This document shows, in pieces, positions 1 through 64,000 of a stretch of DNA of 64,000 bases. The translations under genes were made by a program, and so were the position numbers. Source of the DNA: an uncultured Chthonomonas sp. GTDB taxonomy: Bacteria; Armatimonadota; Chthonomonadetes; Chthonomonadales; CAJBBX01. The stretch covers positions 96,456 through 160,455 of the forward strand of contig CAISJD010000049.1 in assembly GCA_903885605.1 (NCBI GenBank). Direction: 5' to 3'. How positions within the stretch are numbered: the first letter of the stretch is position 1; the number at the start of each line of letters is the position of its first letter. Under the pieces are notes generated by a model. The model did no database searches. It saw nothing but the letters and a program-made list of their open reading frames with translations, and was not told the origin of the DNA.

Positions 1-2
1 AT

Positions 3-1790
3 GACGCCGTCAACGCCAACATGACGTGGTGGCCCATGGCCGAGGGCTTCCTGGGTTACCTGGCACGCGTGCAGGCCATCCTGCAGCAGGGGCGCTTCGT
101 GGCAGACGCCTGCTACCTGATGGAGGAGGGCACGGCCCGCTTCGTGCCCAGCAAGGAGTGCATCAAGCCCGCCCTGCCCGCCGGGTTCGACTTCGACGGC
201 ATCAACGCCGAGGTGGTCCTCACACGCCTCAAGGTCCGAGGCAAGCGCCTGACGCTGCCCGACGGCCTCTCCTACGGCTACATGGCGCTGCCCAACCGCA
301 AGGGCTGGACCGTCAGCCCCGAGCTGCTCGCCCGGCTGCGCGATCTGGTGGAAGCCGGCGCCACGCTGGTGGGAAGCCGCCCCTCCGGCGCGCCGGGACT
401 GGCGAACTCCGGAGCCCGCTGCGCCCGCGTCCGCGCCCTGGCCGACCAGCTCTGGGGCAAGGGACGGCCCGGCATCCGCCGCGTGGGTCGGGGCCGCGTC
501 GTCAGCGGCATGGGCCTGGCGCAGCTCTTCGCCACCGACCGCCTGGCGCCCGACTGCGATACCGGCGCGCCCTCCGGCACGGCTAGCGTGGCAGGCGCAG
601 CGTGGATATGGCATACGGCCGGCGGCGTGGCCGCATCCGGCGAGGTGCGCCGCTTCCGAGCCGAGTTGTCCGCGCCGAAGGGCCGCCGCATGGTGCGCGC
701 CAGTGTGGTTGCCACGGCCGACGACGACTACACCCTCAGCGCCAACGGCCGCAGGCTCCTCTCCGGCAACGCCTGGCAGCGCTGCTCCGCCGCCCGATTG
801 CCCGCCGCCGAACTCCGCAACGGCCTCAAGTTGGAGGCAACCGTGACCAACGGCCCCGCCGGCGGCCCGGCCGGGCTCATCTGCATGGTGCGAGCCACGC
901 TGGACAACGGCGCGGAGCTGACCCTCCCCACCGGTCCCGACTGGCGCTCCAGCGCTGACGGCAGGAGCTGGCAGCAGGCACAGGTGATCGGCCCCTACGG
1001 CTGCGGGCCGTGGGGCGCCATCGCCGGTCAGGTGACGGGCCTCGACTTCATCCACCGCCAGGCGGCCGACGGCTCCCACGCCTACTTCGTCGTGAACAAG
1101 GGTGAGCAGCCCGTGGAGGCCACGGTGCGCTTCCGCGTGTCGGGCCTGGCGCCGTCGCTGCTCCACCCGGTCACCGGCGTCCGGCGGGCGCTGCCGCAGT
1201 GGCAGGCTGCAGGCGGCGTCACCCGCGTGCCGCTCCGCTTCGAGCCCCACGAGGCCTACTTCGTCCTCTTCAGCCGCCGGCCCCGGATCCGCGTGGCCGC
1301 CCGAACCAACTTCCCGCCGCTCCGCGAGGCCGGCCGCGTGCCGGGTCCCTGGCAGGTCCGCTTCGACCCGAAGTGGGGCGGCCCCGAGCAGGCGGCATTC
1401 GCGACGCTGGACGACTGGACCAAGCGCCCCGAGCCCGGCATCCGCGGCTACTCCGGCATCGGCGTCTACTCGACCACGTTCGACGCGCCGCCCGGCGTGG
1501 CCGCCATCGACCTCGGCACGGTGAAGGAGACCGCCCGCGTGCGCCTCAACGGCCGCGACCTGGGCGTCGTCTGGTGCCCGCCCTGGCGCGTCGACCTGCC
1601 CGCCGGGCTCCTCAAGCCCACCGGCAACACGCTCGTGGTCGAGGTGGCGAACCTCTGGAACAACCGCCTCATCACCGACGCCGCCCTGCCCGCGTCCCAG
1701 CGCCTGACGCGGGGCAACTACCCCAGAGGCCCGAGCGACCCGCTCATGCCCTCGGGCTTGCTCGGCCCGGTGAGGCTGCTGGCGAGGTAG
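3..1790 (+). CDS. GH106-like alpha-L-rhamnosidase, 5'-truncated by window edge
   Basis: The frame is open from base 3 to a TAG at 1790, so the N-terminal half lies outside the window; about 595 residues remain. The visible protein opens with the block N-x-T-W-W, followed by YLARVQ, LLQQG-like (ILQQGRFVAD) and Y-L-M-E-E-G, which I recognise from the catalytic domain of GH106 alpha-L-rhamnosidases. The last 150 residues form a jelly-roll sugar-binding domain with YSGIGVYSTTF, VRLNGRDLGVVW and VEVANLWNNRL, as in GH106 and GH2 C-termini. The family removes terminal alpha-L-rhamnose from pectic or ulvan-type glycans, usually after export; the signal peptide cannot be seen here. A GH2-like enzyme is the alternative, but the TWW/LLQQG block favours GH106. 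Confidence 0.75.
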   Translation, partial: DAVNANMTWWPMAEGFLGYLARVQAILQQGRFVADACYLMEEGTARFVPSKECIKPALPAGFDFDGINAEVVLTRLKVRGKRLTLPDGLSYGYMALPNRKGWTVSPELLARLRDLVEAGATLVGSRPSGAPGLANSGARCARVRALADQLWGKGRPGIRRVGRGRVVSGMGLAQLFATDRLAPDCDTGAPSGTASVAGAAWIWHTAGGVAASGEVRRFRAELSAPKGRRMVRASVVATADDDYTLSANGRRLLSGNAWQRCSAARLPAAELRNGLKLEATVTNGPAGGPAGLICMVRATLDNGAELTLPTGPDWRSSADGRSWQQAQVIGPYGCGPWGAIAGQVTGLDFIHRQAADGSHAYFVVNKGEQPVEATVRFRVSGLAPSLLHPVTGVRRALPQWQAAGGVTRVPLRFEPHEAYFVLFSRRPRIRVAARTNFPPLREAGRVPGPWQVRFDPKWGGPEQAAFATLDDWTKRPEPGIRGYSGIGVYSTTFDAPPGVAAIDLGTVKETARVRLNGRDLGVVWCPPWRVDLPAGLLKPTGNTLVVEVANLWNNRLITDAALPASQRLTRGNYPRGPSDPLMPSGLLGPVRLLAR

Positions 1791-1826
1791 GCCGGCTCGC
1801 CCGAGCCCTATCGGCAGTACAAGCAG

Positions 1827-1832
1827 TATAAT
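1827..1832 (+). promoter_or_regulatory. Putative -10 box upstream of the toxin-antitoxin pair
   Basis: A perfect TATAAT lies 33 bases upstream of the antitoxin start at 1866, in the short gap after the rhamnosidase stop. No convincing -35 hexamer is visible 16-18 bases further upstream, so this is a weak call, but the gap is otherwise short and the pair needs its own promoter. Confidence 0.3.
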
Positions 1833-1865
1833 CGCGGTACCGGCCGCAGACGATAGGGGATCGCG

Positions 1866-2132
1866 ATGGGACAGGCAACCGTAGTCCGAACGCTAGATAT
1901 GGCGCGGCAACTCAGCCTGAGTGAGTTGCTCGAGGTAGAGCTGGGCGTCAGGCGGATGCTGGCATCTGCGCAGCAGGGCGCCGACGAGCCCGAACGGCTC
2001 GATGCCGCCCTCCTCGGGGCCGGTCTGGTCGCCAATGTCCCAAGCCCCTCACCATCTGAGCGGCGGGACCGGCCCCTGGCCTCGATCACGGGTGCGCCCC
2101 TGTCGCAGACGGTGGTCGAGGACCGGAGGTAG
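1866..2132 (+). CDS. Antitoxin of a type II VapBC-type module
   Basis: An 88-residue protein. The N-terminal half is helical (LSLSELLEVELGVRRML). The C-terminus reads GAPLSQTVVEDRR, matching the 'G-x-P-[IVL]-S-[EQ]-x-[IV]-x-EDRR' tail of a recurrent antitoxin class encoded just before PIN-domain toxins. Its TAG stop shares one base with the GTG start of the toxin at 2132, so translation is almost certainly coupled. The expected role is to bind and neutralise the toxin and to repress the operon. No clear DNA-binding fold can be named from sequence alone, so it may be a VapB relative or a separate family. Confidence 0.7.
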   Translation: MGQATVVRTLDMARQLSLSELLEVELGVRRMLASAQQGADEPERLDAALLGAGLVANVPSPSPSERRDRPLASITGAPLSQTVVEDRR

Positions 2133-2596
2133 TGGCTTCGTACTTCATCGACACAAGCGCCCTCGCCAAGCGCTATGTGGCGGAAACGGGTTCCGCCTGG
2201 CTCCGCGCGACCCTCGAGCCAGCCGCAGGCTGTCGGGCGCTGGTGGCCAGGGCCACATCGGTGGAGTTGGTCTCGGCTATCACGCGCCGGGAGCGGGCGG
2301 GCGCGATCACCGCAGCCGACACATCGGCCGCGCGCGAGGCGATTGTCCACGACCTCGCCGGTGAGTACCTGGTGGTGGAATTCGCCGAGCCGATCGCCAT
2401 AGAGGCCATGAGGCTGGCCGAGCGCCACGCCCTGCGCGGATATGACGCGATCCAGCTTGCGTCTGCGCTTGCGGTGAACCGGGCGGTCGTCGGCGCAGGG
2501 CTGCGCCCCGTGGTCCTCGTTTCGAGCGATGCTGAGCTCAACGTGGCAGTGCGACGCGAGGGCATGTCGGTCGAGGACCCCAACTTGCACCCATGA
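2132..2596 (+). CDS. vapC: PIN-domain toxin VapC
   Basis: A 154-residue PIN-domain ribonuclease. The acidic residues are in place: D7 in FIDTSAL, E45 in SVELV, D105 in YDAIQLA and D133 in SSDAEL. VapC toxins cleave tRNA or rRNA when freed from the antitoxin. The start is GTG at 2132, one base into the antitoxin stop, with GGAGG at 2125-2129; spacing to that GGAGG is short, consistent with coupling to the upstream gene. All four metal-binding acids are present, so the toxin should be active. A second, unrelated VapC is at 37246..37698. Confidence 0.9.
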   Translation: MASYFIDTSALAKRYVAETGSAWLRATLEPAAGCRALVARATSVELVSAITRRERAGAITAADTSAAREAIVHDLAGEYLVVEFAEPIAIEAMRLAERHALRGYDAIQLASALAVNRAVVGAGLRPVVLVSSDAELNVAVRREGMSVEDPNLHP

Positions 2597-2648
2597 TGCC
2601 GCCGAGCTCTGAACTGCCGATGAGGCCTTTGCTGAGGTTGCACACGCT

Positions 2649-4289
2649 ATGAACCGACGATCCTTCCTCGCATCCTCGGCTGTCACGGCGGCCGGGCTAT
2701 GGCTCCCGGAGCCGCTGACGGCCGAACCGGCGGGCGGCGCGAGCACGCTATTCGACCTGACCGACGGCCTGCGCGGCTGGAGGCTGGCCGGCGGGACGCT
2801 GCCGAGGCTGGCCGCGGACCGCGAGACCGGTGCGCAATACCTGACGACATGGGGAGCCGAGACCGGCGGCGGCGCCACGTGCGAGATGCACTCGTCGCGC
2901 TTCACGCTGCTCTGCAAGGCCATCCGGCTGCAGGTGGGAGGGTGCGGCGAGCCGGATGAGCAGGGCGAGCCGCGCTGCTACATCGGCCTCGTGATCGACG
3001 ACAAGGTCGTCCTCAAGGCATCCGGGCAGGGCGACGCCACGCTGCGGCCCGTCGAGTGGGATGTAACGGCGTGGAGGGGCCGGTCCGCGCATCTGGTCTT
3101 CGCCGATGCCGCGCGCAAGGGCCGGACTCCCTACCTGCTCCTGGGCGGCCGCGTCGAAGTGGTGGGTGCCTACGAAGCCTGGCAGGTGGAGCGGACCGAG
3201 GTCACCGCCGACGGGATTCCGGTCACCGGCTTCCTCAAGCCCGGACTGGAGGCGCTGGACGAAAATATCACCTCCTACATGCGCGCCCATGAGATCCCCA
3301 GCGGCTCCCTCGCGATCAGCAAAGACGGCGTGGTGGTAGCCGAACGGGCCTACGGGTTCTACGACCGCGCGCGAAGCCGCCGCCTCACCCCGCCGGCCAT
3401 GTTCCGGCTCGCCAGCGTCGACAAAATGATCATCCGCTCGGCCATCGGGCGCGTCATCGCCCTGGGACGCCCGGCGCCGCTGACCGGCGAGCCCGTGACC
3501 CGCGACCTTCGCCCGTTCCGCACGCTCCAGAGCGCCGGGCTCCTCGGCCCGCCCATCACCGTCACGGACCCGCGTATGCTCGACGTGACCGTGGGCCAGA
3601 TGATCGACCACACCAGCGGCATCGCCATCGAGTATCCGGCCATTGCCACGATGCGGGCCGACCTGGGCATCAGCCGTATGCCGACCCAGTTGGACCTGCT
3701 CCGCTGGTTCGCCGGCCGCAAGCTGGAGAGCGACCCGGGGCGCACCGAGAAGTACAACAACACGGCCAACATGCTGCTCTGGCACTTCGTCCACTGGCTC
3801 ACCGGCGATGCACTGCGCCTGCTCCGAACCGAAGTCTTTCCCGCCGGGTTCGCCGCCGAAACGGCGCTCTCGCGGACCCGGCCGCAGGACCGGCAGCCGA
3901 ACGAGGTCTGGTACGCCACCGGCGGCATGGCGCCCAGCATCTACCCCGAGGATGCCGGGCGCCTGCTGCCCGTCTCGGACGGCGGCCGGGACTACTATGA
4001 CCACACCATGATCTCGTCGGCTCGAGCCCTCGTGGGCCATTGCGGCCGCCTGGCCATGGCCACCGGCAAGCCGCTGCTGGATGACCGCGGCCGGTTGGCG
4101 CCCGGCATCGACAACGGCTGGACGATCTACTTCGGCAGTTGGGACGGCACATCGACGATGCTGTTCCAGCGCCGCTGGTCCATGTGCCACGCCGCGCTGC
4201 TCTTCAACCACCGGGAGGAGCGGCCCGGGATCAAACAGGCGGACGCGGCCAGGACCGTGCTCGACGTCATCGAGCCGCTCAAGTGGTGA
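2649..4289 (+). CDS. Exported serine hydrolase of the beta-lactamase/class C family
   Basis: A 546-residue protein starting with NRRSFLASSAVTAAG, a Tat-type leader. Residues about 35-185 look like a beta-rich, possibly sugar-binding domain. Residues about 195-545 carry the beta-lactamase-family (PF00144) fold: S256-V-D-K259 as the S-x-x-K motif, DHTSG at 320-324, and Y369-N-N371 as the Y-x-N motif. The third motif (H/K-x-G) is not obvious; DGTSTML near the end may replace it. Members act as esterases, D-aminopeptidases or beta-lactamases on the outside of the cell. The fused N-terminal domain points to an esterase or peptidase anchored to a glycan more than to drug resistance. No strong ribosome-binding site precedes the ATG. 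Confidence 0.75.
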   Translation: MNRRSFLASSAVTAAGLWLPEPLTAEPAGGASTLFDLTDGLRGWRLAGGTLPRLAADRETGAQYLTTWGAETGGGATCEMHSSRFTLLCKAIRLQVGGCGEPDEQGEPRCYIGLVIDDKVVLKASGQGDATLRPVEWDVTAWRGRSAHLVFADAARKGRTPYLLLGGRVEVVGAYEAWQVERTEVTADGIPVTGFLKPGLEALDENITSYMRAHEIPSGSLAISKDGVVVAERAYGFYDRARSRRLTPPAMFRLASVDKMIIRSAIGRVIALGRPAPLTGEPVTRDLRPFRTLQSAGLLGPPITVTDPRMLDVTVGQMIDHTSGIAIEYPAIATMRADLGISRMPTQLDLLRWFAGRKLESDPGRTEKYNNTANMLLWHFVHWLTGDALRLLRTEVFPAGFAAETALSRTRPQDRQPNEVWYATGGMAPSIYPEDAGRLLPVSDGGRDYYDHTMISSARALVGHCGRLAMATGKPLLDDRGRLAPGIDNGWTIYFGSWDGTSTMLFQRRWSMCHAALLFNHREERPGIKQADAARTVLDVIEPLKW

Positions 4290-4324
4290 GGGGCGCTCGC
4301 CGCCCAAGGGAAGGAACCGGAACC

Positions 4325-4468
4325 ATGCGATTGCACCTCCTGGCGGCGGTTGCGGCGGGGTTGGCTTGCGTCGCTCCGGCCGCCCGAACCGACCTCGACG
4401 CCGGCCGCACCGACCAGGCTCGAAGTCGCGCGAACGCGTTGTTCAGGGAGGTAGAGGCCCCGCGGTGA
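4325..4468 (+). CDS. Possible short secreted peptide or 5' stub of a decayed gene
   Basis: An ATG preceded by a purine-rich stretch (AAGGGAAGGA, ending about 10 bases upstream) opens 47 codons: a plausible signal peptide (MRLHLLAAVAAGLACVAPA) then an abrupt stop after FREVEAPR. A secreted protein this short is unlikely in this setting. The stub more likely marks the beginning of a secreted gene truncated by deletion or frameshift. Confidence 0.25.
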   Translation: MRLHLLAAVAAGLACVAPAARTDLDAGRTDQARSRANALFREVEAPR

Positions 4469-4619
4469 GGCCCAGGGGCTGGATGTAGGGCGCCGGTACC
4501 GCGTGCGGCTGACGGCTGAGGGTTTGGCGCAGCCGGCCGGCGGAAGCCCGTACCGAGACCGTTTCGGCGCGAGTACCGCCGCTCGCTGTGCCGGCATCGC
4601 CTATGCGGCCTCGTCGTGA
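4455..4619 (+). other. Non-genic stretch with coding-like residues (possible hydrolase C-terminal remnant)
   Basis: In a third frame this gap encodes GLDVGRRYRVRLTAEG and runs to a stop at 4619. The GLD-x-x-RRYRV string resembles the C-terminal sandwich of GH36 alpha-galactosidases. It has no start codon or ribosome-binding site. With the signal-peptide stub just upstream it may be what remains of one deleted secreted hydrolase gene. This is a weak reading by eye. Confidence 0.15.
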
Positions 4620-4632
4620 CAAACTACCAGCC

Positions 4633-4914
4633 ATGGACTACCGAGATATCCTGACGATTGAGGCCGGCAAGCGCGGCGGACGTCCGTGCATCCGCGGGTT
4701 GCGGATCACTGTCTACGATGTGCTCTCGTATCTGGCCGCCGGCATGTCCCAGGACGAGATTCTCGACGACTTCCCATGCCTGACGCGCGAGGACATCCTC
4801 GCCTGCCTAAGCTACGCGGCTGATCGCGAGCGGCGTACCATAGGCCTGCTGCAAGGGCTTGTAGTCTCATATGGCCCTGTTGCCGCGACTGATCGAGGCG
4901 TTGCCGCACCGTAG
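4633..4914 (+). CDS. DUF433-family antitoxin
   Basis: A 93-residue protein from the ATG at 4633. It matches the DUF433 pattern throughout: I-x-x-x-x-GGRPCIRGLRI, VYDVLSYLAAGMS, EEIL-like DEILDDFP, and LTREDILACLSYAA. DUF433 proteins are antitoxins with a MerR/Tnp-like helix-turn-helix, normally encoded directly before a DUF5615 PIN-like toxin. Here the expected toxin is broken (4871..5007), and the last 15 residues of this protein (after RRTIGLLQG) run into that degenerate sequence. The antitoxin is therefore probably an orphan. Confidence 0.8.
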   Translation: MDYRDILTIEAGKRGGRPCIRGLRITVYDVLSYLAAGMSQDEILDDFPCLTREDILACLSYAADRERRTIGLLQGLVVSYGPVAATDRGVAAP

Positions 4915-5007
4915 TCCCGGTAGCGCGCACGTGTCCGGACCCGGCGGGGCCGGTGCAAACGATGGAGTTGTCAGGGGTGACGGAGGGTGATCTGGGCAAT
5001 CTATGAC
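4871..5007 (+). pseudogene. Remnant of a DUF5615 (PIN-like) toxin
   Basis: Directly after the DUF433 gene, where a DUF5615 toxin is expected, one frame reads LLPRLIEALPHRSPGSAHV then GGAGANDGVV. This matches the N-terminus of that family ('NLSPRLVEAL...PGSxHVRDVGLGxADD'). A TGA stops the frame at 4987-4989, overlapping the start of VIWAIYD (4987-5007) in another frame, which fits the next family block. The usual VTKD-x-DF active-site segment is gone. The remnant runs into the start region of the next gene. Confidence 0.55.
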
Positions 5008-6052
5008 GGAAATACCAGTTGCCAACGATAGCATGTGGGATCGAACTGGCCGCCCCGTCCTGGAGGCCGTGCCTGAGCGTGCCCTGAACGAGCACATCCT
5101 GAGCTGGTGGAAGCCTGACCACGATGCTGTACTTCAGTCTCTGATAATGAAGTACCAATGGCACTGGTACTTAGGGGCGTCTGACGCAATCGTAAGTGCC
5201 ACTCCGGGGCCTGTGATCGACGCTTGGCGCGACGCCGATCCGTTATGTCGCCTTTACGCTTGGTACAACGTCCTGATGCACTTCGGCCTTGCTCGCGCCG
5301 CAACCCTTGGGTACGCGAATGCCGTGCGCCCGTCACGGCGCCGACAGTGTCCTATGTGTGCCCAGGAGTACACCGAGGATGCGTTCTCGCCTCCGATGGT
5401 GCGGTGGCTGGGCGTCGACCACCTTGACTGCTGTCCGCCTTGCCTTGGCCAGGCGCTCTACAATGACGGTGACGACACCCTGAGTGACCGACAGGTTCTG
5501 AGCTTCGTAAGGCAGTTATCAGCAGTTACGGCCTGTGTGCCAGATCAGCGTTGGCTTGGCCGGATCGGGCAGCACCACAATGTGCAGCGCCCTGCTCGGA
5601 TGCGCCTCCTGCTGCTCCTGCGCAGGAGACCCGCCGTGGCCTGCGTCAAGCGCCTGTATGGTTCGTGGTTAGGGGCGCTGGTGGCGTCAGGCGTGTTGGC
5701 CTCCGGGACACGCGTTACCTCACGAGGCATTCATTGTCTAGCCATCGATGGTCACGCATGTTGGTCCTTGAGTGAAAAAGCAATTGATGATTACCTGTAT
5801 GCAGCAGGTGCGATTCACGAATAAGAACCAAGATACCCCGGTGGTCGGCGTCGGGCCGACTTCCGTGTGGGTGACGTGTATATCGAATATTTCGGCCTCA
5901 TCGGCGATCCTGAATATGATGATAAAATGCACGACAAGATGGAGTATTGTCATGATAACAATATACACATGACACCCATCTTCCCGCGGGACGTGAGTGA
6001 TCTGACAAAGCTGACTGGCAAGCTCGGGCACCTGGCGAGCGGCTTGGGATGA
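5003..6052 (+). pseudogene. Zinc-ribbon protein with C-terminal nuclease-like domain, split by an in-frame TAA
   Basis: Residues 1-273 (5003-5824) contain a zinc ribbon, C116-P-M-C119 and C143-C-P-P-C147, inside a mostly helical protein. A single TAA at 5822-5824 interrupts the frame, which then continues without another stop to 6052. The second part reads EPRYPGG, RADFRVGDVYIEYFGL, GDPEYDDKM and IFPRDVSDL. These are the core of a VSR/PD-(D/E)xK-like endonuclease fold: a conserved acid, then E in IEYFG, then a basic residue before the helix. The join HE-stop-EPRYP looks natural if the stop replaced one sense codon (for example AAA, GAA or CAA). The intact product would be about 350 residues. 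Its biological role is unknown to me. No ribosome-binding site is well placed for 5003, and 5033 is an alternative start. Confidence 0.65.
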
Positions 6053-6485
6053 TGCCCGGAGTTGCGGGAAGTAGTCCGCGACGCGGCTCGCTGCCAGTTC
6101 TATCCTGCGCTACGGCCGACCGCCATCGCGCCACACATGCTCTGGCTCGCCACCCTGGGTAGCGGGGCAGCCCCACCCAACCCGGCTTCCGCAGGCAGGA
6201 CCCAATCCGATGTGTCCGGTGATCCAGAGCTACTCCGGTAGCCTCGAACCGAAGGCGGACCTGGGCAGGGAACATGCAACCAGCGTGCGTACCCGCACCC
6301 ATATCGAGCCGCTCGGTCATCATTGGCCGATCGGCTTCTTGCTGTTTGGGCTATCTGTCTTGGCCCAGTGCGTCACCTGGGCCCCGCGTTTCGTATGAAG
6401 TTGCGGGAATGCCTGTGGAGCCGATGGTCTGCGCCTTCGGGTGCTCTGCAGGCGCCGGTCGACGCAGCATGAATGGAGGATCGCG
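6053..6485 (+). other. Intergenic region without recognisable gene
   Basis: About 430 bases after the broken nuclease gene. Open frames here have no family resemblance and no ribosome-binding sites. Nothing structural stands out. Confidence 0.5.
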
Positions 6486-6971
6486 ATGCCTGAGCCTGCC
6501 AAGAACACGATTTGCCTCTGGTTTGACGGCGACGCCGAGGAGGCGGCGCGGTTCTACGCCGCTACCTTCCCGGACTCGGCGGTCAGTCGGGTGTACCGGG
6601 CTCCCGGCGACTTCCCGGGCGGGAAGGAGGGCGACGTGCTGACGGTCGACTTCACCGTCCTGGGCATTCCCTGCCTCGGGCTGAACGGTGGGCCGGCGTT
6701 CAAGCACTCCGAGGCCTTCTCGTTCCAGGTCGCGACCGCCGATCAGACCGAGACGGACCGCTACTGGAACGCCATCGTCGGCAACGGCGGCGAGGAGAGC
6801 GCGTGCGGCTGGTGCAAGGACCGGTGGGGGCTCTGCTGGCAGATCACGCCCGTCGCGCTGACGCAGGGCATGGCCGATCCCGATCCCGCTGTCGCCAGGC
6901 GCGTCTTCAACGCGATGATGGAGATGGTTAAGATCGACATCGCCACGATCGAGGCCGCACGCCGCGGCTGA
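6486..6971 (+). CDS. VOC-superfamily protein (PhnB / 3-dmu-9_3-mt type)
   Basis: A 161-residue protein with GGAGG 7 bases upstream of the ATG at 6486. It shows the hallmarks of the PF06983 group: ICLWFDGDAEEAARFY with YAATFPDS, then FTVLGIPCLGLNGGP, FSFQVATADQTETDRYW, and CGWCKDRWGLCWQITP. The members are small cytosolic proteins of the vicinal-oxygen-chelate fold. Despite the family's 3-demethylubiquinone methyltransferase label they are not proven methyltransferases, and most have no known substrate. Its neighbours do not suggest a role. The next gene is convergent, with only 6 bases between stops. Confidence 0.85.
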   Translation: MPEPAKNTICLWFDGDAEEAARFYAATFPDSAVSRVYRAPGDFPGGKEGDVLTVDFTVLGIPCLGLNGGPAFKHSEAFSFQVATADQTETDRYWNAIVGNGGEESACGWCKDRWGLCWQITPVALTQGMADPDPAVARRVFNAMMEMVKIDIATIEAARRG

Positions 6972-6977
6972 CCGTCG

Positions 6978-8537
6978 CTACGTGCTGCGGGACGCGAGCC
7001 GCTGCTCCAGGGCGATCGACGCCGGTGTGATCGAGAGGCCACCGAGCCCGGTGCAGCGCAGTTCGCGCGGCATCTGTTCGCCCACACGTCTCGCGGCTTC
7101 GATCACTTCGTCGAGCGGGATCACCTGGTCGAACCCGGACAGGGCCATGTTGGCGCATGACAGGGCGTTGCTTGCCGCCATCACGTTCTTCGCGAGGCAG
7201 GGCGCCTCCACCCGCATGGCCACCGGGTCGCAGACGAGGCCGATCACGCTCTGCAGCGCCATTGATGCCGCGGCCACGGCCTGCGTCGGCGTGCCGTCGG
7301 CCAGTGTGACGAGGGCGGCGGCCGTCATGCATGACGCCGCCCCGGCCTCGGCCTGGCAGCCGCCTACCTCAGCGGCGAAGGTCCAGCCTGTGGCGATGAA
7401 GGCGCCGATGAGGCCGGCCGCGAGCAGGGATCGGGCCATCTCCTCCTCGCCCAGGCGCATGGCTTCGGCCACGGCGACCACCGTTCCAGGCAGCGCAGCG
7501 CAGGCGCCCGCCGTCGGCGCCGCCACGATCACCCCCATGGAGCTCTTCACCTCCATGAGCGCCGTCACGTAGAGGACGGCCCGGTTCAGCGCCCCGGCGT
7601 CGAGCAGGCGGCCCTCGTCAAGGCAACGCGCGAACCTGCCGGACTGATGCCCGAGGATGCGGTCTGCGTACTCCGTGCCCGCGATGCCCAGGGCGATCGA
7701 GCGGCGCACGATGCGCACGATCTCGACCATCTTCGCGATCACGTCATCCTGGCTCAGGCCGCCGCGCGCCGCCTCGTAGGCCGCCGCCAGCTTCCAGAGC
7801 GGCGTATTGCGCCCTGCGTCATGCCGCAGCATCTCCTCGCATGTGGTGAACGGGACCGAGGAGGCGCGCGACGAGAGCACAGGCAGCACGGGAGCCAGCC
7901 GCTTCACATCACGCACCAGCCCCGCGCCGCGCAGCTCCGCCACAGCATCGTCAGGGACGAAGGCGCCGGCCTTCACTTCGATCAACGCTTCGGACCCGCA
8001 TCCATGCACCAGCACCGCGTCGGCGTCCATCCGCTCGGCGATCCGGTCCGCGACCGCCTCGGCGTCTCCCTCCACCCAGAGCAGCGTCTCGAAGCAGTCA
8101 CCGAACATCGAGACCGGCACGCCGTCGAGCGCGATCACTTCGACCATGCCGCCGCCGGTGGAGAGGGCGCGCAGCGTGTGGCGTTCGCGCGCATTGGCCA
8201 GCGTAAGGCGGTAGGTGTTCGGGTGGGGGTCGCCGGCGTCGATGAGAGCCATGGAGGCGCGGATGCCGGCCTCGCCGAGGGCGGCTCGGGAGGACGGCAG
8301 CCGCTCGTCGGTCGCCTCCCACCCCAGCAGGCCGCCGAACAGGCCCATGGCAGAGCCCTGCGAATTGTGGGTCGTCGCCAGCGATCCCCGGCGATCGTAC
8401 TCCACCGCGACGTCGCGGACGTCGCCGTCCATCAGGTCGCGCGCCATCCGCCCGATCCGCAGCGCCGCGGCGCAGTGCGAGCTCGACGGGCCGCGCATAA
8501 CGGGGCCGATCACGTCGTTGAAGATACTCACCAGCAT
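6978..8537 (-). CDS. sdaA: L-serine dehydratase, iron-sulfur-dependent, single chain
   Basis: A 519-residue fusion of the beta and alpha domains of bacterial [4Fe-4S] L-serine ammonia-lyase, which converts L-serine to pyruvate and ammonia. The N-terminal domain has MRGPSSSHCAAALRIG (usual form GPSSSHTxG, so Thr is Cys at position 22) and TTHNSQGSA near 55-63. The alpha domain carries VAAPTAGACAALPG, and the three cluster cysteines fall in GGC394, GLVC436 and EAPC447. The C-terminus has TGLGGLSITP. The expected role is serine catabolism in the cytoplasm. The gene lies on the same strand as the enolase-family and M42 genes, suggesting a peptide-to-amino-acid degradation cluster. The start is ATG at 8537; a weak ribosome-binding site precedes it. 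Confidence 0.9.
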   Translation of the reverse strand: MLVSIFNDVIGPVMRGPSSSHCAAALRIGRMARDLMDGDVRDVAVEYDRRGSLATTHNSQGSAMGLFGGLLGWEATDERLPSSRAALGEAGIRASMALIDAGDPHPNTYRLTLANARERHTLRALSTGGGMVEVIALDGVPVSMFGDCFETLLWVEGDAEAVADRIAERMDADAVLVHGCGSEALIEVKAGAFVPDDAVAELRGAGLVRDVKRLAPVLPVLSSRASSVPFTTCEEMLRHDAGRNTPLWKLAAAYEAARGGLSQDDVIAKMVEIVRIVRRSIALGIAGTEYADRILGHQSGRFARCLDEGRLLDAGALNRAVLYVTALMEVKSSMGVIVAAPTAGACAALPGTVVAVAEAMRLGEEEMARSLLAAGLIGAFIATGWTFAAEVGGCQAEAGAASCMTAAALVTLADGTPTQAVAAASMALQSVIGLVCDPVAMRVEAPCLAKNVMAASNALSCANMALSGFDQVIPLDEVIEAARRVGEQMPRELRCTGLGGLSITPASIALEQRLASRST

Positions 8538-8552
8538 CGGGCGATGGCTCCT

Positions 8553-9731
8553 CTATGCAGGTCCAGGCATGGCCCGGCTCTGTTCCACCTGGTCCTGGTC
8601 GATCTCCACTCCCAGTCCCGGCCCCTCCGGCACGGGCAGGCGCCCGTCCTCAAGGGGAAGCGCCAGCCTGGTGTCCCACGGGGGCTTGAGCAGGTTCGTG
8701 TGGAGTGACAGCTCGGTGAACTCGACCGCGTCGGTGACCTGCTCCATGGCCGCGAACAGGTGCGCCTTGGCGGCGATCTCCAGTCCAAGGCCGAACCCGG
8801 TGCCCAGGACGCACTTCAGCCCTGCCGCCTCGGCGAGGGCGGCGATCTTCATGGCGCCCGAGAAGCCGCCCGCCTTGCCGAGCTTGATGTTCAGCACGTC
8901 GGCGGCCTCGTGCCGGATGATCTCCAGCGCGTCCTGCGGGGTGAAGCAGCTCTCGTCGGCCTCGATGAGCGTCTCCACCGACCGCCGCACGAAGGCCATG
9001 CCGGGCAGGTCACGCACGGCGACGGGCTGCTCAAGCAGCTCCAGACCCACTCCGTTCCGTTCGCAGAGGCGGCAGAGCCGGATCGCCTCCTTGGGGCTGT
9101 AGCCCTGGTTGGCGTCGGCGCGGATTGACGCGTCCGGTCCCACGGCCTCTCGGATCGCCCGGAGGCGGTCGGCATCGGCATCGGGGTCGCCGCCGACCTT
9201 GGGCTTGAACGTGCGCACGCCCCTGGCCATCAACTCGACGCACGCCTGCGCCATGGCGTCGGGCTTGCCGCCGGCCACCTCGACGGCGACCGGTACCCGC
9301 GTGCGCCGGCGCCCTCCCAGCAGCACGCTGACCGGCACACCCATCGCCCTGCCCGCCAGATCATGGAGGGCCATGCTGATCCCCGATTTGGCGCAGCCGT
9401 TGCCGCGGTAGTCGATGACGCTCTGCAGGTACTCGCGGTCCAGGGGGTCCTTGCCGATCAGTTGCGGCCCCATGTAGTCGGCGACGGCGGCCTGGACCTG
9501 CTCGAGGGTCTCGCCGAAGAACCCGATGTCTGCCTGCGCCTCGCCCCAGCCCGTGACGCCCTCATCGGTCTCGATGCGGACGAGCACGTACTCGAGCATC
9601 GGCGTGGGCCTCAGCGGCGTGAAGCGGCTTCGCTTGCCCCATTCGATCTTGGTGCCGGCGCCCTCGCCCGGGTAGAGCGGGTAGGGAATTGCCAACCTGA
9701 CCGGCGCCGCCGTGACAGCGGCGATCTTCAC
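8553..9731 (-). CDS. Enolase-superfamily enzyme, muconate-lactonizing/dipeptide-epimerase-like
   Basis: A 392-residue mandelate racemase/MLE-type enzyme. The catalytic set is complete: K176-P-K178 in FKPKVGG, metal ligands D206 (RADANQGY), E234 (LLEQP) and D259 (EADES), and K283 in NIKLGKAGG. I chose the GTG at 9731 because the N-terminal fold begins at VKIAAV and because this start overlaps the M42 stop by four bases (GTGA), a common coupling. The K-x-K and DES motifs place it in the MLE subgroup, which includes L-Ala-D/L-Glu epimerases and o-succinylbenzoate synthases. Next to an M42 peptidase, dipeptide epimerisation during peptide or murein degradation is the best guess; the substrate cannot be read from the sequence. 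Confidence 0.85.
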   Translation of the reverse strand: MKIAAVTAAPVRLAIPYPLYPGEGAGTKIEWGKRSRFTPLRPTPMLEYVLVRIETDEGVTGWGEAQADIGFFGETLEQVQAAVADYMGPQLIGKDPLDREYLQSVIDYRGNGCAKSGISMALHDLAGRAMGVPVSVLLGGRRRTRVPVAVEVAGGKPDAMAQACVELMARGVRTFKPKVGGDPDADADRLRAIREAVGPDASIRADANQGYSPKEAIRLCRLCERNGVGLELLEQPVAVRDLPGMAFVRRSVETLIEADESCFTPQDALEIIRHEAADVLNIKLGKAGGFSGAMKIAALAEAAGLKCVLGTGFGLGLEIAAKAHLFAAMEQVTDAVEFTELSLHTNLLKPPWDTRLALPLEDGRLPVPEGPGLGVEIDQDQVEQSRAMPGPA

Positions 9732-10765
9732 GCGGCGTCCTCGGCCATTTCGTGGGCATGCTCGACGAATGCCGCCAGGAGGCGGATCGTCGCCTCGATG
9801 TCGTCCAGGTGGCAGAGCTGTACCGTCGAGTGCATATACCGGACCGGCGCGCCGACGGTCGTTGTGCGGCAGCCGAGCCGCGTGCGCTGCAGGGCGGAGG
9901 CGTCGGTGCCGCCGCCGATGTTGCGCTGGAAGGGGATGCCCTCCCGCTCGCACAGGTCGCACAGGAAGCGCACGAGCCGCCTGTCGCCGATGGTCAGGTT
10001 GTCCATCAGGTAGATGCCCGCGCCCTTGCCCATCTCGCAGGTGACGGAGTGGGGCTTGACGTGCGCGGCGCGCACCAGGCTGCCGTCGATGGCGAGGCTC
10101 AGATCGGGTTCGATGGCGAAGGTCGCCACGGGCATGCCTCGAACGCCGACCTCCTCCTGCACGGTGCTGACGAAGTAGGCATCGACCGGGGCATCGCCCA
10201 CCCGCTTCATGGCCTCCAGCAGGCAGTAGGTGCCGATCCTGTCGTCGAAGTTGCGGCCCATCACCACCTTGTCGTTCAGTTGCACCAGCTCCTGCGCGAA
10301 GGTGATGGGGTCGCCGAGCTGGACCAGCTGCTCAACGCTCTCGCGCGGCAGGCCGAGGTCGATCAGCAGGTCGTCGGGCGAGGGGATCTTGTCGCCCTCG
10401 TGAAGGTTGAAGTCCGGGGCGATCACGCCGTTGAGCGGCTCGCGGCCGTGGACGATCACCCTCTGCGACTGCAGCGTCTGGGAGTAGAGGCCGCCGACGC
10501 GCTGGAAACGGAGGTGGCCGTCGCCGTCGATGTGCTTCACGATCGCGCCGATCTCGTCGACGTGGGCCGCCAGGGCCACGCGCGGCGCGCGACCGGTCCC
10601 CGGCGCCCACCCGGCCTTCCGGAGGCCGATCACGTTGCCGAGGCGGTCGCGGCGGACCTCGTCGCATGCGCCACGCATCTCGGCCGCGACGACCTCCTGG
10701 ACGGCGTCTTCGCAACCGGAGATGCCGGGAGTGTTCACGACGCGGGCGAGCAGGTCGAAGTCCAT
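9728..10765 (-). CDS. M42-family metallopeptidase (aminopeptidase/endoglucanase-like)
   Basis: A 345-residue cytosolic dinuclear-metal aminopeptidase of family M42. The motifs are AAHVDEIG, GRNFDDRIG, VSTVQEEVGVRG with the catalytic Glu pair, AIDGS and MHSTVQ. The ATG at 10765 is preceded by AAGGAG. Family members form large tetrahedral particles that trim peptides from the N-terminus; some were mislabelled as endoglucanases. It overlaps the enolase-family gene downstream by four bases, forming a likely operon that continues to serine dehydratase. A divergent M24 peptidase starts 198 bases away. Confidence 0.9.
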   Translation of the reverse strand: MDFDLLARVVNTPGISGCEDAVQEVVAAEMRGACDEVRRDRLGNVIGLRKAGWAPGTGRAPRVALAAHVDEIGAIVKHIDGDGHLRFQRVGGLYSQTLQSQRVIVHGREPLNGVIAPDFNLHEGDKIPSPDDLLIDLGLPRESVEQLVQLGDPITFAQELVQLNDKVVMGRNFDDRIGTYCLLEAMKRVGDAPVDAYFVSTVQEEVGVRGMPVATFAIEPDLSLAIDGSLVRAAHVKPHSVTCEMGKGAGIYLMDNLTIGDRRLVRFLCDLCEREGIPFQRNIGGGTDASALQRTRLGCRTTTVGAPVRYMHSTVQLCHLDDIEATIRLLAAFVEHAHEMAEDAA

Positions 10766-10962
10766 GGTATCTCCTTGTCGCAGTCCGAGTGTCGGGGCGC
10801 CGCCGTGCTGAAGCCCATCGTGGCGATTGTACCAGTCCGGACGAGGCGTGGCGCCGCACCTGGAGGCGCTCCGTGGGGCTCCCTGTGTCATCATAGGGCG
10901 CAACGCCGGGCGGCGGGGCTCTCCGTGACCGCCCGAGCCAGGCACGAAGGAGTTCCACCGCT

Positions 10963-12306
10963 ATGGCTTCCTCGACCCCTGCCGGCGCGAGCCCGGCGCG
11001 CGTCTGGTCCTGGTTCACCCCTGAAGAGTTCGCCGATCGGCGCGCGCGGCTGTATGGCGAGATCGGCGATGCCGTAGCCGTGCTTCAGGGAGCCGGACCC
11101 CTGCGCACTTTCGAGCTCTTTCGCCAGAGCAACGAACTCCTCTACCTGACAGGCCTCGAAGCCCCGCAGGCCTACCTGCTCCTGGACGGCGCCACGCGGA
11201 AGGCCTCCGTCTATCTTCCCGGCCGACCCGATGGCCGGCGTGACGACGAGACGTGCTTGTACGCCGAGGATGCGGACCGGATCTGCGCCCTGACCGGCCT
11301 CGACGGCGTCTACCCCTGGTCGGCGCTGGAGCAGCATCTCGCCGGACGCAAGGTGGCCTACACGCCGTTCGCGCCGGCCGAGGGCCGCATGTCCTCGCGA
11401 GACGTGCTGATCCACGCGGCGCGGATGGAGGCGGCCGATCCGTGGGACGGAGGCGGCACGCGGCAGGATCGCTTCGTCGTGCGCCTGCGTGAGCTGATGG
11501 CAGACGGCGAAGTGCGCGACCTCTCGCCGTTGCTCGATGCCATGCGCCTCCTGAAGAGCGACCAGGAGATTGCCGTCATGAGGCGCGCCGGGGAGCTTTC
11601 GGCTTGCGCGGTCGTCGAGGCCATGGCAATGACGCGGCCCGGCCTGCGCGAGTACGACCTCCATGCCGCGATGCACCGCGTCTTCATCGAGGGCGGCGCC
11701 CGCGGCGAGGGCTACCGTGCGATCCTCCCCGCCGGGCGGGAGAACGCCTGGGACGGCCACTACTGCTGGAACGACGGCCCGCTCGTTGCGGGTGATCTGG
11801 TGCTGATGGACTGCGCGCCGGAGGTCTGTTACTACACCAGCGACATCGGCCGCATGTGGCCCGTCAGCGGCCGCTACTCGCAGGTGCAGCGCGATCTGTA
11901 CGGCTTCACCGTCCGGTTCCATCGTGCGCTCATGGCGCGCGTGCGGCCGGGCGCCTTGCCGCGTGAGATCATGCGCGAGGTCGCAGCAGAGCTGCAGGAG
12001 TTCGTGGCGACGACGGCCTGGGCGAAGCCGACCCACGCCGAGGCGGTCCGCAAGGCGCTGGAGTGGACCGGCCACTGCTCCCACCCGGTGGGGATGGCCG
12101 TTCACGACGTGGGAAGCTACTTCGAGAAGCCCATAGAACCGGGCCTCGTGCTGAGCCTGGACCCCTCGCTCTGGGTGCAGGATGAGCGCCTCTACATCCG
12201 GGTGGAGGACACCGGCGTGGTCACCGAGGCCGGCTTCGAGTCGTTCACGGGCCTTGCCCCGCTGGACCTCGATGAAGTAGAGCGCCTGGTCGGCGCGTCC
12301 GCATAG
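10963..12306 (+). CDS. M24B-family metallopeptidase (Xaa-Pro aminopeptidase-like)
   Basis: A 447-residue protein with AAGGAG about 10 bases before the ATG. Residues 15-190 form the aminopeptidase-P N-terminal domain (FRQSNELLYLTG) and 200-440 the pita-bread catalytic domain. Metal ligands can be placed at D283 (MDCAPE), D294 (TSDIGR), H374 (CSHPVG) and E415 (RVEDTG). The fourth position, normally Glu in 'TIEPG', is Asp here (D400 in SLDPSLW), an unusual but conservative change. The enzyme would remove N-terminal residues preceding proline. With the divergent M42 gene it forms a peptide-degradation pair sharing a 197-base intergenic region. Confidence 0.88.
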   Translation: MASSTPAGASPARVWSWFTPEEFADRRARLYGEIGDAVAVLQGAGPLRTFELFRQSNELLYLTGLEAPQAYLLLDGATRKASVYLPGRPDGRRDDETCLYAEDADRICALTGLDGVYPWSALEQHLAGRKVAYTPFAPAEGRMSSRDVLIHAARMEAADPWDGGGTRQDRFVVRLRELMADGEVRDLSPLLDAMRLLKSDQEIAVMRRAGELSACAVVEAMAMTRPGLREYDLHAAMHRVFIEGGARGEGYRAILPAGRENAWDGHYCWNDGPLVAGDLVLMDCAPEVCYYTSDIGRMWPVSGRYSQVQRDLYGFTVRFHRALMARVRPGALPREIMREVAAELQEFVATTAWAKPTHAEAVRKALEWTGHCSHPVGMAVHDVGSYFEKPIEPGLVLSLDPSLWVQDERLYIRVEDTGVVTEAGFESFTGLAPLDLDEVERLVGASA

Positions 12307-12340
12307 CCCGGTCGCACGGCAGGGGAGGGGCCGGGGCTAT
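12303..12340. terminator. Inverted repeat shared by two convergent genes
   Basis: ATAGCCCGG at 12303-12311 pairs with CCGGGGCTAT at 12331-12340, with one bulged G. The repeat contains or touches the stop codons of both convergent genes (stops at 12306 and 12337). No T-tract follows on either side, so it is a candidate bidirectional terminator only. Confidence 0.45.
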
Positions 12341-13323
12341 AGCATGGCCTCGGTCCCGAGCCCCAGCTCTTCGGCCCGGTCCAGCGCAAGGGCGGCGGCG
12401 GCCAGGTCCATCACGGCGACGCCGACCGACTTATAGACCGTGATCTCATCGCGGGTCGCGCGTCCGGGCTTCACGCCCAGGAGCACCTCGCCGATCTCGG
12501 CATGGACGCGGTCCGCCGAGAAGACCCCCTCGCTGATGGGGATCAGCAGGTCGCCTGTCTCCTCGAGGGCCGAAGCGAGGTGGTCCACGACCACGCGCGC
12601 GCGGGCGATGGTGGCCGACGGAATCTCCCGGACATGGGGCTTGTAGGAGCCGATGGCGTTCACGTGGGTCCCGGGCTGCAGGTCGGCGTTATCGAAGACC
12701 GGGGTCGTGGAGACCGTCGCCGCGCAGACGATGCCGGCTTCGCGCAGGGCCTCCGAGGCGTCGGCGGCGACGCGGACCGGAACGCCGAGGCGGGCGCCCA
12801 TTTCCGCCGCGAAGCCCTCCGCCGATGCCCGGATGGGATCGACGACCCAGACGCGCCGCACCGGGCGGACGCAGCAGACGGCCTCGAGCTGCGTCCGGGC
12901 CTGGTGTCCGGCGCCGAGGATGGCCACCGTGTCGGCATCCGGGCGGGCCAGCAGGTCGGTTGCGACGCCCGAACCGGCCCCCGTGCGCAGCGCCGTCAGC
13001 GTGCCGGCGTCCATGACAGCCAGCGGCGTGCCGTTCTCGGCGTCCAGCACCAGCATCACGGCCTGGATGCGCGGCAGACCGGCGGCAGGGTTGCCGTCGA
13101 AGAGCGTGATGGCCTTGACGCCCATGCGCCCGGTGCGTGGGAGCAACGACGGCATGAAGAGCGCGACGCCCCGGTGTTCGGTCACGTCGATATGCGCGCG
13201 CGGCGGCACGGTGGCCTCGCCGCGCTGCATCTGCGCCAAGGCCTCGCGCGCCGCGCCGATCGCCTCGGCCATCGGCAGCGCGGTCCGCACGTCCTCGGCG
13301 CTCAGTATGCGTATCCTGGGCAA
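12337..13323 (-). CDS. Ornithine cyclodeaminase / mu-crystallin family protein
   Basis: A 328-residue NAD(P)-binding protein. The family marks are a lysine in GVKAITLF (K70), TALRTGAG around residue 110, the Rossmann loop G137-AGHQA-142, and VNAIGSYKPHVREIP. Members include ornithine cyclodeaminase, alanine dehydrogenase of the OCD type and ketimine reductases, all cytosolic and all acting on amino or imino acids. The substrate is not resolved here. The stop of this gene lies in the inverted repeat shared with the M24 peptidase. The AraC gene stops 11 bases upstream of this start, so the two may be cotranscribed. Confidence 0.88.
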   Translation of the reverse strand: MPRIRILSAEDVRTALPMAEAIGAAREALAQMQRGEATVPPRAHIDVTEHRGVALFMPSLLPRTGRMGVKAITLFDGNPAAGLPRIQAVMLVLDAENGTPLAVMDAGTLTALRTGAGSGVATDLLARPDADTVAILGAGHQARTQLEAVCCVRPVRRVWVVDPIRASAEGFAAEMGARLGVPVRVAADASEALREAGIVCAATVSTTPVFDNADLQPGTHVNAIGSYKPHVREIPSATIARARVVVDHLASALEETGDLLIPISEGVFSADRVHAEIGEVLLGVKPGRATRDEITVYKSVGVAVMDLAAAALALDRAEELGLGTEAML

Positions 13324-13333
13324 TGCTCGCTCC

Positions 13334-14296
13334 TCAGGCCGGTTGCCGGCTCACCGGGTCGGAGGCCGTACTCCTGACCCGCTCGACGTCGCGCGCCGGC
13401 GGTTCCCCGAAGTGTTTTCGATAGTCCCTGCTGAAGTGCGACGCGTTCGAGTACCCGACCCGGTACCCAGCGGTGGCGGCGTCCAGGTTCTCCCCGAGCA
13501 TCAGCGTACGGGCGTGCTGGAGCCGCAGTTGCTTATGGAACTGAAGCGGGCTCATGTCGGTCACGGTCTTGAAGTGATGGTGCAAGCCCGATGGGCTCAT
13601 CCCCAGCTCCCGGGCGATCCCCTCGATCCTCAGCGGCCGGTCGAACTCCTTGCGCAGCATCTCCACCGCCTTCCCGATGCTGTGGGAGCAGTCGCCGAGG
13701 ACCGGCAGGTAGCGTAATCGGTCGCCCTGTTCGCCGATCAGCAACCGGTAGATGATCTCGCGCTTCAACAGCGGCGCCAGCACACGGGCCTCGGTCGGCG
13801 CATGAACCAGGCGCACGAGGCGCGTGCAGGCCTCGAGCAGCTCGACATCGAGTGCGCTGACGACCACTGCCCTGGCGGCCGACTGGCTGCGCGGAACCGA
13901 CATCCCAGCCTCCACCATGACCGCGCCGACGAGCATCGGGTCCAGGTCCAGCCGTAGCGAGAGGTAGGGGCGCTCCGGGGTGGCCCGCACGATCCTGCTC
14001 ACCGCGGGAAGCTCGATGGTGGCGAGGAGATACTGGTCCGCATCGTACCGATGGACCGCTTCGCCGATGTAGACCTCCTTCGCCCCCTGGGCGACGACGC
14101 AGAGGGCGGTCCGATAGACGCCGTGGATGCCGTCCCTCGGGCGCGCCGCGCACGCGAGGTGGATCCCCGGCAACGGCTCCACCACGCCGTCGCCTCCAGT
14201 TGCCCGCATGATCCGCTCGACGAACTCGGCCCGGCAGTCGAGCCCGCGCCGCGCCTCTCGTTCGGCCGGTACGGCCCGCTGATCGTTGTCGCTCAT
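13334..14296 (-). CDS. AraC-family transcriptional regulator, YqhC-like
   Basis: A 320-residue regulator. Residues about 25-200 form the AraC_N (cupin_6) domain, with HLACAARPRDGIHGVYRTALCVVAQG and LDLDPMLVG in the expected order. Residues about 215-312 are the double helix-turn-helix, with RIEGIARELGMSPSGLHHHFK and TAGYRVGYSNASHFSRDYRKHFG. This architecture is that of E. coli YqhC, which activates aldehyde reductase genes. It is divergent from an aldo/keto reductase (14554..15405), as in the YqhC-dkgA arrangement, and the shared 257-base region includes a TACAAT hexamer at 14403-14408. Direct activation of the reductase in response to toxic aldehydes is the natural inference. Confidence 0.88.
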   Translation of the reverse strand: MSDNDQRAVPAEREARRGLDCRAEFVERIMRATGGDGVVEPLPGIHLACAARPRDGIHGVYRTALCVVAQGAKEVYIGEAVHRYDADQYLLATIELPAVSRIVRATPERPYLSLRLDLDPMLVGAVMVEAGMSVPRSQSAARAVVVSALDVELLEACTRLVRLVHAPTEARVLAPLLKREIIYRLLIGEQGDRLRYLPVLGDCSHSIGKAVEMLRKEFDRPLRIEGIARELGMSPSGLHHHFKTVTDMSPLQFHKQLRLQHARTLMLGENLDAATAGYRVGYSNASHFSRDYRKHFGEPPARDVERVRSTASDPVSRQPA

Positions 14297-14379
14297 GCCT
14301 CCATCCTACCCGGTGCGGCGCCGCCGAAGCTATATGCCCGGAGTTGCAGGATGCGGCAAGTATCGTGCAGGAATGGTGA

Positions 14380-15405
<1,026 letters not shown>

Positions 15406-15429
15406 ACGCAACGTGGGAGGATACCTGAC

Positions 15430-17028
15430 ATGCTGAACCGGACCACCGCTCTGGCCGCGCTCTGCCTGGCCGCTGCCGTCGCCTGCCCTGCGGCGCAGGA
15501 CGGTCCCCCGACGGTCCGCACCGCCTCGGGGGTCGTGCGCGGCACAACCGAAGGCGATGTCGCCGTCTTTAGGGGCATCCCCTATGCCGCTCCGCCGGTC
15601 GGCGCCTTCCGGTGGCGTCCGCCGCAGCCACTGCCGCCATGGCAGGGAGTGCGCGATGCGAGCAAGTTCGGCGCCGATTGCGCGCAGGCCGGCTTCCAGC
15701 GCGGCGCCGGGGGCATCGCGCCGAACTCCTCGGAAGACTGCCTGTTCGTCAACGTGTGGCGGCCGGCCGGGGCCGCGCCCGGCGCGAAGCTACCGGTCAT
15801 GGTCTGGATCCACGGCGGCGCCTTCGTGTTCGGTAGCGGCGCATCGCCTGGCACATCGGGTGATAAGTTCGCCAGGCAGGGCGTGCTCCTGGTGACCTTC
15901 AACTACCGCTTGGGCCGGCTCGGGTTCTTCGCCTTCCCGGCGCTGACCGGCGAGCGACCGAACGACCTGAACGGCAACTACGCTTACATGGACCAGATCG
16001 CCGCGCTGAAGTGGGTGCAACGGAACATCGCGGCGTTCGGCGGCGACCCGAGGAATGTCACCATCTTCGGGGAGTCCGCCGGCGGCGTCTCGGTACACAC
16101 ACACCTGACCTCGCCGCTGTCGCGCGGATTGTTCCAGAAGGCGATCATCGAGTCGGGAGGGGGACGCGACGGTGTGCTCACCGGGCGGCCGATGCGCGCG
16201 GACCTTCCCAACGCGCCGTCCGCGGAGGCGATCGGGGTTAACTTCGCGCGCCGCCACAGGATCGACGGTGTGGACGCCGCCGCGCTGGCGAAGCTTCGCG
16301 CTCTCAGCGTCGCCGAGGTCGTGGACGGGGGTCAGGAGAGCGCGGGTCCCGGCGGTCCGGTCACCTACTCGGGTCCGATCCTCGACGGCAGGCTGATGAC
16401 GGAGACGCCCCAGAGCGCATACTCGGCCGGCCGCCAGGCGCGTGTGCCGCTCATCATCGGCGCCAACAGCGCCGACTTCATCGGCTTCATCAGCGCCGAC
16501 ACGAAGGAGGCGCTGTTCGCGCAGTTCGGGGAGCGTAAGGCCGACGCCATGGCGGCCTATGATCCTGAAGGGACCGCTGACCTCAGGTCGCTGCTCGTGA
16601 TGGCCGGGACCGACCGGGCACAGGCCGAGCCGGCCCGGTTCACGGCGAACGCGTTCGCGGCCAGGGGCGGGACCGCATACCTCTACCGATTCTCCTACCT
16701 TCCAGCCGCCATGCGTGAGAGGATGGGCAACGGAGCCCCGCACGGCGCGGAGATCCCCTATGTATTCGACACGCTGGGCGCCGGGTGGGGAGGCCCTCCC
16801 GCGGCGCAGGACCAGGCGGTCGCACGAATGCTCAACACCTACTGGGCAAACTTCGCGAGGACCGGCGACCCGAACGGTCCGGGGCTGACCAAGTGGCCGC
16901 GCCACGACCCAGAGAAGGGGCAGATACTCGATATCCGGCCGGACGGAACGGCGGTCGCCGAACGCGATCCAAGGAAGGCTCGGCTGGACGTGACCGAGTC
17001 GGCCGCCACACCAAGCAAGCCGCGCTAG
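15430..17028 (+). CDS. Secreted type-B carboxylesterase
   Basis: A 532-residue alpha/beta-hydrolase with GGGAGG upstream of the ATG. A signal peptide occupies residues 1-22. The carboxylesterase type-B marks are all present: [20 protein letters not shown], the oxyanion-hole HGGAF (129-133) and the nucleophile elbow G214-E-S216-A-G-G. The catalytic acid is probably in ANSADF and the histidine in [13 protein letters not shown]. It would hydrolyse carboxylic esters outside the cytoplasm. In this setting, acyl or aromatic esters on plant polysaccharides are plausible substrates. It begins 25 bases after the reductase and may share its transcript. Confidence 0.92.
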
Positions 17029-17115
17029 GCCCTGCGCCCTGGTCGATGCCCGGCTCCCCAAGGGCCTGGCGTCGTCCGATGGGTGTGCCGGGCAGACGCC
17101 AGGGAGGCGAACAGA

Positions 17116-18450
17116 ATGGAGAGGTCAATGGTCCGACGGCACGCGGGAGCGCTTGTCCTGCTGCTCGGCGCGTGGGCGACGCAGTCGGCGTGCGCGCCAG
17201 GCTCGGGAGGGGCTCGGGCGGCGGCGCCCGCGCCGTCACAGGCCGCCGCCGGAACGTCCGGCATATGGCCGCAGTTCCGAGGCCCCAACCGCGACGGCGT
17301 CTCCCGCGAGACCGGCCTCCTGAAGCAGTGGCCGGCAGGCGGCCCGCCGCTGCTATGGAAGGCCCATGGGATCGGCACGGGCAACTCGGCGCCGTCGGTG
17401 GCCGGCGGGGCCCTGTACGGCACGAGCAACCGCGGCGGCGACGAGTGCGTCTGGGCGCTGCAGGAGGCGACCGGCAAGGAGGTCTGGAGCGTACGCATCG
17501 CCGCCGCCAATCGCTCGGTCGGACCGCAGGCGCAGGACGGACCCGGCTGCACACCGACCGTGGTGGGCGAACGCCTCTACGCCGTCGGCGAGAGCGGCGA
17601 CGTGGTCTGCCTGCAGGTGTCGGACGGCAAGCTGCTCTGGCAGAAGAACCTGGTTCAGGACTTCGGCGGCGCTGTTCCCCGCTGGGGCTACCAGGAGTCG
17701 CCGCTGGTGGACGGTGACAAGGTGGTGGTCACTCCCGGCGGGCGCACCGCGCCGCTGGTCGCGCTGGACCGGATGACCGGCGCAGTGGTCTGGAAGGCGA
17801 GCATTCCGCAGGGCGACGGCGCCGGCTACTCCTCAGCCATCGTCGCTGAGGTGGGTGGGAAGCGGCAGTACATCCAGCTGACGGCCGGCGGACTAGTTGG
17901 CGTGTCTGCCGCCGACGGCCGCCTCCTCTGGCGTTACAATGCTCCGGCCAACTCGTGGGGCATCAACTGCAGCGCCCCGATCTACCAGGACGGCACGGTA
18001 TTCGCCGCCTCAGCCTACAACACCGGCGGCGGGCTCGCGAAGTTAGCTGCTACAGCCGACGGCGGCGTCGGCGCCACCGAGGTCTACTTCACCCGTGACA
18101 TGCGCAACCAGCACGGGGGAATGGTCGTCGTGGACGGCTTCCTCTACGGCTTCAGCGATTCGGTCCTCACCTGCCTCGACTTCAAGACCGGGGCGGTGAA
18201 GTGGGCGGAACGCGGCGGCGCACAGGGCTCGGTCACCTATGCTGACGGCCACCTCTACGTCCGTTCAGAGCAGGGCCCGATGGCGCTGGTGCAGGCCTCT
18301 CCGGAGCGCTATGTGGAGAAGGGCCGGTTCGAGCAACCGGACCGCAGCAGGAAGACCACCTGGCCCTATCCGGTGATCGCGGGAGGCCGCCTCTACCTGC
18401 GCGACCACGACGTCCTGCTCTGCTACAGCGTCAAGGCCGCCGGGCGGTAG
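17116..18450 (+). CDS. Exported PQQ-type beta-propeller protein
   Basis: A 444-residue protein. I chose the ATG at 17116 because GGGAGG stands 8 bases upstream. An N-terminal hydrophobic segment ends at TQSAC, an imperfect lipobox, so it may be a lipoprotein. The body is an eight-bladed PQQ/pyrrolo-quinoline-type propeller. It opens with WPQFRGPNRDGVSRETGL and has repeated 'L-x-x-x-TGKEVW' or 'DGRLLW' strand ends (EATGKEVWS, DGKLLWQ, TGAVVWK, DGRLLWR, TGAVKWA). Such proteins in this phylum-level neighbourhood are scaffold or sensor proteins and usually lack the dehydrogenase active site, which I do not see here. No function can be assigned beyond the fold. Confidence 0.85.
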   Translation: MERSMVRRHAGALVLLLGAWATQSACAPGSGGARAAAPAPSQAAAGTSGIWPQFRGPNRDGVSRETGLLKQWPAGGPPLLWKAHGIGTGNSAPSVAGGALYGTSNRGGDECVWALQEATGKEVWSVRIAAANRSVGPQAQDGPGCTPTVVGERLYAVGESGDVVCLQVSDGKLLWQKNLVQDFGGAVPRWGYQESPLVDGDKVVVTPGGRTAPLVALDRMTGAVVWKASIPQGDGAGYSSAIVAEVGGKRQYIQLTAGGLVGVSAADGRLLWRYNAPANSWGINCSAPIYQDGTVFAASAYNTGGGLAKLAATADGGVGATEVYFTRDMRNQHGGMVVVDGFLYGFSDSVLTCLDFKTGAVKWAERGGAQGSVTYADGHLYVRSEQGPMALVQASPERYVEKGRFEQPDRSRKTTWPYPVIAGGRLYLRDHDVLLCYSVKAAGR

Positions 18451-18472
18451 GCATCACGTCGGGCCAGGACTG

Positions 18473-18509
18473 GGGAGCCGGCGGCATCCGCTTCGTTGTG
18501 CCGGCTCCC
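18473..18509. terminator. Hairpin between convergent genes
   Basis: GGGAGCCGGC at 18473-18482 and GCCGGCTCCC at 18500-18509 form a perfect 10-bp stem with a 17-base loop. It sits between the convergent stops at 18450 and 18522. There is no T-tract, so it is a candidate bidirectional terminator. Confidence 0.5.
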
Positions 18510-18521
18510 GGGTCCCAGCCC

Positions 18522-18812
18522 CTACTCGTGCCCGCCGTGCTTGCGGATCGTGTCCGCGAGCTCCTGGTTGGCTGCCTTCTCGGCGACCTTGAGGGGCGTC
18601 TCGTCGCGGTCGTTCTTCACGTTCGCCAGGTTGGGCTTAGCGGAGAGGAGGCGATCGACGATGGTGGCGTCGCCCTCCTGCACTGCTGCGAAGAACTCGG
18701 TCCGCTCCTGCTCGGTGGGCGGCGGCGGCGCGGAGCGCTTGCATCCGACCAGAGCGGGCATCGAGCCGAGGACAAGAACCGGAAGCAACCACGCCAACCG
18801 TCTGCTGACCAT
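18522..18812 (-). CDS. Small ankyrin-repeat lipoprotein
   Basis: A 96-residue protein from the ATG at 18812, preceded by GGAGG 6 bases upstream. A lipoprotein signal ends in LVGC. The mature part (FFAAVQEGDATIVDRLLSAKPNLANVKNDRDETPLKVA-like order) is one complete ankyrin repeat and the start of a second. It would be tethered to a membrane and bind a partner protein. A second, cytosolic ankyrin protein occurs at 54094..54495; the two are not obviously close paralogs. The partner is unknown. Confidence 0.75.
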   Translation of the reverse strand: MVSRRLAWLLPVLVLGSMPALVGCKRSAPPPPTEQERTEFFAAVQEGDATIVDRLLSAKPNLANVKNDRDETPLKVAEKAANQELADTIRKHGGHE

Positions 18813-18960
18813 CCGAGCCTCCTTGCGGTCGCCGCACACCTGCGTATGGGGGGGGCAACCCGCACATAGTAGCATCGAACCGCCATACCGCGCGGATTCG
18901 CACCTCGGCTCGCGTGACCGATGCCTGCCCCCCGCCGCCCTGTCTAGCCGGGCCTGAGGC

Positions 18961-20052
18961 CTACCTGGGAACCCACTCGTAGACCCAGGTAACCATGCCG
19001 GCTCCGCCGTAGCCGCTGATGCCGACGTCCAGGCTGAACTCCTTGCCTGGGCCGGGCATCTTCAGCGTGATCTCGCGCTTGTCCGACAGGGCGTCGCCGC
19101 CGCTCACGCGCCCAAGCCATAGCTGCGCGCAACTGGCCGCGGACCGGTTCCCGCGGCGCGGTTCGGCCTCCGTCACCACCACGCCGCCGGTGTACCCAAG
19201 CACAGGATAGGCTGCATTGAGGCCACCACCATCCTTCCCGTAAGACCATGTGCCGCTCAGCGTGAACCTCGTCTCCTCGCCGGCCTCGTAACTGACCTTG
19301 CCGAGGCCGTTGTAGTCCACCTGGATCGTGAAGCTGTGCGTGACCTCCTTGGTGCTCCCATGGAGCGCGGCATAGTCGACCGTGATCGACGAGTCGCTTG
19401 CGCTCAGGTCGGCGCGCATGTTGGACTGGTTGAGTGTGGCGCACTCCTCCTTGGCCTTAACCTTGGGGTAGCCCTCCTTGAGGCGCCAGTATCCCGACGC
19501 CTTGGCGCCGCCGCCGGTGGTTGCGCCGGGCGGCGTGGTCGGCTTCGGGCCGCCTCCGCGGGCCGATTCGAGTTTCTGGGCGACGAACCGCCTCTCGGCC
19601 CGCAGGTTCTCAATCTCCCTCTTGAGCAGCAGGGCAAGGACCTTCGACATCCGGGCTACATACTGCCCGTAACGTGCGGCGTGGCTCGGCGCGATATCGC
19701 CGGTGATGACGCGGCGGGCGATGTCGTTGGCGACCACATCGCGCGGGACGGCTACGATCATGCCGCGGAACCTGTCGCCCTTGAACATGCCGCGAATCAT
19801 CTCGATGATGGACCCGGCGCCGACCAGGGCCGCGTCTGCGTCTCCGTAGGCCGCGATCACCAGCATGGTATCGGGAGATGCCGACTTGTCGAGCGTGGCC
19901 TGCTGGTCCTTGATCGTCCGGTCCAGCACGTTGAGCTGTTGCTGCAGCGTGGCGGCGTCGTCAGCGGCATGTGCTTGGAGGGCAGGGCAGAACAGGAGGG
20001 AACAGAAGCAGAGGGCCGCGGCGAGCGAGGAGGTGAGACGATGGTGGATCAT
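18961..20052 (-). CDS. Secreted protein of unknown function
   Basis: A 363-residue protein from the ATG at 20052. A signal peptide ends near ALQAHA (about residue 29). Residues 30-55 form a short coiled coil (LQQQLNVLDRTIKDQQ). Residues 60-160 are helical, with GAGSIIEMIRGMFKG and LALLLKREIENLRAERR. A Gly/Pro/Thr linker near residue 175 separates a beta-rich C-terminal half with many Tyr, Trp and Gly residues (GTWSYGKDGGG, ISGYGGAGMVTWVYEW). I recognise no family. The two-part layout suggests a periplasmic helical region carrying a beta-sandwich recognition domain, but this is inference. Confidence 0.7.
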   Translation of the reverse strand: MIHHRLTSSLAAALCFCSLLFCPALQAHAADDAATLQQQLNVLDRTIKDQQATLDKSASPDTMLVIAAYGDADAALVGAGSIIEMIRGMFKGDRFRGMIVAVPRDVVANDIARRVITGDIAPSHAARYGQYVARMSKVLALLLKREIENLRAERRFVAQKLESARGGGPKPTTPPGATTGGGAKASGYWRLKEGYPKVKAKEECATLNQSNMRADLSASDSSITVDYAALHGSTKEVTHSFTIQVDYNGLGKVSYEAGEETRFTLSGTWSYGKDGGGLNAAYPVLGYTGGVVVTEAEPRRGNRSAASCAQLWLGRVSGGDALSDKREITLKMPGPGKEFSLDVGISGYGGAGMVTWVYEWVPR

Positions 20053-20216
20053 CGGTTTACCTTTCCCGGGTGCGAACCCGCGACGAGACTTCCGTCTTCG
20101 TCGGTCTCGGCGCAATTCGACGCGGGCGCGGTTTTCCCTGCGCCGCCCGACGCGCCGTCTGTGCCAACATGGAGGTGGCCACCTGCCGTGTCGAGGCGGC
20201 CGCCAGGAGATGCGGT

Positions 20217-21500
20217 ATGCCACGTGAGGAGCCGAGCCGACGTCGAGCGTTCAGCCAGGGAGGCGTGCGCCGCGTCCTTGTGTCGGCGCTGGTCCTGCTG
20301 GCCGTCCTCGCGTCGGCACAGGCCTTGCCGAAGCCCGCGCCGCCGCGGGACCCGACCTACCTGACGATCCTCGGGCAGCCCGAGGAGTTCGCGAAGGAGT
20401 TCCCGGCCGCGCCTCCCGCGAGCAGCAGGCAGATCGGCTTCGGCATCGTGCTCTACACGCTGAACACCGCACCGGCCGAGCTGCGGCGGCAGACGGAGCA
20501 GGCGCTGGACCAGGCCGAGCGGACGGGCTATCCCGTTCTGATCCATCTCGATGACTGGAACTTCCCGGCGGCGTCGCAGGACCCGGCCGTGGCGGAGTGG
20601 TCTGCGTTCCCGCGGCCGGGGGAGAAGCGCGGCCCGGTGATTCGTCGGCGCTGGATCAACTGGGGCTCATGGGTCGTTGCCGGAGCGCCGCCCAACACCG
20701 AGAGCCCCGCCTTTCGCGCCGACATGCGCTTGCGCGTCCGATCGGTTGCCGACCCGGTCGCCGGACGCCTCAAGCGATGGCGGGCCGAGGGCAAGGCGCA
20801 CCTCCTGGCAGGTCTCGTCGTGGGATGGGAGTCGGGCTACTACACCATGGACGACTTCCGCCCGGGCGAGCGTCCGCGGGCAGGGGCCGAAGTCCTCGGC
20901 GACGACGAGATCGTCCGCGCGGGCTACGCCGCCCTGACGGCTCGGGGTCAGAGCGCGGCCACCGTCCGGAAGCTGGCGGCAAGGACAAGGCGCTCGGAGC
21001 TGGAGGTGATCCACGACCTGATGGTCGGCGTCGTGCATGACTACACGGCGTTCCTGTGCGGAGTCTGCCGGGCGGCAGGCGTGCCGCGTGAGCGGATCTA
21101 CACCCACTACACGGGCGTCGGCGCCCTTGCCCCGGACGCCGTGCCGGGTCCGCTCCGGGCCGATGGCCGCAACATGCCGCTCCGCGCCGCCGTCAACGGG
21201 GCGTCGCGGCCGGGCATCACAGCCACGCTACCGTGGACCGACGTCCCGCGCGCCGCCGCCGCGTTTCGGGCGGAGCGACGCCGGGAGTGGGGAGCCGTGG
21301 AGATCGAGTTCACCGACGTCACTCGCGGCGAGGAGCCCGCGCTCAAGTTCCTCGAGGCGTTGAGCGGGAGCGGCGCGCGGGTCATGTGCATCTACGGCTG
21401 GTGGGAGGCTCCCGAACACACCTTCGGCGTCCGCGGGAGCGGGGCCGTGCCGGCGATGAAGCGGTGGCTGGCCGGCGGGGAGCGAATGCCCTCGGGCTGA
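20217..21500 (+). CDS. Secreted or membrane-anchored protein, possibly TIM-barrel type
   Basis: A 427-residue protein. The ATG at 20217 has AGGAGA about 6 bases upstream and opens a long signal or anchor segment (VLVSALVLLAVLASA). The body has strands and acidic pairs typical of glycoside-hydrolase barrels: IGFGIVLYTLN, VLIHLDDWNFP, LLAGLVVGWESGYYTMDDF, IYTHYTG, and EIEFTD near the end. I cannot place it in a named GH family. The putative catalytic acids would be D in HLDDW and E in GWESG or EIEF. It stands alone between divergent and convergent neighbours. Confidence 0.7.
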   Translation: MPREEPSRRRAFSQGGVRRVLVSALVLLAVLASAQALPKPAPPRDPTYLTILGQPEEFAKEFPAAPPASSRQIGFGIVLYTLNTAPAELRRQTEQALDQAERTGYPVLIHLDDWNFPAASQDPAVAEWSAFPRPGEKRGPVIRRRWINWGSWVVAGAPPNTESPAFRADMRLRVRSVADPVAGRLKRWRAEGKAHLLAGLVVGWESGYYTMDDFRPGERPRAGAEVLGDDEIVRAGYAALTARGQSAATVRKLAARTRRSELEVIHDLMVGVVHDYTAFLCGVCRAAGVPRERIYTHYTGVGALAPDAVPGPLRADGRNMPLRAAVNGASRPGITATLPWTDVPRAAAAFRAERRREWGAVEIEFTDVTRGEEPALKFLEALSGSGARVMCIYGWWEAPEHTFGVRGSGAVPAMKRWLAGGERMPSG

Positions 21501-21556
21501 TCAGGGCTTGGTCCCGACGTGTTGACGCCTCTCCGGCGCTGTGTCATCATCGCCGA

Positions 21557-21838
21557 ATGGGATCGCTCGTCAAGGCGCACCGCCGCCGTGCGGCACGGCC
21601 GGAGCGGCGCGACGTGCTCGGGGTCACCGTCGGCCACGACCACACCAACACCTATGAGGGCCGGCTCTTCGGGATCGCCCTCGGCTACGGCGGCAGCATC
21701 GGCTGGGCGGCGTATGGGCTCAAGAGCGACAACGAGACAGAGAGGAGCCGCCTGCGCGGCTCACGCATCTTCGTGATCGACGAGGGCGCACCCACGCGCT
21801 ACGAATCGCGTTACCTCACAGTGAACAGCCTGCCCTGA
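21557..21838 (+). pseudogene. C-terminal fragment of a calcineurin-like metallophosphatase
   Basis: Ninety-three codons from an ATG at 21557 with no ribosome-binding site. The sequence DVLGVTVGHDHTNTYEGRL contains the terminal metal-binding motif GHxH (H27, H29). It then has FGIALGYGGSIGWAAYG and RGSRIFVIDEGAP, as in the last 100 residues of purple-acid-type or Icc-like phosphoesterases. The D-x-H, GD-x-x-D and GNH(D/E) motifs of the first 200 residues are absent from the window. The upstream 56 bases and the preceding gene show no trace of them. It is a truncated gene, presumably left by a deletion. Confidence 0.7.
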
Positions 21839-21862
21839 CGGTGGCAACTACACGGGCTCGCC

Positions 21863-22966
21863 CTACGTGTTCCGCACGAACCAGTCGAGCAGGGCCTCCG
21901 CCTCGGCCTGTGAGGCGGCCCAGGTGTGGTACTGGGCCCTGTCGGGCCGGAGCTCCTTGTGGATCAGCTTGACCTCTTCCTGCGGACCCCATATCTGCAC
22001 GGCCTTGCCGCCGGCTTGCACACGCTTGAAGAGGTCGATGTAGGCCGAGTGCCCGCCGCGACCGTCGCCCGGGACGTAAGAGAGCGTGTGGAGCCCCTTG
22101 CTCGCGACCAGGTCGTCGGTATGCACCAGCGCCCCCGGGCCGTCCCAGTGGTAGACCACGTTCCCGACGATGGCGGCCTCCTCCTCCAGCGCCGGCAGCA
22201 CCCAGCGCCGGAACATGGGCGGGCTCATCATGCAGCAGAAGTCGCACTGCAGCGTGGTGTAGGGGGCGTAGCCGACCTCGGAGAGCCGCCCGGCGCGCCA
22301 GATTGCGTCCCACAGAGCAGGGAAGACCGCACGGGCCTGCAGCATGGCGCGGTCGATGGCCTCCGGCTCGTCGATCAGGTCCATGCAGAGCCGCTGCGGC
22401 CCGCGCAGGCCCGAGACGAGGTCCATGTTGGTGTGCAGGTCCAGCATCCCCATGGCCGCCTTGCCTTCGGCCGCATCGGCGGCTGCGGCATAGAGCGCCA
22501 GCATCCGGCGGTAGAACGGGTTGGCCGGGTCCAGGGCGATGGGCGGCGCGGAGGTCCACTCCTCGATGCAGGGGATCGACCAGTTGGTGTCGCCGGAGTC
22601 GCCGCTCCACCCAAGCTCCGCCCCGCAGAAGACGGCGGCCTCGTCGGGGCCGAAGCTGAGCCAGACCGACGGGATCGCCTCGCCGCCGTAGTAGCCGCCC
22701 TCCACGGCCCGCATCTGCCGGCGCCCAATCTCGGCGAGGTCGAGATGGACGCGGTCGTGGTAGTTCGTGCCCACCGGCCCGTCCGGCGGCCGCGCACCAT
22801 GCCGCGGCGCCGTCACGCAGACGATGGGGCGGTCGATGATCTCGCCGGCGAAGTAGGCATCCCAGCGCCGTGCCGCGTCCGCCAGGTCCGGCTTCAGCGC
22901 CAAAGGGGTGACCGGCGTCTTCGTGACCGGCGGAAAGGTCGCGGCGGCGCGTGGGTCCTGCGTCAT
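21863..22966 (-). CDS. Uroporphyrinogen decarboxylase-like protein (HxDG type)
   Basis: A 367-residue protein from the ATG at 22966, with AAGGAG about 11 bases upstream. It has the UroD/MtaA barrel features of a divergent clade: RWDAYFAGEIIDRP at the N-terminus, LDLHTNMDLVSGLRGPQRL, CDFCCMMSPPMFRRWVLPAL, and VYHWDGPGALVH. The histidine-acid element is H273-W-D275-G276. Corrinoid methyltransferases of the family (MtaA, CmuA) have H-x-C here for zinc. True heme-pathway UroD arginine motifs are not seen, so a heme role is unlikely. The substrate is unknown. It is one of five UroD-like genes in the window. Confidence 0.8.
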   Translation of the reverse strand: MTQDPRAAATFPPVTKTPVTPLALKPDLADAARRWDAYFAGEIIDRPIVCVTAPRHGARPPDGPVGTNYHDRVHLDLAEIGRRQMRAVEGGYYGGEAIPSVWLSFGPDEAAVFCGAELGWSGDSGDTNWSIPCIEEWTSAPPIALDPANPFYRRMLALYAAAADAAEGKAAMGMLDLHTNMDLVSGLRGPQRLCMDLIDEPEAIDRAMLQARAVFPALWDAIWRAGRLSEVGYAPYTTLQCDFCCMMSPPMFRRWVLPALEEEAAIVGNVVYHWDGPGALVHTDDLVASKGLHTLSYVPGDGRGGHSAYIDLFKRVQAGGKAVQIWGPQEEVKLIHKELRPDRAQYHTWAASQAEAEALLDWFVRNT

Positions 22967-23287
22967 GGCGATTTTGCTCCTTGGTTGCAGTGGGCTACGT
23001 TCGACGCCGCAGGCGCCGGTGGGCCGACTGCCGGTCGCGGCGCACTGAGCCAACCGACAACGGCCCACGCCGGCAGTCTGGTCGGCATCGCGGCGGGGTC
23101 CCGCTTCTCAACGAGCAGGCCGCCCTTGCAGGCAGGCAGCACTCGGGCCTCATGAATGCCGCCGATGGGCTCATCTCGCTCGCCGGCGTGGAGCGGAGGC
23201 AGCGGTGGTGGGACGGCGAGGCCCCGCGACGGCAGAGCCCGGCTTCAGCACAGGGCACTCATGCACCCGGGTGCGCCTTGCATGACG
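22967..23287. other. Intergenic region without recognisable gene
   Basis: About 320 bases between the UroD-like start and the nitrilase-like stop, both on the minus strand. It should contain the promoter of the UroD-like gene. I find no clear hexamers, hairpin or protein resemblance. Confidence 0.5.
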
Positions 23288-24142
23288 CTACTCCGGCTTC
23301 AGGTCCTTCCGTGTGATGGCCTCTTCGACCATGGCCTGCCAGTGCTTGGACAGGAAGGGAGGGTTCCGCATGCTGTCAGTGATATACGATCGGTCAGCCC
23401 GAGAAAGGTCCAGAACCGCGGTGATCATCTCCTCCTGGTAGAACCCGGCCTCGGCCAGGGGTATCCCGTTCGGCTCTCGGATAAAGGACGATCCACTGGA
23501 CGTCTGCTTGCCGTCAGGAGACTCCCCGACCGTATTGGCCACGCAGTGGAATATCTTGGAGTTCGGGCCAACCGGCTGCTGCGCTCTTCCCGATGTGCGC
23601 TTCCAGCAGACGGCCTCAATCTCGTCAGAGCTGCATGACGGGTGGAACAGCACCTTGGCTCCGGCCATTGCCGGAATGCGATAGAGCTCAGGATGCCGCC
23701 CATCACGGCAGATCACGAGCGTACAAGGGACGCCGTCTATCTCGAAAAGCGAGAGCTTGTCGCCGCCCCGGCAGTATCGGAGTTCGTCGCGGCCGGCCAT
23801 GTGCACTTTGGCGTATTGGTGGACGATATCGCCGTCCCGGTTGATGATGTGGGCAATGTTCAGGAAGCGATCTTTGGTTCGCTCAATGGCGCCCACGATG
23901 ACCCAGATGCCGGCATCGCGTGCGGCGGCGCAGGTCTGGCGTAGTGATTCGGCGACCTTCGCCTGGTCCAGCTCCACCACGTAGGGGAAGTAGTAGCTGG
24001 TCAGGTTTGCTTCCGGGAAGAGCGCTACCTGGCTTCCGGCCTCTGCCGCCGACCGGATATAGTGGAGCGTCCGCTGCAGGTTGAACTCCATACTCCTTGC
24101 CCAGTGCATCTGGACACATGAGACTTGCAGCGTACCGGCCAT
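23288..24142 (-). CDS. Carbon-nitrogen hydrolase (nitrilase superfamily)
   Basis: A 284-residue cytosolic amidase-fold enzyme. The Glu-Lys-Cys triad is intact: E44 in LFPEANLT, K112 in YAKVHM and C145 in VICRDGRHPE. The family hydrolyses or condenses non-peptide C-N bonds; the R-D-G-R-H-P-E variant after the cysteine is typical of aliphatic amidase or carbamoylase-like branches. The substrate is undetermined. The gene is divergent from PEP carboxylase, with a 285-base gap that has no obvious regulatory motif. Confidence 0.9.
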   Translation of the reverse strand: MAGTLQVSCVQMHWARSMEFNLQRTLHYIRSAAEAGSQVALFPEANLTSYYFPYVVELDQAKVAESLRQTCAAARDAGIWVIVGAIERTKDRFLNIAHIINRDGDIVHQYAKVHMAGRDELRYCRGGDKLSLFEIDGVPCTLVICRDGRHPELYRIPAMAGAKVLFHPSCSSDEIEAVCWKRTSGRAQQPVGPNSKIFHCVANTVGESPDGKQTSSGSSFIREPNGIPLAEAGFYQEEMITAVLDLSRADRSYITDSMRNPPFLSKHWQAMVEEAITRKDLKPE

Positions 24143-24427
24143 AGCGTATGCCCCTCCTCAAGCTCCTCTGGCTGATCGTGCCTCTCCCCGCGCGTTGGGA
24201 TTGAGTGTAACATCTACCCGATCATCCGGTCAATGACACGAGGCCGAGCCGGCTCGCGCGGGCATTGCCACCGGAAGCCGGGTACGCTTTGCACCCGTGT
24301 GCGCATCGCGCGTGCGGATGGTATTCGGCAGGAGCATGACCGGCAGCGTGCTACGGCTGCTGGGAGCGGGTGTGGCGGGCAAGTCGGCGTTGATGGCCCA
24401 TCTCCATGGGGTCATGAAGGGAGCGAG

Positions 24428-25888
24428 ATGGCAAGCATTCCCCGGTGCATGAGCACGCAGCACCCCGACAACGCAAGCGTGCCATTCTTCGCCTCCTCCT
24501 CGGTCCTTGCCGGCGAGGACGAGATTCGCGAGGCCTTCTACGCCTTCTCGCACCTCGGCTGTGACGAGCAGATGTGGGATGTGGAGGGCAAGGAGATCGA
24601 CACCTACGTCGTCAAGAAGCTGCTCTCCAGCTACCCGGAGTACTTCCATGAGAACGTGCTCGGCGACGATGTGCGGATCACGCTGCGTGTGCCGAACCCC
24701 GCGGTGGAGAGGGCCGAGGCGAAGATCCTCCTGGAGACGCTGGAGAGCATTCCGCGCTCCTATGACGCGGCGCGGCTCTTCTACGAGCGCGATGTCCCGC
24801 CGATCTTCGAGGTGATCCTCCCCATGACCACCTCGGCCCAGGATATCAACCGCATCTACCATTACTATATTGACCACATTGTCGGCCGACAGAACATCCG
24901 GTTCCGGGGTGATGACATCACTATCGCCGAGTGGATAGGCGAGTTTGCGCCCTCCCGCATCCACGTGATCCCGCTGTTTGAGGATGTGCCTACCATGCTC
25001 CGGTCCGCCGAGATCGTGGAGGAGTACCTGGCGGGCAAAGGGATCGAGGATCAGCGCGTCTTCCTGGCGCGCTCCGACACCTCCATGGACTCCGGGTTCG
25101 TTGCCGCAGCATTGGCGAACAAGGTGGCCCTGGCGCGGCTTGACGACCTGGCGGCACGGTCGGGCGTCAGGATCCATCCCATCCTGGGCATGGGATCGGC
25201 GCCCTTCCGAGGCGGGCTGTCACCCCGCACCGCCGAGCGCGTCGGCCGCGAATACCCGAGCGTGGTTACGTTCACCCTGCAGTCGGCCTTCAAGTACGAC
25301 TATCCGATCACCGAGGTCCGCGCCGCCTGCGAGCACCTGCGTTCGCGACCCATCCTGCCGGCCGCCCCCATCGACGTCGAGCGAGCCATGGCGATCATCG
25401 AACGGACCAGCGCGGCCTACCGCGAACACGTCGTGGAGCTGGAGCCGCACATCAACCGGATGGCCAAGTACGTGCCGGCTCGGCGCGCACGCAAGCTGCA
25501 CGTGGGCCTCTTCGGCTATGCCCGAGGGCGAGGCGGGGTCACGCTGCCCCGCGCCATCTCGTTCACCGGCGCCCTCTACTCCCTCGGCTTACCGCCCGAG
25601 CTCCTCGCGTTCGAGGCGCTCACGGCAGATGACATTCAGTTCCTCCACGAGGTCTACCCATCGTTCCAGTCCAAGGTGATGGAGGCGATGGCCTGCACCG
25701 ACTTCGAGGGGCCCCTGATGACCGACGCCCTGCGTCGGGCGCTCGACCGGACCGGGTGGCATCAGCCCCAGAACGCCGAGCATCTGGCCATCGTCCGCCG
25801 CATCCGGTCGGACCATGAACGCGGCGATACCACGCACACCGGGGAGCTGGTCCTCCGTGCAGCGCTCCTGAGGAGGTTCCTGGGGTAG
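24428..25888 (+). CDS. ppcA: Phosphoenolpyruvate carboxylase, archaeal type
   Basis: A 486-residue enzyme, about half the length of the usual bacterial PEPC (~900 residues), which identifies the archaeal-type PpcA family. AAGGGAG precedes the ATG at 24428. The N-terminal signature MSTQHPDN is at residues 8-15. Other marks are GCDEQMWDVEGKEID, LPMTTSAQDI, HVIPLFEDVPTM, LARSDTSMDSG, GMGSAPFRGGL and TLQSAFKYDYP. It carboxylates PEP to oxaloacetate to refill the TCA cycle. In bacteria this type is scattered and probably acquired by transfer. Base composition matches the neighbours, so any transfer is old. Confidence 0.95.
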   Translation: MASIPRCMSTQHPDNASVPFFASSSVLAGEDEIREAFYAFSHLGCDEQMWDVEGKEIDTYVVKKLLSSYPEYFHENVLGDDVRITLRVPNPAVERAEAKILLETLESIPRSYDAARLFYERDVPPIFEVILPMTTSAQDINRIYHYYIDHIVGRQNIRFRGDDITIAEWIGEFAPSRIHVIPLFEDVPTMLRSAEIVEEYLAGKGIEDQRVFLARSDTSMDSGFVAAALANKVALARLDDLAARSGVRIHPILGMGSAPFRGGLSPRTAERVGREYPSVVTFTLQSAFKYDYPITEVRAACEHLRSRPILPAAPIDVERAMAIIERTSAAYREHVVELEPHINRMAKYVPARRARKLHVGLFGYARGRGGVTLPRAISFTGALYSLGLPPELLAFEALTADDIQFLHEVYPSFQSKVMEAMACTDFEGPLMTDALRRALDRTGWHQPQNAEHLAIVRRIRSDHERGDTTHTGELVLRAALLRRFLG

Positions 25889-25903
25889 TCGAGGGGCTCG
25901 GTG

Positions 25904-28264
25904 TCATCTACCGGCCCGGTCCCCCCTTGCCGTCGAGCGCAGCCCGTCGCCCCTGCCGAAGGCCAGATCCTCGAACACCACTTCGGCGCCGGGCGCCCCG
26001 GCGCAGCCGATGTACAGGCCCTGTACCGGTAGCCCCGCCCGTGCCATCTCCTGCAGGGCAGGGTCCAGCGTGGTGCTGTAGCTGCCCAGGTGCGGGAACT
26101 CACCGAACGGAATGTAGTCGACAAGCGGCGCGTTGGGCGCGTCGAAACTGGCCTGCACCTTGACGACCCACGACCCGCCGGTCAGCGACCGCACGGCCAT
26201 GGACATCTGGTTGCAGTCGGCGGGCAGCAGCACGTTGGGCAGGCGGGCCAGGCCCCAGCGGCTCCCCGGCGCCAGCTTGATCCGGAGGCCCCGCGCCGTG
26301 GCGCTGACCGTGGCGCCGTTCGCGCCCTCCCAGGCCGACGCGTCGCGCCAGGCCGCGTCGGACCATCGGACGGTCTTCGCCGCCTCGGGCGGACGGGGCT
26401 CAGCTCCTCGGCGCGAGGGATCCGCCTGAGCAGCAAGGTGCATGAGCGTGCCCAGGTCCACGATCTCAAACCGCTCCGGGTCGAGCCGCTTCTTCAGCTC
26501 GCCCAGCGCCTCGGGCAGGTCGTTCTGCAGGCCGTAGAACTCCAGGAAGCAGGGCAGGTCGCGTGAGCCGTAGGCGGCCTCGAGGTACTCCACCAGGCGC
26601 GGCCAGTCGATGATCCAGTGATTGCCCTCGATGCGGCCCCAGGTCGTCATCCAGTAGTAGCCCTCGCCGGCCGACAGTACCGGAGTGCGCCTAGGACCCG
26701 CGAAGGAGAGCCACCCGAACCTGTGGGCGCCGGAGGGCTTCGGCAGGATGCCCCGGATGTGCGGCACGGCCCGCGCCAGCGCATCGAACGCCCCCTGCTG
26801 GTTGCTGCCCCAGAGTGAGACCTCACGAAGGTTGACCGTCGCGTGGATGGCGGCGCCCGTGGCCCGGGCATGGGCCTCGACCTGGGCGCGAGTCATGAAG
26901 TCGGTGTGGACGTAGCCCGCGCCACTGGGCGCGCAGGCGAAGTGGTCGGCGGGACGCTTGGTGAGGAAGTAGTAGTCGAACAGGCCGGGGAAGCGGGCGA
27001 CCATGGCCGGGTTGAGGTACCAGGTTCGGGGCACGTCGCAGCGCGGGCGGTGGTCGGCCCAGTCCAGCCTGGGCGCGTCGGCGCCGGCGAAGGCGGCAAG
27101 CTGGTCGTAGACCTGGCTGCCGGTCCAGCCCCACCACTGGAGGTTGGCCTTAAGGCCCAGCGTGTCGCCCTCGTTGCTCGTGAAGGCGAGGTAGACCTTC
27201 CGCTTGGGTCGTTCCACGCGGGGTCGATCATCCTGCCGGAACGGGAGCCGCACCAGGGGTTTGACGGCAGCGTGGAACGAGAGGTTGCCGGCGCCGGGCG
27301 TATGGACCATGGAGTGGCCCCAGCGGCTCTGGTCGGCCTCGGCGGTGCCCCAGCCGTAGCACGTTGCCGGCGCGCGGAGCGCCCTCATGACGGCATCGAA
27401 GGCGGCGAAGTCGTCGGGTGAGCCCGCCAGCGCCGTGCCGGTGGGGTTCGGTCCGCCGGCCACCAGCGTCGACGGCGCCTGCAGGCTGGAGATGTTGTAG
27501 AGGAAGGCCCGTGACCGGAAGCCGACATCGGCGCCGATCAGGTAGTCGGGCCACTCGTTCGGCCCCATCAGGTTGTCCGGGAACCGGGCGTCCGGGCAGT
27601 AGCTGCAGGTCCGGTCCAGGTGCGGCAGGCAGTGCTGCAGCAGCCATGCGTAGGCGGCGCGGCGCGAGGTGAACTGCCGGCGCGCCACCGTGGCCACGAC
27701 CCTGGCCCGGCCGAACGCCGCCTTGTGCAACCGGTAGAGGCGCGTGGAAACCGGGATGCAGAAGTTGGCGCTTGCGATGTTGGCGGCGACGAAGTGGTTG
27801 TCGGAGTTGGCGGCGTCGTAGAGGACGAGCCCGTTGAAGTGCGGCGCGAACGTGCGGATGAAGGCGTCGAACGAGCCGCCCCGGTTGACGAAACGGATGC
27901 CGTGGCGGTCGCGGTACCAGGCCCGCCAGACGTACTCGGTCTTGTAGCCGTAGTGGGTATGGTCCAGCCAAACGAGGGGGCCGCTACGGTTCACCATGCC
28001 CTGGATGGCGTAGCGGGTCCACTTCTCATCGAAGCAGGGCAGCAGCCGCTGGGCGGCGCCGGGCGCGAACTGCGGCTCATCGTGCCAGAGGAAGCTGAGC
28101 GCCTCGCGCGGCTTGAGCCCCAGGTCGCGCGGTGTGATGCGCCGGGAGGCGAAACCATACCAGCCGCGCAGCGGCGGTGGCGCTGCACGGGCGACCGACG
28201 GCAGCGCCGCAAGGAGGGCGACGAGGCAGGCGAACTGAAGCGTGGGTCGTGGTAGATCGCGCAT
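25904..28264 (-). CDS. Exported GxGYxYP-family protein
   Basis: A 786-residue protein from the ATG at 28264, with a signal peptide ending near SVARA. Conserved blocks include ALSFLWHDEPQF, AIQGMVNRSGPLVWLDH, YLAFTSNEGDTLG and CAPSGAGYVHTDF. The last is the family's GxGYxYP element, here G448-A-G-Y-V-H-T454, so the Tyr-Pro at its end is replaced by His-Thr. A C-terminal beta-sandwich (about 640-770) looks like a carbohydrate-binding domain. GxGYxYP proteins are often found beside polysaccharide-use genes and may be glycosidases, but no activity is established. No ribosome-binding site is evident. Confidence 0.8.
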   Translation of the reverse strand: MRDLPRPTLQFACLVALLAALPSVARAAPPPLRGWYGFASRRITPRDLGLKPREALSFLWHDEPQFAPGAAQRLLPCFDEKWTRYAIQGMVNRSGPLVWLDHTHYGYKTEYVWRAWYRDRHGIRFVNRGGSFDAFIRTFAPHFNGLVLYDAANSDNHFVAANIASANFCIPVSTRLYRLHKAAFGRARVVATVARRQFTSRRAAYAWLLQHCLPHLDRTCSYCPDARFPDNLMGPNEWPDYLIGADVGFRSRAFLYNISSLQAPSTLVAGGPNPTGTALAGSPDDFAAFDAVMRALRAPATCYGWGTAEADQSRWGHSMVHTPGAGNLSFHAAVKPLVRLPFRQDDRPRVERPKRKVYLAFTSNEGDTLGLKANLQWWGWTGSQVYDQLAAFAGADAPRLDWADHRPRCDVPRTWYLNPAMVARFPGLFDYYFLTKRPADHFACAPSGAGYVHTDFMTRAQVEAHARATGAAIHATVNLREVSLWGSNQQGAFDALARAVPHIRGILPKPSGAHRFGWLSFAGPRRTPVLSAGEGYYWMTTWGRIEGNHWIIDWPRLVEYLEAAYGSRDLPCFLEFYGLQNDLPEALGELKKRLDPERFEIVDLGTLMHLAAQADPSRRGAEPRPPEAAKTVRWSDAAWRDASAWEGANGATVSATARGLRIKLAPGSRWGLARLPNVLLPADCNQMSMAVRSLTGGSWVVKVQASFDAPNAPLVDYIPFGEFPHLGSYSTTLDPALQEMARAGLPVQGLYIGCAGAPGAEVVFEDLAFGRGDGLRSTARGDRAGR

Positions 28265-28266
28265 GG

Positions 28267-28575
28267 CTAGAGGTTGTACCAGAGCGCCCCGCCTGCGGAG
28301 TGGCGTGCCGCAAGGCGGATAGGCGGCGCATGCGGCCCGGCTCCGGCGCAGGCCGCCGGACAGGTGATGCGGAGGTACCATGCATGAAAGGCCTGACGCA
28401 GCGCGGATGCGACCATTCGATCTCGCGACGCGTGCCGTGACGGGTCGTCACGTTCGCTACCGGCGCAGGCCGTATACTGCGCTGCCTGGCCGAGATCGGC
28501 GTCAGGGCCCCGGCGACCTCTCAGTCCTCTGCTTAGCCGAGGCGCCGGATCCGCCCGCCTGGCCCCGCCGCTCAC
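28267..28575 (-). CDS. Doubtful small reading frame ending 2 bases before the GxGYxYP gene
   Basis: A 102-codon frame in the 350-base gap 28265-28616. Only the last 45 residues look protein-like (WYLRITCPAAC, IRLAARHSAGG, ALWYNL). The TAG lies two bases before the ATG at 28264, a spacing typical of a coupled upstream gene. It may be the C-terminal scrap of a lost gene. I recognise no family. The rest of the gap holds only a TATACT hexamer at 28473-28478 on the plus strand. Confidence 0.2.
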   Translation of the reverse strand: MSGGARRADPAPRLSRGLRGRRGPDADLGQAAQYTACAGSERDDPSRHASRDRMVASALRQAFHAWYLRITCPAACAGAGPHAPPIRLAARHSAGGALWYNL

Positions 28576-28616
28576 CGTCGTCCCTGACCGCCACCGACCA
28601 AGGAGACCAGTCCGTC

Positions 28617-28745
28617 ATGCAACCCCCAGAGACCATAGAGACCGAGACCAAGCTCACCCGCGTGGGCGACGGCCCCATCCTCACGCCGCGCGAGGGGATC
28701 GGCCTGGCTCGCGCCGATGTCTCGTCGTTGCTGAGCGGAGCCTAG
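28617..28745 (+). CDS. 42-residue open frame resembling a GH130 N-terminus
   Basis: An ATG at 28617 with AAGGAG about 10 bases upstream opens 42 codons ending one base before the GTG of the UroD-like gene. Residues 11-28 read KLTRVGDGPILTPREGIG. This resembles the first strand of GH130 mannoside phosphorylases ('L-x-R-x-x-x-x-PILTP-x-x-x-x-x-WE'), then diverges exactly where the conserved Trp-Glu should be. It is probably the 5' stub of a GH130 gene lost by deletion, whose ribosome-binding site now leads into the UroD-like operon. A small leader peptide is the alternative. Confidence 0.3.
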   Translation: MQPPETIETETKLTRVGDGPILTPREGIGLARADVSSLLSGA

Positions 28746-28746
28746 C

Positions 28747-29985
28747 GTGGGCGCCCCCACCCTGATGACCTCGCGAGAGCGGGTGGTTCGAGCGCTACGG
28801 TTCGAGCAGACCGACCGGGCGCCGCGCGACCTCGGCGCCATGCGGTCCACCGGCATCAGCTGCTTCGCATACGCTCGGCTCGTTGAGGCCCTGGGGCTTC
28901 CGCCGCGGCGTCCGCGCGTCCACGACACGCACCAGATGCTGGCGCTGCCCGACCTCGACGTGCTGGACGCGCTGGGCTGCGACGTAGTCACGATCGACGG
29001 CGGCGTCACGAACGCGTATGAAGAGCCCGGGAAGTGGCACGACTATGACTTCGGCGGGCGCCTCCCGGCGCGCGTGCAGAGGCCGGAGACCTTCGAGGCG
29101 GACGGCGACGGCACGGTGTGGCAGCGTCAGTGGAGTATCTGCATGCCGCCGTCGTCGTACGTGTTCAATGCCGACCACAGCGGGCAGCCCGTGCTCGGTC
29201 ACGACCAGGAGCTGCCCCTGCTGGACCTCAAGCAGTACAAGCGGGACCTCGAGGCATCGGCACTGACCGACGAGCAGGTCTCCGCCGCGGCCGAAATGTG
29301 CCGCCTCGCTCGGGAGGCGACCAGCCGCGCCCTCTTCTATGCCGACCACCTGAACGCCCGCATCGCCATCACCGCCCACGGGGGCCTGGGCGTGTTTCCG
29401 GTGGTTTGCCTCCTGGAGCCGGGCTACGTCCATGACCTCCACGGTATCACGATCGAGCATATGGCCGGCGAGGTCCGCAAGCTGCTTCCGGCCATTGCGC
29501 CCTACGTCGACATCGTGCTCAGCGGCGGCGACGACTGGGGTACGCAGAATTCGCTGATCTCCTCACCAGCGACATTCCGTTCGCTGTTCCTGCCCTACTA
29601 TCGCAGGCACAACGACGAGATCCACAGGATCGCACCGCAGGTGAAGACGTTCCTGCACTCGTGCGGCGCTGTCTACGACCTGCTCGACATGCTGGTCGAT
29701 GCCGGCTTCGACATCATCAACCCGGTCCAGTGGCCTGCCGGCGGCCACGGGTACCGGGCATGGAAGGACCGCGTGCGGGGGCGGGCGGCCCTGTGGGGTG
29801 GCGGCATTGACACCCAGCACACGCTGGGCCGCGGCTCCGTCGATGACGTGGCGCGCGAGGTGCGCGAGGTGACCGCCTGCCTCTCCGATGGGGGCGGATA
29901 CGTGTTCGGCAACATTCACAACCTGCTGGCCGAGGTCCTGCCCGAGCAGGTGATCGCCATGTACGCGTCTGTCGGAGGAGGCTAA
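28747..29985 (+). CDS. Uroporphyrinogen decarboxylase-like putative methyltransferase (HxC type)
   Basis: A 412-residue protein; GTG at 28747 with GGAG 7 bases upstream, or ATG at 28765 (MTSRERVVRAL). UroD-barrel features are RALRFEQTDRAPRDLG, LDVLDALGCDVV, FLHSCGAVYDLLDMLVDAGFDIINPVQ and WGGGIDTQHTLGRG. H304-S-C306 is the zinc-ligand pair of the MtaA/CmuA corrinoid methyltransferase branch. The function would be methyl transfer between a corrinoid carrier and another acceptor, in the cytoplasm. No corrinoid protein is encoded in the window. The gene starts a compact co-oriented run that continues to 37151, with intervals from 2 to about 110 bases. Confidence 0.85.
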   Translation: MGAPTLMTSRERVVRALRFEQTDRAPRDLGAMRSTGISCFAYARLVEALGLPPRRPRVHDTHQMLALPDLDVLDALGCDVVTIDGGVTNAYEEPGKWHDYDFGGRLPARVQRPETFEADGDGTVWQRQWSICMPPSSYVFNADHSGQPVLGHDQELPLLDLKQYKRDLEASALTDEQVSAAAEMCRLAREATSRALFYADHLNARIAITAHGGLGVFPVVCLLEPGYVHDLHGITIEHMAGEVRKLLPAIAPYVDIVLSGGDDWGTQNSLISSPATFRSLFLPYYRRHNDEIHRIAPQVKTFLHSCGAVYDLLDMLVDAGFDIINPVQWPAGGHGYRAWKDRVRGRAALWGGGIDTQHTLGRGSVDDVAREVREVTACLSDGGGYVFGNIHNLLAEVLPEQVIAMYASVGGG

Positions 29986-29987
29986 GC

Positions 29988-32249
29988 ATGTCACACCACC
30001 TCGCCGTTGCCCTGCTGCTGTTGTCGGCCGCCGGTTCCCCCGTCGCAGGCGGCCCGGCGCCGGGTGGAGGGGGCATCGTAGCGCTCCGATCCCATGATGC
30101 GCGAACCTTCGCCATCGATGCCGGAGACTATGAGGTCGTCTACGGTCCCGACAAGGACCGGAAGCTAGGGGCAGGCATCTCGATCCGCCCGAAGGGCCGC
30201 CCCGAGGCCGAGCTGTTCACCCGCATGGCCCACGGCCCGAGCTTCAACGTCACGGACTACGGCACTCACGTCGGCTACGAGCACGCGAAGCCCAAGAAGG
30301 ACTTCGATATCTTCCGGCGCCTGGAGTGCGCCGAGACGCCCGATGCCGTCCGCGCGACGATCCGGGCGTCCCGCACATGGGCCGACTTCACGTCGACCGT
30401 GACCGCCTATAAGGGCACGCCGGGCCTGATACGGTGGACGGTGCTGGCCCACGCGAAGCAGGACAAGGCAGTCAACGAGCCGCCGATCCCCGACTGCGAG
30501 TTGCGCCGCGGCGGCAGATGGTCGGACCACGAAGTAGCCCGCCATATGGTCCAGCGCGGACCCGCGTCGGGCATCGTCTATTTCCGCGACGTGCCCATGC
30601 AGAGCGACATCCTCTACTTCGAAGACTTCACATCGCTCAGCCGGCTATACGAGTTGACAGGCAGTGCCAACCCGTGGCTGGGAACCACCGATGGCGAACA
30701 ACGCGGGGCGGTACGCATGGGGCCCGCCGTTTCGGAGTTCCAGCCGGCTGAGGTGGACGGCAAGCAGAGCCCGCCGGCGCCCTACCGCGAGAAGATTGAG
30801 CGCCACAGCACCTTCGGCTACCTGCGGCCGGAGACGTTCCGCATCCCAAAGGGCCAGACGCTCATCGTCGCGGATACCTACGTCTACCTCCGCCCGACTG
30901 TGGGTGACGACAACGTCGCCGTGTGCCGCGCCTTCGTCGAGATGCTAGCCCCCATTTATCGCCGCATACCCAAGCCGCCCACGGTCTACACCGACTGGGC
31001 GGGCGAGGTGGTCCCGCGCCTGGTTCGCGACATCCTTCGACCGGAGAACTCGCACATCACCGACGGCAAGTGGTACCCCCGCGCCTACGTGCGCTATGAG
31101 CATAAGGACATACAGCTGTGGAACATCGCCCAGCTGCTGATGCCGCTGATCGAGTACTGCCGCAAGTACCCGGCCCAGCGGGAGGCTGCGGACCTGAAGG
31201 CGAAGCTGGAGGCCACGCTCCTGCGGTTCTACGACGAGAAGTGGGGAGGCTTCGCGAACAACCCGGCTCCCATGCCCGACCTTTACTATACGGGCGTGTA
31301 CCTGCTCAATCCCGTCTATCTGGTCTCCGACATCGCCGTCGCGGGCAACGCCGACGCGAAGCGGATGGTGCTCGGTTACCGGAAGAAGCTCCTGGATCTC
31401 GGCCGCAACTGCCGCTACGTGTTCGCCGATGTGTCGACGCGCGATCTTACCAGCCAGAAGGTCCTCTACCAGTTCGACACGACATGTATGTACATCTACG
31501 TCATGATGCGGATCCGCCAGCTGAACGGCGGCGATGATCCCGAGGCCCTCGCCGCCGCGGAGGCGGCAGCGGAACGGCTGAGCGAGCGGCGCATGGATCT
31601 GACATGGGAGATCAACCAGACCGCCATCGGCGTCCTCGCCTGCCAGTGGCTCTACGAAGCCACCGGCAACGAGCGCTACAAGGATCTGGCGTGGGTACCG
31701 CTTGCCAACACACTGCGATGGGCCTGGCTCTGGCAGGGCAACTACGGCATCGGCAAGCGCCTCGTGACCTTCTGGGGCTTCTCAGGCACGCCCGCCAACC
31801 CCCATTCGTGCGAGTACGAGAGCCACCAGGTGCGCCGGTTCGTCAAGGAGTACCTGCAAACGGCCAGGTTGCCCGGCGAGGCTGCCACCGGGCCGCGCCG
31901 GTCCGACGTCAGGTCGATGCTGGAGGACTGCTGGCGCAGGGGGCCGACCCAGACGCGGTTCGCGCTGCCGCCCACCATCGTGCAGGCAGGCGCAGCGCAG
32001 TACATGGCCGCGCCCAACGGATCGGAGACCGACTGCGGCGCGGTGGCCTACGACCAGATGGTTCCGCTGGAGGACTTCCACGGAGGCTGGGGAACCGACC
32101 TCGAGTGGTACCAGGGCAACCCGAAGCTGGGACAGGTAGGGCAAGAGATCTACGGCGCGGGCGGCCCCATCTGGTACGCGCTCTGGCAGTCCGAGCTCGG
32201 CGCTCCCCCGGCGCCCAGCCCCAGGGCCAAGGCGCGGCCGAAGCGATAG
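29988..32249 (+). CDS. Secreted protein with helical-barrel glycosidase-like architecture
   Basis: A 753-residue protein; GGAGGAGG precedes the ATG, which is 2 bases after the UroD-like stop, so the two are coupled. The signal peptide spans residues 1-20. Residues about 30-300 are beta-rich (ISIRPKGRPEAELF, TPGLIRWTVLAH). Residues about 330-640 are regularly helical with aromatic loops (WNIAQLLMPLIEYC, FYDEKWGGFANNP, NQTAIGVLACQWLYEATGNERY), as in six-hairpin (alpha/alpha) glycosidases. FWGFSGTPANPHSCEYESH is a likely active-site loop. I cannot assign a GH family. A polysaccharide lyase or glucuronyl hydrolase relative is possible. Confidence 0.7.
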   Translation: MSHHLAVALLLLSAAGSPVAGGPAPGGGGIVALRSHDARTFAIDAGDYEVVYGPDKDRKLGAGISIRPKGRPEAELFTRMAHGPSFNVTDYGTHVGYEHAKPKKDFDIFRRLECAETPDAVRATIRASRTWADFTSTVTAYKGTPGLIRWTVLAHAKQDKAVNEPPIPDCELRRGGRWSDHEVARHMVQRGPASGIVYFRDVPMQSDILYFEDFTSLSRLYELTGSANPWLGTTDGEQRGAVRMGPAVSEFQPAEVDGKQSPPAPYREKIERHSTFGYLRPETFRIPKGQTLIVADTYVYLRPTVGDDNVAVCRAFVEMLAPIYRRIPKPPTVYTDWAGEVVPRLVRDILRPENSHITDGKWYPRAYVRYEHKDIQLWNIAQLLMPLIEYCRKYPAQREAADLKAKLEATLLRFYDEKWGGFANNPAPMPDLYYTGVYLLNPVYLVSDIAVAGNADAKRMVLGYRKKLLDLGRNCRYVFADVSTRDLTSQKVLYQFDTTCMYIYVMMRIRQLNGGDDPEALAAAEAAAERLSERRMDLTWEINQTAIGVLACQWLYEATGNERYKDLAWVPLANTLRWAWLWQGNYGIGKRLVTFWGFSGTPANPHSCEYESHQVRRFVKEYLQTARLPGEAATGPRRSDVRSMLEDCWRRGPTQTRFALPPTIVQAGAAQYMAAPNGSETDCGAVAYDQMVPLEDFHGGWGTDLEWYQGNPKLGQVGQEIYGAGGPIWYALWQSELGAPPAPSPRAKARPKR

Positions 32250-32256
32250 AGGAGCG

Positions 32257-33321
32257 ATGACGATGACAGACGTGAGACGACGGATCCCGCACAAGCCCGA
32301 CTACACCCAGTTCCTGAAGGTACTCCGCCGCCAGGGCACGCCCGGACACCTGCCCGTGTACGAGCACGGCTACAGCATGGGCTTCTTCCGTGAGCGGACG
32401 GGCCACGACTTCCGGCAGGGGGGGCTCGCCGATCCGGCGTTCTGGCCCACGTACGTGGACTTCTGGGTGGGAATGGGCTTCGACGTCGTGCCGCTGGAGG
32501 TTGGGCCGAACTGCTGGCTCCCACCGGCAAACGTGCATGAGGGCTCGCTCTCACGCGAGAGCGAGGCCCATGCGTGCATCCGGTCGCGGGAGGAGTTCGA
32601 TAAGTACCCATGGCCTGCCGAGGACCGGTTCATCGACTTCCACCACTTCGACACTGTGGCGAGGCTACTGCCCGACGGCGTGAAGATCGTGGGAGGGGTC
32701 GGAGGCGGACCGTACGAGTGGGCCACGGTCCTCATGGGGGTCGTCGGGCTATCGCTGATGCTCTTCGACGACCCTGAGTTGGTCACCATGGTCTTCGATC
32801 GCATCGGCGCCCTCTGGACCTCGGCCCACGTGCGCATCGCCGCTATGGAGGATGTGGTCGCTACACGCCAGGGAGATGACCTGGGCTTCAAGACCGCCAC
32901 GTTCCTGAAGCCCGCCGACCTGCGCCGCCTTGTCTTCCCCATCTACACCGAGATCGTGGCGGCCGCCCACGCACAGGGCAAGCCGTTCATCCTGCATTCG
33001 TGCGGCAACCTGAACGAGGTGTACGACGACATTATCGACGGCTGCGGGATCGACGCCAAGCACTCGTTTGAGGAGACGATCCTGCCTGTCGAGGACTTCA
33101 AGGCGAAGTACGGAGCCCGCTGCACGCCGTTGGGCGGGCTCGACGTCGACTTCATCTGTCGCCGCACCCCCGAAGAGATCCGCGCCTACACCCGCAGCAA
33201 GATCGAGCAGTGCTTCGCCGACGGGTACTGGGCCCTGGGAACCGGCAACTCCCTGACAGACTACATGCCCGTCGAGAACTACCTGACGGTGCTTGAGGAG
33301 GGCAGGCGGACCGCGGGCTAG
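32257..33321 (+). CDS. Uroporphyrinogen decarboxylase-like putative methyltransferase (HxC type)
   Basis: A 354-residue protein seven bases after the preceding stop, with GAGG-rich leader. It shares long blocks with the gene at 54519..55568: FLKVLRRQGTPGHLPVYEH, TYVDFWVGMGFD, GPYEWATVLMGVVGLSL, QGDDLGFKTATFLKPADLRRL, and ALGTGNSLTDYMPVENYL. Identity is roughly two-thirds by eye. H247-S-C249-G is the zinc site of MtaA/CmuA-type methyltransferases. The conserved ARCTPLGGLDVD and C-terminal GTGNSLTDY suggest a specific, unnamed subfamily. The position between two secreted glycan-active proteins links it to their substrate. Confidence 0.85.
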   Translation: MTMTDVRRRIPHKPDYTQFLKVLRRQGTPGHLPVYEHGYSMGFFRERTGHDFRQGGLADPAFWPTYVDFWVGMGFDVVPLEVGPNCWLPPANVHEGSLSRESEAHACIRSREEFDKYPWPAEDRFIDFHHFDTVARLLPDGVKIVGGVGGGPYEWATVLMGVVGLSLMLFDDPELVTMVFDRIGALWTSAHVRIAAMEDVVATRQGDDLGFKTATFLKPADLRRLVFPIYTEIVAAAHAQGKPFILHSCGNLNEVYDDIIDGCGIDAKHSFEETILPVEDFKAKYGARCTPLGGLDVDFICRRTPEEIRAYTRSKIEQCFADGYWALGTGNSLTDYMPVENYLTVLEEGRRTAG

Positions 33322-33323
33322 CT

Positions 33324-33410
33324 CGGCGCCGGCGAGGCCACGGCCTGCGCCCCCCCCCGACGCGGCCACAATGGTACGGCATTTGGCGCAACGCGGCCAC
33401 GCCGGCGCCG
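33324..33410. repeat. GC-rich inverted repeat with a C9 tract
   Basis: CGGCGCCGGCG at 33324-33334 is complemented by CGCCGGCGCCG at 33400-33410, 65 bases apart, in the gap between two UroD-like genes. A run of nine C residues lies at 33350-33358. The structure could attenuate transcription within the operon; there is no T-tract. Confidence 0.35.
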
Positions 33411-33432
33411 GGCCGCAGGAGGGTGACCGACC

Positions 33433-34401
33433 ATGACCAACAGAGACCGGCTGCAACTGCTCCTCGACGGCGGGACGCCCGACGTGCCGCCGCATTGGGA
33501 GCTGGTGTTCCAGATACCGCAGGCCATGTTCGGCATGGACCCGGGCCCGGTCCATTCGGCGGCCTACGCCTCGGATGCCGCGCGCGATGAGGCGTTCTGC
33601 GACTTCCACCTGGACGTGGCAGAGCGCCTCATAGAGGAGTGCGATTGGGCCGCGATCCCGCCGCACAATGCCTACAGCGCCGAGTCGATCATCGCGACGC
33701 GCAAGCGGGTGGGCGAGCATGCCCTGGTGCCCGGCTATGAGGGCGGCGGCGTCTTCTGGATGCCCTCCGGCACGGACATGCTGGACTTCGCGGTGCGCCT
33801 CTTCGAGCAGCCCGACGACCTGCGCGCCGAAGCCCGCCGCAAGTGCGACGCCGCCAAGGAGCAGCTCAAGCGGCAGGCCGACGCCGGGGTCGACTTCTTC
33901 GTGCTCACCTACGACTTCGGCTACAACGATGCGCCCTTCGTGGCGCCCAGGCACTTCGAGTGGCTCGTCGTTCCGTATCTGGCCGAGATCGTCCAGACGG
34001 CCCACGACCTGGGCAAGAGGGCGATCCTCCACTCCGACGGCTGCCTCACGCGGATCATCGACCAGATCCACTTAACCGGCCTCGACGGCTACCAATCGGT
34101 GGACCCGCAGGGCGGCATGGACATCGCCCAGGTCCGCGCCCAGTACCCGGACTGGCTCCTCATGGGCAACGTGCCCTGCAACCTGCTGCAGGATGTGGAC
34201 GACGGCGCCATTCGGGCGGCCGTGCGCCAGTGCATGGCCCACGGCGGCGTGGGCAAGCGCTACATCCTCTCGACCTCCAACTGCATCTCCCACGGCATGC
34301 CGCCGGAGAGCTACCGCATCATGCTCGACGAGTACCGGGCGATCTGCCGGCGCTCTGCCACTGCCCCGGATGCTCCCGGAACGACAGGCGTGTCGGCGTG
34401 A
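33433..34401 (+). CDS. Uroporphyrinogen decarboxylase-like protein (HSDGC variant)
   Basis: A 322-residue protein, with AGGAGGGTG about 7 bases before the ATG. The UroD barrel is shown by TNRDRLQLLLDGGTPDVPPHWEL, FVLTYDFGYNDAPFVAPRHF, AILHSDGCLTRIIDQI and MGNVPCNLLQ. The usual H-x-C zinc element is H200-S-D202-G-C204: aspartate replaces the first cysteine and a cysteine appears two residues later. This may still bind zinc, or may mark a different chemistry. The TGA overlaps the GTG of the next gene by four bases, indicating translational coupling to that secreted protein. Confidence 0.82.
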   Translation: MTNRDRLQLLLDGGTPDVPPHWELVFQIPQAMFGMDPGPVHSAAYASDAARDEAFCDFHLDVAERLIEECDWAAIPPHNAYSAESIIATRKRVGEHALVPGYEGGGVFWMPSGTDMLDFAVRLFEQPDDLRAEARRKCDAAKEQLKRQADAGVDFFVLTYDFGYNDAPFVAPRHFEWLVVPYLAEIVQTAHDLGKRAILHSDGCLTRIIDQIHLTGLDGYQSVDPQGGMDIAQVRAQYPDWLLMGNVPCNLLQDVDDGAIRAAVRQCMAHGGVGKRYILSTSNCISHGMPPESYRIMLDEYRAICRRSATAPDAPGTTGVSA

Positions 34402-37151
34402 GACAACATCTCCGGACGGCGCCATCCGTGGTCGCCGCACTGCTGGCTTGCAGCGTTGGAGGAGCCATGGCTTCGCAAAGTGGCGGGACAAAGGCCGGCG
34501 CCGGGGCAGGAGCGGCCCAAGCGGGGAGGCCGGTGGACCTTGCACCGTGGACCTATGTCTGGAGGGCGGACCGGAAGGTCCAGCCGCAACCGGAGGCCTG
34601 CTTCATTCCCCGGCGTCTCGAGCGGATCGACCGGGTCTACCGAACCGCCAAGGATGCGCTGCCGCCCGATCAGCTGAAGAGCATCTACTATGACCAGCCC
34701 GACATCCTGCGCCGGTTGCCTCCCAAGCCGAAGGGCAGCCTCCTGACGGGTCTGCTCTGGTCCGGCGGGCTCTCGGACTACGAGGTCGAGCTCCGCTGGC
34801 AGGCCGGCGCGCCGATGCCGCGGCCCGAGACCGTGGAGGTGAGGGACTACCCGACCGCCTTCGGTTGGTTCGGCTGGACCGTGGACCGGGTCCTTGCCCG
34901 TCCCTCGATCTCGCCGGATGGCCGCACCTGGCGGTACCGATGCCCCGCGGGCGAACTGATGGACACCTCATACAGCGCCCACATCCCCGCCGCCACGGAG
35001 ATGGTGGCCGTCTTCTGTGAAGAAGCCGCTTCCGTTCCCGCCGTCAGCATCACGAGCCCCGGCCTCGGTGTCTGGAAGCGGATGGACGTGGAGGTCGAAT
35101 GGGGCTTCAAGCCGGGCACAGAGCAGAAGGATTGGGCCGGACGCCTCGAGCCGACCATGGCGATGGCAGGTCCGGTCATGCCCCTCGGGGAGGACAAGGG
35201 GACAGTCGTCACGGGCAGGCGGCGGTGGCGGTCGCGCCTGGACGGTAGCGGGCGGCGGGGGATCGTCGTGCAGCTGCTGGTTGCGTCGTCGGCTCGCGCG
35301 GGGCTCGACAGCCGGCTCACCATCCGATGCAGATCGGGCAGCGCCACGTTCAGCATCCAGGATCTTGACAAGGGCCCGATCCTTGTGCCTGCTCAGGGGC
35401 TCTTCGTCTCCAGGGCGGGAAGCGGCCAGTCGGCGCGTCGCTTCGCGGAGGGGCTTCAGGAACGCGGCCTCAAGACCGTCCGCCGGATGACGCAGGAGCA
35501 CGGCGAGGCGGCGTCATGGGACGAGGTCATGCGCGAGGTCAGGCTCTGGACGTGCCCGGAAGGCACGCCGGTCCCGCGGTTCCCGGCCGTGCCGGAGCCG
35601 GCGATGAGGGTGCATCTCTCCGACGAGGGCTGGACCGACGCCTGGCGGGCCGCTTCGAACCAGCTGCTGGGTCCCCACCTGTGGCCGGCATTGGGCCATG
35701 AGATCGGCCGCGTCGCCCGCGATATGGAGCTGCTGGGCCTGCATGCGGGGGTGACGCCGGTCTACGACTACTTCCTGGCGTCACCAGGCGTGAAGTCCGA
35801 CGGCGACTTCACCGACGGCAAGGGATCGCTGGAGTGGGCCAGGGCGCTGCGGCACGACATGGGCTACAGCCACGAAGGCACGCACGCCTCGACGGGCCGG
35901 CTCCTCTTCTCCATGTGCGAACGGGTCTTCCTGACGGGCGACAAGGGCTGGTTCCTCAAGCGCCGTGCGCGCCTGCAGGCGGCCGCCGATTGGATCATCA
36001 GCGAGCGTACCCGCTACATGGCCGACGTACCCAACCGGGACCGCCTTTTCGTAGCCGGCCTCATGCCTCCGTCCATGGTGGGCGACTATGCGCTCCCCGC
36101 CTGTGACTGGCACTGGTACTACAGCGAGAACGCGCTGGCGCTCCAGGGCCTCCAGAGGTTCGCCGATGTCCTGGCGGAGGTCGATCCGGCTGCGGGCAAG
36201 AGGTACGCGGCCCAGGCGGCGGCGCTACGCAAGGACATCCGCCGGGCGGTGACCGAGGAGGTAATCCTGGCGCCGGTGCGGCCTGCAAACGACGGAACCT
36301 ACCGCGGCTACATCCCGCGGATGGCGTACGCCCGCGGGCTCACAGGCCCCGAGATCGGAGCGCCCCAGTTCCCGGAAGCCGACCTCTTCTGGGGTTCGCT
36401 CCCGCTGGCGGAGCCGTTCGCCGCGCTGGATGCCGGCGACCAGCGCATCATCGACACGGTGGACGTGATGGACGAGTTGGGCACGTTCGCCGAGCCGGGG
36501 CCGAATGCCGGCGCGTTCGCGCGGCCGCTGCGCGAACTGGAGGAGGCGCGCGCCAGGAAGGGGCTTCCGACCGCCGATGCGTGGTTCTGGCGGACCTACT
36601 CCTTCCTGCCCAAGATCTCGCACAACGCCAACGCCTACCTGATGCAGGACGATGTGCCGAGCTTCCTGCGCTTCTGGATGAACTCCTACGCAGGCATGGT
36701 CGGCTCCAACGGCAAGCTCTGGGAGCACTGGCACCTCGGCGGCTACGCCCCGTGCGATACCCCGGACACCATGACGGCGGGCTGGTTCCTCGAGAACTTC
36801 CGCAACGCCCTGGTGATGGAGGAGGGTAGGTCGCTCTGGGTGGCGAGGGCCACGCCGCGGGCCTGGCTGGAGCAGGGCAAAACCATCACGGTAGCCAACG
36901 CACCCACCTACTTCGGGACGCTGGCCTACGAGATCCGGTCGGACGCGGGCAACGGCCGGATCACGGCCAGCCTGCGCGTGCCGGACCGAACCCCGCCCAC
37001 AGGCGTGATCCTGCGGCTCCGCCACCCCAAGGCGGCTCAGATCAAGGGCGTGACCGTGAACGGCAGGCGCTGGACACGGTTCGACCCGGCCAAGGAGACG
37101 ATCCGGCTGACAGGGCTCAAGGGCCAGCTCAAGGTGGTGGCGTCCTATTGA
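34398..37151 (+). CDS. Large secreted protein, (alpha/alpha)-barrel glycosidase-like (paralog A)
   Basis: A 917-residue protein starting at GTG 34398 inside the UroD-like stop (GTGA overlap), which gives a clean signal peptide ending SVGGAMA. Opening residues VDLAPWTYVWR, then two beta-rich modules to about residue 420 (ELMDTSYSAHIPAATEM, VEVEWGF). A helical region follows to about 830, with RHDMGYSHEGTHASTGRLL, CDWHWYYSENALALQGLQRF, RMAYARGLTGPE and WEHWHLGGYAP. The end is a beta sandwich (VTVNGRRWTRFDP). Invariant acids in the helical part fit a toroidal glycosidase, family unassigned. It is roughly 60% identical by eye to the inverted gene 37901..40774. Confidence 0.78.
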   Translation: MRQHLRTAPSVVAALLACSVGGAMASQSGGTKAGAGAGAAQAGRPVDLAPWTYVWRADRKVQPQPEACFIPRRLERIDRVYRTAKDALPPDQLKSIYYDQPDILRRLPPKPKGSLLTGLLWSGGLSDYEVELRWQAGAPMPRPETVEVRDYPTAFGWFGWTVDRVLARPSISPDGRTWRYRCPAGELMDTSYSAHIPAATEMVAVFCEEAASVPAVSITSPGLGVWKRMDVEVEWGFKPGTEQKDWAGRLEPTMAMAGPVMPLGEDKGTVVTGRRRWRSRLDGSGRRGIVVQLLVASSARAGLDSRLTIRCRSGSATFSIQDLDKGPILVPAQGLFVSRAGSGQSARRFAEGLQERGLKTVRRMTQEHGEAASWDEVMREVRLWTCPEGTPVPRFPAVPEPAMRVHLSDEGWTDAWRAASNQLLGPHLWPALGHEIGRVARDMELLGLHAGVTPVYDYFLASPGVKSDGDFTDGKGSLEWARALRHDMGYSHEGTHASTGRLLFSMCERVFLTGDKGWFLKRRARLQAAADWIISERTRYMADVPNRDRLFVAGLMPPSMVGDYALPACDWHWYYSENALALQGLQRFADVLAEVDPAAGKRYAAQAAALRKDIRRAVTEEVILAPVRPANDGTYRGYIPRMAYARGLTGPEIGAPQFPEADLFWGSLPLAEPFAALDAGDQRIIDTVDVMDELGTFAEPGPNAGAFARPLRELEEARARKGLPTADAWFWRTYSFLPKISHNANAYLMQDDVPSFLRFWMNSYAGMVGSNGKLWEHWHLGGYAPCDTPDTMTAGWFLENFRNALVMEEGRSLWVARATPRAWLEQGKTITVANAPTYFGTLAYEIRSDAGNGRITASLRVPDRTPPTGVILRLRHPKAAQIKGVTVNGRRWTRFDPAKETIRLTGLKGQLKVVASY

Positions 37152-37245
37152 GGCTCGGGCTCTTCACCGTCCACGCGCCGCTGCGAGAGGGGGCACAGGA
37201 TAAGTGCCAAGGCGTGCGCCGCTATCGGCACGCGGTGTGATGCCT

Positions 37246-37698
37246 CTATGGATGGAGCAAGACCGGGTTCACGTGGTCCGGCATGGCTTCCGCCTGCCGG
37301 GCCAGGTCGACATCGAAGGTGATCAGATCGACCGGTGCGCCCTGAGCCAGGAACTCCGCAAGCGCCAGGTACAAGCCGTCCGCCGACCGGCTGCAGCCAT
37401 AGGCTCCGCGAAGCGCATCTGCTCGGGCCGCCAGCGCCAGGTCGGAGACAGGCGGCGCGGTCAGGGCTGACAGGAATGCTTGGAGCGCCGCCACGGCGCG
37501 AGCATGCTCGTGCGGCGTCAACACGCCCTCAGCCCTCTTGCGGCATAGGACGTAGAGCGCCTCGGCCGCGATCACTGCGGGAGCGTACGCATGCCTGCCC
37601 TGCTGGGCGTAGCTGCTCAGTGCGGCGGCCACCACCGGCGCCCGACCCGGCTCATGAGAGCAGAGCGCAATCGCCACGTTGGCATCGACGAGGATCAC
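37246..37698 (-). CDS. vapC: PIN-domain toxin VapC
   Basis: A 150-residue PIN protein from GTG at 37698. The acid residues are D5 (LVDANV), E46 (AAEAL), D107 (SADGLYLALAE) and D129 (TFDVDL), all intact. It lies 6 bases after its antitoxin and is expected to be a ribonuclease toxin. It differs from the VapC at 2132..2596 across the whole sequence, so the two modules are independent. It is flanked by two inverted paralogous secreted-protein genes. Confidence 0.9.
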   Translation of the reverse strand: MILVDANVAIALCSHEPGRAPVVAAALSSYAQQGRHAYAPAVIAAEALYVLCRKRAEGVLTPHEHARAVAALQAFLSALTAPPVSDLALAARADALRGAYGCSRSADGLYLALAEFLAQGAPVDLITFDVDLARQAEAMPDHVNPVLLHP

Positions 37699-37704
37699 GC
37701 GGGG

Positions 37705-37977
37705 TCACTCGCAGTGAGCGCGGTCGTACAGCCCACCGTCGCGCGCTTCACGGACCAGAGCCACTGAGTCGGCCTCGGGCCGTGCCGGGATATCGCCGAC
37801 CAGCGCTTCTACCGAGCCGAGCGCGGCGAGCAGGGCAGCGTTGGGACGCGGTGTCGACTGCCGCCGTCGACGTCCGGCGGGCAGCACCGTCAGGCGCACC
37901 CTATTCCCGGCGACCTCGGCCGCGCGGGCCGAGACCTCCTCCCATGTGCCTTCTATGACCAGTTTCGCTACGGGCAT
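37705..37977 (-). CDS. Antitoxin partner of the second VapC
   Basis: A 90-residue protein from the ATG at 37977. The N-terminus (KLVIEGTWEEVSARAAEVAGNRVRL) is a pattern I associate with PIN-toxin antitoxins. After a basic, flexible stretch (AGRRRRQSTPRPN), the C-terminal SVALVREARDGGLYDRAH is probably the toxin-binding tail. Its 5' end overlaps by 77 bases the shifted reading frame of the gene upstream (which would stop at 37901). With that gene's ancestral stop at 38065 the two would not overlap, which supports a frameshift there. Confidence 0.75.
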   Translation of the reverse strand: MPVAKLVIEGTWEEVSARAAEVAGNRVRLTVLPAGRRRRQSTPRPNAALLAALGSVEALVGDIPARPEADSVALVREARDGGLYDRAHCE

Positions 37978-40774
37978 CGCATGAGCTCCATGCCGATGGT
38001 ACCTCACAGTGTGCAGGAACGGCCAGGCGGCAGGACGCGCCGGCGCCGCCGTCGCTGCCGCACCTCAGTACTCCGCCACCACCTCGGTCTCGCCCTTCAG
38101 GAAGGGCAGGCGGATGATCTCGCGCTTGGGGTCGAAGCGGGGTCCAGCGCTTGCCGTTCACCGTGACCGATCGCATGGGCGTGGCGTTGGGATGGCGTAG
38201 GCGGAGCGTCACCGAGGCGCCGGGCGTGCGCTGCGGCAACCGCAGGGCCGCCCGGATCGAGGTCGCCGACGGGCCGGCCTCGATCGTGTAGGAGAGCGGG
38301 CCGAAGACCGTGGGCGCGTCCGACACGGCGATGCGCCGCCCGGCCTCAAGCCATGCTCGGGGCGTGCCTCGGGCGATCCAGAGCGCGTCGCCCTCCTCCA
38401 TCACCAGCGCGTTGCGGAAGTTCTCAAGGAACCAGCCCGCGGTGCCGTTGTCCGGCGAGGCGCAGACGTCGTAGCCGCCCAGGTGCGAGTGCTCCCAGAG
38501 CTTGCCGTCGGCGCCGACCATGGCGGCGTACTGGTTCATCCAGTAGCGCAGGAAGCTCGGCACGTCGTCCTGCAGCAGGTAGGCGTTGGCCGTGTGCGAC
38601 GCCTTGGGCAGGATGGAGTAGCTGTGCCAGAACCAGGCGTCCTCGGCGGGCAGGCCCCTGGCGCGGCGGGCCTCCTCGTCGGCCTTCACCGCTGCAGTGG
38701 AGGTGCCCATCTCCTCCATGATGTCCGACGTGCCCACGACGCGGGGGTCTGAGGCATCCATCACGGCGAGCGGCTCGGCCAGCGGCAGGGCGCCCATCCA
38801 CATGTCCGTGTCCGGGAACTGCGGCGCGCCCAGTTCGGGGCCGGTCATGCCCCGGGCGTAGGCCATGCGCGGCAGGTAGGTGTGGTAGGCGCCGTCGCGG
38901 CCCATGCGAACGGGCGAGAGGACGGCGTCCTCGGCGGCGGCGCGCAGCACATCCTTGCGAAACGCCGCGGCCTCCTTGCGGTACTCCCTGGCGCCCGGCC
39001 GGCCGAAGCGCGCCAGGACGTCGCCGAAGCGCTGGATGCCCTGCACGGCCAGCGCGTTGTCGACGTAGTACCAGTGCCAGTCGCACGAGGGGATGGCGTA
39101 GTCGCCCAGCATGCAGGGCGGCAGCAGGCCCGCCGCGAAGAGCTTGTCGCGGTTGGGAAGGTGCTTCATGTAGCCGGCGCGCTGGCGCAGTATCCAGTCC
39201 GCCGCGGCCTTGAGCCTGGCCTCGTGGCGAAGGAACCACTCCCGGTCGTCCAGCATGAGGCATCGCTCGGTCATCGAGTAGAGGAGCCTGCCGGTGGAGG
39301 CGTGGGTGCCGTCGTGGCTGTAGCCCATGTCGTGGCGCAGCGAGGCGGCGTGCTCCAGCGCGCCATTGCCGTCGGAGTAGTCGCCGTCGGGCTTGGCGCC
39401 CGGGTGGTCGAGGAAGTGGCTATAGACCTTCTCGGCCTGCGGGTGGAGGCCGATCATCTCCATGGCGTGGGTCACGCGGGCCACCTCGAAGGCCAGCCCG
39501 CCCCACATGTGCTCGCCGGTGAGCTGGTTGGCGGCGGAGCGCCAGGCGGCCGACCAGCGCTCGTCGCTCAGCTCCACCTTCATGGGCGAACCCGAGACCG
39601 CCGGGAAGGGCGGCACGGCGGTGCCCGGCGGGCAGGTCCGGAGCCGCACCTGCTGCATCAGCTCGTCCCACGAGGAAACCTCGCGATGCTCGCGGGTCAT
39701 CTGCCGCACACTCTTCGGGGCGGCGGCGCGGGCGCGGAGGAAGTCGCTCGCCGTCACGCCCGACCCCGCACGGGTGATGAAGAGGCCATGGGTCGGTATG
39801 TAGATCGGCCCCTTCTCCAGCTCCTTCACGCGGAAGGTGACGCCGCCGGTCCGGGTGCGGATCGTGACGCGGCTATCCAGCCCCGGCCGCGCGTCGGGCG
39901 CGTAGAGGAGCGGCAGCCGGATCCCGCGCCGTGCGCCCGCGCCGGGCAGCGAGCGCCAGTGGCCGGGCGTGGTGATCAGCGTGCCGTCATCGCCCTCCAG
40001 CGGGGCGATGGGTCCGAGCAGCGCCACGCCGGCCTCCAGCCGCCCGCCGAACTGCCCCGACTTGGAGCTGCCCTCGAAGCCCCACTCGATCTCCACCTCC
40101 GTCCGCTTCCAGGCCCCCACGTTGGCGCTGGTTAGACGCATCTGCGGCACGGCCGACGGCGCGCCGGCAGCGCAGAAGACGGCCAGCATCTCCGTGGCGG
40201 CGGGCACGCGCACGCTGTAGGAGCTGTCCATCAGCTCCGACGGGTCGCTCCGGTAGGTCCAGACGCGGCCGTCGGCGGAGAGCGTGGGCGGGCCCAGCAC
40301 GCGGTCCACGGTGAAGCCGAACCAACCGAAGGACGTGGGGTACGAGCGCACCTCCACGTCGCGCAGGGCGGGCGCGGGGCTCGACTCGGGCCAGCGCAGC
40401 TCCACGGCGAAGTCGTTCAGGCCGCCGGTCCAGAGCAGCCCCGTGCGGAGCGAGCCCGCGGGCTTGGGCGGCAGGCGCTGCAGCAGGTCGGGCATGTTGT
40501 AGTAGATGCTCTTGAGCTGGTCGGGCGGCAGCACGTCCTTGGCGGTGCGGTAGATGCGGTCCAACCGCTCCAGCCGCCGGGGGATGAACTCAGCCTCGGG
40601 CCGGGGCTGCACCTTGCGGTCCTCCCGCCAGACGTAGGTCCAGGGCGCCAGGTCCACCGCCGCCCCGCTCTTCGACGCGTCGGCCCACTCGGCGCTCCCG
40701 CGCACCCGTCCGCCGGCCCCGAACGCCAGACACGCGCCCAACGCGGAGACGATCAGCAAGGTCTCACTCATCAT
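37901..40774 (-). CDS. Large secreted protein, paralog B, with C-terminal frameshift
   Basis: From the ATG at 40774 (GGGAGG about 11 bases upstream) the frame gives a signal peptide and then the same domain order as the gene at 34398..37151: VDLAPWTYVWREDRKVQP, RHDMGYSHDGTHASTGRLL, CDWHWYYVDNALAVQGIQRF, WEHSHLGGYDV and VTVNGKRWT. Just after that last motif an extra G in the run GGGG at 38139-38142 shifts the frame. The open frame then runs through unrelated sequence to 37901. Removing one base restores RFDPKREIIRLP and ends EVVAEY at 38065, matching paralog A. The restored length is about 902 residues. Either a real recent frameshift or a homopolymer base-call error would explain it. Confidence 0.75.
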   Translation of the reverse strand: MMSETLLIVSALGACLAFGAGGRVRGSAEWADASKSGAAVDLAPWTYVWREDRKVQPRPEAEFIPRRLERLDRIYRTAKDVLPPDQLKSIYYNMPDLLQRLPPKPAGSLRTGLLWTGGLNDFAVELRWPESSPAPALRDVEVRSYPTSFGWFGFTVDRVLGPPTLSADGRVWTYRSDPSELMDSSYSVRVPAATEMLAVFCAAGAPSAVPQMRLTSANVGAWKRTEVEIEWGFEGSSKSGQFGGRLEAGVALLGPIAPLEGDDGTLITTPGHWRSLPGAGARRGIRLPLLYAPDARPGLDSRVTIRTRTGGVTFRVKELEKGPIYIPTHGLFITRAGSGVTASDFLRARAAAPKSVRQMTREHREVSSWDELMQQVRLRTCPPGTAVPPFPAVSGSPMKVELSDERWSAAWRSAANQLTGEHMWGGLAFEVARVTHAMEMIGLHPQAEKVYSHFLDHPGAKPDGDYSDGNGALEHAASLRHDMGYSHDGTHASTGRLLYSMTERCLMLDDREWFLRHEARLKAAADWILRQRAGYMKHLPNRDKLFAAGLLPPCMLGDYAIPSCDWHWYYVDNALAVQGIQRFGDVLARFGRPGAREYRKEAAAFRKDVLRAAAEDAVLSPVRMGRDGAYHTYLPRMAYARGMTGPELGAPQFPDTDMWMGALPLAEPLAVMDASDPRVVGTSDIMEEMGTSTAAVKADEEARRARGLPAEDAWFWHSYSILPKASHTANAYLLQDDVPSFLRYWMNQYAAMVGADGKLWEHSHLGGYDVCASPDNGTAGWFLENFRNALVMEEGDALWIARGTPRAWLEAGRRIAVSDAPTVFGPLSYTIEAGPSATSIRAALRLPQRTPGASVTLRLRHPNATPMRSVTVNGKRWTPLRPQARDHPPALPEGRDRGGGGVLRCGSDGGAGASCRLAVPAHCEVPSAWSSCDARSETGHRRHMGGGLGPRGRGRRE
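38065..38142 (-). other. Displaced native C-terminus of paralog B
   Basis: Read on the minus strand in the +1-corrected frame this stretch encodes RFDPKREIIRLPFLKGETEV and ends VAEY-stop at 38065. The corresponding end of paralog A is RFDPAKETIRLTGLKGQLKV then VASY-stop. The match over the whole stretch fixes the frameshift to the G run at 38139-38142. Confidence 0.8.
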
Positions 40775-40965
40775 AGCTGCCACACCCTCCCGGCGCACAG
40801 GAGGCGCCACTCTTGTGAGTTCGACGGCGGCGGGCCCGGCTCCTGCCGCCCTTCGGACGAAAGAGGAGACGCCCCCGGGGCGTACCGCGGGCAGGGCTCG
40901 CTCGGCATGCGGCATCCGGGAGGCTCGCGGCAGGAAACGGCGGCGACTGCGGCTAACGGACCCTT

Positions 40966-42879
40966 ATGCAAACCATCTTGTTGGTCCCGCTGCTTCTTCT
41001 GGTTCACTCGTGCCATGGCGTGCCGGACGCCGGTCGTGACTGCACGCTGGTCCGTGTACGTCGCACCGTTGCCGCCGGCCGCGGCCAGGGGGTGGATCGG
41101 GTCAGCGGCGCCGCGTCCATTCCGGTACGGGCAGTCCGGTCCTCCGCGACGGCAACCCATGATGGCGGCCGCGGAACTGAGGCAGGCGGCCGGACGCGCC
41201 GCATGGGAACGGGGACCCGAGCGATCGCCGCCGCGCCGGGCGCCATCTCGACCGGGCGCCCGGCTCCTTCGGTCCGCATCGCCATCCCGCTCCGCTTCGG
41301 TTTCGACGACATAGGGTTCACCTCTCCGCCGCCGTGGCACGAGGCGAGCCTGACGCGGCATCCTCGTGGGGCTGAGCTGATGCGCGAACTGGGGATGAAC
41401 TTCTGGCTCATGTGGTACCCGGACGCAGCGCTGGGCTGGAGCTACGACAAGCACATCGAGTTCATACGGCGGGTCGATGCGTGGTGCGCGGCGAACGGCA
41501 TCGACTGGATGCCGAACACGCTGTCGCCGCTTTGGAACACATCGCCTGAACACTGGATCGACCCGCAGGGATTCGACTGGTTCTGCAGGTCGGACGGTCG
41601 GCGCTTCTTCCTGTATCCCTCGGAGCTGCTGAAGGAGTTCGGGCGCTCCAAGCGGGTGCTTGGGGTGATGTACGACGAGCCCGAGCACCACCAGAACAAC
41701 GCGAACGGCATTCCGGGGTTTGACCGGCCGTCCATCTACGATCCGGCGGGAGCAGCGTTGGTGGACGCCGCAGACGGGCACACCAGGGCTGCCAACGGAT
41801 TGGTCGCACTGCATCGGAAGTTCGGGCTCCAGTTGTACACCGAACACGTTACCCCCGTCATGTACCACACCTTCGCCCGTGCGGGCTGCGTGGCCGGGAC
41901 CAAGGTCCTGAAGGAGGCGTGGTCACCGGCTTATGTGGCGTGCGCACTCGGCGCATCGATCCAGTACAAGACACCGCTGTGGGTGACGCCCGACCTCTGG
42001 GGGCTGCAGGGCTACCCGAGCCACTCGCCCGAGGAGTACCGCTCAGCACTCCTGCTCGCCTACCATCTGGGCGCCGACTGCATCTACACCGAGAGCCTCT
42101 GCCTGCCGCCGTCGGCCGGCGCGCCCTACCCGGTGAACAGCCTGGCGGAGGTCAGCGACACCGACTACAAGCTGACCGCGTACGGCGAGGTCGCCAAGCG
42201 GTTCATCAAGGACTACGTCCCGACGCATCCACGGCTGTTCGACCGGCGACGGCTCAGGCCACGCGTGGTCATCGTGCGCCAGGAGGACGGCTGCTATGGC
42301 CAGCGGACCGTCGCCGCCCCCTGGCTGCCGGATCGTCTATTCGGCTCCAAGGTATGGAAGTCGACACCGACGACTGAGGCCTGGCTCGCGATCTGGTCGC
42401 TGTTGACGCGTGGCGCCATACCCAGAGACAGCCTGTACCGGGGCTGGGGCACATACGCCGGCAAGCCCAATCAGGTCCTGGTGCCGCTGGACGGCGTGGT
42501 CGTCTACGACCACCATGTGGGCTACGACCTGCTCCGTGAAGCCGAGGTGATCTTCCTCACCGGCGTGGGGGTCAGCAATGAGACGCGGGCTGCTGTGGCG
42601 AAGTGCGTCCGAGCCGGCGCCACCTGCGTTGCGCTGCCCGGCTTGGCGCCCGAGAGCGTCCGCGGCAGGGCCGGTTCCGCAGGAGCTTGCGCCGACGGAC
42701 GCGGGCGATGGATCCTCACGGACGACTTCCTGAGCCCCGCAGCACGCAAGGCTGTCGCGCATGTCATTCCCACCGAAGACGTGATCCGGTACCGATTCGG
42801 TGATCAGACGGTCACGCTTCGGCCCGTGGGCGGGGATCCCAGGCGAATCGTCGCCGAGGTTCGGACGGAGCGAAGATGA
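40966..42879 (+). CDS. Secreted TIM-barrel glycosidase-like protein
   Basis: A 637-residue frame. ATG at 40966 gives a good signal peptide (QTILLVPLLLLVHSCHG), but residues 20-100 are low in recognisable structure and Arg/Gly-rich. The true start could be as late as the ATG at 41203. From residue about 105 it is a barrel: FGFDDIGFTSPPPWHE, MRELGMNFWLMWYPD, VLGVMYDEPEHHQ (likely acid/base region), YTEHVTPVMYHTF, and GADCIYTES. Residues about 425-600 resemble the flavodoxin-like trimerisation domain of GH42-type enzymes (VVYDHHVGYDLL, VIFLTGVGVSNETRAAV). I cannot fix the family. It is divergent from paralog B, with about 190 bases between starts. Confidence 0.7.
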   Translation: MQTILLVPLLLLVHSCHGVPDAGRDCTLVRVRRTVAAGRGQGVDRVSGAASIPVRAVRSSATATHDGGRGTEAGGRTRRMGTGTRAIAAAPGAISTGRPAPSVRIAIPLRFGFDDIGFTSPPPWHEASLTRHPRGAELMRELGMNFWLMWYPDAALGWSYDKHIEFIRRVDAWCAANGIDWMPNTLSPLWNTSPEHWIDPQGFDWFCRSDGRRFFLYPSELLKEFGRSKRVLGVMYDEPEHHQNNANGIPGFDRPSIYDPAGAALVDAADGHTRAANGLVALHRKFGLQLYTEHVTPVMYHTFARAGCVAGTKVLKEAWSPAYVACALGASIQYKTPLWVTPDLWGLQGYPSHSPEEYRSALLLAYHLGADCIYTESLCLPPSAGAPYPVNSLAEVSDTDYKLTAYGEVAKRFIKDYVPTHPRLFDRRRLRPRVVIVRQEDGCYGQRTVAAPWLPDRLFGSKVWKSTPTTEAWLAIWSLLTRGAIPRDSLYRGWGTYAGKPNQVLVPLDGVVVYDHHVGYDLLREAEVIFLTGVGVSNETRAAVAKCVRAGATCVALPGLAPESVRGRAGSAGACADGRGRWILTDDFLSPAARKAVAHVIPTEDVIRYRFGDQTVTLRPVGGDPRRIVAEVRTERR

Positions 42880-43814
42880 ACCATTCTGTGAGATGAGTGG
42901 CCTTGTGCTGGACCGGGAGAGACTGCCTTCGCCCCGAGGCGCCCACCGGAGAAGCGAGCAGTGCGACTACAGCCACATGTCCGCCGCACCCTCCCGGCCC
43001 ACAGCAGGCGCGGCGGCGCCATTCGATAGCCTGCGAGCTCTTCTCGCGCCATCCGATCGACTTCCTTCGGGCCGACTTCGATGCCGCGCTCCTTCAATCG
43101 GGTGGGCACGTCGCCAAAGGCGAAGTCGGCCGCGCTCTCGGCGATCAGTGCTCTCGCCCTCAACGTGTAGCGTGAGCCCGACAGGTCACTGGCCTCATCG
43201 AGCGGTGAACTGGTTTCACCGCAAGAGGGACACCGGTACCGTTGGCTGTTGTCGGTTGCGGTACCCTCGCCTGTTACGATGGTACGCTTCCGATCACCAT
43301 GGTGGTAGAGCACCGCCTCGCAGCGTCTGCACCTGAACGCTCGCCCGGTACTGGACCTGACCATCGCCGCCGGCGAGACGAGCTCCCGACGGACCAGCAT
43401 CATGGCCTCATCAACGGCTTCCTCGACGCCCCTCATCTCGCCACCGGCAGCCCCCGCATCCACTGCGAGGTCACCGGTAATGACGGCAAGGCGAGATCAG
43501 CGCCTCTGCCACCAACTGCCGGAACCCGATGTCCTCGGCATCCCTCGGTCACTACCAGGAATGCACACGTGCACAGGACCTCCCTGTGTTACACTGGTCA
43601 TCGAAGCCTCCATGGTGTGGGCAGGTCCCTCGAAGAGCCGTCCCACCATGCAGGCTTCTTTCTATATATATGCCAGTCACTTAGTGCTAATATATGTATA
43701 CATAAACGAGTCCACAGGTGTCGACTCGAACGGCGCGCACACCTCGAGCAGGAAACCGATCCCTCCATGGTGAACCGCATCGGTGTCGCAGATCGTCGAG
43801 GGGAGCCTTTCGCC
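42880..43814. other. Gap with transposase remnant and otherwise non-coding sequence
   Basis: This 935-base gap separates two secreted-protein genes. It holds the transposase fragment at 43013-43463. At 42983-43012 it has a 30-base sequence matching 26 of 30 positions of 40779-40808, the leader of paralog B. Around 43660-43720 there is an AT-rich stretch (TATATATA, then TATATGTATA) unlike the local composition, probably the promoter of the gene at 43815. No intact gene is evident. Confidence 0.5.
43013..43463 (-). mobile_element. Fragment of an ISKra4-like transposase (N-terminal part)
   Basis: About 150 residues from an ATG at 43463. They contain a zinc finger, C-R-R-C and RCPSC with a YHHGDRKRTIVTGEG hairpin between. 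Then come SSPLDEASDLSGSRYTLRARAL and FGDVPTRLKERGIEVGPKEVDRM. This order (zinc ribbon, 'PLDE-x-x-x-LSG', helical DNA-binding region) is that of ISKra4/UPF0236-type transposases. The catalytic core is absent: the frame runs on to 42804 in sequence with no family resemblance. No terminal inverted repeats are visible. It is a dead insertion-sequence remnant. Confidence 0.5.
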
Positions 43815-46583
43815 ATGCGCTGGACGTTCGCCCTGCTTGCACTGGGTTGCGCCGCCGCCGGACCCGCCACGGCCGCGCTGCCCGAACAGACGGTGCTGCT
43901 GCGCCGTATGGACCGCGTTGATCCATACCGGGCCATGGCCGTGCGCTGGTCGGAGAAGTCCTACGTCTATATGGATGTGCAGGACACGACGCTGGACGCC
44001 GCGCGGCCGGGCGCCAACTTCGGCGCGGCGCAGGCGCTGACGCTGGCCGCCGGGCGGCGTGACCGCGTCCTGGTCAAGTTCGGGCAGCTGAACCGCGCGG
44101 TCTGGCGTGGCTCCCAGGTGCTCTCCGTGCGGCTCATCCTCCACCCCGTGCCGGGGCGGTTCGGGCCCAACGTTCGGCTCCGGCTCAGCCGGATGTCTGC
44201 CGACTGGCGCGAGGGCGGCGCCGACGGCGAAGTCCAGTACTGGACCTCCACCTGGAACTCGGCCTTCAGCAGCCCGCGCGGCAACCGGGTGGCGTGGCAT
44301 CTGCCGGGCGCCTCGGGACGCGAGGATCGCCGACTGCGCCCCACGGGTAGCTGGGACACCTCGGTCAGCGTGGACGCCGCCACGGGCGCCCTGGTCCTGC
44401 AGGGCTCCGGGCTCACCGAGGATGTGCGAAGCTGGCTGGCCCGCCAGTACCGCAACCACGGCTGGGTCCTGGAGATGGTGGACCCCACGGGGGCCAAGCA
44501 GCCCCTCTCCTTCTACAGCTCGGAGTGCATGGACAAGCGGCTGCGGCCTGCGCTGGAGGTCACCTTCGCGCCCACCGAGGGCGAAGGCGAGGCCAGGGGC
44601 GTCGACCTGAACGTCACCTACATTGAGCGGACACCCCGCTTCCTGCGCTACCACGACGACGGCGAGACCGCCTACGCCCGCAAGCCCTTCCGATCCGACA
44701 ACCCCGGCATCATGACCCGTCCGCTTAACGGCGCCACGCAGAAGTGGCCGAAGCCGGGCCAACTGCTCACCTACACGGCGCACATCAAGAACACGGGCTT
44801 CGACCGCTACGCCGGGCCGCTGGACTACGCCTGGACCTACAACGGCAAGCGCATCGCCGGCGGGACCACCGCCGTGAACCTGCCGCCGGAGGCCGAGACG
44901 CGCCTGAGCGTGCGGCTGGCCTGGCGGGGCGGGATGGCGGACATCCGCGACGAGCTGCTCATGCTGGAGGTGGATCCGGCGGGCAAGATCGCCGAGATCA
45001 CCAGGAACAACAACGCCCAGACCAAGTACATCAAGGCGCGCACCTGGAAGCACTGGGTCGAGCGCTCCGTCTACGACTACGGCCGCAAGTTCCTCTCGGC
45101 CTACGGCTCCTACAGCTTCGAGGACTACCTGAAGTGGCACGAGCAGATGTGGAACGAGACCTTCCTGGACCGGTCCCGGTTCGACGGCCTGGCCCCTGAC
45201 GGCTGCCGCCAGCGGGTGACGCTGGATGAGATCGAGATCGTCGCCGACGGCAAGCTGCACGGACCCATCCACCGCCTGGCCGACAAGCCGGACTTCCACT
45301 TCGACGGCGAGTGGGGCGCCGAATGGCTGGAGGGGTCCGATGCCGCCGACCCCGCCAAGGTGCAGGAGCTGAAGGACTTCGTGCGGGCCACGCGCATCTT
45401 CCTGGAGGGTTCGCTCATCCACGAGTTGAGCCACCAGGTCCTCGGCGCCTTCGATGTCTACTGGTCGAACCAGGAGCCCTCCATGCCCGGCGAGCCCAAC
45501 GGTAAGGTGAAGCTGAAGCAGGGCGACACCTACGTCACGCGGGGCTCCATGTTCGCCTACCCCGGCCTGATGGGCGGCGATGACTGCCGGCCCAACCCGG
45601 CGTACACCGAGGGGACGGGGCTCTACGAGGCGCACACGGTCTGCGGGCTGAATGCGGGTACGCCCTACCGCAACGGCTTCTTCGGCGAGTGGCAGTACGA
45701 CCTGCCGCGCTCCTGCGCCGTGCGCCTCCTGGCGGCCGACGGCTCCGGGCTGCCCACCGCCAGGGTCACCGTATGGCAGTGCTCCGACAACCGGATCGAC
45801 GACAAGGGCCTCGTGGCCCAGGGGCTTGCGACGAACGCCATCGGCCTGCTCGACCTGCCCATGCAGGAGAGCGGCGAGGGCGCCGATGTGACGACGGCGA
45901 CCGGGCACACGCTGCTGAGGCACAACCCCTTCGGCCGCATCGATGTCGTCGGCGTCAACGTGGTCCTCCTGCTGAAGATCGAGGCCCTCGGCCAGACCGA
46001 CTGGCGGTTCGTGCGCCTCTTCGACTTCAACAAGGCCTACTGGCAGGGCCACCGCGCCCGCTACGCGCTGCCGGTGCCCACCAACATCGTCCCGATGGAG
46101 GTGAACTGGACCGACGACCTGGCCGACCAGCGCCGCGCCGCCACGTCGCTCATCGCCGAGGGCATCGACCACCTGGTGGACGGCGTCCACGGCTCATCCT
46201 GGATCGGCGGACCGGCAGTGGCGGGCTCCTGGGTTCGGCTGGACCTTGGAAGGCCGGTTGCGGTGGCGGCGGTGAGCCTGGAGCAGTCGCAGCACCACGG
46301 CCGCTTCTTCCCCCGGTTCCACATTGAGGTATCCGACGATCCCGACTTCCGCCGCGACGTCACCGTGATCGCGCGGCAAGGGCCGCTCTCGTTCGCCTAC
46401 GCCATGGCCAACGACCGCGACATCGACCCGCAGCACCCGGAGCGGCGTTGGGTAACATACGGGGCGAGGCCCGTCCCCGGCCGCTACCTGCGTTTCGTCA
46501 GCGACGAAGAGACGGACTTCACATCGCTCTCAAGCATCAGCGTCTACGGCCCGGCCAAGGTGAAGCTGCCGCTGAAGCCGTAA
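43815..46583 (+). CDS. Secreted multidomain protein with HExxH metallopeptidase-like core
   Basis: A 922-residue protein; GGGGAG lies about 11 bases before the ATG at 43815, and a signal peptide ends at GPATA. Residues about 45-260 resemble the DNRLRE/disaggregatase-type beta sandwich (DTTLDAARPGANFGAAQALTL, LVKFGQL, WREGGADG). Residues about 305-410 are a CARDB-like domain (LTYTAHIKNTGFDRYAG, EVDPAGKIAEITRNNN). A helical domain follows with H536-E-L-S-H540 in LIHELSHQVLGAF, a zinc-metallopeptidase signature; a later YTEGTGLYEAH may give the third ligand. Residues about 770-915 look like an F5/8-type discoidin domain (GSWVRLDLGRPVAV, RYLRFVSDE). Its substrate is unknown; glycoprotein or mucin-like targets are possible. 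Confidence 0.75.
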   Translation: MRWTFALLALGCAAAGPATAALPEQTVLLRRMDRVDPYRAMAVRWSEKSYVYMDVQDTTLDAARPGANFGAAQALTLAAGRRDRVLVKFGQLNRAVWRGSQVLSVRLILHPVPGRFGPNVRLRLSRMSADWREGGADGEVQYWTSTWNSAFSSPRGNRVAWHLPGASGREDRRLRPTGSWDTSVSVDAATGALVLQGSGLTEDVRSWLARQYRNHGWVLEMVDPTGAKQPLSFYSSECMDKRLRPALEVTFAPTEGEGEARGVDLNVTYIERTPRFLRYHDDGETAYARKPFRSDNPGIMTRPLNGATQKWPKPGQLLTYTAHIKNTGFDRYAGPLDYAWTYNGKRIAGGTTAVNLPPEAETRLSVRLAWRGGMADIRDELLMLEVDPAGKIAEITRNNNAQTKYIKARTWKHWVERSVYDYGRKFLSAYGSYSFEDYLKWHEQMWNETFLDRSRFDGLAPDGCRQRVTLDEIEIVADGKLHGPIHRLADKPDFHFDGEWGAEWLEGSDAADPAKVQELKDFVRATRIFLEGSLIHELSHQVLGAFDVYWSNQEPSMPGEPNGKVKLKQGDTYVTRGSMFAYPGLMGGDDCRPNPAYTEGTGLYEAHTVCGLNAGTPYRNGFFGEWQYDLPRSCAVRLLAADGSGLPTARVTVWQCSDNRIDDKGLVAQGLATNAIGLLDLPMQESGEGADVTTATGHTLLRHNPFGRIDVVGVNVVLLLKIEALGQTDWRFVRLFDFNKAYWQGHRARYALPVPTNIVPMEVNWTDDLADQRRAATSLIAEGIDHLVDGVHGSSWIGGPAVAGSWVRLDLGRPVAVAAVSLEQSQHHGRFFPRFHIEVSDDPDFRRDVTVIARQGPLSFAYAMANDRDIDPQHPERRWVTYGARPVPGRYLRFVSDEETDFTSLSSISVYGPAKVKLPLKP

Positions 46584-46625
46584 CGCCCGGACCACGACAT
46601 CACACCCATCCAGAGGATAACCACC

Positions 46626-48140
46626 ATGCCCATCAAGGTCGCATGCATCGGCGCCGGGAGCGTCGGGTTTACCCGAGCCATTGTTCGGGACATCCTGTGC
46701 GTGCCCGAGCTACAGGACACCCAGTTCGCGTTCACCGACATCAACGAGCACAACCTGGACATGGTGTACCGGCTCTGCGCCCGGGACATCGAGGCCAACG
46801 GCATCGGCGCCACGGTGACCGCCGCGGCCGACCGCCGCGAGGCGCTGGAGGGGGCCGACTACGTCTTCTCCTTCGTGCGCGTGGGCGGCCTGGAGGCCTT
46901 CCAGACCGACATCGACATCCCGCTTCGCTACGGCGTCGACCAGTGCGTGGGCGATACGCTGGCCCCCGGCGGCATCATGTACGGCCAGCGCACCATCCCC
47001 GTGCTGCTGGACTTCTGCAAGGACATCCGCGAGGTGGCGGCGCCGGATTGCCTCTTCCTCAACTACTCCAACCCCATGGCCATGAACACCTGGGCCATCA
47101 ACAAGTACGGTGGCGTCCGAGCCGTGGGCCTCTGCCACGGCGTGCAGGGCGGCCACTGGCAGATCGCCAACGCCCTGGGCCTGCCGCAGGACGAAGTCGA
47201 CATCATCTGCGCCGGCATCAACCACCAGACGTGGTACATCAGCGTGAAGCACAAGGGCAGCGACCTGACGCACAAGGTCCTGGCCGCCTTCGAGAAGCAT
47301 CCCGAGTTCAGCCGCACCGAGAAGGTCCGCATCGACATGATGCGCCGCTTCGGATACTACTCCACCGAGTCCAACGGCCACCTGAGCGAGTACCTGCCCT
47401 GGTACCGAAAGCGCGAGGGGCAGATCCGCGACTGGATCGACCTCGGTAGCTGGATCAACGGCGAGACCGGCGGCTACCTCCGCGTCTGCGTCGAGGGCCG
47501 CAACTGGTTCGACCACGACTTCCCGAACTGGATGGCCTCGCCGCCCATCGACTACAAGCCCGCCAACCGGGGCCACGAGCACGGCTCCTACATCATCGAG
47601 TCGCTCGAGACCGGGCGCTGCTACCGGGGCCACTTCAATGTGGTGAACCGGGGATGCATCACCAACCTGCCGGACGACGCCATCATCGAGACGCCCGGCT
47701 ACGTCGACTACAACGGCATGGGCATCCCCGAGGTGGGCGACCTGCCGCTGGGCTGCGCCGCCGTCTGCAACGCCAGCATCACCGTCCAGCGCCTGGCCGT
47801 GGAGGCCGCGGTGCATGGCGACGACACGCTCCTGCGCCAGGCCATGATGATGGACCCGCTCACCGGCGCGGTCTGCAACCCGCCCGAGGTCTGGCAGATG
47901 GTGGACGAGCTGCTCGTGGGACAGGCCCAGTGGCTGCCGCAGTACAAGAAGCCCATCGCCGCCGCCCGCAAGCGCCTGGCCAAGGGGCCGCGGCTCCCCG
48001 TGCGCGAGGGCTACCAGGGCGCCGCGCGGCTGCATACCAAGAGCGTGGCCGAGATGGAGGCCGACCGGGCCGCCGCCACCAAGAACGCCGGGGAGGCCGA
48101 CAAGGCGCAGGAGCGCCCGGCCGCTGAAGAGGAGGAGTAA
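46626..48140 (+). CDS. GH4-family NAD-dependent glycosidase
   Basis: A 504-residue cytosolic enzyme. The N-terminal Rossmann motif is CIGAGSVGFTR. GH4 features follow: NYSNPMAMNTWA, and the metal ligands C170 (GLCHGVQG) and H200 (GINHQTWY). GH4 enzymes cleave alpha- or beta-glycosides through NAD+-dependent redox and a divalent metal. The sequence around Cys170 and the length fit the alpha-galactosidase/alpha-glucuronidase branch (MelA-like), but specificity is not certain. The tail is acidic (ERPAAEEEE). The xylulokinase gene starts 3 bases after the stop, so the two enzymes form one operon acting on imported oligosaccharides. Confidence 0.92.
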   Translation: MPIKVACIGAGSVGFTRAIVRDILCVPELQDTQFAFTDINEHNLDMVYRLCARDIEANGIGATVTAAADRREALEGADYVFSFVRVGGLEAFQTDIDIPLRYGVDQCVGDTLAPGGIMYGQRTIPVLLDFCKDIREVAAPDCLFLNYSNPMAMNTWAINKYGGVRAVGLCHGVQGGHWQIANALGLPQDEVDIICAGINHQTWYISVKHKGSDLTHKVLAAFEKHPEFSRTEKVRIDMMRRFGYYSTESNGHLSEYLPWYRKREGQIRDWIDLGSWINGETGGYLRVCVEGRNWFDHDFPNWMASPPIDYKPANRGHEHGSYIIESLETGRCYRGHFNVVNRGCITNLPDDAIIETPGYVDYNGMGIPEVGDLPLGCAAVCNASITVQRLAVEAAVHGDDTLLRQAMMMDPLTGAVCNPPEVWQMVDELLVGQAQWLPQYKKPIAAARKRLAKGPRLPVREGYQGAARLHTKSVAEMEADRAAATKNAGEADKAQERPAAEEEE

Positions 48141-48143
48141 CCC

Positions 48144-49676
48144 GTGGCCTACCTGATCGGCATCGATATCGGCACCAGCGGCGCCAAGACCATCCTCATC
48201 GACGAGACCGGCCTGGTGCAGGCCCGCGCCACCGCCGAGTACCCGCTCTCCAGCCCCAGGCCCCTCTGGTCGGAGCAGGACCCCGCCGACTGGTGGGCCG
48301 CCACCTGCTCCACCGTGCGCCAGGTGCTTGAGACCTCCGGCATCGACCCGCGCGAGGTCCGCGGCGTGGGCCTCTCCGGGCAGATGCACGGCGCCGTCTT
48401 CCTCGACGAGGCCAACCGCGTCATCCGTCCCGCCATCCTCTGGAACGACCAGCGGACCCAGGCCGAGTGCGACTGGATCATGGAGACCATCGGGCGCGAC
48501 CGCGTGGTGGAGATGATCTCCAACCCGGTCCTCACCGGCTTCACCGCGGGCAAGATCGTCTGGCTCCGCAACCACGAGCCCGAGGCCTACGCCCGGGTCC
48601 GCAAGGTGCTGCTGCCGAAGGACTATATCCGCCTGAAGCTCACCGGCGAGTTCGCCACCGAGGTCTCCGACGCCTCCGGCACCGCGCTCTTCGACGTGCC
48701 CAACCGGCGCTGGGCCGACGGCATGCTGGAGGGCTGCGGCATCCCCCGCGAATGGATGCCCCGCGCCTGGGAGTCGCCCGAGATCTCCGGCACGATCACC
48801 GACGAGGCCGCGGGCCTCACCGGCCTGGCTCCGGGCACTCCGGTGGCGGGCGGAGGCGGCGACCAGGCCGCCGGGGCCGTGGGCAGCGGCATCGTGGAGA
48901 CGGGCATCGTCAGCAGCACCGTGGGAACGTCGGGCGTGGTCTTCGCCTTCTCGGACAAGCCCATCGTCGACCCGGCCCTGCGGCTCCATACCTTCTGCCA
49001 CGCCGTGCCCGGCAAGTGGCACCTGATGGGCGTCATGCTCTCGGCGGGCGGCTCGCTGCAGTGGTACCGCGACACCTTCTGCGCCGAGGAGAAGTCCGTG
49101 GCCGCCGCCCTGGGCCGCGACCCCTACGAGCTGATCTGCGCCGAGGCCGCCCAGGCGCCGGTGGGCAGCGAGGGGCTCCTCTTCCTGCCCTACCTCACCG
49201 GCGAGCGGACGCCCTACCCCGACCCCTCGGCGCGGGGCGTCTTCTTCGGCGCCACGCGGCGCACGGGCAAGGCCCACTTCGCCCGCGCCGTGCTGGAGGG
49301 AGTGGCCTACGGCCTGGCCGACAGCTTCGGCATCATGGAGGAGATGGGCCTGCCCATCCGCCAGGTTCGAGCCTCCGGCGGCGGCGCCCGCAGCCCGCTC
49401 TGGCGCGCGATCCAGGCCGACGTCACCGGCCACCCCCACGTCCTGACCAACGTGGACGAAGGCCCGGCCCTGGGCGTCGCGCTGCTGGCGGGAGTGGGCG
49501 CGGGCGTCTACCCCAGCGTCGAGGCCGCCTGCCGCCAGGTGATCCGCGTCACCGACGCCGGGTCCGACATCTGCCCGGTGAACCACGCCGCCTACCGGCG
49601 CTACCATGGCGTCTACCGCAAGCTCTACGCCCACCTCCGCGAGGACTTCGCCGAGGTGGCGGCCATCGTCGGCTAG
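48144..49676 (+). CDS. xylB: Xylulokinase (FGGY family)
   Basis: A 510-residue kinase starting at GTG 48144, with GGAGGAG just upstream at the end of the GH4 gene. FGGY-family motifs are IGIDIGTSGAKTILID (phosphate 1), GLSGQMHGAVFLDE, WNDQRTQAE, GGGGDQAAGAVGSG (phosphate 2) and the C-terminal RASGGGARSPLWRAIQAD. GQMHG and WNDQRT are characteristic of XylB, which phosphorylates D-xylulose to enter the pentose phosphate pathway. Pairing with a GH4 enzyme suggests a pentose- or uronate-containing substrate. The downstream exonuclease gene follows after 13 bases but is functionally unrelated. Confidence 0.92.
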   Translation: MAYLIGIDIGTSGAKTILIDETGLVQARATAEYPLSSPRPLWSEQDPADWWAATCSTVRQVLETSGIDPREVRGVGLSGQMHGAVFLDEANRVIRPAILWNDQRTQAECDWIMETIGRDRVVEMISNPVLTGFTAGKIVWLRNHEPEAYARVRKVLLPKDYIRLKLTGEFATEVSDASGTALFDVPNRRWADGMLEGCGIPREWMPRAWESPEISGTITDEAAGLTGLAPGTPVAGGGGDQAAGAVGSGIVETGIVSSTVGTSGVVFAFSDKPIVDPALRLHTFCHAVPGKWHLMGVMLSAGGSLQWYRDTFCAEEKSVAAALGRDPYELICAEAAQAPVGSEGLLFLPYLTGERTPYPDPSARGVFFGATRRTGKAHFARAVLEGVAYGLADSFGIMEEMGLPIRQVRASGGGARSPLWRAIQADVTGHPHVLTNVDEGPALGVALLAGVGAGVYPSVEAACRQVIRVTDAGSDICPVNHAAYRRYHGVYRKLYAHLREDFAEVAAIVG

Positions 49677-49689
49677 GGAGGACCTAACC

Positions 49690-50247
49690 ATGTTCATGAA
49701 GAGGCTGAAAGCGGCGCTGGAGACGGACCCCTGGGTCGTGCTGGATACCGAGACGACGGGCATCGGGCCGGGCGCCGAGGCCGTGCAGATCGGCGTGCTC
49801 TCGTCCGACGGCGACGTGCTGATGGATACGCTGGTGCAGCCGCTGCGGCCCATCCCGCCTGATGCGGTGGCCATCCACGGCATCACCAACGCCATGGTGG
49901 CCGGTGCGCCGAAGATCAGCGAGGTCTGCGATGAGCTACGCGCCCTTCTGACGGATCGCCACTGCGTGGTCTACAACGCGGAGTACGACCTGGGCATCCT
50001 CAAGTCGTCGACCAACATGCGCGGCCTGCTCATCGACTGGTCCCGCACACCCCTCTCCTGGCTCTGCGCCATGCGCACCTACGCCGAGTTCCGGGGCGAG
50101 CCGGGCCGCCGCCCTGGCGACTTCCGGTGGCACAAGCTGGGTGCGGCCTGCGCCTACCAGGGCATCCCGGTCCTCGACGCCCACTCCGCCGTCGCAGACT
50201 GCCGCATGACGCTGCAGTTGGTGCGGAAGCTGCTGGCGGCCGGATAG
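49690..50247 (+). CDS. DEDDh 3'-5' exonuclease
   Basis: A 185-residue exonuclease of the DnaQ/epsilon superfamily; GGGAGG stands 8 bases before the ATG. The five catalytic residues are present: D19 and E21 (LDTETTG), D100 (NAEYDLG), H165 and D170 (DAHSAVADC). HGITNAMV supports an epsilon-like fold. It is a stand-alone domain and could be a DnaQ-like proofreading subunit, a repair exonuclease or an oligonucleotide-degrading enzyme. The chromosomal context, next to sugar genes, does not help. It may be cotranscribed with GH4-xylB. Confidence 0.9.
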   Translation: MFMKRLKAALETDPWVVLDTETTGIGPGAEAVQIGVLSSDGDVLMDTLVQPLRPIPPDAVAIHGITNAMVAGAPKISEVCDELRALLTDRHCVVYNAEYDLGILKSSTNMRGLLIDWSRTPLSWLCAMRTYAEFRGEPGRRPGDFRWHKLGAACAYQGIPVLDAHSAVADCRMTLQLVRKLLAAG

Positions 50248-50268
50248 GGCGGAGAAGCCGAAAGGGAA

Positions 50269-50309
50269 AAGGGGAAGGGGAACGGCTCGTCGCCGTGTGC
50301 CTTCCCCTT
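50269..50309 (+). terminator. Compound hairpin after the exonuclease gene
   Basis: AAGGGGAAGG at 50269-50278 pairs with CCTTCCCCTT at 50300-50309. An inner hairpin, ACGGC (50282-50286) with GCCGT (50292-50296), sits in the loop. It lies 22 bases after the stop of the exonuclease gene. No clear T-tract follows. Confidence 0.45.
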
Positions 50310-50364
50310 GCGCAGCACCGCCAGGATGGGCGTTCGCGATCGGTTCACAACACGGGAGACTTGA

Positions 50365-51093
50365 ATGAAGGTTCGTAAGGCAGTCCTCATGGCGGCGGGC
50401 AAGGGCAAGCGGCTGGGCGCGTTGACGGCCGATCGGCCGAAACCCATGGTGCCGGTGGCGGGTGTGCCCGTGCTGGAGCGCATCGTCAACGGGCTGCGAG
50501 GCGCCGGGGTCGACCAGTTCCAGTTCGTCATCGGCCACTTCGGCCAGGTCATCGAGGACTACTTCGGCGACGGCTCCCGGTGGGATGCCCGCTTCTCCTA
50601 TATCTGGCAGACCGAGATCCACGGCACCGCGGCGGCGCTCAAGCATGGCCGCGAGTTCGCCGGCGACGACGCCATCGTAGGCGGCTACGGCGACATCCTC
50701 ACCGACGTGGGCAACTACAAGGGGATCGTGGGCGACTTCGAGGAGGAGCCCTGCGCCGCGCTGGTCGGCATCAACCTCAGCGACGTCTCGGTGGGCGCGG
50801 CCATCACGCTGGATGGGCGGCGGATGACCTCCATCATCGAGAAGCCTCCGGCCGGCACTGCCATGGGGCCATGGAACCAGAGCGGCCTGTCGGTCTACGG
50901 CCCGGCCATCTGGCCCGCCCTCGATTCGGTCCAACTCTCGCCGCGCGGCGAGTACGAGCTGACCGACGCCATAGCCTGGCTCATCGCCCACGGCGAGGTC
51001 GTCCGCGGCCACAAGCTGCAGGGCCTCTGGTCCGACGTAGGCACCCCGCAAGCGCTGGCCGAGGCTGAAGAGGCGCTGGGCGGGGGCGGCTAG
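50365..51093 (+). CDS. Sugar-phosphate nucleotidyltransferase
   Basis: A 242-residue enzyme with CGGGAGACTTG before the ATG. The nucleotide-binding signature is AVLMAAGKGKRLGALTADRPKPMVPVAG at the N-terminus, followed by GTAAALKHGREF, GGYGDILTDV and IIEKPP. It belongs to the NTP_transferase family that makes NDP-sugars, such as glucose-1-phosphate thymidylyltransferase or mannose-1-phosphate guanylyltransferase. It is at the short end of the range and lacks C-terminal hexapeptide repeats. The specific sugar and nucleotide cannot be read. Confidence 0.88.
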   Translation: MKVRKAVLMAAGKGKRLGALTADRPKPMVPVAGVPVLERIVNGLRGAGVDQFQFVIGHFGQVIEDYFGDGSRWDARFSYIWQTEIHGTAAALKHGREFAGDDAIVGGYGDILTDVGNYKGIVGDFEEEPCAALVGINLSDVSVGAAITLDGRRMTSIIEKPPAGTAMGPWNQSGLSVYGPAIWPALDSVQLSPRGEYELTDAIAWLIAHGEVVRGHKLQGLWSDVGTPQALAEAEEALGGGG

Positions 51094-51117
51094 GCAACGA
51101 CGGCAGCAGAGGTGCGA

Positions 51118-51240
51118 CCCAGGGCGTTGCCCTGGGCTGGAATGGGCCGCGCCTGCGGCGCTTGGGCGTCCGGGTGGGCGCGGCCCGGACCGAGCGCCAA
51201 CGGCGCGCGATAACGGGAGCCCGGGGCAACGCCCCGCTGC
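51118..51240. repeat. Structured inverted-repeat element of about 120 bases
   Basis: GGGCGTTGCCC at 51122-51132 is the exact complement of GGGCAACGCCC at 51224-51234. Inside them GGGCCGCGCC at 51144-51153 complements GGCGCGGCCC at 51177-51186. Each outer arm also folds by itself: CCCAGGGC-GTT-GCCCTGGG at 51118-51136, and CGGGGC-AAC-GCCCCG at 51222-51236. The nested symmetry in otherwise non-coding sequence marks a mobile or regulatory repeat rather than chance. I know similar 'GGGCGTTGCCCTGGGCT' repeats from planctomycete-type genomes. Confidence 0.65.
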
Positions 51241-51318
51241 AGGCCCGTCACGTTCTGCGACGGTGGTTGCCGATGACGCGCGTCGGAAAGACCCATCGTA
51301 CGGGTTGACCTCGCCCCT

Positions 51319-51552
51319 TTATGCGCTGCCCAGCCTAAACGCATCAGGTAACGGCTCGTCAAAGCCCTCGTGCATGGTCATGGCGCCACGGTGGAGGCCT
51401 GGGCGGCGCGGTTGGAGACCCATTCCGCTTGGAACCAGTCTGGCCGAGGCCGCTCCGTCAACGGTGAGGATGACCTCGACACCATCACGGACGAGACCGA
51501 TCATCTCATTGATCCGCGAGGGCATCTCGCGGATGTCCAGTACCACAGGCAT
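51319..51552 (-). CDS. Orphan Phd/YefM-like antitoxin
   Basis: A 77-residue protein from the ATG at 51552, preceded by GAGGA 7 bases upstream. It follows a common antitoxin pattern: VLDIREMPSRINEMIGLVRDGVEVILT, SARLVP, then PGLHRGAMTMHEGFDEPLPDAF. In such modules a PIN-domain gene usually begins right after the LPD-x-F-x-LG tail. Here nothing with a PIN start follows on the minus strand; the next 80 bases lead into the inverted-repeat element. The toxin has probably been lost. Confidence 0.75.
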   Translation of the reverse strand: MPVVLDIREMPSRINEMIGLVRDGVEVILTVDGAASARLVPSGMGLQPRRPGLHRGAMTMHEGFDEPLPDAFRLGSA

Positions 51553-51636
51553 ACCTGATCCTCCCGCGCTCAGTATCGCACAATCCCACCATCCCGTCGA
51601 GAGCCGAGTTCAGCCCGCGCGACCGTTCTCCGCCGC

Positions 51637-51972
51637 CTACGCTGCGAACCGGCCTCCCTCAGCCGTGGCGATGTACCAGGCCGCGGCCAGGTTCACCAGC
51701 GGGACCAGCATGAGCAGGCCCACCCAGCCGGGCTTGTTGGTGTTCTCGGCGATGCGCCACCAGACGAAGGCCAGGAAGACGACGTTCACGTAGGGCACCA
51801 GCCAGATGATGAGGAACCAGGTCTCCATCTCCGCCATGTCGCAGAGGAGCCACAGGTTCGCCAGCGGCACGAAGGCCATCCAGGCGTTCTGCTGGCCGCA
51901 CTTGCGCGCGATCATGTAGATCGGCACCGTCTGAACCAGGTACAGGGCAATCAAACCGATCAGGTCGAGCAT
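51637..51972 (-). CDS. Small integral membrane protein, DUF5684-like
   Basis: A 111-residue protein from the ATG at 51972, preceded by GGAGGAG. Four hydrophobic segments are at about residues 3-22, 30-45, 51-73 and 83-103. YMIARKCGQQNAWMAFVPLANLWLLCDMA and 'KPGWVGLLMLVPLVNL' match the pattern of DUF5684-type proteins, with repeated P-[LI]-[VA]-N-x motifs. The function is unknown. It ends the minus-strand run that starts with the UroD-like gene at 55568, with a 23-base gap to the GH50-like gene. Confidence 0.75.
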   Translation of the reverse strand: MLDLIGLIALYLVQTVPIYMIARKCGQQNAWMAFVPLANLWLLCDMAEMETWFLIIWLVPYVNVVFLAFVWWRIAENTNKPGWVGLLMLVPLVNLAAAWYIATAEGGRFAA

Positions 51973-51995
51973 GGGCTCCTCCCTCCGTCGTTGCT

Positions 51996-54068
51996 CTACT
52001 TCGCCTTGCTGTGCCGCGCGTAGACCTCGGCGTGGGCCTTGCGGGCGGCGGCTATCAGCTCCGGGTAGGGCGTGTCGGTGACGTCCACCAGGCCGATGTT
52101 GTAGTTCTCGCCGTCGAACCAGCGGCCGGTGAGCGGCTCGTCGATGTACTGGAACCAGTGGCATCCCACGAAGCTCGGGCAGTCGGCCACGCTGCGGACG
52201 TAGGTCAGGTAGGCCTCGGCGCGCTCCTGCTGGCTTACGCGCGGACCCAGCCCCTCGTGGAACATGCCCCGGTCCAGCGCGCCGAAGTGGAACTCGCCGA
52301 TGAGGATCGGCTTGCCCAGGTCGTTGGCGCCGGTGAAGTCGGCGGGGTTCACGGCTCCCTGGTAGATGTTGAAGCTCACCACGTCGGCCACCTCGGCGCA
52401 GGCGCGCACGGCCGGGCGCGGGGCCCACGCGAAGCGGCAACCGAGGTAGAGCTGGTTCGGCGCGTGCTTGCGGAAGACGGCCTTGCAGACCTCGAAGTAG
52501 CGCCGGGCGAAGGCGTGGATGAAGTCGTCCAGGTCCCCGCGGCAGGCGGCGTTGGGGCTCTCGGGCACGCGCAGGGCCTCCCACGACGCCGCGGACGTGC
52601 CCCACGCGGCGTTCAGCTTCTCAACCGTGGCGTACTTCGCCTTCAGGGCCGCGACCTGCGCCACACGGCAGGGTTGGTCGGGCGGGCTGGCCAGCGGGCC
52701 GCGCTCCACGGCATCCCAGGATATCTCGTTATCGCCGAAGTAGCCGATGCAGAAGGGATCCTTGGCGAACCGCTGCGCCACGCCGGAGAGGCCCTCCTCG
52801 GCCGCGGCCGGGAAGCCGGGGTCAAAGACGTCCACCATCTTGGCCCAGTAGCCGCCGCCGCCCTCGATGCGCCGCGACGTGCCGCTGACGCCGCCGCTGG
52901 CCGTGAAGGGGATGCGAGCCCGGGACATGAAGTCCCAGTCGGACCAGTTCCCCACTGTGTTGAAGCCCCACGCCCGGAGGCGCGCCTCGCCGGATCTCTC
53001 CCACTCCCTGCGCCAGTCGGACCCATGCTTCCGCACCAGGTTGGCGCAGTAGAAGCTGAAGGTGCGCCCCTTGCCGCCGATCGCCTCGGCCATGCTGTGG
53101 ACGCCCTCCTGCCGGGCGATGAACCGCCCATAGGGGCCGGCGTCCTCGGGCAGCCACTCGAACCAGCGGTCGCGGCCGTCGATGAAGGTGTACTCGCCGG
53201 GCCCCACGCAGTCCACGCCGTTGGAGAAGAAGAGCCGCCCGTCGGGCGTGACGAGCCACCACTTGCCGTCGATCTTCTCGGTGCGGAACCAGCCTGTGGC
53301 CTGGCGCTTGGGACCGGACGCCCAGCCGCCGTAGCCGTCGCGGTCAGCGGGACGGGGCGCGGCCTTCAGCTCGGCGGTCTCCCTGGCCAGCCTCTGCCGT
53401 AGCTCGGTCTCGGAGTGGAGCTTGCCGGGCCACTCGGCGTTGCGGTACTGGCCGAACCGGTCCACGAAGGGGTACTTCACCGCGACCGAGGCGTCGCCGG
53501 GGCCGTAGAGCCGGAAGTTGCGCAGGATGAGCGTGTGCTCCCGCGTGGGCTTGGCGAGGAAGACCTGGAAGGCAGTGATCTTCGAGAGGTCCAGCACCGC
53601 GCCGCCGCCGGTGGGACCCGTGACGGGCAGGCCGCGCATGCCCCAGAGCCCCTTGTCTCCGCCCTTGTTGAAGCGGAGGCGGAAGGTCGTCCACTCGCCC
53701 GCCTTCACGGCTCCGCCGAGCTGGTTGCAGGCCGTCACGCCGTCGGCTCCGGCGTTGTCGACGCGCATGGAGACGGCCTGGGCCTCGGCCTCGGGGTTGT
53801 AGATGTCGACCGCGATCCCGGTCCAGCCCGACCAGTCCCACACCCCGGTGACCGGACGGAAGAAGGCGTTGGGCCAGTCTGTGACGCCGTACCGCACCCT
53901 CAAGCCCTGCTGCGGCCCGCTCTTCAGCAGCTCCACGGTGACGCTGTTGCGCACCAGCGCGTCGGGGATGCCCGCCTCCAGCGAGATGACGGCCTTCTCG
54001 TCGGGCGCCGCAACGGCGGCACAGGCGGCGGCGACGGCCGCGCAGAAGAGGATGGCGGTGAGGTTCAT
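51996..54068 (-). CDS. Secreted GH50-like (agarase-type) glycoside hydrolase
   Basis: A 690-residue protein with signal peptide (ends near CAAVAA). Residues about 25-200 form a carbohydrate-binding-like sandwich (WDWSGWTGIAVDIYNP). From about residue 245 the catalytic barrel starts with GYGGWASG, then ATGWFRTEKIDGKWWLVTPDGRLFFSNGVDCVG, a block I know from GH50 beta-agarase-type proteins. The acid/base is probably E448 in GDNEISWD and the nucleophile E592 in ILIGEFHFG. It would cleave beta-galactosidic bonds in agar-like or related galactans. A GH42/GH5 relationship is the alternative. Identity to any characterised agarase cannot be judged here. Confidence 0.75.
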   Translation of the reverse strand: MNLTAILFCAAVAAACAAVAAPDEKAVISLEAGIPDALVRNSVTVELLKSGPQQGLRVRYGVTDWPNAFFRPVTGVWDWSGWTGIAVDIYNPEAEAQAVSMRVDNAGADGVTACNQLGGAVKAGEWTTFRLRFNKGGDKGLWGMRGLPVTGPTGGGAVLDLSKITAFQVFLAKPTREHTLILRNFRLYGPGDASVAVKYPFVDRFGQYRNAEWPGKLHSETELRQRLARETAELKAAPRPADRDGYGGWASGPKRQATGWFRTEKIDGKWWLVTPDGRLFFSNGVDCVGPGEYTFIDGRDRWFEWLPEDAGPYGRFIARQEGVHSMAEAIGGKGRTFSFYCANLVRKHGSDWRREWERSGEARLRAWGFNTVGNWSDWDFMSRARIPFTASGGVSGTSRRIEGGGGYWAKMVDVFDPGFPAAAEEGLSGVAQRFAKDPFCIGYFGDNEISWDAVERGPLASPPDQPCRVAQVAALKAKYATVEKLNAAWGTSAASWEALRVPESPNAACRGDLDDFIHAFARRYFEVCKAVFRKHAPNQLYLGCRFAWAPRPAVRACAEVADVVSFNIYQGAVNPADFTGANDLGKPILIGEFHFGALDRGMFHEGLGPRVSQQERAEAYLTYVRSVADCPSFVGCHWFQYIDEPLTGRWFDGENYNIGLVDVTDTPYPELIAAARKAHAEVYARHSKAK

Positions 54069-54093
54069 GGGTGCGTTCCCTTCGGGATGCGTG

Positions 54094-54495
54094 TCAGGCC
54101 TTGAGGAGCCTGGCGGCGGCGGCCGCCCTGTGCTGTTCGGTCTCCTGCAGCGGCGTGCGGCCCGCGGCGCTCACGGCCTCGCGGTCGGCGCCTCGCTCCA
54201 GCAGGAGGGCAACGACCTCCTTGTGGTTGCCGTGGGCGGCGGCGTGGAGCGCCGTGTCGCCGTAGTGGTCGTTCTGGTTCCGCGCGGCGATGTCGGCGCC
54301 CAGGTCGAGCAGGATCGCGGCCATCTGGGTGTCGCCACGCCAGGCGGCGCAGTGGAGCGGCGTGCAGCCGTCCTTGTCGCGGGCCTCCAGCAGCGTGGGG
54401 TCGGCCTCGGCCATCTCGCGGACGGCCATGGCGTCGCCGGCCTTGGCGATCTTGATCATCTGCTTCTCGAGCTTGGCGCGTTCGGGCGTCAGCAT
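54094..54495 (-). CDS. Ankyrin-repeat protein
   Basis: A 133-residue cytosolic protein without a signal peptide. Three ankyrin repeats are readable: DKDGCTPLHCAAWRGDTQMAAILLDLGADI, GDTALHAAAHGNHKEVVALLLERGAD, and AAGRTPLQETEQHR. Such short ankyrin proteins bind partner proteins. The gene lies 25 bases before the GH50-like gene and 23 bases after the UroD-like gene, so all three are probably cotranscribed. Confidence 0.88.
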   Translation of the reverse strand: MLTPERAKLEKQMIKIAKAGDAMAVREMAEADPTLLEARDKDGCTPLHCAAWRGDTQMAAILLDLGADIAARNQNDHYGDTALHAAAHGNHKEVVALLLERGADREAVSAAGRTPLQETEQHRAAAAARLLKA

Positions 54496-54518
54496 GGTTC
54501 GGCTCCTTTTCGGCCGGC

Positions 54519-55568
54519 CTACAGCGTCGCGGCCACGCGGGCCGCCTCGTCCAGCACGATCATGTAGTTCTCAACCGGCATGTAGTCGGTGAGGCTGTTG
54601 CCGGTGCCCAGCGCCCAGTAGCCGTCGGCGAAGCACTTCTCGACCTTGTCGCGGGTGTAGGCGCGGAGCGTGGCCTCGTCGGCCCGGCAGATCATGTCTA
54701 CGTCCAGGCCGCCCAACGGCGTGCATCGGGCGCCGTACCGGGCCTTGAACTCCTCCACGGGCAGGATCGTCTCCTCGAACGAGTGCTTCGCGTCGATCTT
54801 GCAGTCCTCGATCAGGTCCTCGTAGACGTTCGCCAGGTTGCCGCAGGAGTGGAGGATGAAGGGCTTGCCCGCGGCGTGGGCCTCAGCGGCCATGTCCTTG
54901 TAGATCGGGAAGATGAGGCGGCGCAGGGCGGCGGGCTTGAGGAACGTGGAGGTCTTAAAGCCCAGGTCGTCGCCCTGGCGCAACGCCCCGATGCAATCCA
55001 TCGTGGCCAGCTGCCGCACGGCGCTGACGTAGATGGCCTGCAGGCGGGCATAGAGCGCGTGCACCAGCTCGGGCTGGTCGAAGATCGCCATCGATAGCCC
55101 GACCACGCCCATGAGGTAGGTGGACCATTCGTAGGGGCCCGCGCAGACACCGCCGACGATCCTGGCGCCCTCGGGCATCAGGCGCCCCACCGTCTCGAAG
55201 TGGCTGAACTCCATGGGGTCGGCCGGGTCGGGCCAGGGGTAGGCCTCGAACTCGTCCATGTTGCGGATGCAGGCGGTGGCCTCGCTCTCCACGCTCACGG
55301 CGCCCTCGTGGGCCTCGCGCGGGGGCAAGACCAGGCGCGGGGTGACCTCCATAGGGATGCAGTCATAGCCCATGCCGATCCAGAAGTCCACGTAGGTCTG
55401 CCAGTACTCCTCCGAGCCGAAGGGCATGCGGCTGAAGGGCTTGCCCGTGCGCCGATCCACGAACCCCGGGCTGGCGATGTGCTCATAGCAGGGCAGGTGG
55501 CCGGGCTTCCCTGTGCGGGTGAGCACCTTGAGGAACTGGCTGAAGTCGGGTTGCCGTGTAGCGGGCAT
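54519..55568 (-). CDS. Uroporphyrinogen decarboxylase-like putative methyltransferase (HxC type)
   Basis: A 349-residue protein from the ATG at 55568 (GAAAGG upstream). It is the closest relative in the window of the gene at 32257..33321: both have FLKVL-x-R-x-G-x-PGHLP, GPYEW-x-T-x-LMGVVGLS, QGDDLGFKT and ALGTGNSLTDYMPVENY. The zinc pair is H240-S-C242-G. It sits in an operon with an ankyrin protein and a GH50-like enzyme, repeating the UroD-plus-glycosidase pairing of 28.7-37 kb. Methyl transfer from a methylated sugar is an attractive but untested idea. Confidence 0.85.
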   Translation of the reverse strand: MPATRQPDFSQFLKVLTRTGKPGHLPCYEHIASPGFVDRRTGKPFSRMPFGSEEYWQTYVDFWIGMGYDCIPMEVTPRLVLPPREAHEGAVSVESEATACIRNMDEFEAYPWPDPADPMEFSHFETVGRLMPEGARIVGGVCAGPYEWSTYLMGVVGLSMAIFDQPELVHALYARLQAIYVSAVRQLATMDCIGALRQGDDLGFKTSTFLKPAALRRLIFPIYKDMAAEAHAAGKPFILHSCGNLANVYEDLIEDCKIDAKHSFEETILPVEEFKARYGARCTPLGGLDVDMICRADEATLRAYTRDKVEKCFADGYWALGTGNSLTDYMPVENYMIVLDEAARVAATL

Positions 55569-55662
55569 GGGCGGTGACCTTTCAATGGCGATGGGCGTTT
55601 GCGTCCTCCATTCTACGCCCAAACCGTACGCAGCAGTCCTACGGCAACGACGGCGGGCGGCA

Positions 55663-55670
55663 GGTATATT
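55663..55670 (+). promoter_or_regulatory. Putative -10 region of the first prepilin gene
   Basis: GGTATATT stands 91 bases before the ATG at 55761. The same octamer occurs 82 bases before the second prepilin gene (56657-56664). The repetition at similar distances supports a shared promoter type. No consensus -35 hexamer is visible. Confidence 0.4.
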
Positions 55671-55760
55671 GGTGGATTGACGGACGTACTCGGGGCGGCC
55701 GCAGGATCCCGGCGATGCCACATAGCCCGAGATGATCCACAACAAGGGAGACTGCCCACA

Positions 55761-56558
55761 ATGCATCGAAGCCGCAATCACGGTTTCACGCTGATCGAAC
55801 TGCTAGTCGTCATCGCCATCATCGCCATCCTCGCGGCGATCCTCTTCCCGGTTTTCGCCCAGGCCCGCGAGAAGGCCAGACAGGCTGCCTGCATGTCGAA
55901 CATGCGGCAGATCGGGACGGCGCTGCTGATGTACGCCCAGGACTACGACGAGGTTTTCCCGCCCAGCCAGTTGCCCTCCAGCGCCCCTACTACCAGTTGG
56001 CCGACCATGCTCTTCAGCTATGTGAAGAACGAAGGCGTGTTCGTCTGCCCGTCGGGCGAACCCAGCCCGGTGCAGCAGGACCTGGGCAACGGCGTCACCT
56101 CCGCCTACGTCGGCATCACCAGCAGCTACGCGAACCCCAATCCCTACGGCAACGCCGGCGACGGCAGCACCCTGGGCCGCCAGTTGGTTAACCGCCTCTC
56201 CTACGGCCGTAACCTGATCCCCAATACCGCCGCGTCGTGGGCAACGGCGGGCTTCTACAATGGCAACAAGAGCGGCTTCGTGACCACCGGCACCACGCTC
56301 TCCGTGGCGCTGGCGGACGTTGAGGACGCGGCCGGGACCATCCACATCATGGACGCATGGACCCGCACCGCCGACCTCGGCAACTCCATCCGGGGCATCC
56401 AGCAGGAGATTCGCACCGACCACTTCTCGAACGCCACCGCGTCCAAGGTGGCTCGTCGGCACTCCGGCGGCTTTGAGGCCGTGTTCGGCGACGGCCACGC
56501 CAAGTGGCGCCGCTGGGGCACCACCACCGCTGCCGACTGGACCATCCAGGCCGAGTAA
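55761..56558 (+). CDS. Prepilin-type N-methylation protein (pseudopilin-like)
   Basis: A 265-residue protein; AAGGGAG lies 10 bases before the ATG at 55761. The type IV prepilin signal is [19 protein letters not shown], with cleavage after Gly and methylation of Phe. It continues [18 protein letters not shown], which I associate with Armatimonadota. The C-terminus has the 'H-x(n)-DGHAKW' ending ([21 protein letters not shown]) of the large surface-protein family annotated as 'prepilin-type cleavage/methylation'. These are membrane-anchored and processed by a prepilin peptidase. They may decorate the cell surface rather than form pili. Confidence 0.92.
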
Positions 56559-56584
56559 CCCTCTCGCCCTCCTCCGAGCAACCC

Positions 56585-56617
56585 CTGCGCCCCGCCTGTC
56601 ACTTCGGCGGGGCGCAG
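56585..56617 (+). terminator. Strong hairpin after the first prepilin gene
   Basis: CTGCGCCCCGCC at 56585-56596 and GGCGGGGCGCAG at 56606-56617 form a perfect 12-bp stem with a 9-base loop, 27 bases after the stop. No T-tract follows, as with other candidate terminators here. Confidence 0.6.
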
Positions 56618-56656
56618 TGATGTCCGCGGCCCTTCATGGCCCCTTAACAGCGCCGT

Positions 56657-56664
56657 GGTATATT
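56657..56664 (+). promoter_or_regulatory. Putative -10 region of the second prepilin gene
   Basis: GGTATATT, identical to the octamer upstream of the first prepilin gene, lies 82 bases before the ATG at 56746 and follows the upstream hairpin. Independent transcription of the second gene is therefore likely. Confidence 0.4.
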
Positions 56665-56745
56665 TGCTTCAGGGGTACGGACCCAGGCGGCAGCGGCGCC
56701 GCAGGCCACGGACCCCAACTCATGTTCGGGAAGGGAAAAGCAAGC

Positions 56746-57603
56746 ATGGACCAGCGCCGCAGGCAGGCGTTCACACTCATCGAACTGCTGGTAGTGATCG
56801 CCATCATCGCGATACTCGCCGCGATATTGTTCCCCGTCTTCGCCCAGGCTCGAGAGAAGGCCCGCCAGGTCTCCTGCCTCTCAAACATCAAGCAACTCGG
56901 CACCGCGATCTACATGTACGTGCAGGACTATGACGAGATGTACCCGCACGCCGACTACAGCCTGCCCGCCGGATCGGGCAGCCCGCTGAACCCGGCCGCG
57001 AGCGGCACCTACGCCACGCGCGTGAACCACTACAAGTGGGAGTCGTGGCTTCTGCCGTATGTTAAGAACGTCCAGATCATGCAGTGCCCCAGCCGCGCGA
57101 AGGATGCCGAAGCGTGGGCCGTGAACGGCGAGCTTAAGAATGCCTACGCCCTGAACCTCTCCGTTACCGGCGCCAGCAACGGCCTGCAGGATCGCCCCTC
57201 GTTCCTCGGCGGCTCGCTATCGGGCGTCCAGTCCGTGGCTGAAACGTTCCTCATCCAGGAGCTCTACAACCAGGTCACCTACAACTACCTGATCAACGAC
57301 GGCAGCAATGTCCTCTACCCGGCCGCACTCCGCGAGTCCTGGGAGCCCTACCTGAAGCCCGGCGGCGCCACTGACCGCCGCAATGCGCCGCACAATGAGG
57401 GCCTGAACCTCTCGTTCGCCGACGGCCACTCCAAGTGGATGCACGTGAACAACTTCCTGTCGCAGTGCCCCACCGCCGCGCAGTACAACGCGGGCATCGT
57501 GACCCTGCGCACTAACCCCGGCTCCGGCAGCGGCGTCAACACCTACTACATCACCACCGCGCCGAAGTGGACCGCCCCGTTCAACCTCTGGGGCCTCTAC
57601 TAA
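56746..57603 (+). CDS. Prepilin-type N-methylation protein (pseudopilin-like)
   Basis: A 285-residue paralog of the preceding gene. The leader is [20 protein letters not shown], with Ala instead of Gly before the methylated Phe, and continues [18 protein letters not shown]. The body shares the 'S-N-[IM]-[KR]-Q-[LI]-GTA-x-x-MY-x-QDYDE' block and ends with [21 protein letters not shown] stands about 10 bases upstream of the ATG. Another start at 56722 is possible but would lengthen the leader. The two genes arose by duplication but have diverged in the exposed C-terminal half. Confidence 0.92.
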
Positions 57604-57645
57604 GCGCGGACGCGCCGGCTTCGGTCGGCGTGTACCGGATCCCAG

Positions 57646-57675
57646 ACGCCCCGCTTGCTTCGGCAGGTGGGGCGT
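57646..57675 (+). terminator. UUCG-tetraloop hairpin after the second prepilin gene
   Basis: ACGCCCCGCTTGC (57646-57658), loop TTCG, then GCAGGTGGGGCGT (57663-57675): a 13-bp stem with two G-U pairs closed by the very stable UUCG tetraloop, 42 bases after the stop. It is the best terminator candidate in the window. Confidence 0.65.
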
Positions 57676-57775
57676 TGGTGCATGTGAGCCCCAACGGCGC
57701 AGGGATGCGCGCCCGTCCCGGCGTACCTTGCTGACGGAGCGCGGTGGTCATGCGCCCGTGGAGGCTCGCTTGGCG

Positions 57776-59449
57776 ATGAGTGCGTGGACCTGGGCGGCGG
57801 TGGTTTCGGCCGCGTGCATTGCGGCGGCCCCGAACGCCTCGGGGCAGGGGAGGACGGCGATGGCACAGACGGTACGCATCCGTGTGACGGCGCTGGGGGG
57901 CGTGGCCCGGCGCATCGGGGACCTGCTCCAGCGCAAGATCGAGGAGCGGTGCGGCGCCCGCGTGGTCGCCGCCGGCCGTGCCGAGTTGACGGTCGAACTT
58001 GCCCGCGACCGGCGGCTCCGCCCGGAGAGCTTCCGCATCGCCGACGGCAAGGGCGGATCGGTGCGCATCGCGGCACCGGACGACCGGGGGCTGCTCTTCG
58101 GCATCGGCAAGTGGCTGCGCGACGCCCGCTGGTCGGACGAAGGCGTGCAATCCGGACCGTGGCGCGGCGTGTCGGCGCCGGACAAGCCCTTCCGGGCCAT
58201 CTACTTCGCCACTCACTTCCACAACTTCTACCACGACGCCCCCATCGCCGAGGTCGAGCGCTACGTCGAGGAGCTGGGCCTCTGGGGCACGAACAACCTC
58301 GTGGTCTGGTACGACATGCACCACTTCAACGGGCATGACGACCCGGCCGCCGCCGCCATGCGCGCCCGCCTGCATGCCATCCTGGCCGCCGCCAAGCGCA
58401 TCGGCATGGGCGCAGGCCTCACGCTCCTGGCGAACGAGGGATACGCCGACAGCCCCGCCGAGCTCCGCCTGACGCCGCCGACGCAGATCGAGGTGCGCGG
58501 CATGTACGGTGTGGAGCTCTGTCCGAGCAAGCCGGGAGCCCGCGAAGTGGTGCTGGAGGCCATGCGCCGCTCGTTCGAGACCTACCGCGACATCGGGCTC
58601 GACTGCGTCTCCATCTGGCCCTACGACCAGGGCGGCTGCGGCTGCCATGCCTGCGCCCCGTACGGCTCCAACGGCTTCCTGAAGATGGCCAGGCCCATCG
58701 CCGCGCTGGCCCGGTCCATGTTCCCCGGCATCAAGGTCATCCTCTCCACATGGCTCTTCGACGCCCACAAGGACGAGGGCGAGTGGTCCGGCCTCACCGA
58801 GGCGCTGCGCGACGACCACGGCTGGCTGGACATGATCATGGCCGACTCGCACACGTCCTTCCCGCGCTATCCGCTGGAGAAGGGCGTGCCCGGAGGCCTG
58901 CCGCTGGTGAGCTTCCCCGAGATCAGCATGTGGGGCATGTCGCCCTGGGGCGGCTACGGCGCCAATCCGCTGCCGGAGCGGTTCCAGGGGCTATACGACA
59001 GCGCGAAGGCGAAGCTCTCGGGCGGCTTCCCCTATTCCGAGGGGCTGTATGAGGACATGAACAAGGCCCTCTACGCGGGCTTCTACTGGCGGCAGGAGCG
59101 CAAGGCGGCCGACATCCTGCGCGAGTACGCGGCCTACGAGTTCGGTCCGGACTCGGTCGACGACGTCCTGGCGGCGGTGGCCATCCTGGAGCGCAACCAT
59201 ACGCGCCCGCCGCAGGACGCCGGATCGGAGCAGGCCCTGGCCCACCTCGACCACGCCGCCGCAACCATGCCCGCCCGTGCGCTCAAGGCCTGGCGCTGGC
59301 GCATCCTGTACAACCGCGCCGTGCTCGACCGCGAGCATTACGCCCACCCCGGCCGGCGCACCGAGGCGGCCCGGAAAGCCCTGCGCGAGCTGGTGTCGAT
59401 CTACCACGCCGAGAACGGTCTGGACTGGGTGAAGCCGCCGGCGTGGTAG
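57776..59449 (+). CDS. Secreted glycosidase-like protein with GH20/GH67-type N-terminal domain
   Basis: A 557-residue protein. The ATG at 57776 has GGAGG 11 bases upstream and gives a signal peptide (SAWTWAAVVSAACIAAAPNASG). Residues about 25-130 form the alpha/beta domain that precedes the barrel in GH20 and GH67 enzymes (ELTVELARDRRL, GLLFGIGKWLRDARW). The barrel begins GVSAPDKPFRAIYFATHFHNFY and contains NNLVVWYDMHHFN, VSIWPYDQGGCGCHACAPYGSNGFL and PEISMWGMSPWG. Absence of the GH20 Asp-Glu pair in the usual form argues against a hexosaminidase. An alpha-glucuronidase-like activity is possible, but the family is not settled. Confidence 0.7.
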   Translation: MSAWTWAAVVSAACIAAAPNASGQGRTAMAQTVRIRVTALGGVARRIGDLLQRKIEERCGARVVAAGRAELTVELARDRRLRPESFRIADGKGGSVRIAAPDDRGLLFGIGKWLRDARWSDEGVQSGPWRGVSAPDKPFRAIYFATHFHNFYHDAPIAEVERYVEELGLWGTNNLVVWYDMHHFNGHDDPAAAAMRARLHAILAAAKRIGMGAGLTLLANEGYADSPAELRLTPPTQIEVRGMYGVELCPSKPGAREVVLEAMRRSFETYRDIGLDCVSIWPYDQGGCGCHACAPYGSNGFLKMARPIAALARSMFPGIKVILSTWLFDAHKDEGEWSGLTEALRDDHGWLDMIMADSHTSFPRYPLEKGVPGGLPLVSFPEISMWGMSPWGGYGANPLPERFQGLYDSAKAKLSGGFPYSEGLYEDMNKALYAGFYWRQERKAADILREYAAYEFGPDSVDDVLAAVAILERNHTRPPQDAGSEQALAHLDHAAATMPARALKAWRWRILYNRAVLDREHYAHPGRRTEAARKALRELVSIYHAENGLDWVKPPAW

Positions 59450-59470
59450 ACCGGGAGACTCGACGCCCCC

Positions 59471-60961
59471 CTACGGGCCTGCGGTCACCCCGCTGACGTG
59501 GGCGCCCAGCGATAGGCCCATGGCCTGGACGGTGGTGGCCGGCTTGCCGTTGAAGGTCACGCCGGAGAGGGTGATGCCGCTCACGGTGTGCTCGGCGTCG
59601 AGGCCCTGGAACCAGGACTTGGGGATGCGCTTGCCCGTTACCGAGAGGTCCTTGTAGGTGATGCCCGTGACCACGCCCCGCTCCTTGTCCTGCGAGTAGG
59701 GGTTCTGGGCGATGACGATGACCAGCAGGAACGGGACATACGTGTCGTTCGGGTTCTCGACGTACTTCTCGTCGCGGGTGGCCTGCATCTTCGGCGAGGG
59801 GCAGACGTCGTCGGTCTCCAGCCGGATGTTCTCGTAGCGTACGTCATGCACCCTGGCCCGGTCGCCGCACTGGATGTCCATGGCGATATGCGTGGTGCGG
59901 ATGATATCGCAGTCCGAGAAGACGATATCGGTGAACTCCGGCGCCGAGGTCTCCGCGCCGATCTCCAGCCCGCGGCCCCAGTCGCACCAGATCACGTTGT
60001 TACGCACCCGGATGCCGCGCACGGGGCGGTCGCTGAAGCCGGTCGGCCCCCAGTTGAGGCCCTTGAGGACGATGGCGTCGTCATAGGCCCGGATGAAGCT
60101 GTCGCGCACTACCACGTCCTGGCTGTTGCAGAGGTCGATGCCGTCGGCGTTGTAGCGCCAGAGGCCCACGAGCTTGACGTTGGCGATCTCCATGCGGCTG
60201 CAGCCGAACGCAGAGAGGCACCAGACATCCGGATCGCGCAGGATGACGCCCTCGATCTTCACGTCCGAGCTGTTCGACAGGCGGATACAGCCGCCGCCCT
60301 TGTCGCGCTCGTACTCACTGAGGTCTATGACGCCCCGGCCCATGATCCGCACGCCCGTGACGCCGTTGACCTGGACCGAGCCATGGACGACCGCGCCGCC
60401 GGCCACATAGAGCGTCTCGCCGCTCTTCATGTCGATGCGCCCCGGCCGGTGGACGCCCGGCCCGAAGTAGCGCACGTTGGGCGCGTTGGGCTTGGGCGCG
60501 GCGACCTCGAGCGGGTTGGCGAAGAGGTGCAGCGCGTGATGGCGGCCGTCCAGCTCCACGGTGACCTGACCGGGCTTGGCCAGCTTGAAGGTGAGCGTCC
60601 GGCCCTTCCGGCTCACCGCGACGCGGCGCGACAGGGGGCGCACCACGGCGGCGGTGAACGGGTTCGCGGCGGTCACCTCCACGGTCACGGGGCCACCCAT
60701 GTCCCAGGTGGCGAAGGCCGCCTCCTCGCTCTGGTCGATGGGCCGCTGGTAGCCGGGCCACACCTGGTTGATCGGCACGGCCGAGACGCGGCAGAACTGG
60801 ACCGGCACGGCCTGGCCGTTGACCCGGACGCCGTAGAGGCTGGAGAGCTTCTCGCCGGCCGGCGCGGGCCAGACGGTGACGCCGGCGGCCTGACAGGCTC
60901 CGGCCGCCATGAGGAGCGCCGAGGCGAACGCCGCACAGAGAAGGTGCCACGAGGTGATCAT
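59471..60961 (-). CDS. Secreted GH28-like polygalacturonase-fold protein
   Basis: A 496-residue protein with signal peptide ending near ACQAAG. A beta domain (30-150) precedes a right-handed parallel beta-helix (about 165-480). GH28-type catalytic strings are N271-ADGID276 (canonical NTDG), D294-D295 in AYDDAIVLK, and RGLEIGAET where family members have G-H-G. Many short imperfect strand repeats (VTGVRIMG, SDVKIEGVILRDP, MEIANVKLVG) fit the helix. The likely role is hydrolysis of pectic or related uronan chains. Dextranase/GH49-like function is an alternative because of the extra N-terminal domain. Confidence 0.82.
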   Translation of the reverse strand: MITSWHLLCAAFASALLMAAGACQAAGVTVWPAPAGEKLSSLYGVRVNGQAVPVQFCRVSAVPINQVWPGYQRPIDQSEEAAFATWDMGGPVTVEVTAANPFTAAVVRPLSRRVAVSRKGRTLTFKLAKPGQVTVELDGRHHALHLFANPLEVAAPKPNAPNVRYFGPGVHRPGRIDMKSGETLYVAGGAVVHGSVQVNGVTGVRIMGRGVIDLSEYERDKGGGCIRLSNSSDVKIEGVILRDPDVWCLSAFGCSRMEIANVKLVGLWRYNADGIDLCNSQDVVVRDSFIRAYDDAIVLKGLNWGPTGFSDRPVRGIRVRNNVIWCDWGRGLEIGAETSAPEFTDIVFSDCDIIRTTHIAMDIQCGDRARVHDVRYENIRLETDDVCPSPKMQATRDEKYVENPNDTYVPFLLVIVIAQNPYSQDKERGVVTGITYKDLSVTGKRIPKSWFQGLDAEHTVSGITLSGVTFNGKPATTVQAMGLSLGAHVSGVTAGP

Positions 60962-61195
60962 TGTGCTCTATCCTTTACGCGGGACCGGGCGCGAGGGCGC
61001 GCCGCTGTGTCCATGCTACCTGTTGGCGAGCGGTGAATGGTGAGTGGCTCGATCTGACCGCTCGGCAGCCAAGTCTCAGCGGCATTGCACGCATGGCGGG
61101 CGTATATAGGCGTCGCTGCACACAGATCGAGGAGGTCCGCGAGTAGAATCGGCAGGAGTCGCCGGCCAGGCGGCTTGGTGGACAAGGAGGGCGCC

Positions 61196-62302
61196 ATGAG
61201 GGTCGCGCAACTCGATATCGCCAACTTCAAACGCTTCGAGAAAGCGCAGATGTCATTTGTCAACGGCGAGACGGAGGAGATCAGCGATCGATTGCTGGTA
61301 CTTGGCGACAACGGGATGGGGAAGACCACGTTGCTGCAAGCCATCGCGTTACCCATCGCGCTCGCCTCAGGACAGATCCAGTCGCTTGAGCAATTCGACT
61401 GGAATGGGTTCCTGCCAGGTCGGTACTCGCGGTGGGGCCGTCCGCGGATCGAGCTCGAGGTCCACTTCACAGAGGACGAGATCAGCGCCACTCGGGAGGC
61501 AGCCGACCGGTGGGAGCGCAGCCGCTCTGTGGAGGCCAAGGAGCGCGCGCCTTTCGTCATGCCCGGCAGTAGTTCGGTGGTGCGCTTGGTCCTCGACGGT
61601 GATGAGTGCCGCGCGGAAACCGCTGCGGAGCTCCTCCAGTTCCGTGGACGGTACTACGCCTACCGCCTGCTCCGCACCGATGCGACCGCGCGCGGGCTGT
61701 TCAAGCGCCTGCCCGGCCTGTTCTGGTTCGACCAATTCCGGAACCTCGGCGTTCCAGTAGCCGCTCCCGACCAGACGAACGGCGACCACCATGACGCGCG
61801 CGGCCGTGAAGGCTTCGACGGTAGAGTGGACCAGTTCAGGCGATACTTGAATGGATGGAGGTTGGCTCAGCAGTCTCGTTCCAGGCCGTACGCCACGGAC
61901 TACCTGACGGAACTGGAGAACCTCTACAAGAGGGTGTTCCCAGGGCGCTCGTTCGCCGGGGTCGAGCCAATGCCGGGAGTTGACGCTGTTGCCCCGGAGG
62001 ATTACTACTTCCTGCTGAATGATGGCCACAGAACGTACGACATTGTTGAGATGTCGTCCGGCGAGCAGGGCGTGTTCCCCATCCTGTACCGATTCGTGCA
62101 GCAGCAGATTGCCAACTCGGTGGTCCTGATCGACGAGGTGGACCTGAACCTCCACCCACCAGCCGCACAGGCACTGGTAGCGCAACTCCGGCCGATGGCC
62201 CCAACTTGTCAGTTCATCCTCACGACGCACTCAGCGGCTGTGAGTAGCACCATTGGCGAAGCGAACACGCGAAGGTTGACGGGAGGGGCGCTATGCCTGT
62301 AA
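61196..62302 (+). CDS. AAA (ABC-type) ATPase, first gene of a PARIS-like pair
   Basis: A 368-residue ATPase; AAGGAGG precedes the ATG. Walker A is G37-DNGMGKT-T45, the ABC signature is MSSGEQG (S287-G291), Walker B is VVLIDE (D313, E314) followed by VDLNLHP, and the switch His is H345 in TTHSAAV. This is the AAA_15/AAA_21 type found in OLD, Gabija and PARIS (AriA) defence ATPases. It has no TOPRIM domain of its own; that is supplied by the next gene, which it overlaps by 10 bases. It is shorter than typical AriA and lacks an obvious long coiled coil. Its base composition seems slightly lower in GC than that of its neighbours. Confidence 0.85.
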   Translation: MRVAQLDIANFKRFEKAQMSFVNGETEEISDRLLVLGDNGMGKTTLLQAIALPIALASGQIQSLEQFDWNGFLPGRYSRWGRPRIELEVHFTEDEISATREAADRWERSRSVEAKERAPFVMPGSSSVVRLVLDGDECRAETAAELLQFRGRYYAYRLLRTDATARGLFKRLPGLFWFDQFRNLGVPVAAPDQTNGDHHDARGREGFDGRVDQFRRYLNGWRLAQQSRSRPYATDYLTELENLYKRVFPGRSFAGVEPMPGVDAVAPEDYYFLLNDGHRTYDIVEMSSGEQGVFPILYRFVQQQIANSVVLIDEVDLNLHPPAAQALVAQLRPMAPTCQFILTTHSAAVSSTIGEANTRRLTGGALCL

Positions 62303-63156
62303 GCGTACTCTTCGTTGAGGGCTCGCCCAAGGCGCCGGACCGCATTGTGCTGCCCAGGATCGTGCCGCTAGGATGTACGGTGATCCCCGGTGGGAGCAAG
62401 ACCGGGCTGGAGGACCAGGTCCGCGGCGCTCGCGTTCTGGGCCGCGGGGTAGTAGCTGCGCTTCGCGACAGGGATTTCGATCAAGACAACTCAACTCCGG
62501 TATGGGCGCCGCGCGGATGGGTGGCGGGGCGCGCCAAGGACTGGATCGGCTGGACATGGGAGCGGGTGGAGATCGAAAACTATCTGATCGATCCTCAGGT
62601 GGTCTCCCAAGCGCTTGGACGACGCGCGCCTCAGATGACCACTTACCAGCGCGCCCTCGATGATGCGGCTCAGCGCATTGCCGCCTACACGGCCGCACGC
62701 ACGGCACTATCGCATTGGCCTCCTTTCGCCCCCATGGCCAACCGTTGGGGTGATTCTGTGTACGGTGGCGACCATCTGTTCCCCGCGGACCACAGCCCCG
62801 ATGCTTGTCGCACCGCCATCCGCCGGGTTGTCGAGACCTATGAGACGGCGCGGCGCGTGGACGTTGAGGAGGTGTTGCGGAGGTTCGAGCAGGTCCACTC
62901 CGAGTGCCGGCCAGGGGGCGTCCGTTTTGCGCACTATCTCACGTTTTTCTCGGGCAAGGACCTGGCTATAGCCATGGCGCCTGAGCTAGACAGCATGCGA
63001 CTGGGCACGCCGAAGGGCTTCTGCAACCGCGTTGCCGGCGGAGTCGAGTCTGCGACTGACGATGTAGCCGCCTGGTTGCCGGAGTGGTCGGCGTTGCGTA
63101 TGGCGCTGGCAGAGGACAGACCGCTTCGCAGTTCCCTGTCGGTCAATACCGCCTGA
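62293..63156 (+). CDS. TOPRIM/DUF4435-like nuclease, second gene of a PARIS-like pair
   Basis: A 287-residue protein overlapping the ATPase gene by 10 bases. The TOPRIM catalytic pattern is readable: E9 in VLFVEGSPKAPD, and D59-R-D61-F-D63 in AALRDRDFD. WERVEIENYLID (about 89-100) is the hallmark of DUF4435 proteins such as AriB. The remaining 180 residues are helical, with FSGKDLAIA near residue 215. In PARIS, the ATPase holds AriB inactive until a phage anti-restriction protein is sensed; the released TOPRIM nuclease then cuts tRNA. That assignment here rests on architecture and motifs only. Confidence 0.75.
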   Translation: MPVSVLFVEGSPKAPDRIVLPRIVPLGCTVIPGGSKTGLEDQVRGARVLGRGVVAALRDRDFDQDNSTPVWAPRGWVAGRAKDWIGWTWERVEIENYLIDPQVVSQALGRRAPQMTTYQRALDDAAQRIAAYTAARTALSHWPPFAPMANRWGDSVYGGDHLFPADHSPDACRTAIRRVVETYETARRVDVEEVLRRFEQVHSECRPGGVRFAHYLTFFSGKDLAIAMAPELDSMRLGTPKGFCNRVAGGVESATDDVAAWLPEWSALRMALAEDRPLRSSLSVNTA

Positions 63157-63272
63157 TGGATGCATCTGCTCGCGCAGTGCTATGACCGCGAGGTAGGCTG
63201 GGTGCCGGACGGGTCTTGACTTGCGGCCGAGCCTGTCCGTTGAGTGGCCCATGCGGCTTCGTAGGAGCGCCC

Positions 63273-63992
63273 ATGCGCGTGGTGACCTACAACATACGGG
63301 GCGGGTTGGGGTGCGACGGTGTGCGGAGCCTGGCGCGGGTGGCCGACACGCTGCGCGAGGCGCGGCCCGACGTGGTCTGCCTGCAGGAGGTCCACAGTCG
63401 GGTGCCGATGAGCGGCTTCGCCGACCAGCCCGCGGAACTGGGGCGCCTGCTCGGGATGCGCGTCGTCTTCCATCCCGTGAGCCGCCTGGGCCTGGCGCGG
63501 TTCGGCAACGCCATCGCCACGCGCCTGCCCATCCTCTCGATCGCCATGCATCGGCTCACCAACGACCGCGAACGCATGCGGCCGCCCCTGCGCTGGGAGA
63601 GCCGGGGCCTGCTGGAGGTGGTGGTACAGGCGGCGAGCGGCCCGCTCCGAGTGATGACCACCCACTGGAGCCTCGACGCCCGGGACCGCCTGACATCGGC
63701 GGAGACCGTGGCGGAGAGGGTCGCCGCGGGGCCCGAGCCCGTGATCCTCTGCGGCGACCTGAACGCCCCGCCGGAGAGCCCCGAGGTCACGCAACTCCTG
63801 CGGCGCTCCGGCCTGGCCGACGCAGCGTCCTCTGAGCCGCAACCCACCTACCCGGCCGAAGCTCCCAGCGCCCGCATCGACCTCATCCTCCACAGCCCAG
63901 CGCTGGGCGAGGCCAAGGCATGGACCACTTCCTCGCCTGCCTCCGACCACCTGCCGCTGGTGGCGGAGTGGGAGGCGGGGGACACGGACTGA
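63273..63992 (+). CDS. Endonuclease/exonuclease/phosphatase-family protein
   Basis: A 239-residue protein; GGAG lies about 6 bases before the ATG. EEP-family residues are N7 (TYNIRGG), E39 (CLQEVHS), H131 (TTHWSLD), D162 and N164 (CGDLNAPP), D203 (RIDLIL), and D225-H226 (SDHLPL), all intact. Members are Mg-dependent phosphodiesterases acting on DNA, phospholipids or nucleotides. This compact single-domain form without a signal peptide is commonly annotated as a cytosolic metal-dependent hydrolase. It is 116 bases after the TOPRIM gene; a shared function in defence is possible but not indicated. Confidence 0.9.
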   Translation: MRVVTYNIRGGLGCDGVRSLARVADTLREARPDVVCLQEVHSRVPMSGFADQPAELGRLLGMRVVFHPVSRLGLARFGNAIATRLPILSIAMHRLTNDRERMRPPLRWESRGLLEVVVQAASGPLRVMTTHWSLDARDRLTSAETVAERVAAGPEPVILCGDLNAPPESPEVTQLLRRSGLADAASSEPQPTYPAEAPSARIDLILHSPALGEAKAWTTSSPASDHLPLVAEWEAGDTD

Positions 63993-64000
63993 CACGGACC

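Follow-up and report, generated by a model that had tools for sequence, protein, structure and literature searches.

Two overlapping genes in the 64-kb window (the whole stretch of DNA analysed, to whose positions all coordinates refer) probably make up a single cassette that is likely mobile and likely directed against phages. By prediction, its Septu-like ATPase detects infection and keeps in check a Toprim enzyme resembling AriB, which once freed would cleave tRNA of the host. Gene A (61196..62302, forward strand) starts with ATG and encodes a 368-residue protein with an ABC/OLD-type ATPase head and a PtuA-like fold. Gene B (62293..63156, forward strand), likewise starting with ATG, encodes a 287-residue AriB/DUF4435-like Toprim protein. 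Confident models of both folds, the Toprim and Walker residues and the separate lineage of the ATPase among sampled sequences all argue for this reading, as do a 10-nt overlap that recurs in relatives, codon bias at the start codon and the ribosome-binding site of B, co-variation of A and B, and an empty site in two congeners.

An earlier note on this DNA had given the same two open reading frames, lengths and 10-nt overlap (62293-62302), and every motif it named is present and kept in relatives. In A these are the Walker A sequence GDNGMGKTT (G37-T45, 61304..61330, forward strand), the SSGEQ signature, Walker B D313-E314 (62132..62137, forward strand) and H345. Across an alignment of 120 ATPases, the window's A among them, K43, T44, D313 and H345 never vary, and G37 and E314 each reach at least 90%. 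In B, the forward strand encodes the Toprim glutamate E9 (62317..62319), the Toprim DxD (D59, D61; 62467..62475) and WERVEIENYL (62557..62586), where E95 aligns with an invariant glutamate of DUF4435 proteins. Among 117 aligned partners, the window's B included, D61, R91, E95 and N96 are invariant, with E9 and D59 kept in at least 90%. Judged from the sequences of 163 partner and 743 ATPase relatives (both at E<=1e-3, the best 120 of each listed), the pair is conserved beyond chance.

By fold and profile comparison, B belongs with the AriB-type Toprim proteins. Its predicted structure (a confident model) aligns with AriB over 217-231 residues, helical part included; the other folds shown align over 160 residues at most, the next after AriB being the Toprim parts of retron Eco8 and OLD. 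E9 corresponds to AriB E26, provided the alignment runs without gaps through its first nine residues (model residue 1 to chain residue 18), and its assignment, like that of the DxD, also draws on the partner alignment and profile comparison. The latter places B with AriB/DUF4435-type Toprim proteins, whose invariant acids it shares. Against Pfam, DUF4435 included, B has no match of its own, and against solved structures it gives only chance matches by sequence, as a single sequence and as a profile alike. A profile search with B collected 487 proteins at E<=1e-5 (best 120 listed). The best 120 relatives of B are mostly unnamed or 'hypothetical protein', with P0047 assigned to DUF4435 by UniRef. 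PADLOC's AriAB model matches 116 of 117 partners, and its PtuB model matches one (E 0.008).

The earlier note took the pair for the AriA-AriB architecture of PARIS, a claim that holds for the effector and is incomplete for the ATPase. As in PARIS, two genes encode an ATPase and a Toprim/DUF4435-type effector, and B has the full-length AriB fold, Toprim acids and shared invariant acids. A, however, has 368 residues against 420-477 in 18 of 20 sampled AriA, and the nearest fold to its predicted structure (a confident model, with residues 365-368 below pLDDT 50) is PtuA. In our tree, 18 AriA from DUF4435 loci lie on one side of a branch with support 100/99 and A lies outside, where 'AriA' means ATPases beside DUF4435 genes, none of them experimentally studied; L126 and L136 were left out of this final tree as long branches, L126 having fallen outside the AriA group in the preceding one. 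Eight HNH-partnered PtuA likewise group at 100/99 with A outside (three further PtuA were left out as long branches). Judged from these sequences, A is a lineage apart from sampled AriA and PtuA and not a short AriA. Loci L186-L203 carry sister ATPases that lack the GGxLCL tail described below; several of these are paired with AriB-like proteins, at different distances that often amount to a 2-nt gap.

Ordinary PARIS, in which A would be a divergent AriA that our sampling failed to join to its kin, is accordingly an unlikely reading. The AriB-like fold and profile of B speak for it, as do the PADLOC matches, with AriA models PDLC02979 and PDLC02980 recognising 120 of 120 ATPases and AriAB nearly every partner, and the make-up of the AriA set in the tree. 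The exclusion of A from the AriA group and its PtuA-like fold speak against it, and both PADLOC AriA models are about as long as the generic AAA_21 and AAA_15 profiles. The published PARIS rule, as given in an excerpt of PMC9122126, combines AAA_15 (32) or AAA_21 (27) with DUF4435 of at least 27 bits alongside. A scores 75.3 bits with AAA_21 and 48.4 bits with AAA_15, both above these cut-offs, and the pair still falls outside the rule because DUF4435 does not match B. Among the 117 sampled effectors, 113 lack a DUF4435 match at E<=0.01, and four have one.

A shares the PtuA-type ATPase fold with Septu and retron I-A, but B is a Toprim protein, unlike the HNH protein PtuB. Retron I-A also places a reverse transcriptase and msr-msd RNA by its ATPase, and an Rfam scan of 58000-64000 found no match. 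The coupling of an ABC ATPase to a Toprim nuclease recalls OLD, Gabija and retron Eco8, and Toprim-linked OLD-ABC dyads in general have been described, with earlier work cited (excerpt of PMC12839542). Here, in contrast, two proteins are involved and the helical part of B is AriB-like. Gabija carries ATPase and Toprim in one protein beside a UvrD-like helicase; the present pair comprises two open reading frames between Glyco_hydro_28 and Exo_endo_phos genes, with no helicase in these two flanking genes. It is improbable that the Toprim protein degrades DNA as in OLD or Gabija while the ATPase acts as PtuA does. The PtuA-like fold, the next-best folds of B (retron Eco8 and OLD) and the DNA cutting by OLD and GajA (excerpt of PMC12409363) would suit such an activity, but the full-length likeness of B is to AriB and the two flanking genes include no helicase. 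The same genome holds two separate PtuAB pairs, at L206:2010-4177 and L207:1627-3659, with PADLOC scores of 594 and 510 bits for PtuA and 181 and 139 bits for PtuB.

At the junction of A and B in the window, the dual-coded overlap ATGCCTGTAA (62293..62302, forward strand) reads (L)-C-L-stop in A and M-P-V in B, and a GGAGG Shine-Dalgarno-like site (62282..62286, forward strand) lies 6 nt before the B start, within A at the Gly-Gly of its C-terminal GGxLCL. The overlap itself had been noted earlier; what a single sequence could not reveal is its unchanged recurrence. It measures exactly 10 nt in 64 of 64 A-then-B loci examined, these being the loci with both ends matched among 68 with A upstream of B (L025, L067, L074 and L075, with unmatched B starts, were excluded). 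The B start codons are GTG in 36, ATG in 27 and TTG in one. The spacing in the DUF4435 pairs listed, unlike that of A/B, varies: some genes stand up to 9 nt apart, others overlap by 1, 4, 11 nt or more, and with longest ORFs none reads as 10. Published work gives 4 nt and 1 nt as by far the commonest overlap lengths (excerpt of PMC10666635).

Codon use at the junction was read in 70 cases, including the window, a second pair from the same genome, congener G002 and G057 (some are near-copies). The ATPase tail RLxGGxLCL recurs across this set, with Cys367 present in all 70. Gly363 is encoded by GGA or GGG in 62 of 70, compared with 46% for other Gly codons of A, and the third base of codon 366 is a purine at 68 junctions, T at two and C at none, compared with 34% C or T at other Leu codons. 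A Shine-Dalgarno-like string is present at 66 of 70 junctions, a count made without a shuffled control. Together, the codon bias and this string indicate that the tail doubles as the ribosome-binding site and start of the effector. Among the best 120 of each protein list, GGxxCL ends 112 ATPases, and M, V or L followed by P or S opens 111 partners. A sister ATPase branch in the same genomes lacks RLxGGxLCL and stands at other spacings to its own partner, so the ATPase fold can do without the tail. Mere inertia is a poor explanation of the overlap, given this branch and the persistence of the overlap at a mean B identity of 27%. Fusion of the two products by frameshifting was also rejected, since C is never the third base of codon 366 and no slippery heptamer is visible by eye; the absence of C fits selection for the B start codon. 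At L013 (titled Aminicenantes; 6400-6600), B is intact with no ATPase match, and apparent last ATPase codons with GGGAGGG and the overlap survive before it by eye. An orphan ATPase in Calothrix (L221, G067) has neither B nor the LCL ending.

The genome scan returned 78 loci with B, 68 of them with an ATPase by tblastn. By record title, the 64 examined loci come from Cyanobacteria, Desulfobacterales, Pseudomonadota, Chloroflexota, Acidobacteriota, Lentisphaeria, Myxococcota, Planctomycetota and Bacillota, which makes nine phyla in addition to that of the window, though many are metagenome bins, where stray contigs occur. The family is thus not confined to a phylum where PARIS is poorly sampled, the setting that the earlier note had pointed to. 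ATPase-led sampling covered 291 genomes from the class to which G067 belongs, with six candidates scored in each. It yielded 12 matches at E<=1e-60, spread over nine genomes, and 10 of these matches have a B-type protein downstream. Three genomes that B had already revealed account for six of the 12, and B accompanies five of the other six. A and B identities vary together: r is 0.90 in 57 pairs, a value reached by 0 of 2000 permutations, and 0.96 in 15 DUF4435 pairs. Mean identity is 52% for A and 39% for B, against 29% and 24% in DUF4435 pairs, where the ATPase is also the more conserved half, so this is no special mark of A/B. DUF4435 matches occur in 21 of 50 genomes holding A/B-family loci (19 over the cut-off), indicating that the two kinds coexist. 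One such hit, L127, belongs to the sister branch of the A/B kind. Plasmid and phage records gave no match to B, and in viral contigs no B relative was confirmed, with 0 of 20 ATPase relatives there having a B-profile match; L227, L229, L230 and L232 each have a protein that matches the DUF4435 profile.

Comparison with congeners shows a segment (61021..63264) missing at the same site in both same-genus genomes searched. The window matches both up to 61020 and again from 63265-63267; in the congeners the Glyco_hydro_28 and Exo_endo_phos genes adjoin, with only 22 and 19 bp at the site. Insertion in the window's genome is the simpler reading, though both congeners may instead have lost the segment. 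According to the ORF list, the 2.24-kb segment holds A, B and ORFs overlapping them or its edges, and it gave no tRNA and no Rfam match. At 63.3% GC, the pair lies 2.4 sd below the bins of the window (68.5%, sd 2.2), of which the lowest, with 63.4%, may itself overlap the pair. A B-type match occurs in four of 61 genomes, the window's own counted. That genome carries a second, divergent pair (G000:C97:55188-57058; L083, L204) with 36% identity in A, 32% in B and the same 10-nt overlap, and in congener G002 (C105) the ATPase matching this second pair is split in two pieces.

Among 440 neighbouring ORFs of the 68 loci, no third conserved gene emerged (largest cluster 11 loci, mixed positions), and PADLOC gave no clear defence-island signal in near against far genes, the counts being too low and the gene sets too uneven for use. 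Together with the patchy distribution and an effector that may be toxic alone, this would suit a selfish addiction or stress cassette without anti-phage role, which we nevertheless consider very improbable. Of the relatives of the two halves, the best studied are PARIS and Septu/retron I-A, and these act against phages; deleting either PARIS gene leaves no toxicity (excerpt of PMC9122126), and full-length B occurs without a detectable ATPase (L013, L054).

PARIS responds to Ocr or other phage proteins. By analogy with it, the best reading of A/B is an abortive, ATPase-gated ribonuclease, against which the lack of a clear defence-island signal counts. In PARIS, AriB is bound by a hexamer of AriA and, once set free by a phage protein, cuts tRNA (excerpt of PMC12409363). 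Beyond sequence, fold and junction codon bias, we infer every step for A/B: ribosomes finishing A would re-initiate on B, so that each effector would emerge next to a newly made ATPase and be captured immediately; ATP-bound A would keep B silent; and a phage signal would free B to nick RNA, most likely tRNA, by two-metal chemistry, which would stop growth before phage release. More tentatively, and with odds somewhat against it, the family could represent ATPase-gated tRNase immunity of a third lineage, distinct from both PARIS and Septu and kept in at least nine phyla. The purpose of its ATPase tail would then be to encode the ribosome-binding site and start of the effector, so that only a ribosome just done with the restrainer translates the effector.

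In the PARIS, Septu and DUF4435 literature searched, mostly at the level of listings and otherwise of excerpts, we found no description of a PtuA-like ATPase paired with an AriB-like Toprim protein; a 2020 ABC-ATPase classification may mention one. Should A/B defend, it would join two families reported as tRNA cutters (AriB, and PtuB of retron Eco7 and Septu), and the ATPase and effector halves of both would occur in other combinations. The frozen 10-nt dual-coded junction offers a way to test a general question, whether translation only behind the restrainer is what keeps defence effectors safe. In G057, of the same phylum, several diverse ATPase and Toprim-like pairs with weak B matches (L209, L210, L211) occur in addition to the pair of the A/B kind. 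Elsewhere in the window, two adjacent ORFs (55599-57603) carry near-identical prepilin-type stretches, the second matching N_methyl and DUF1559.
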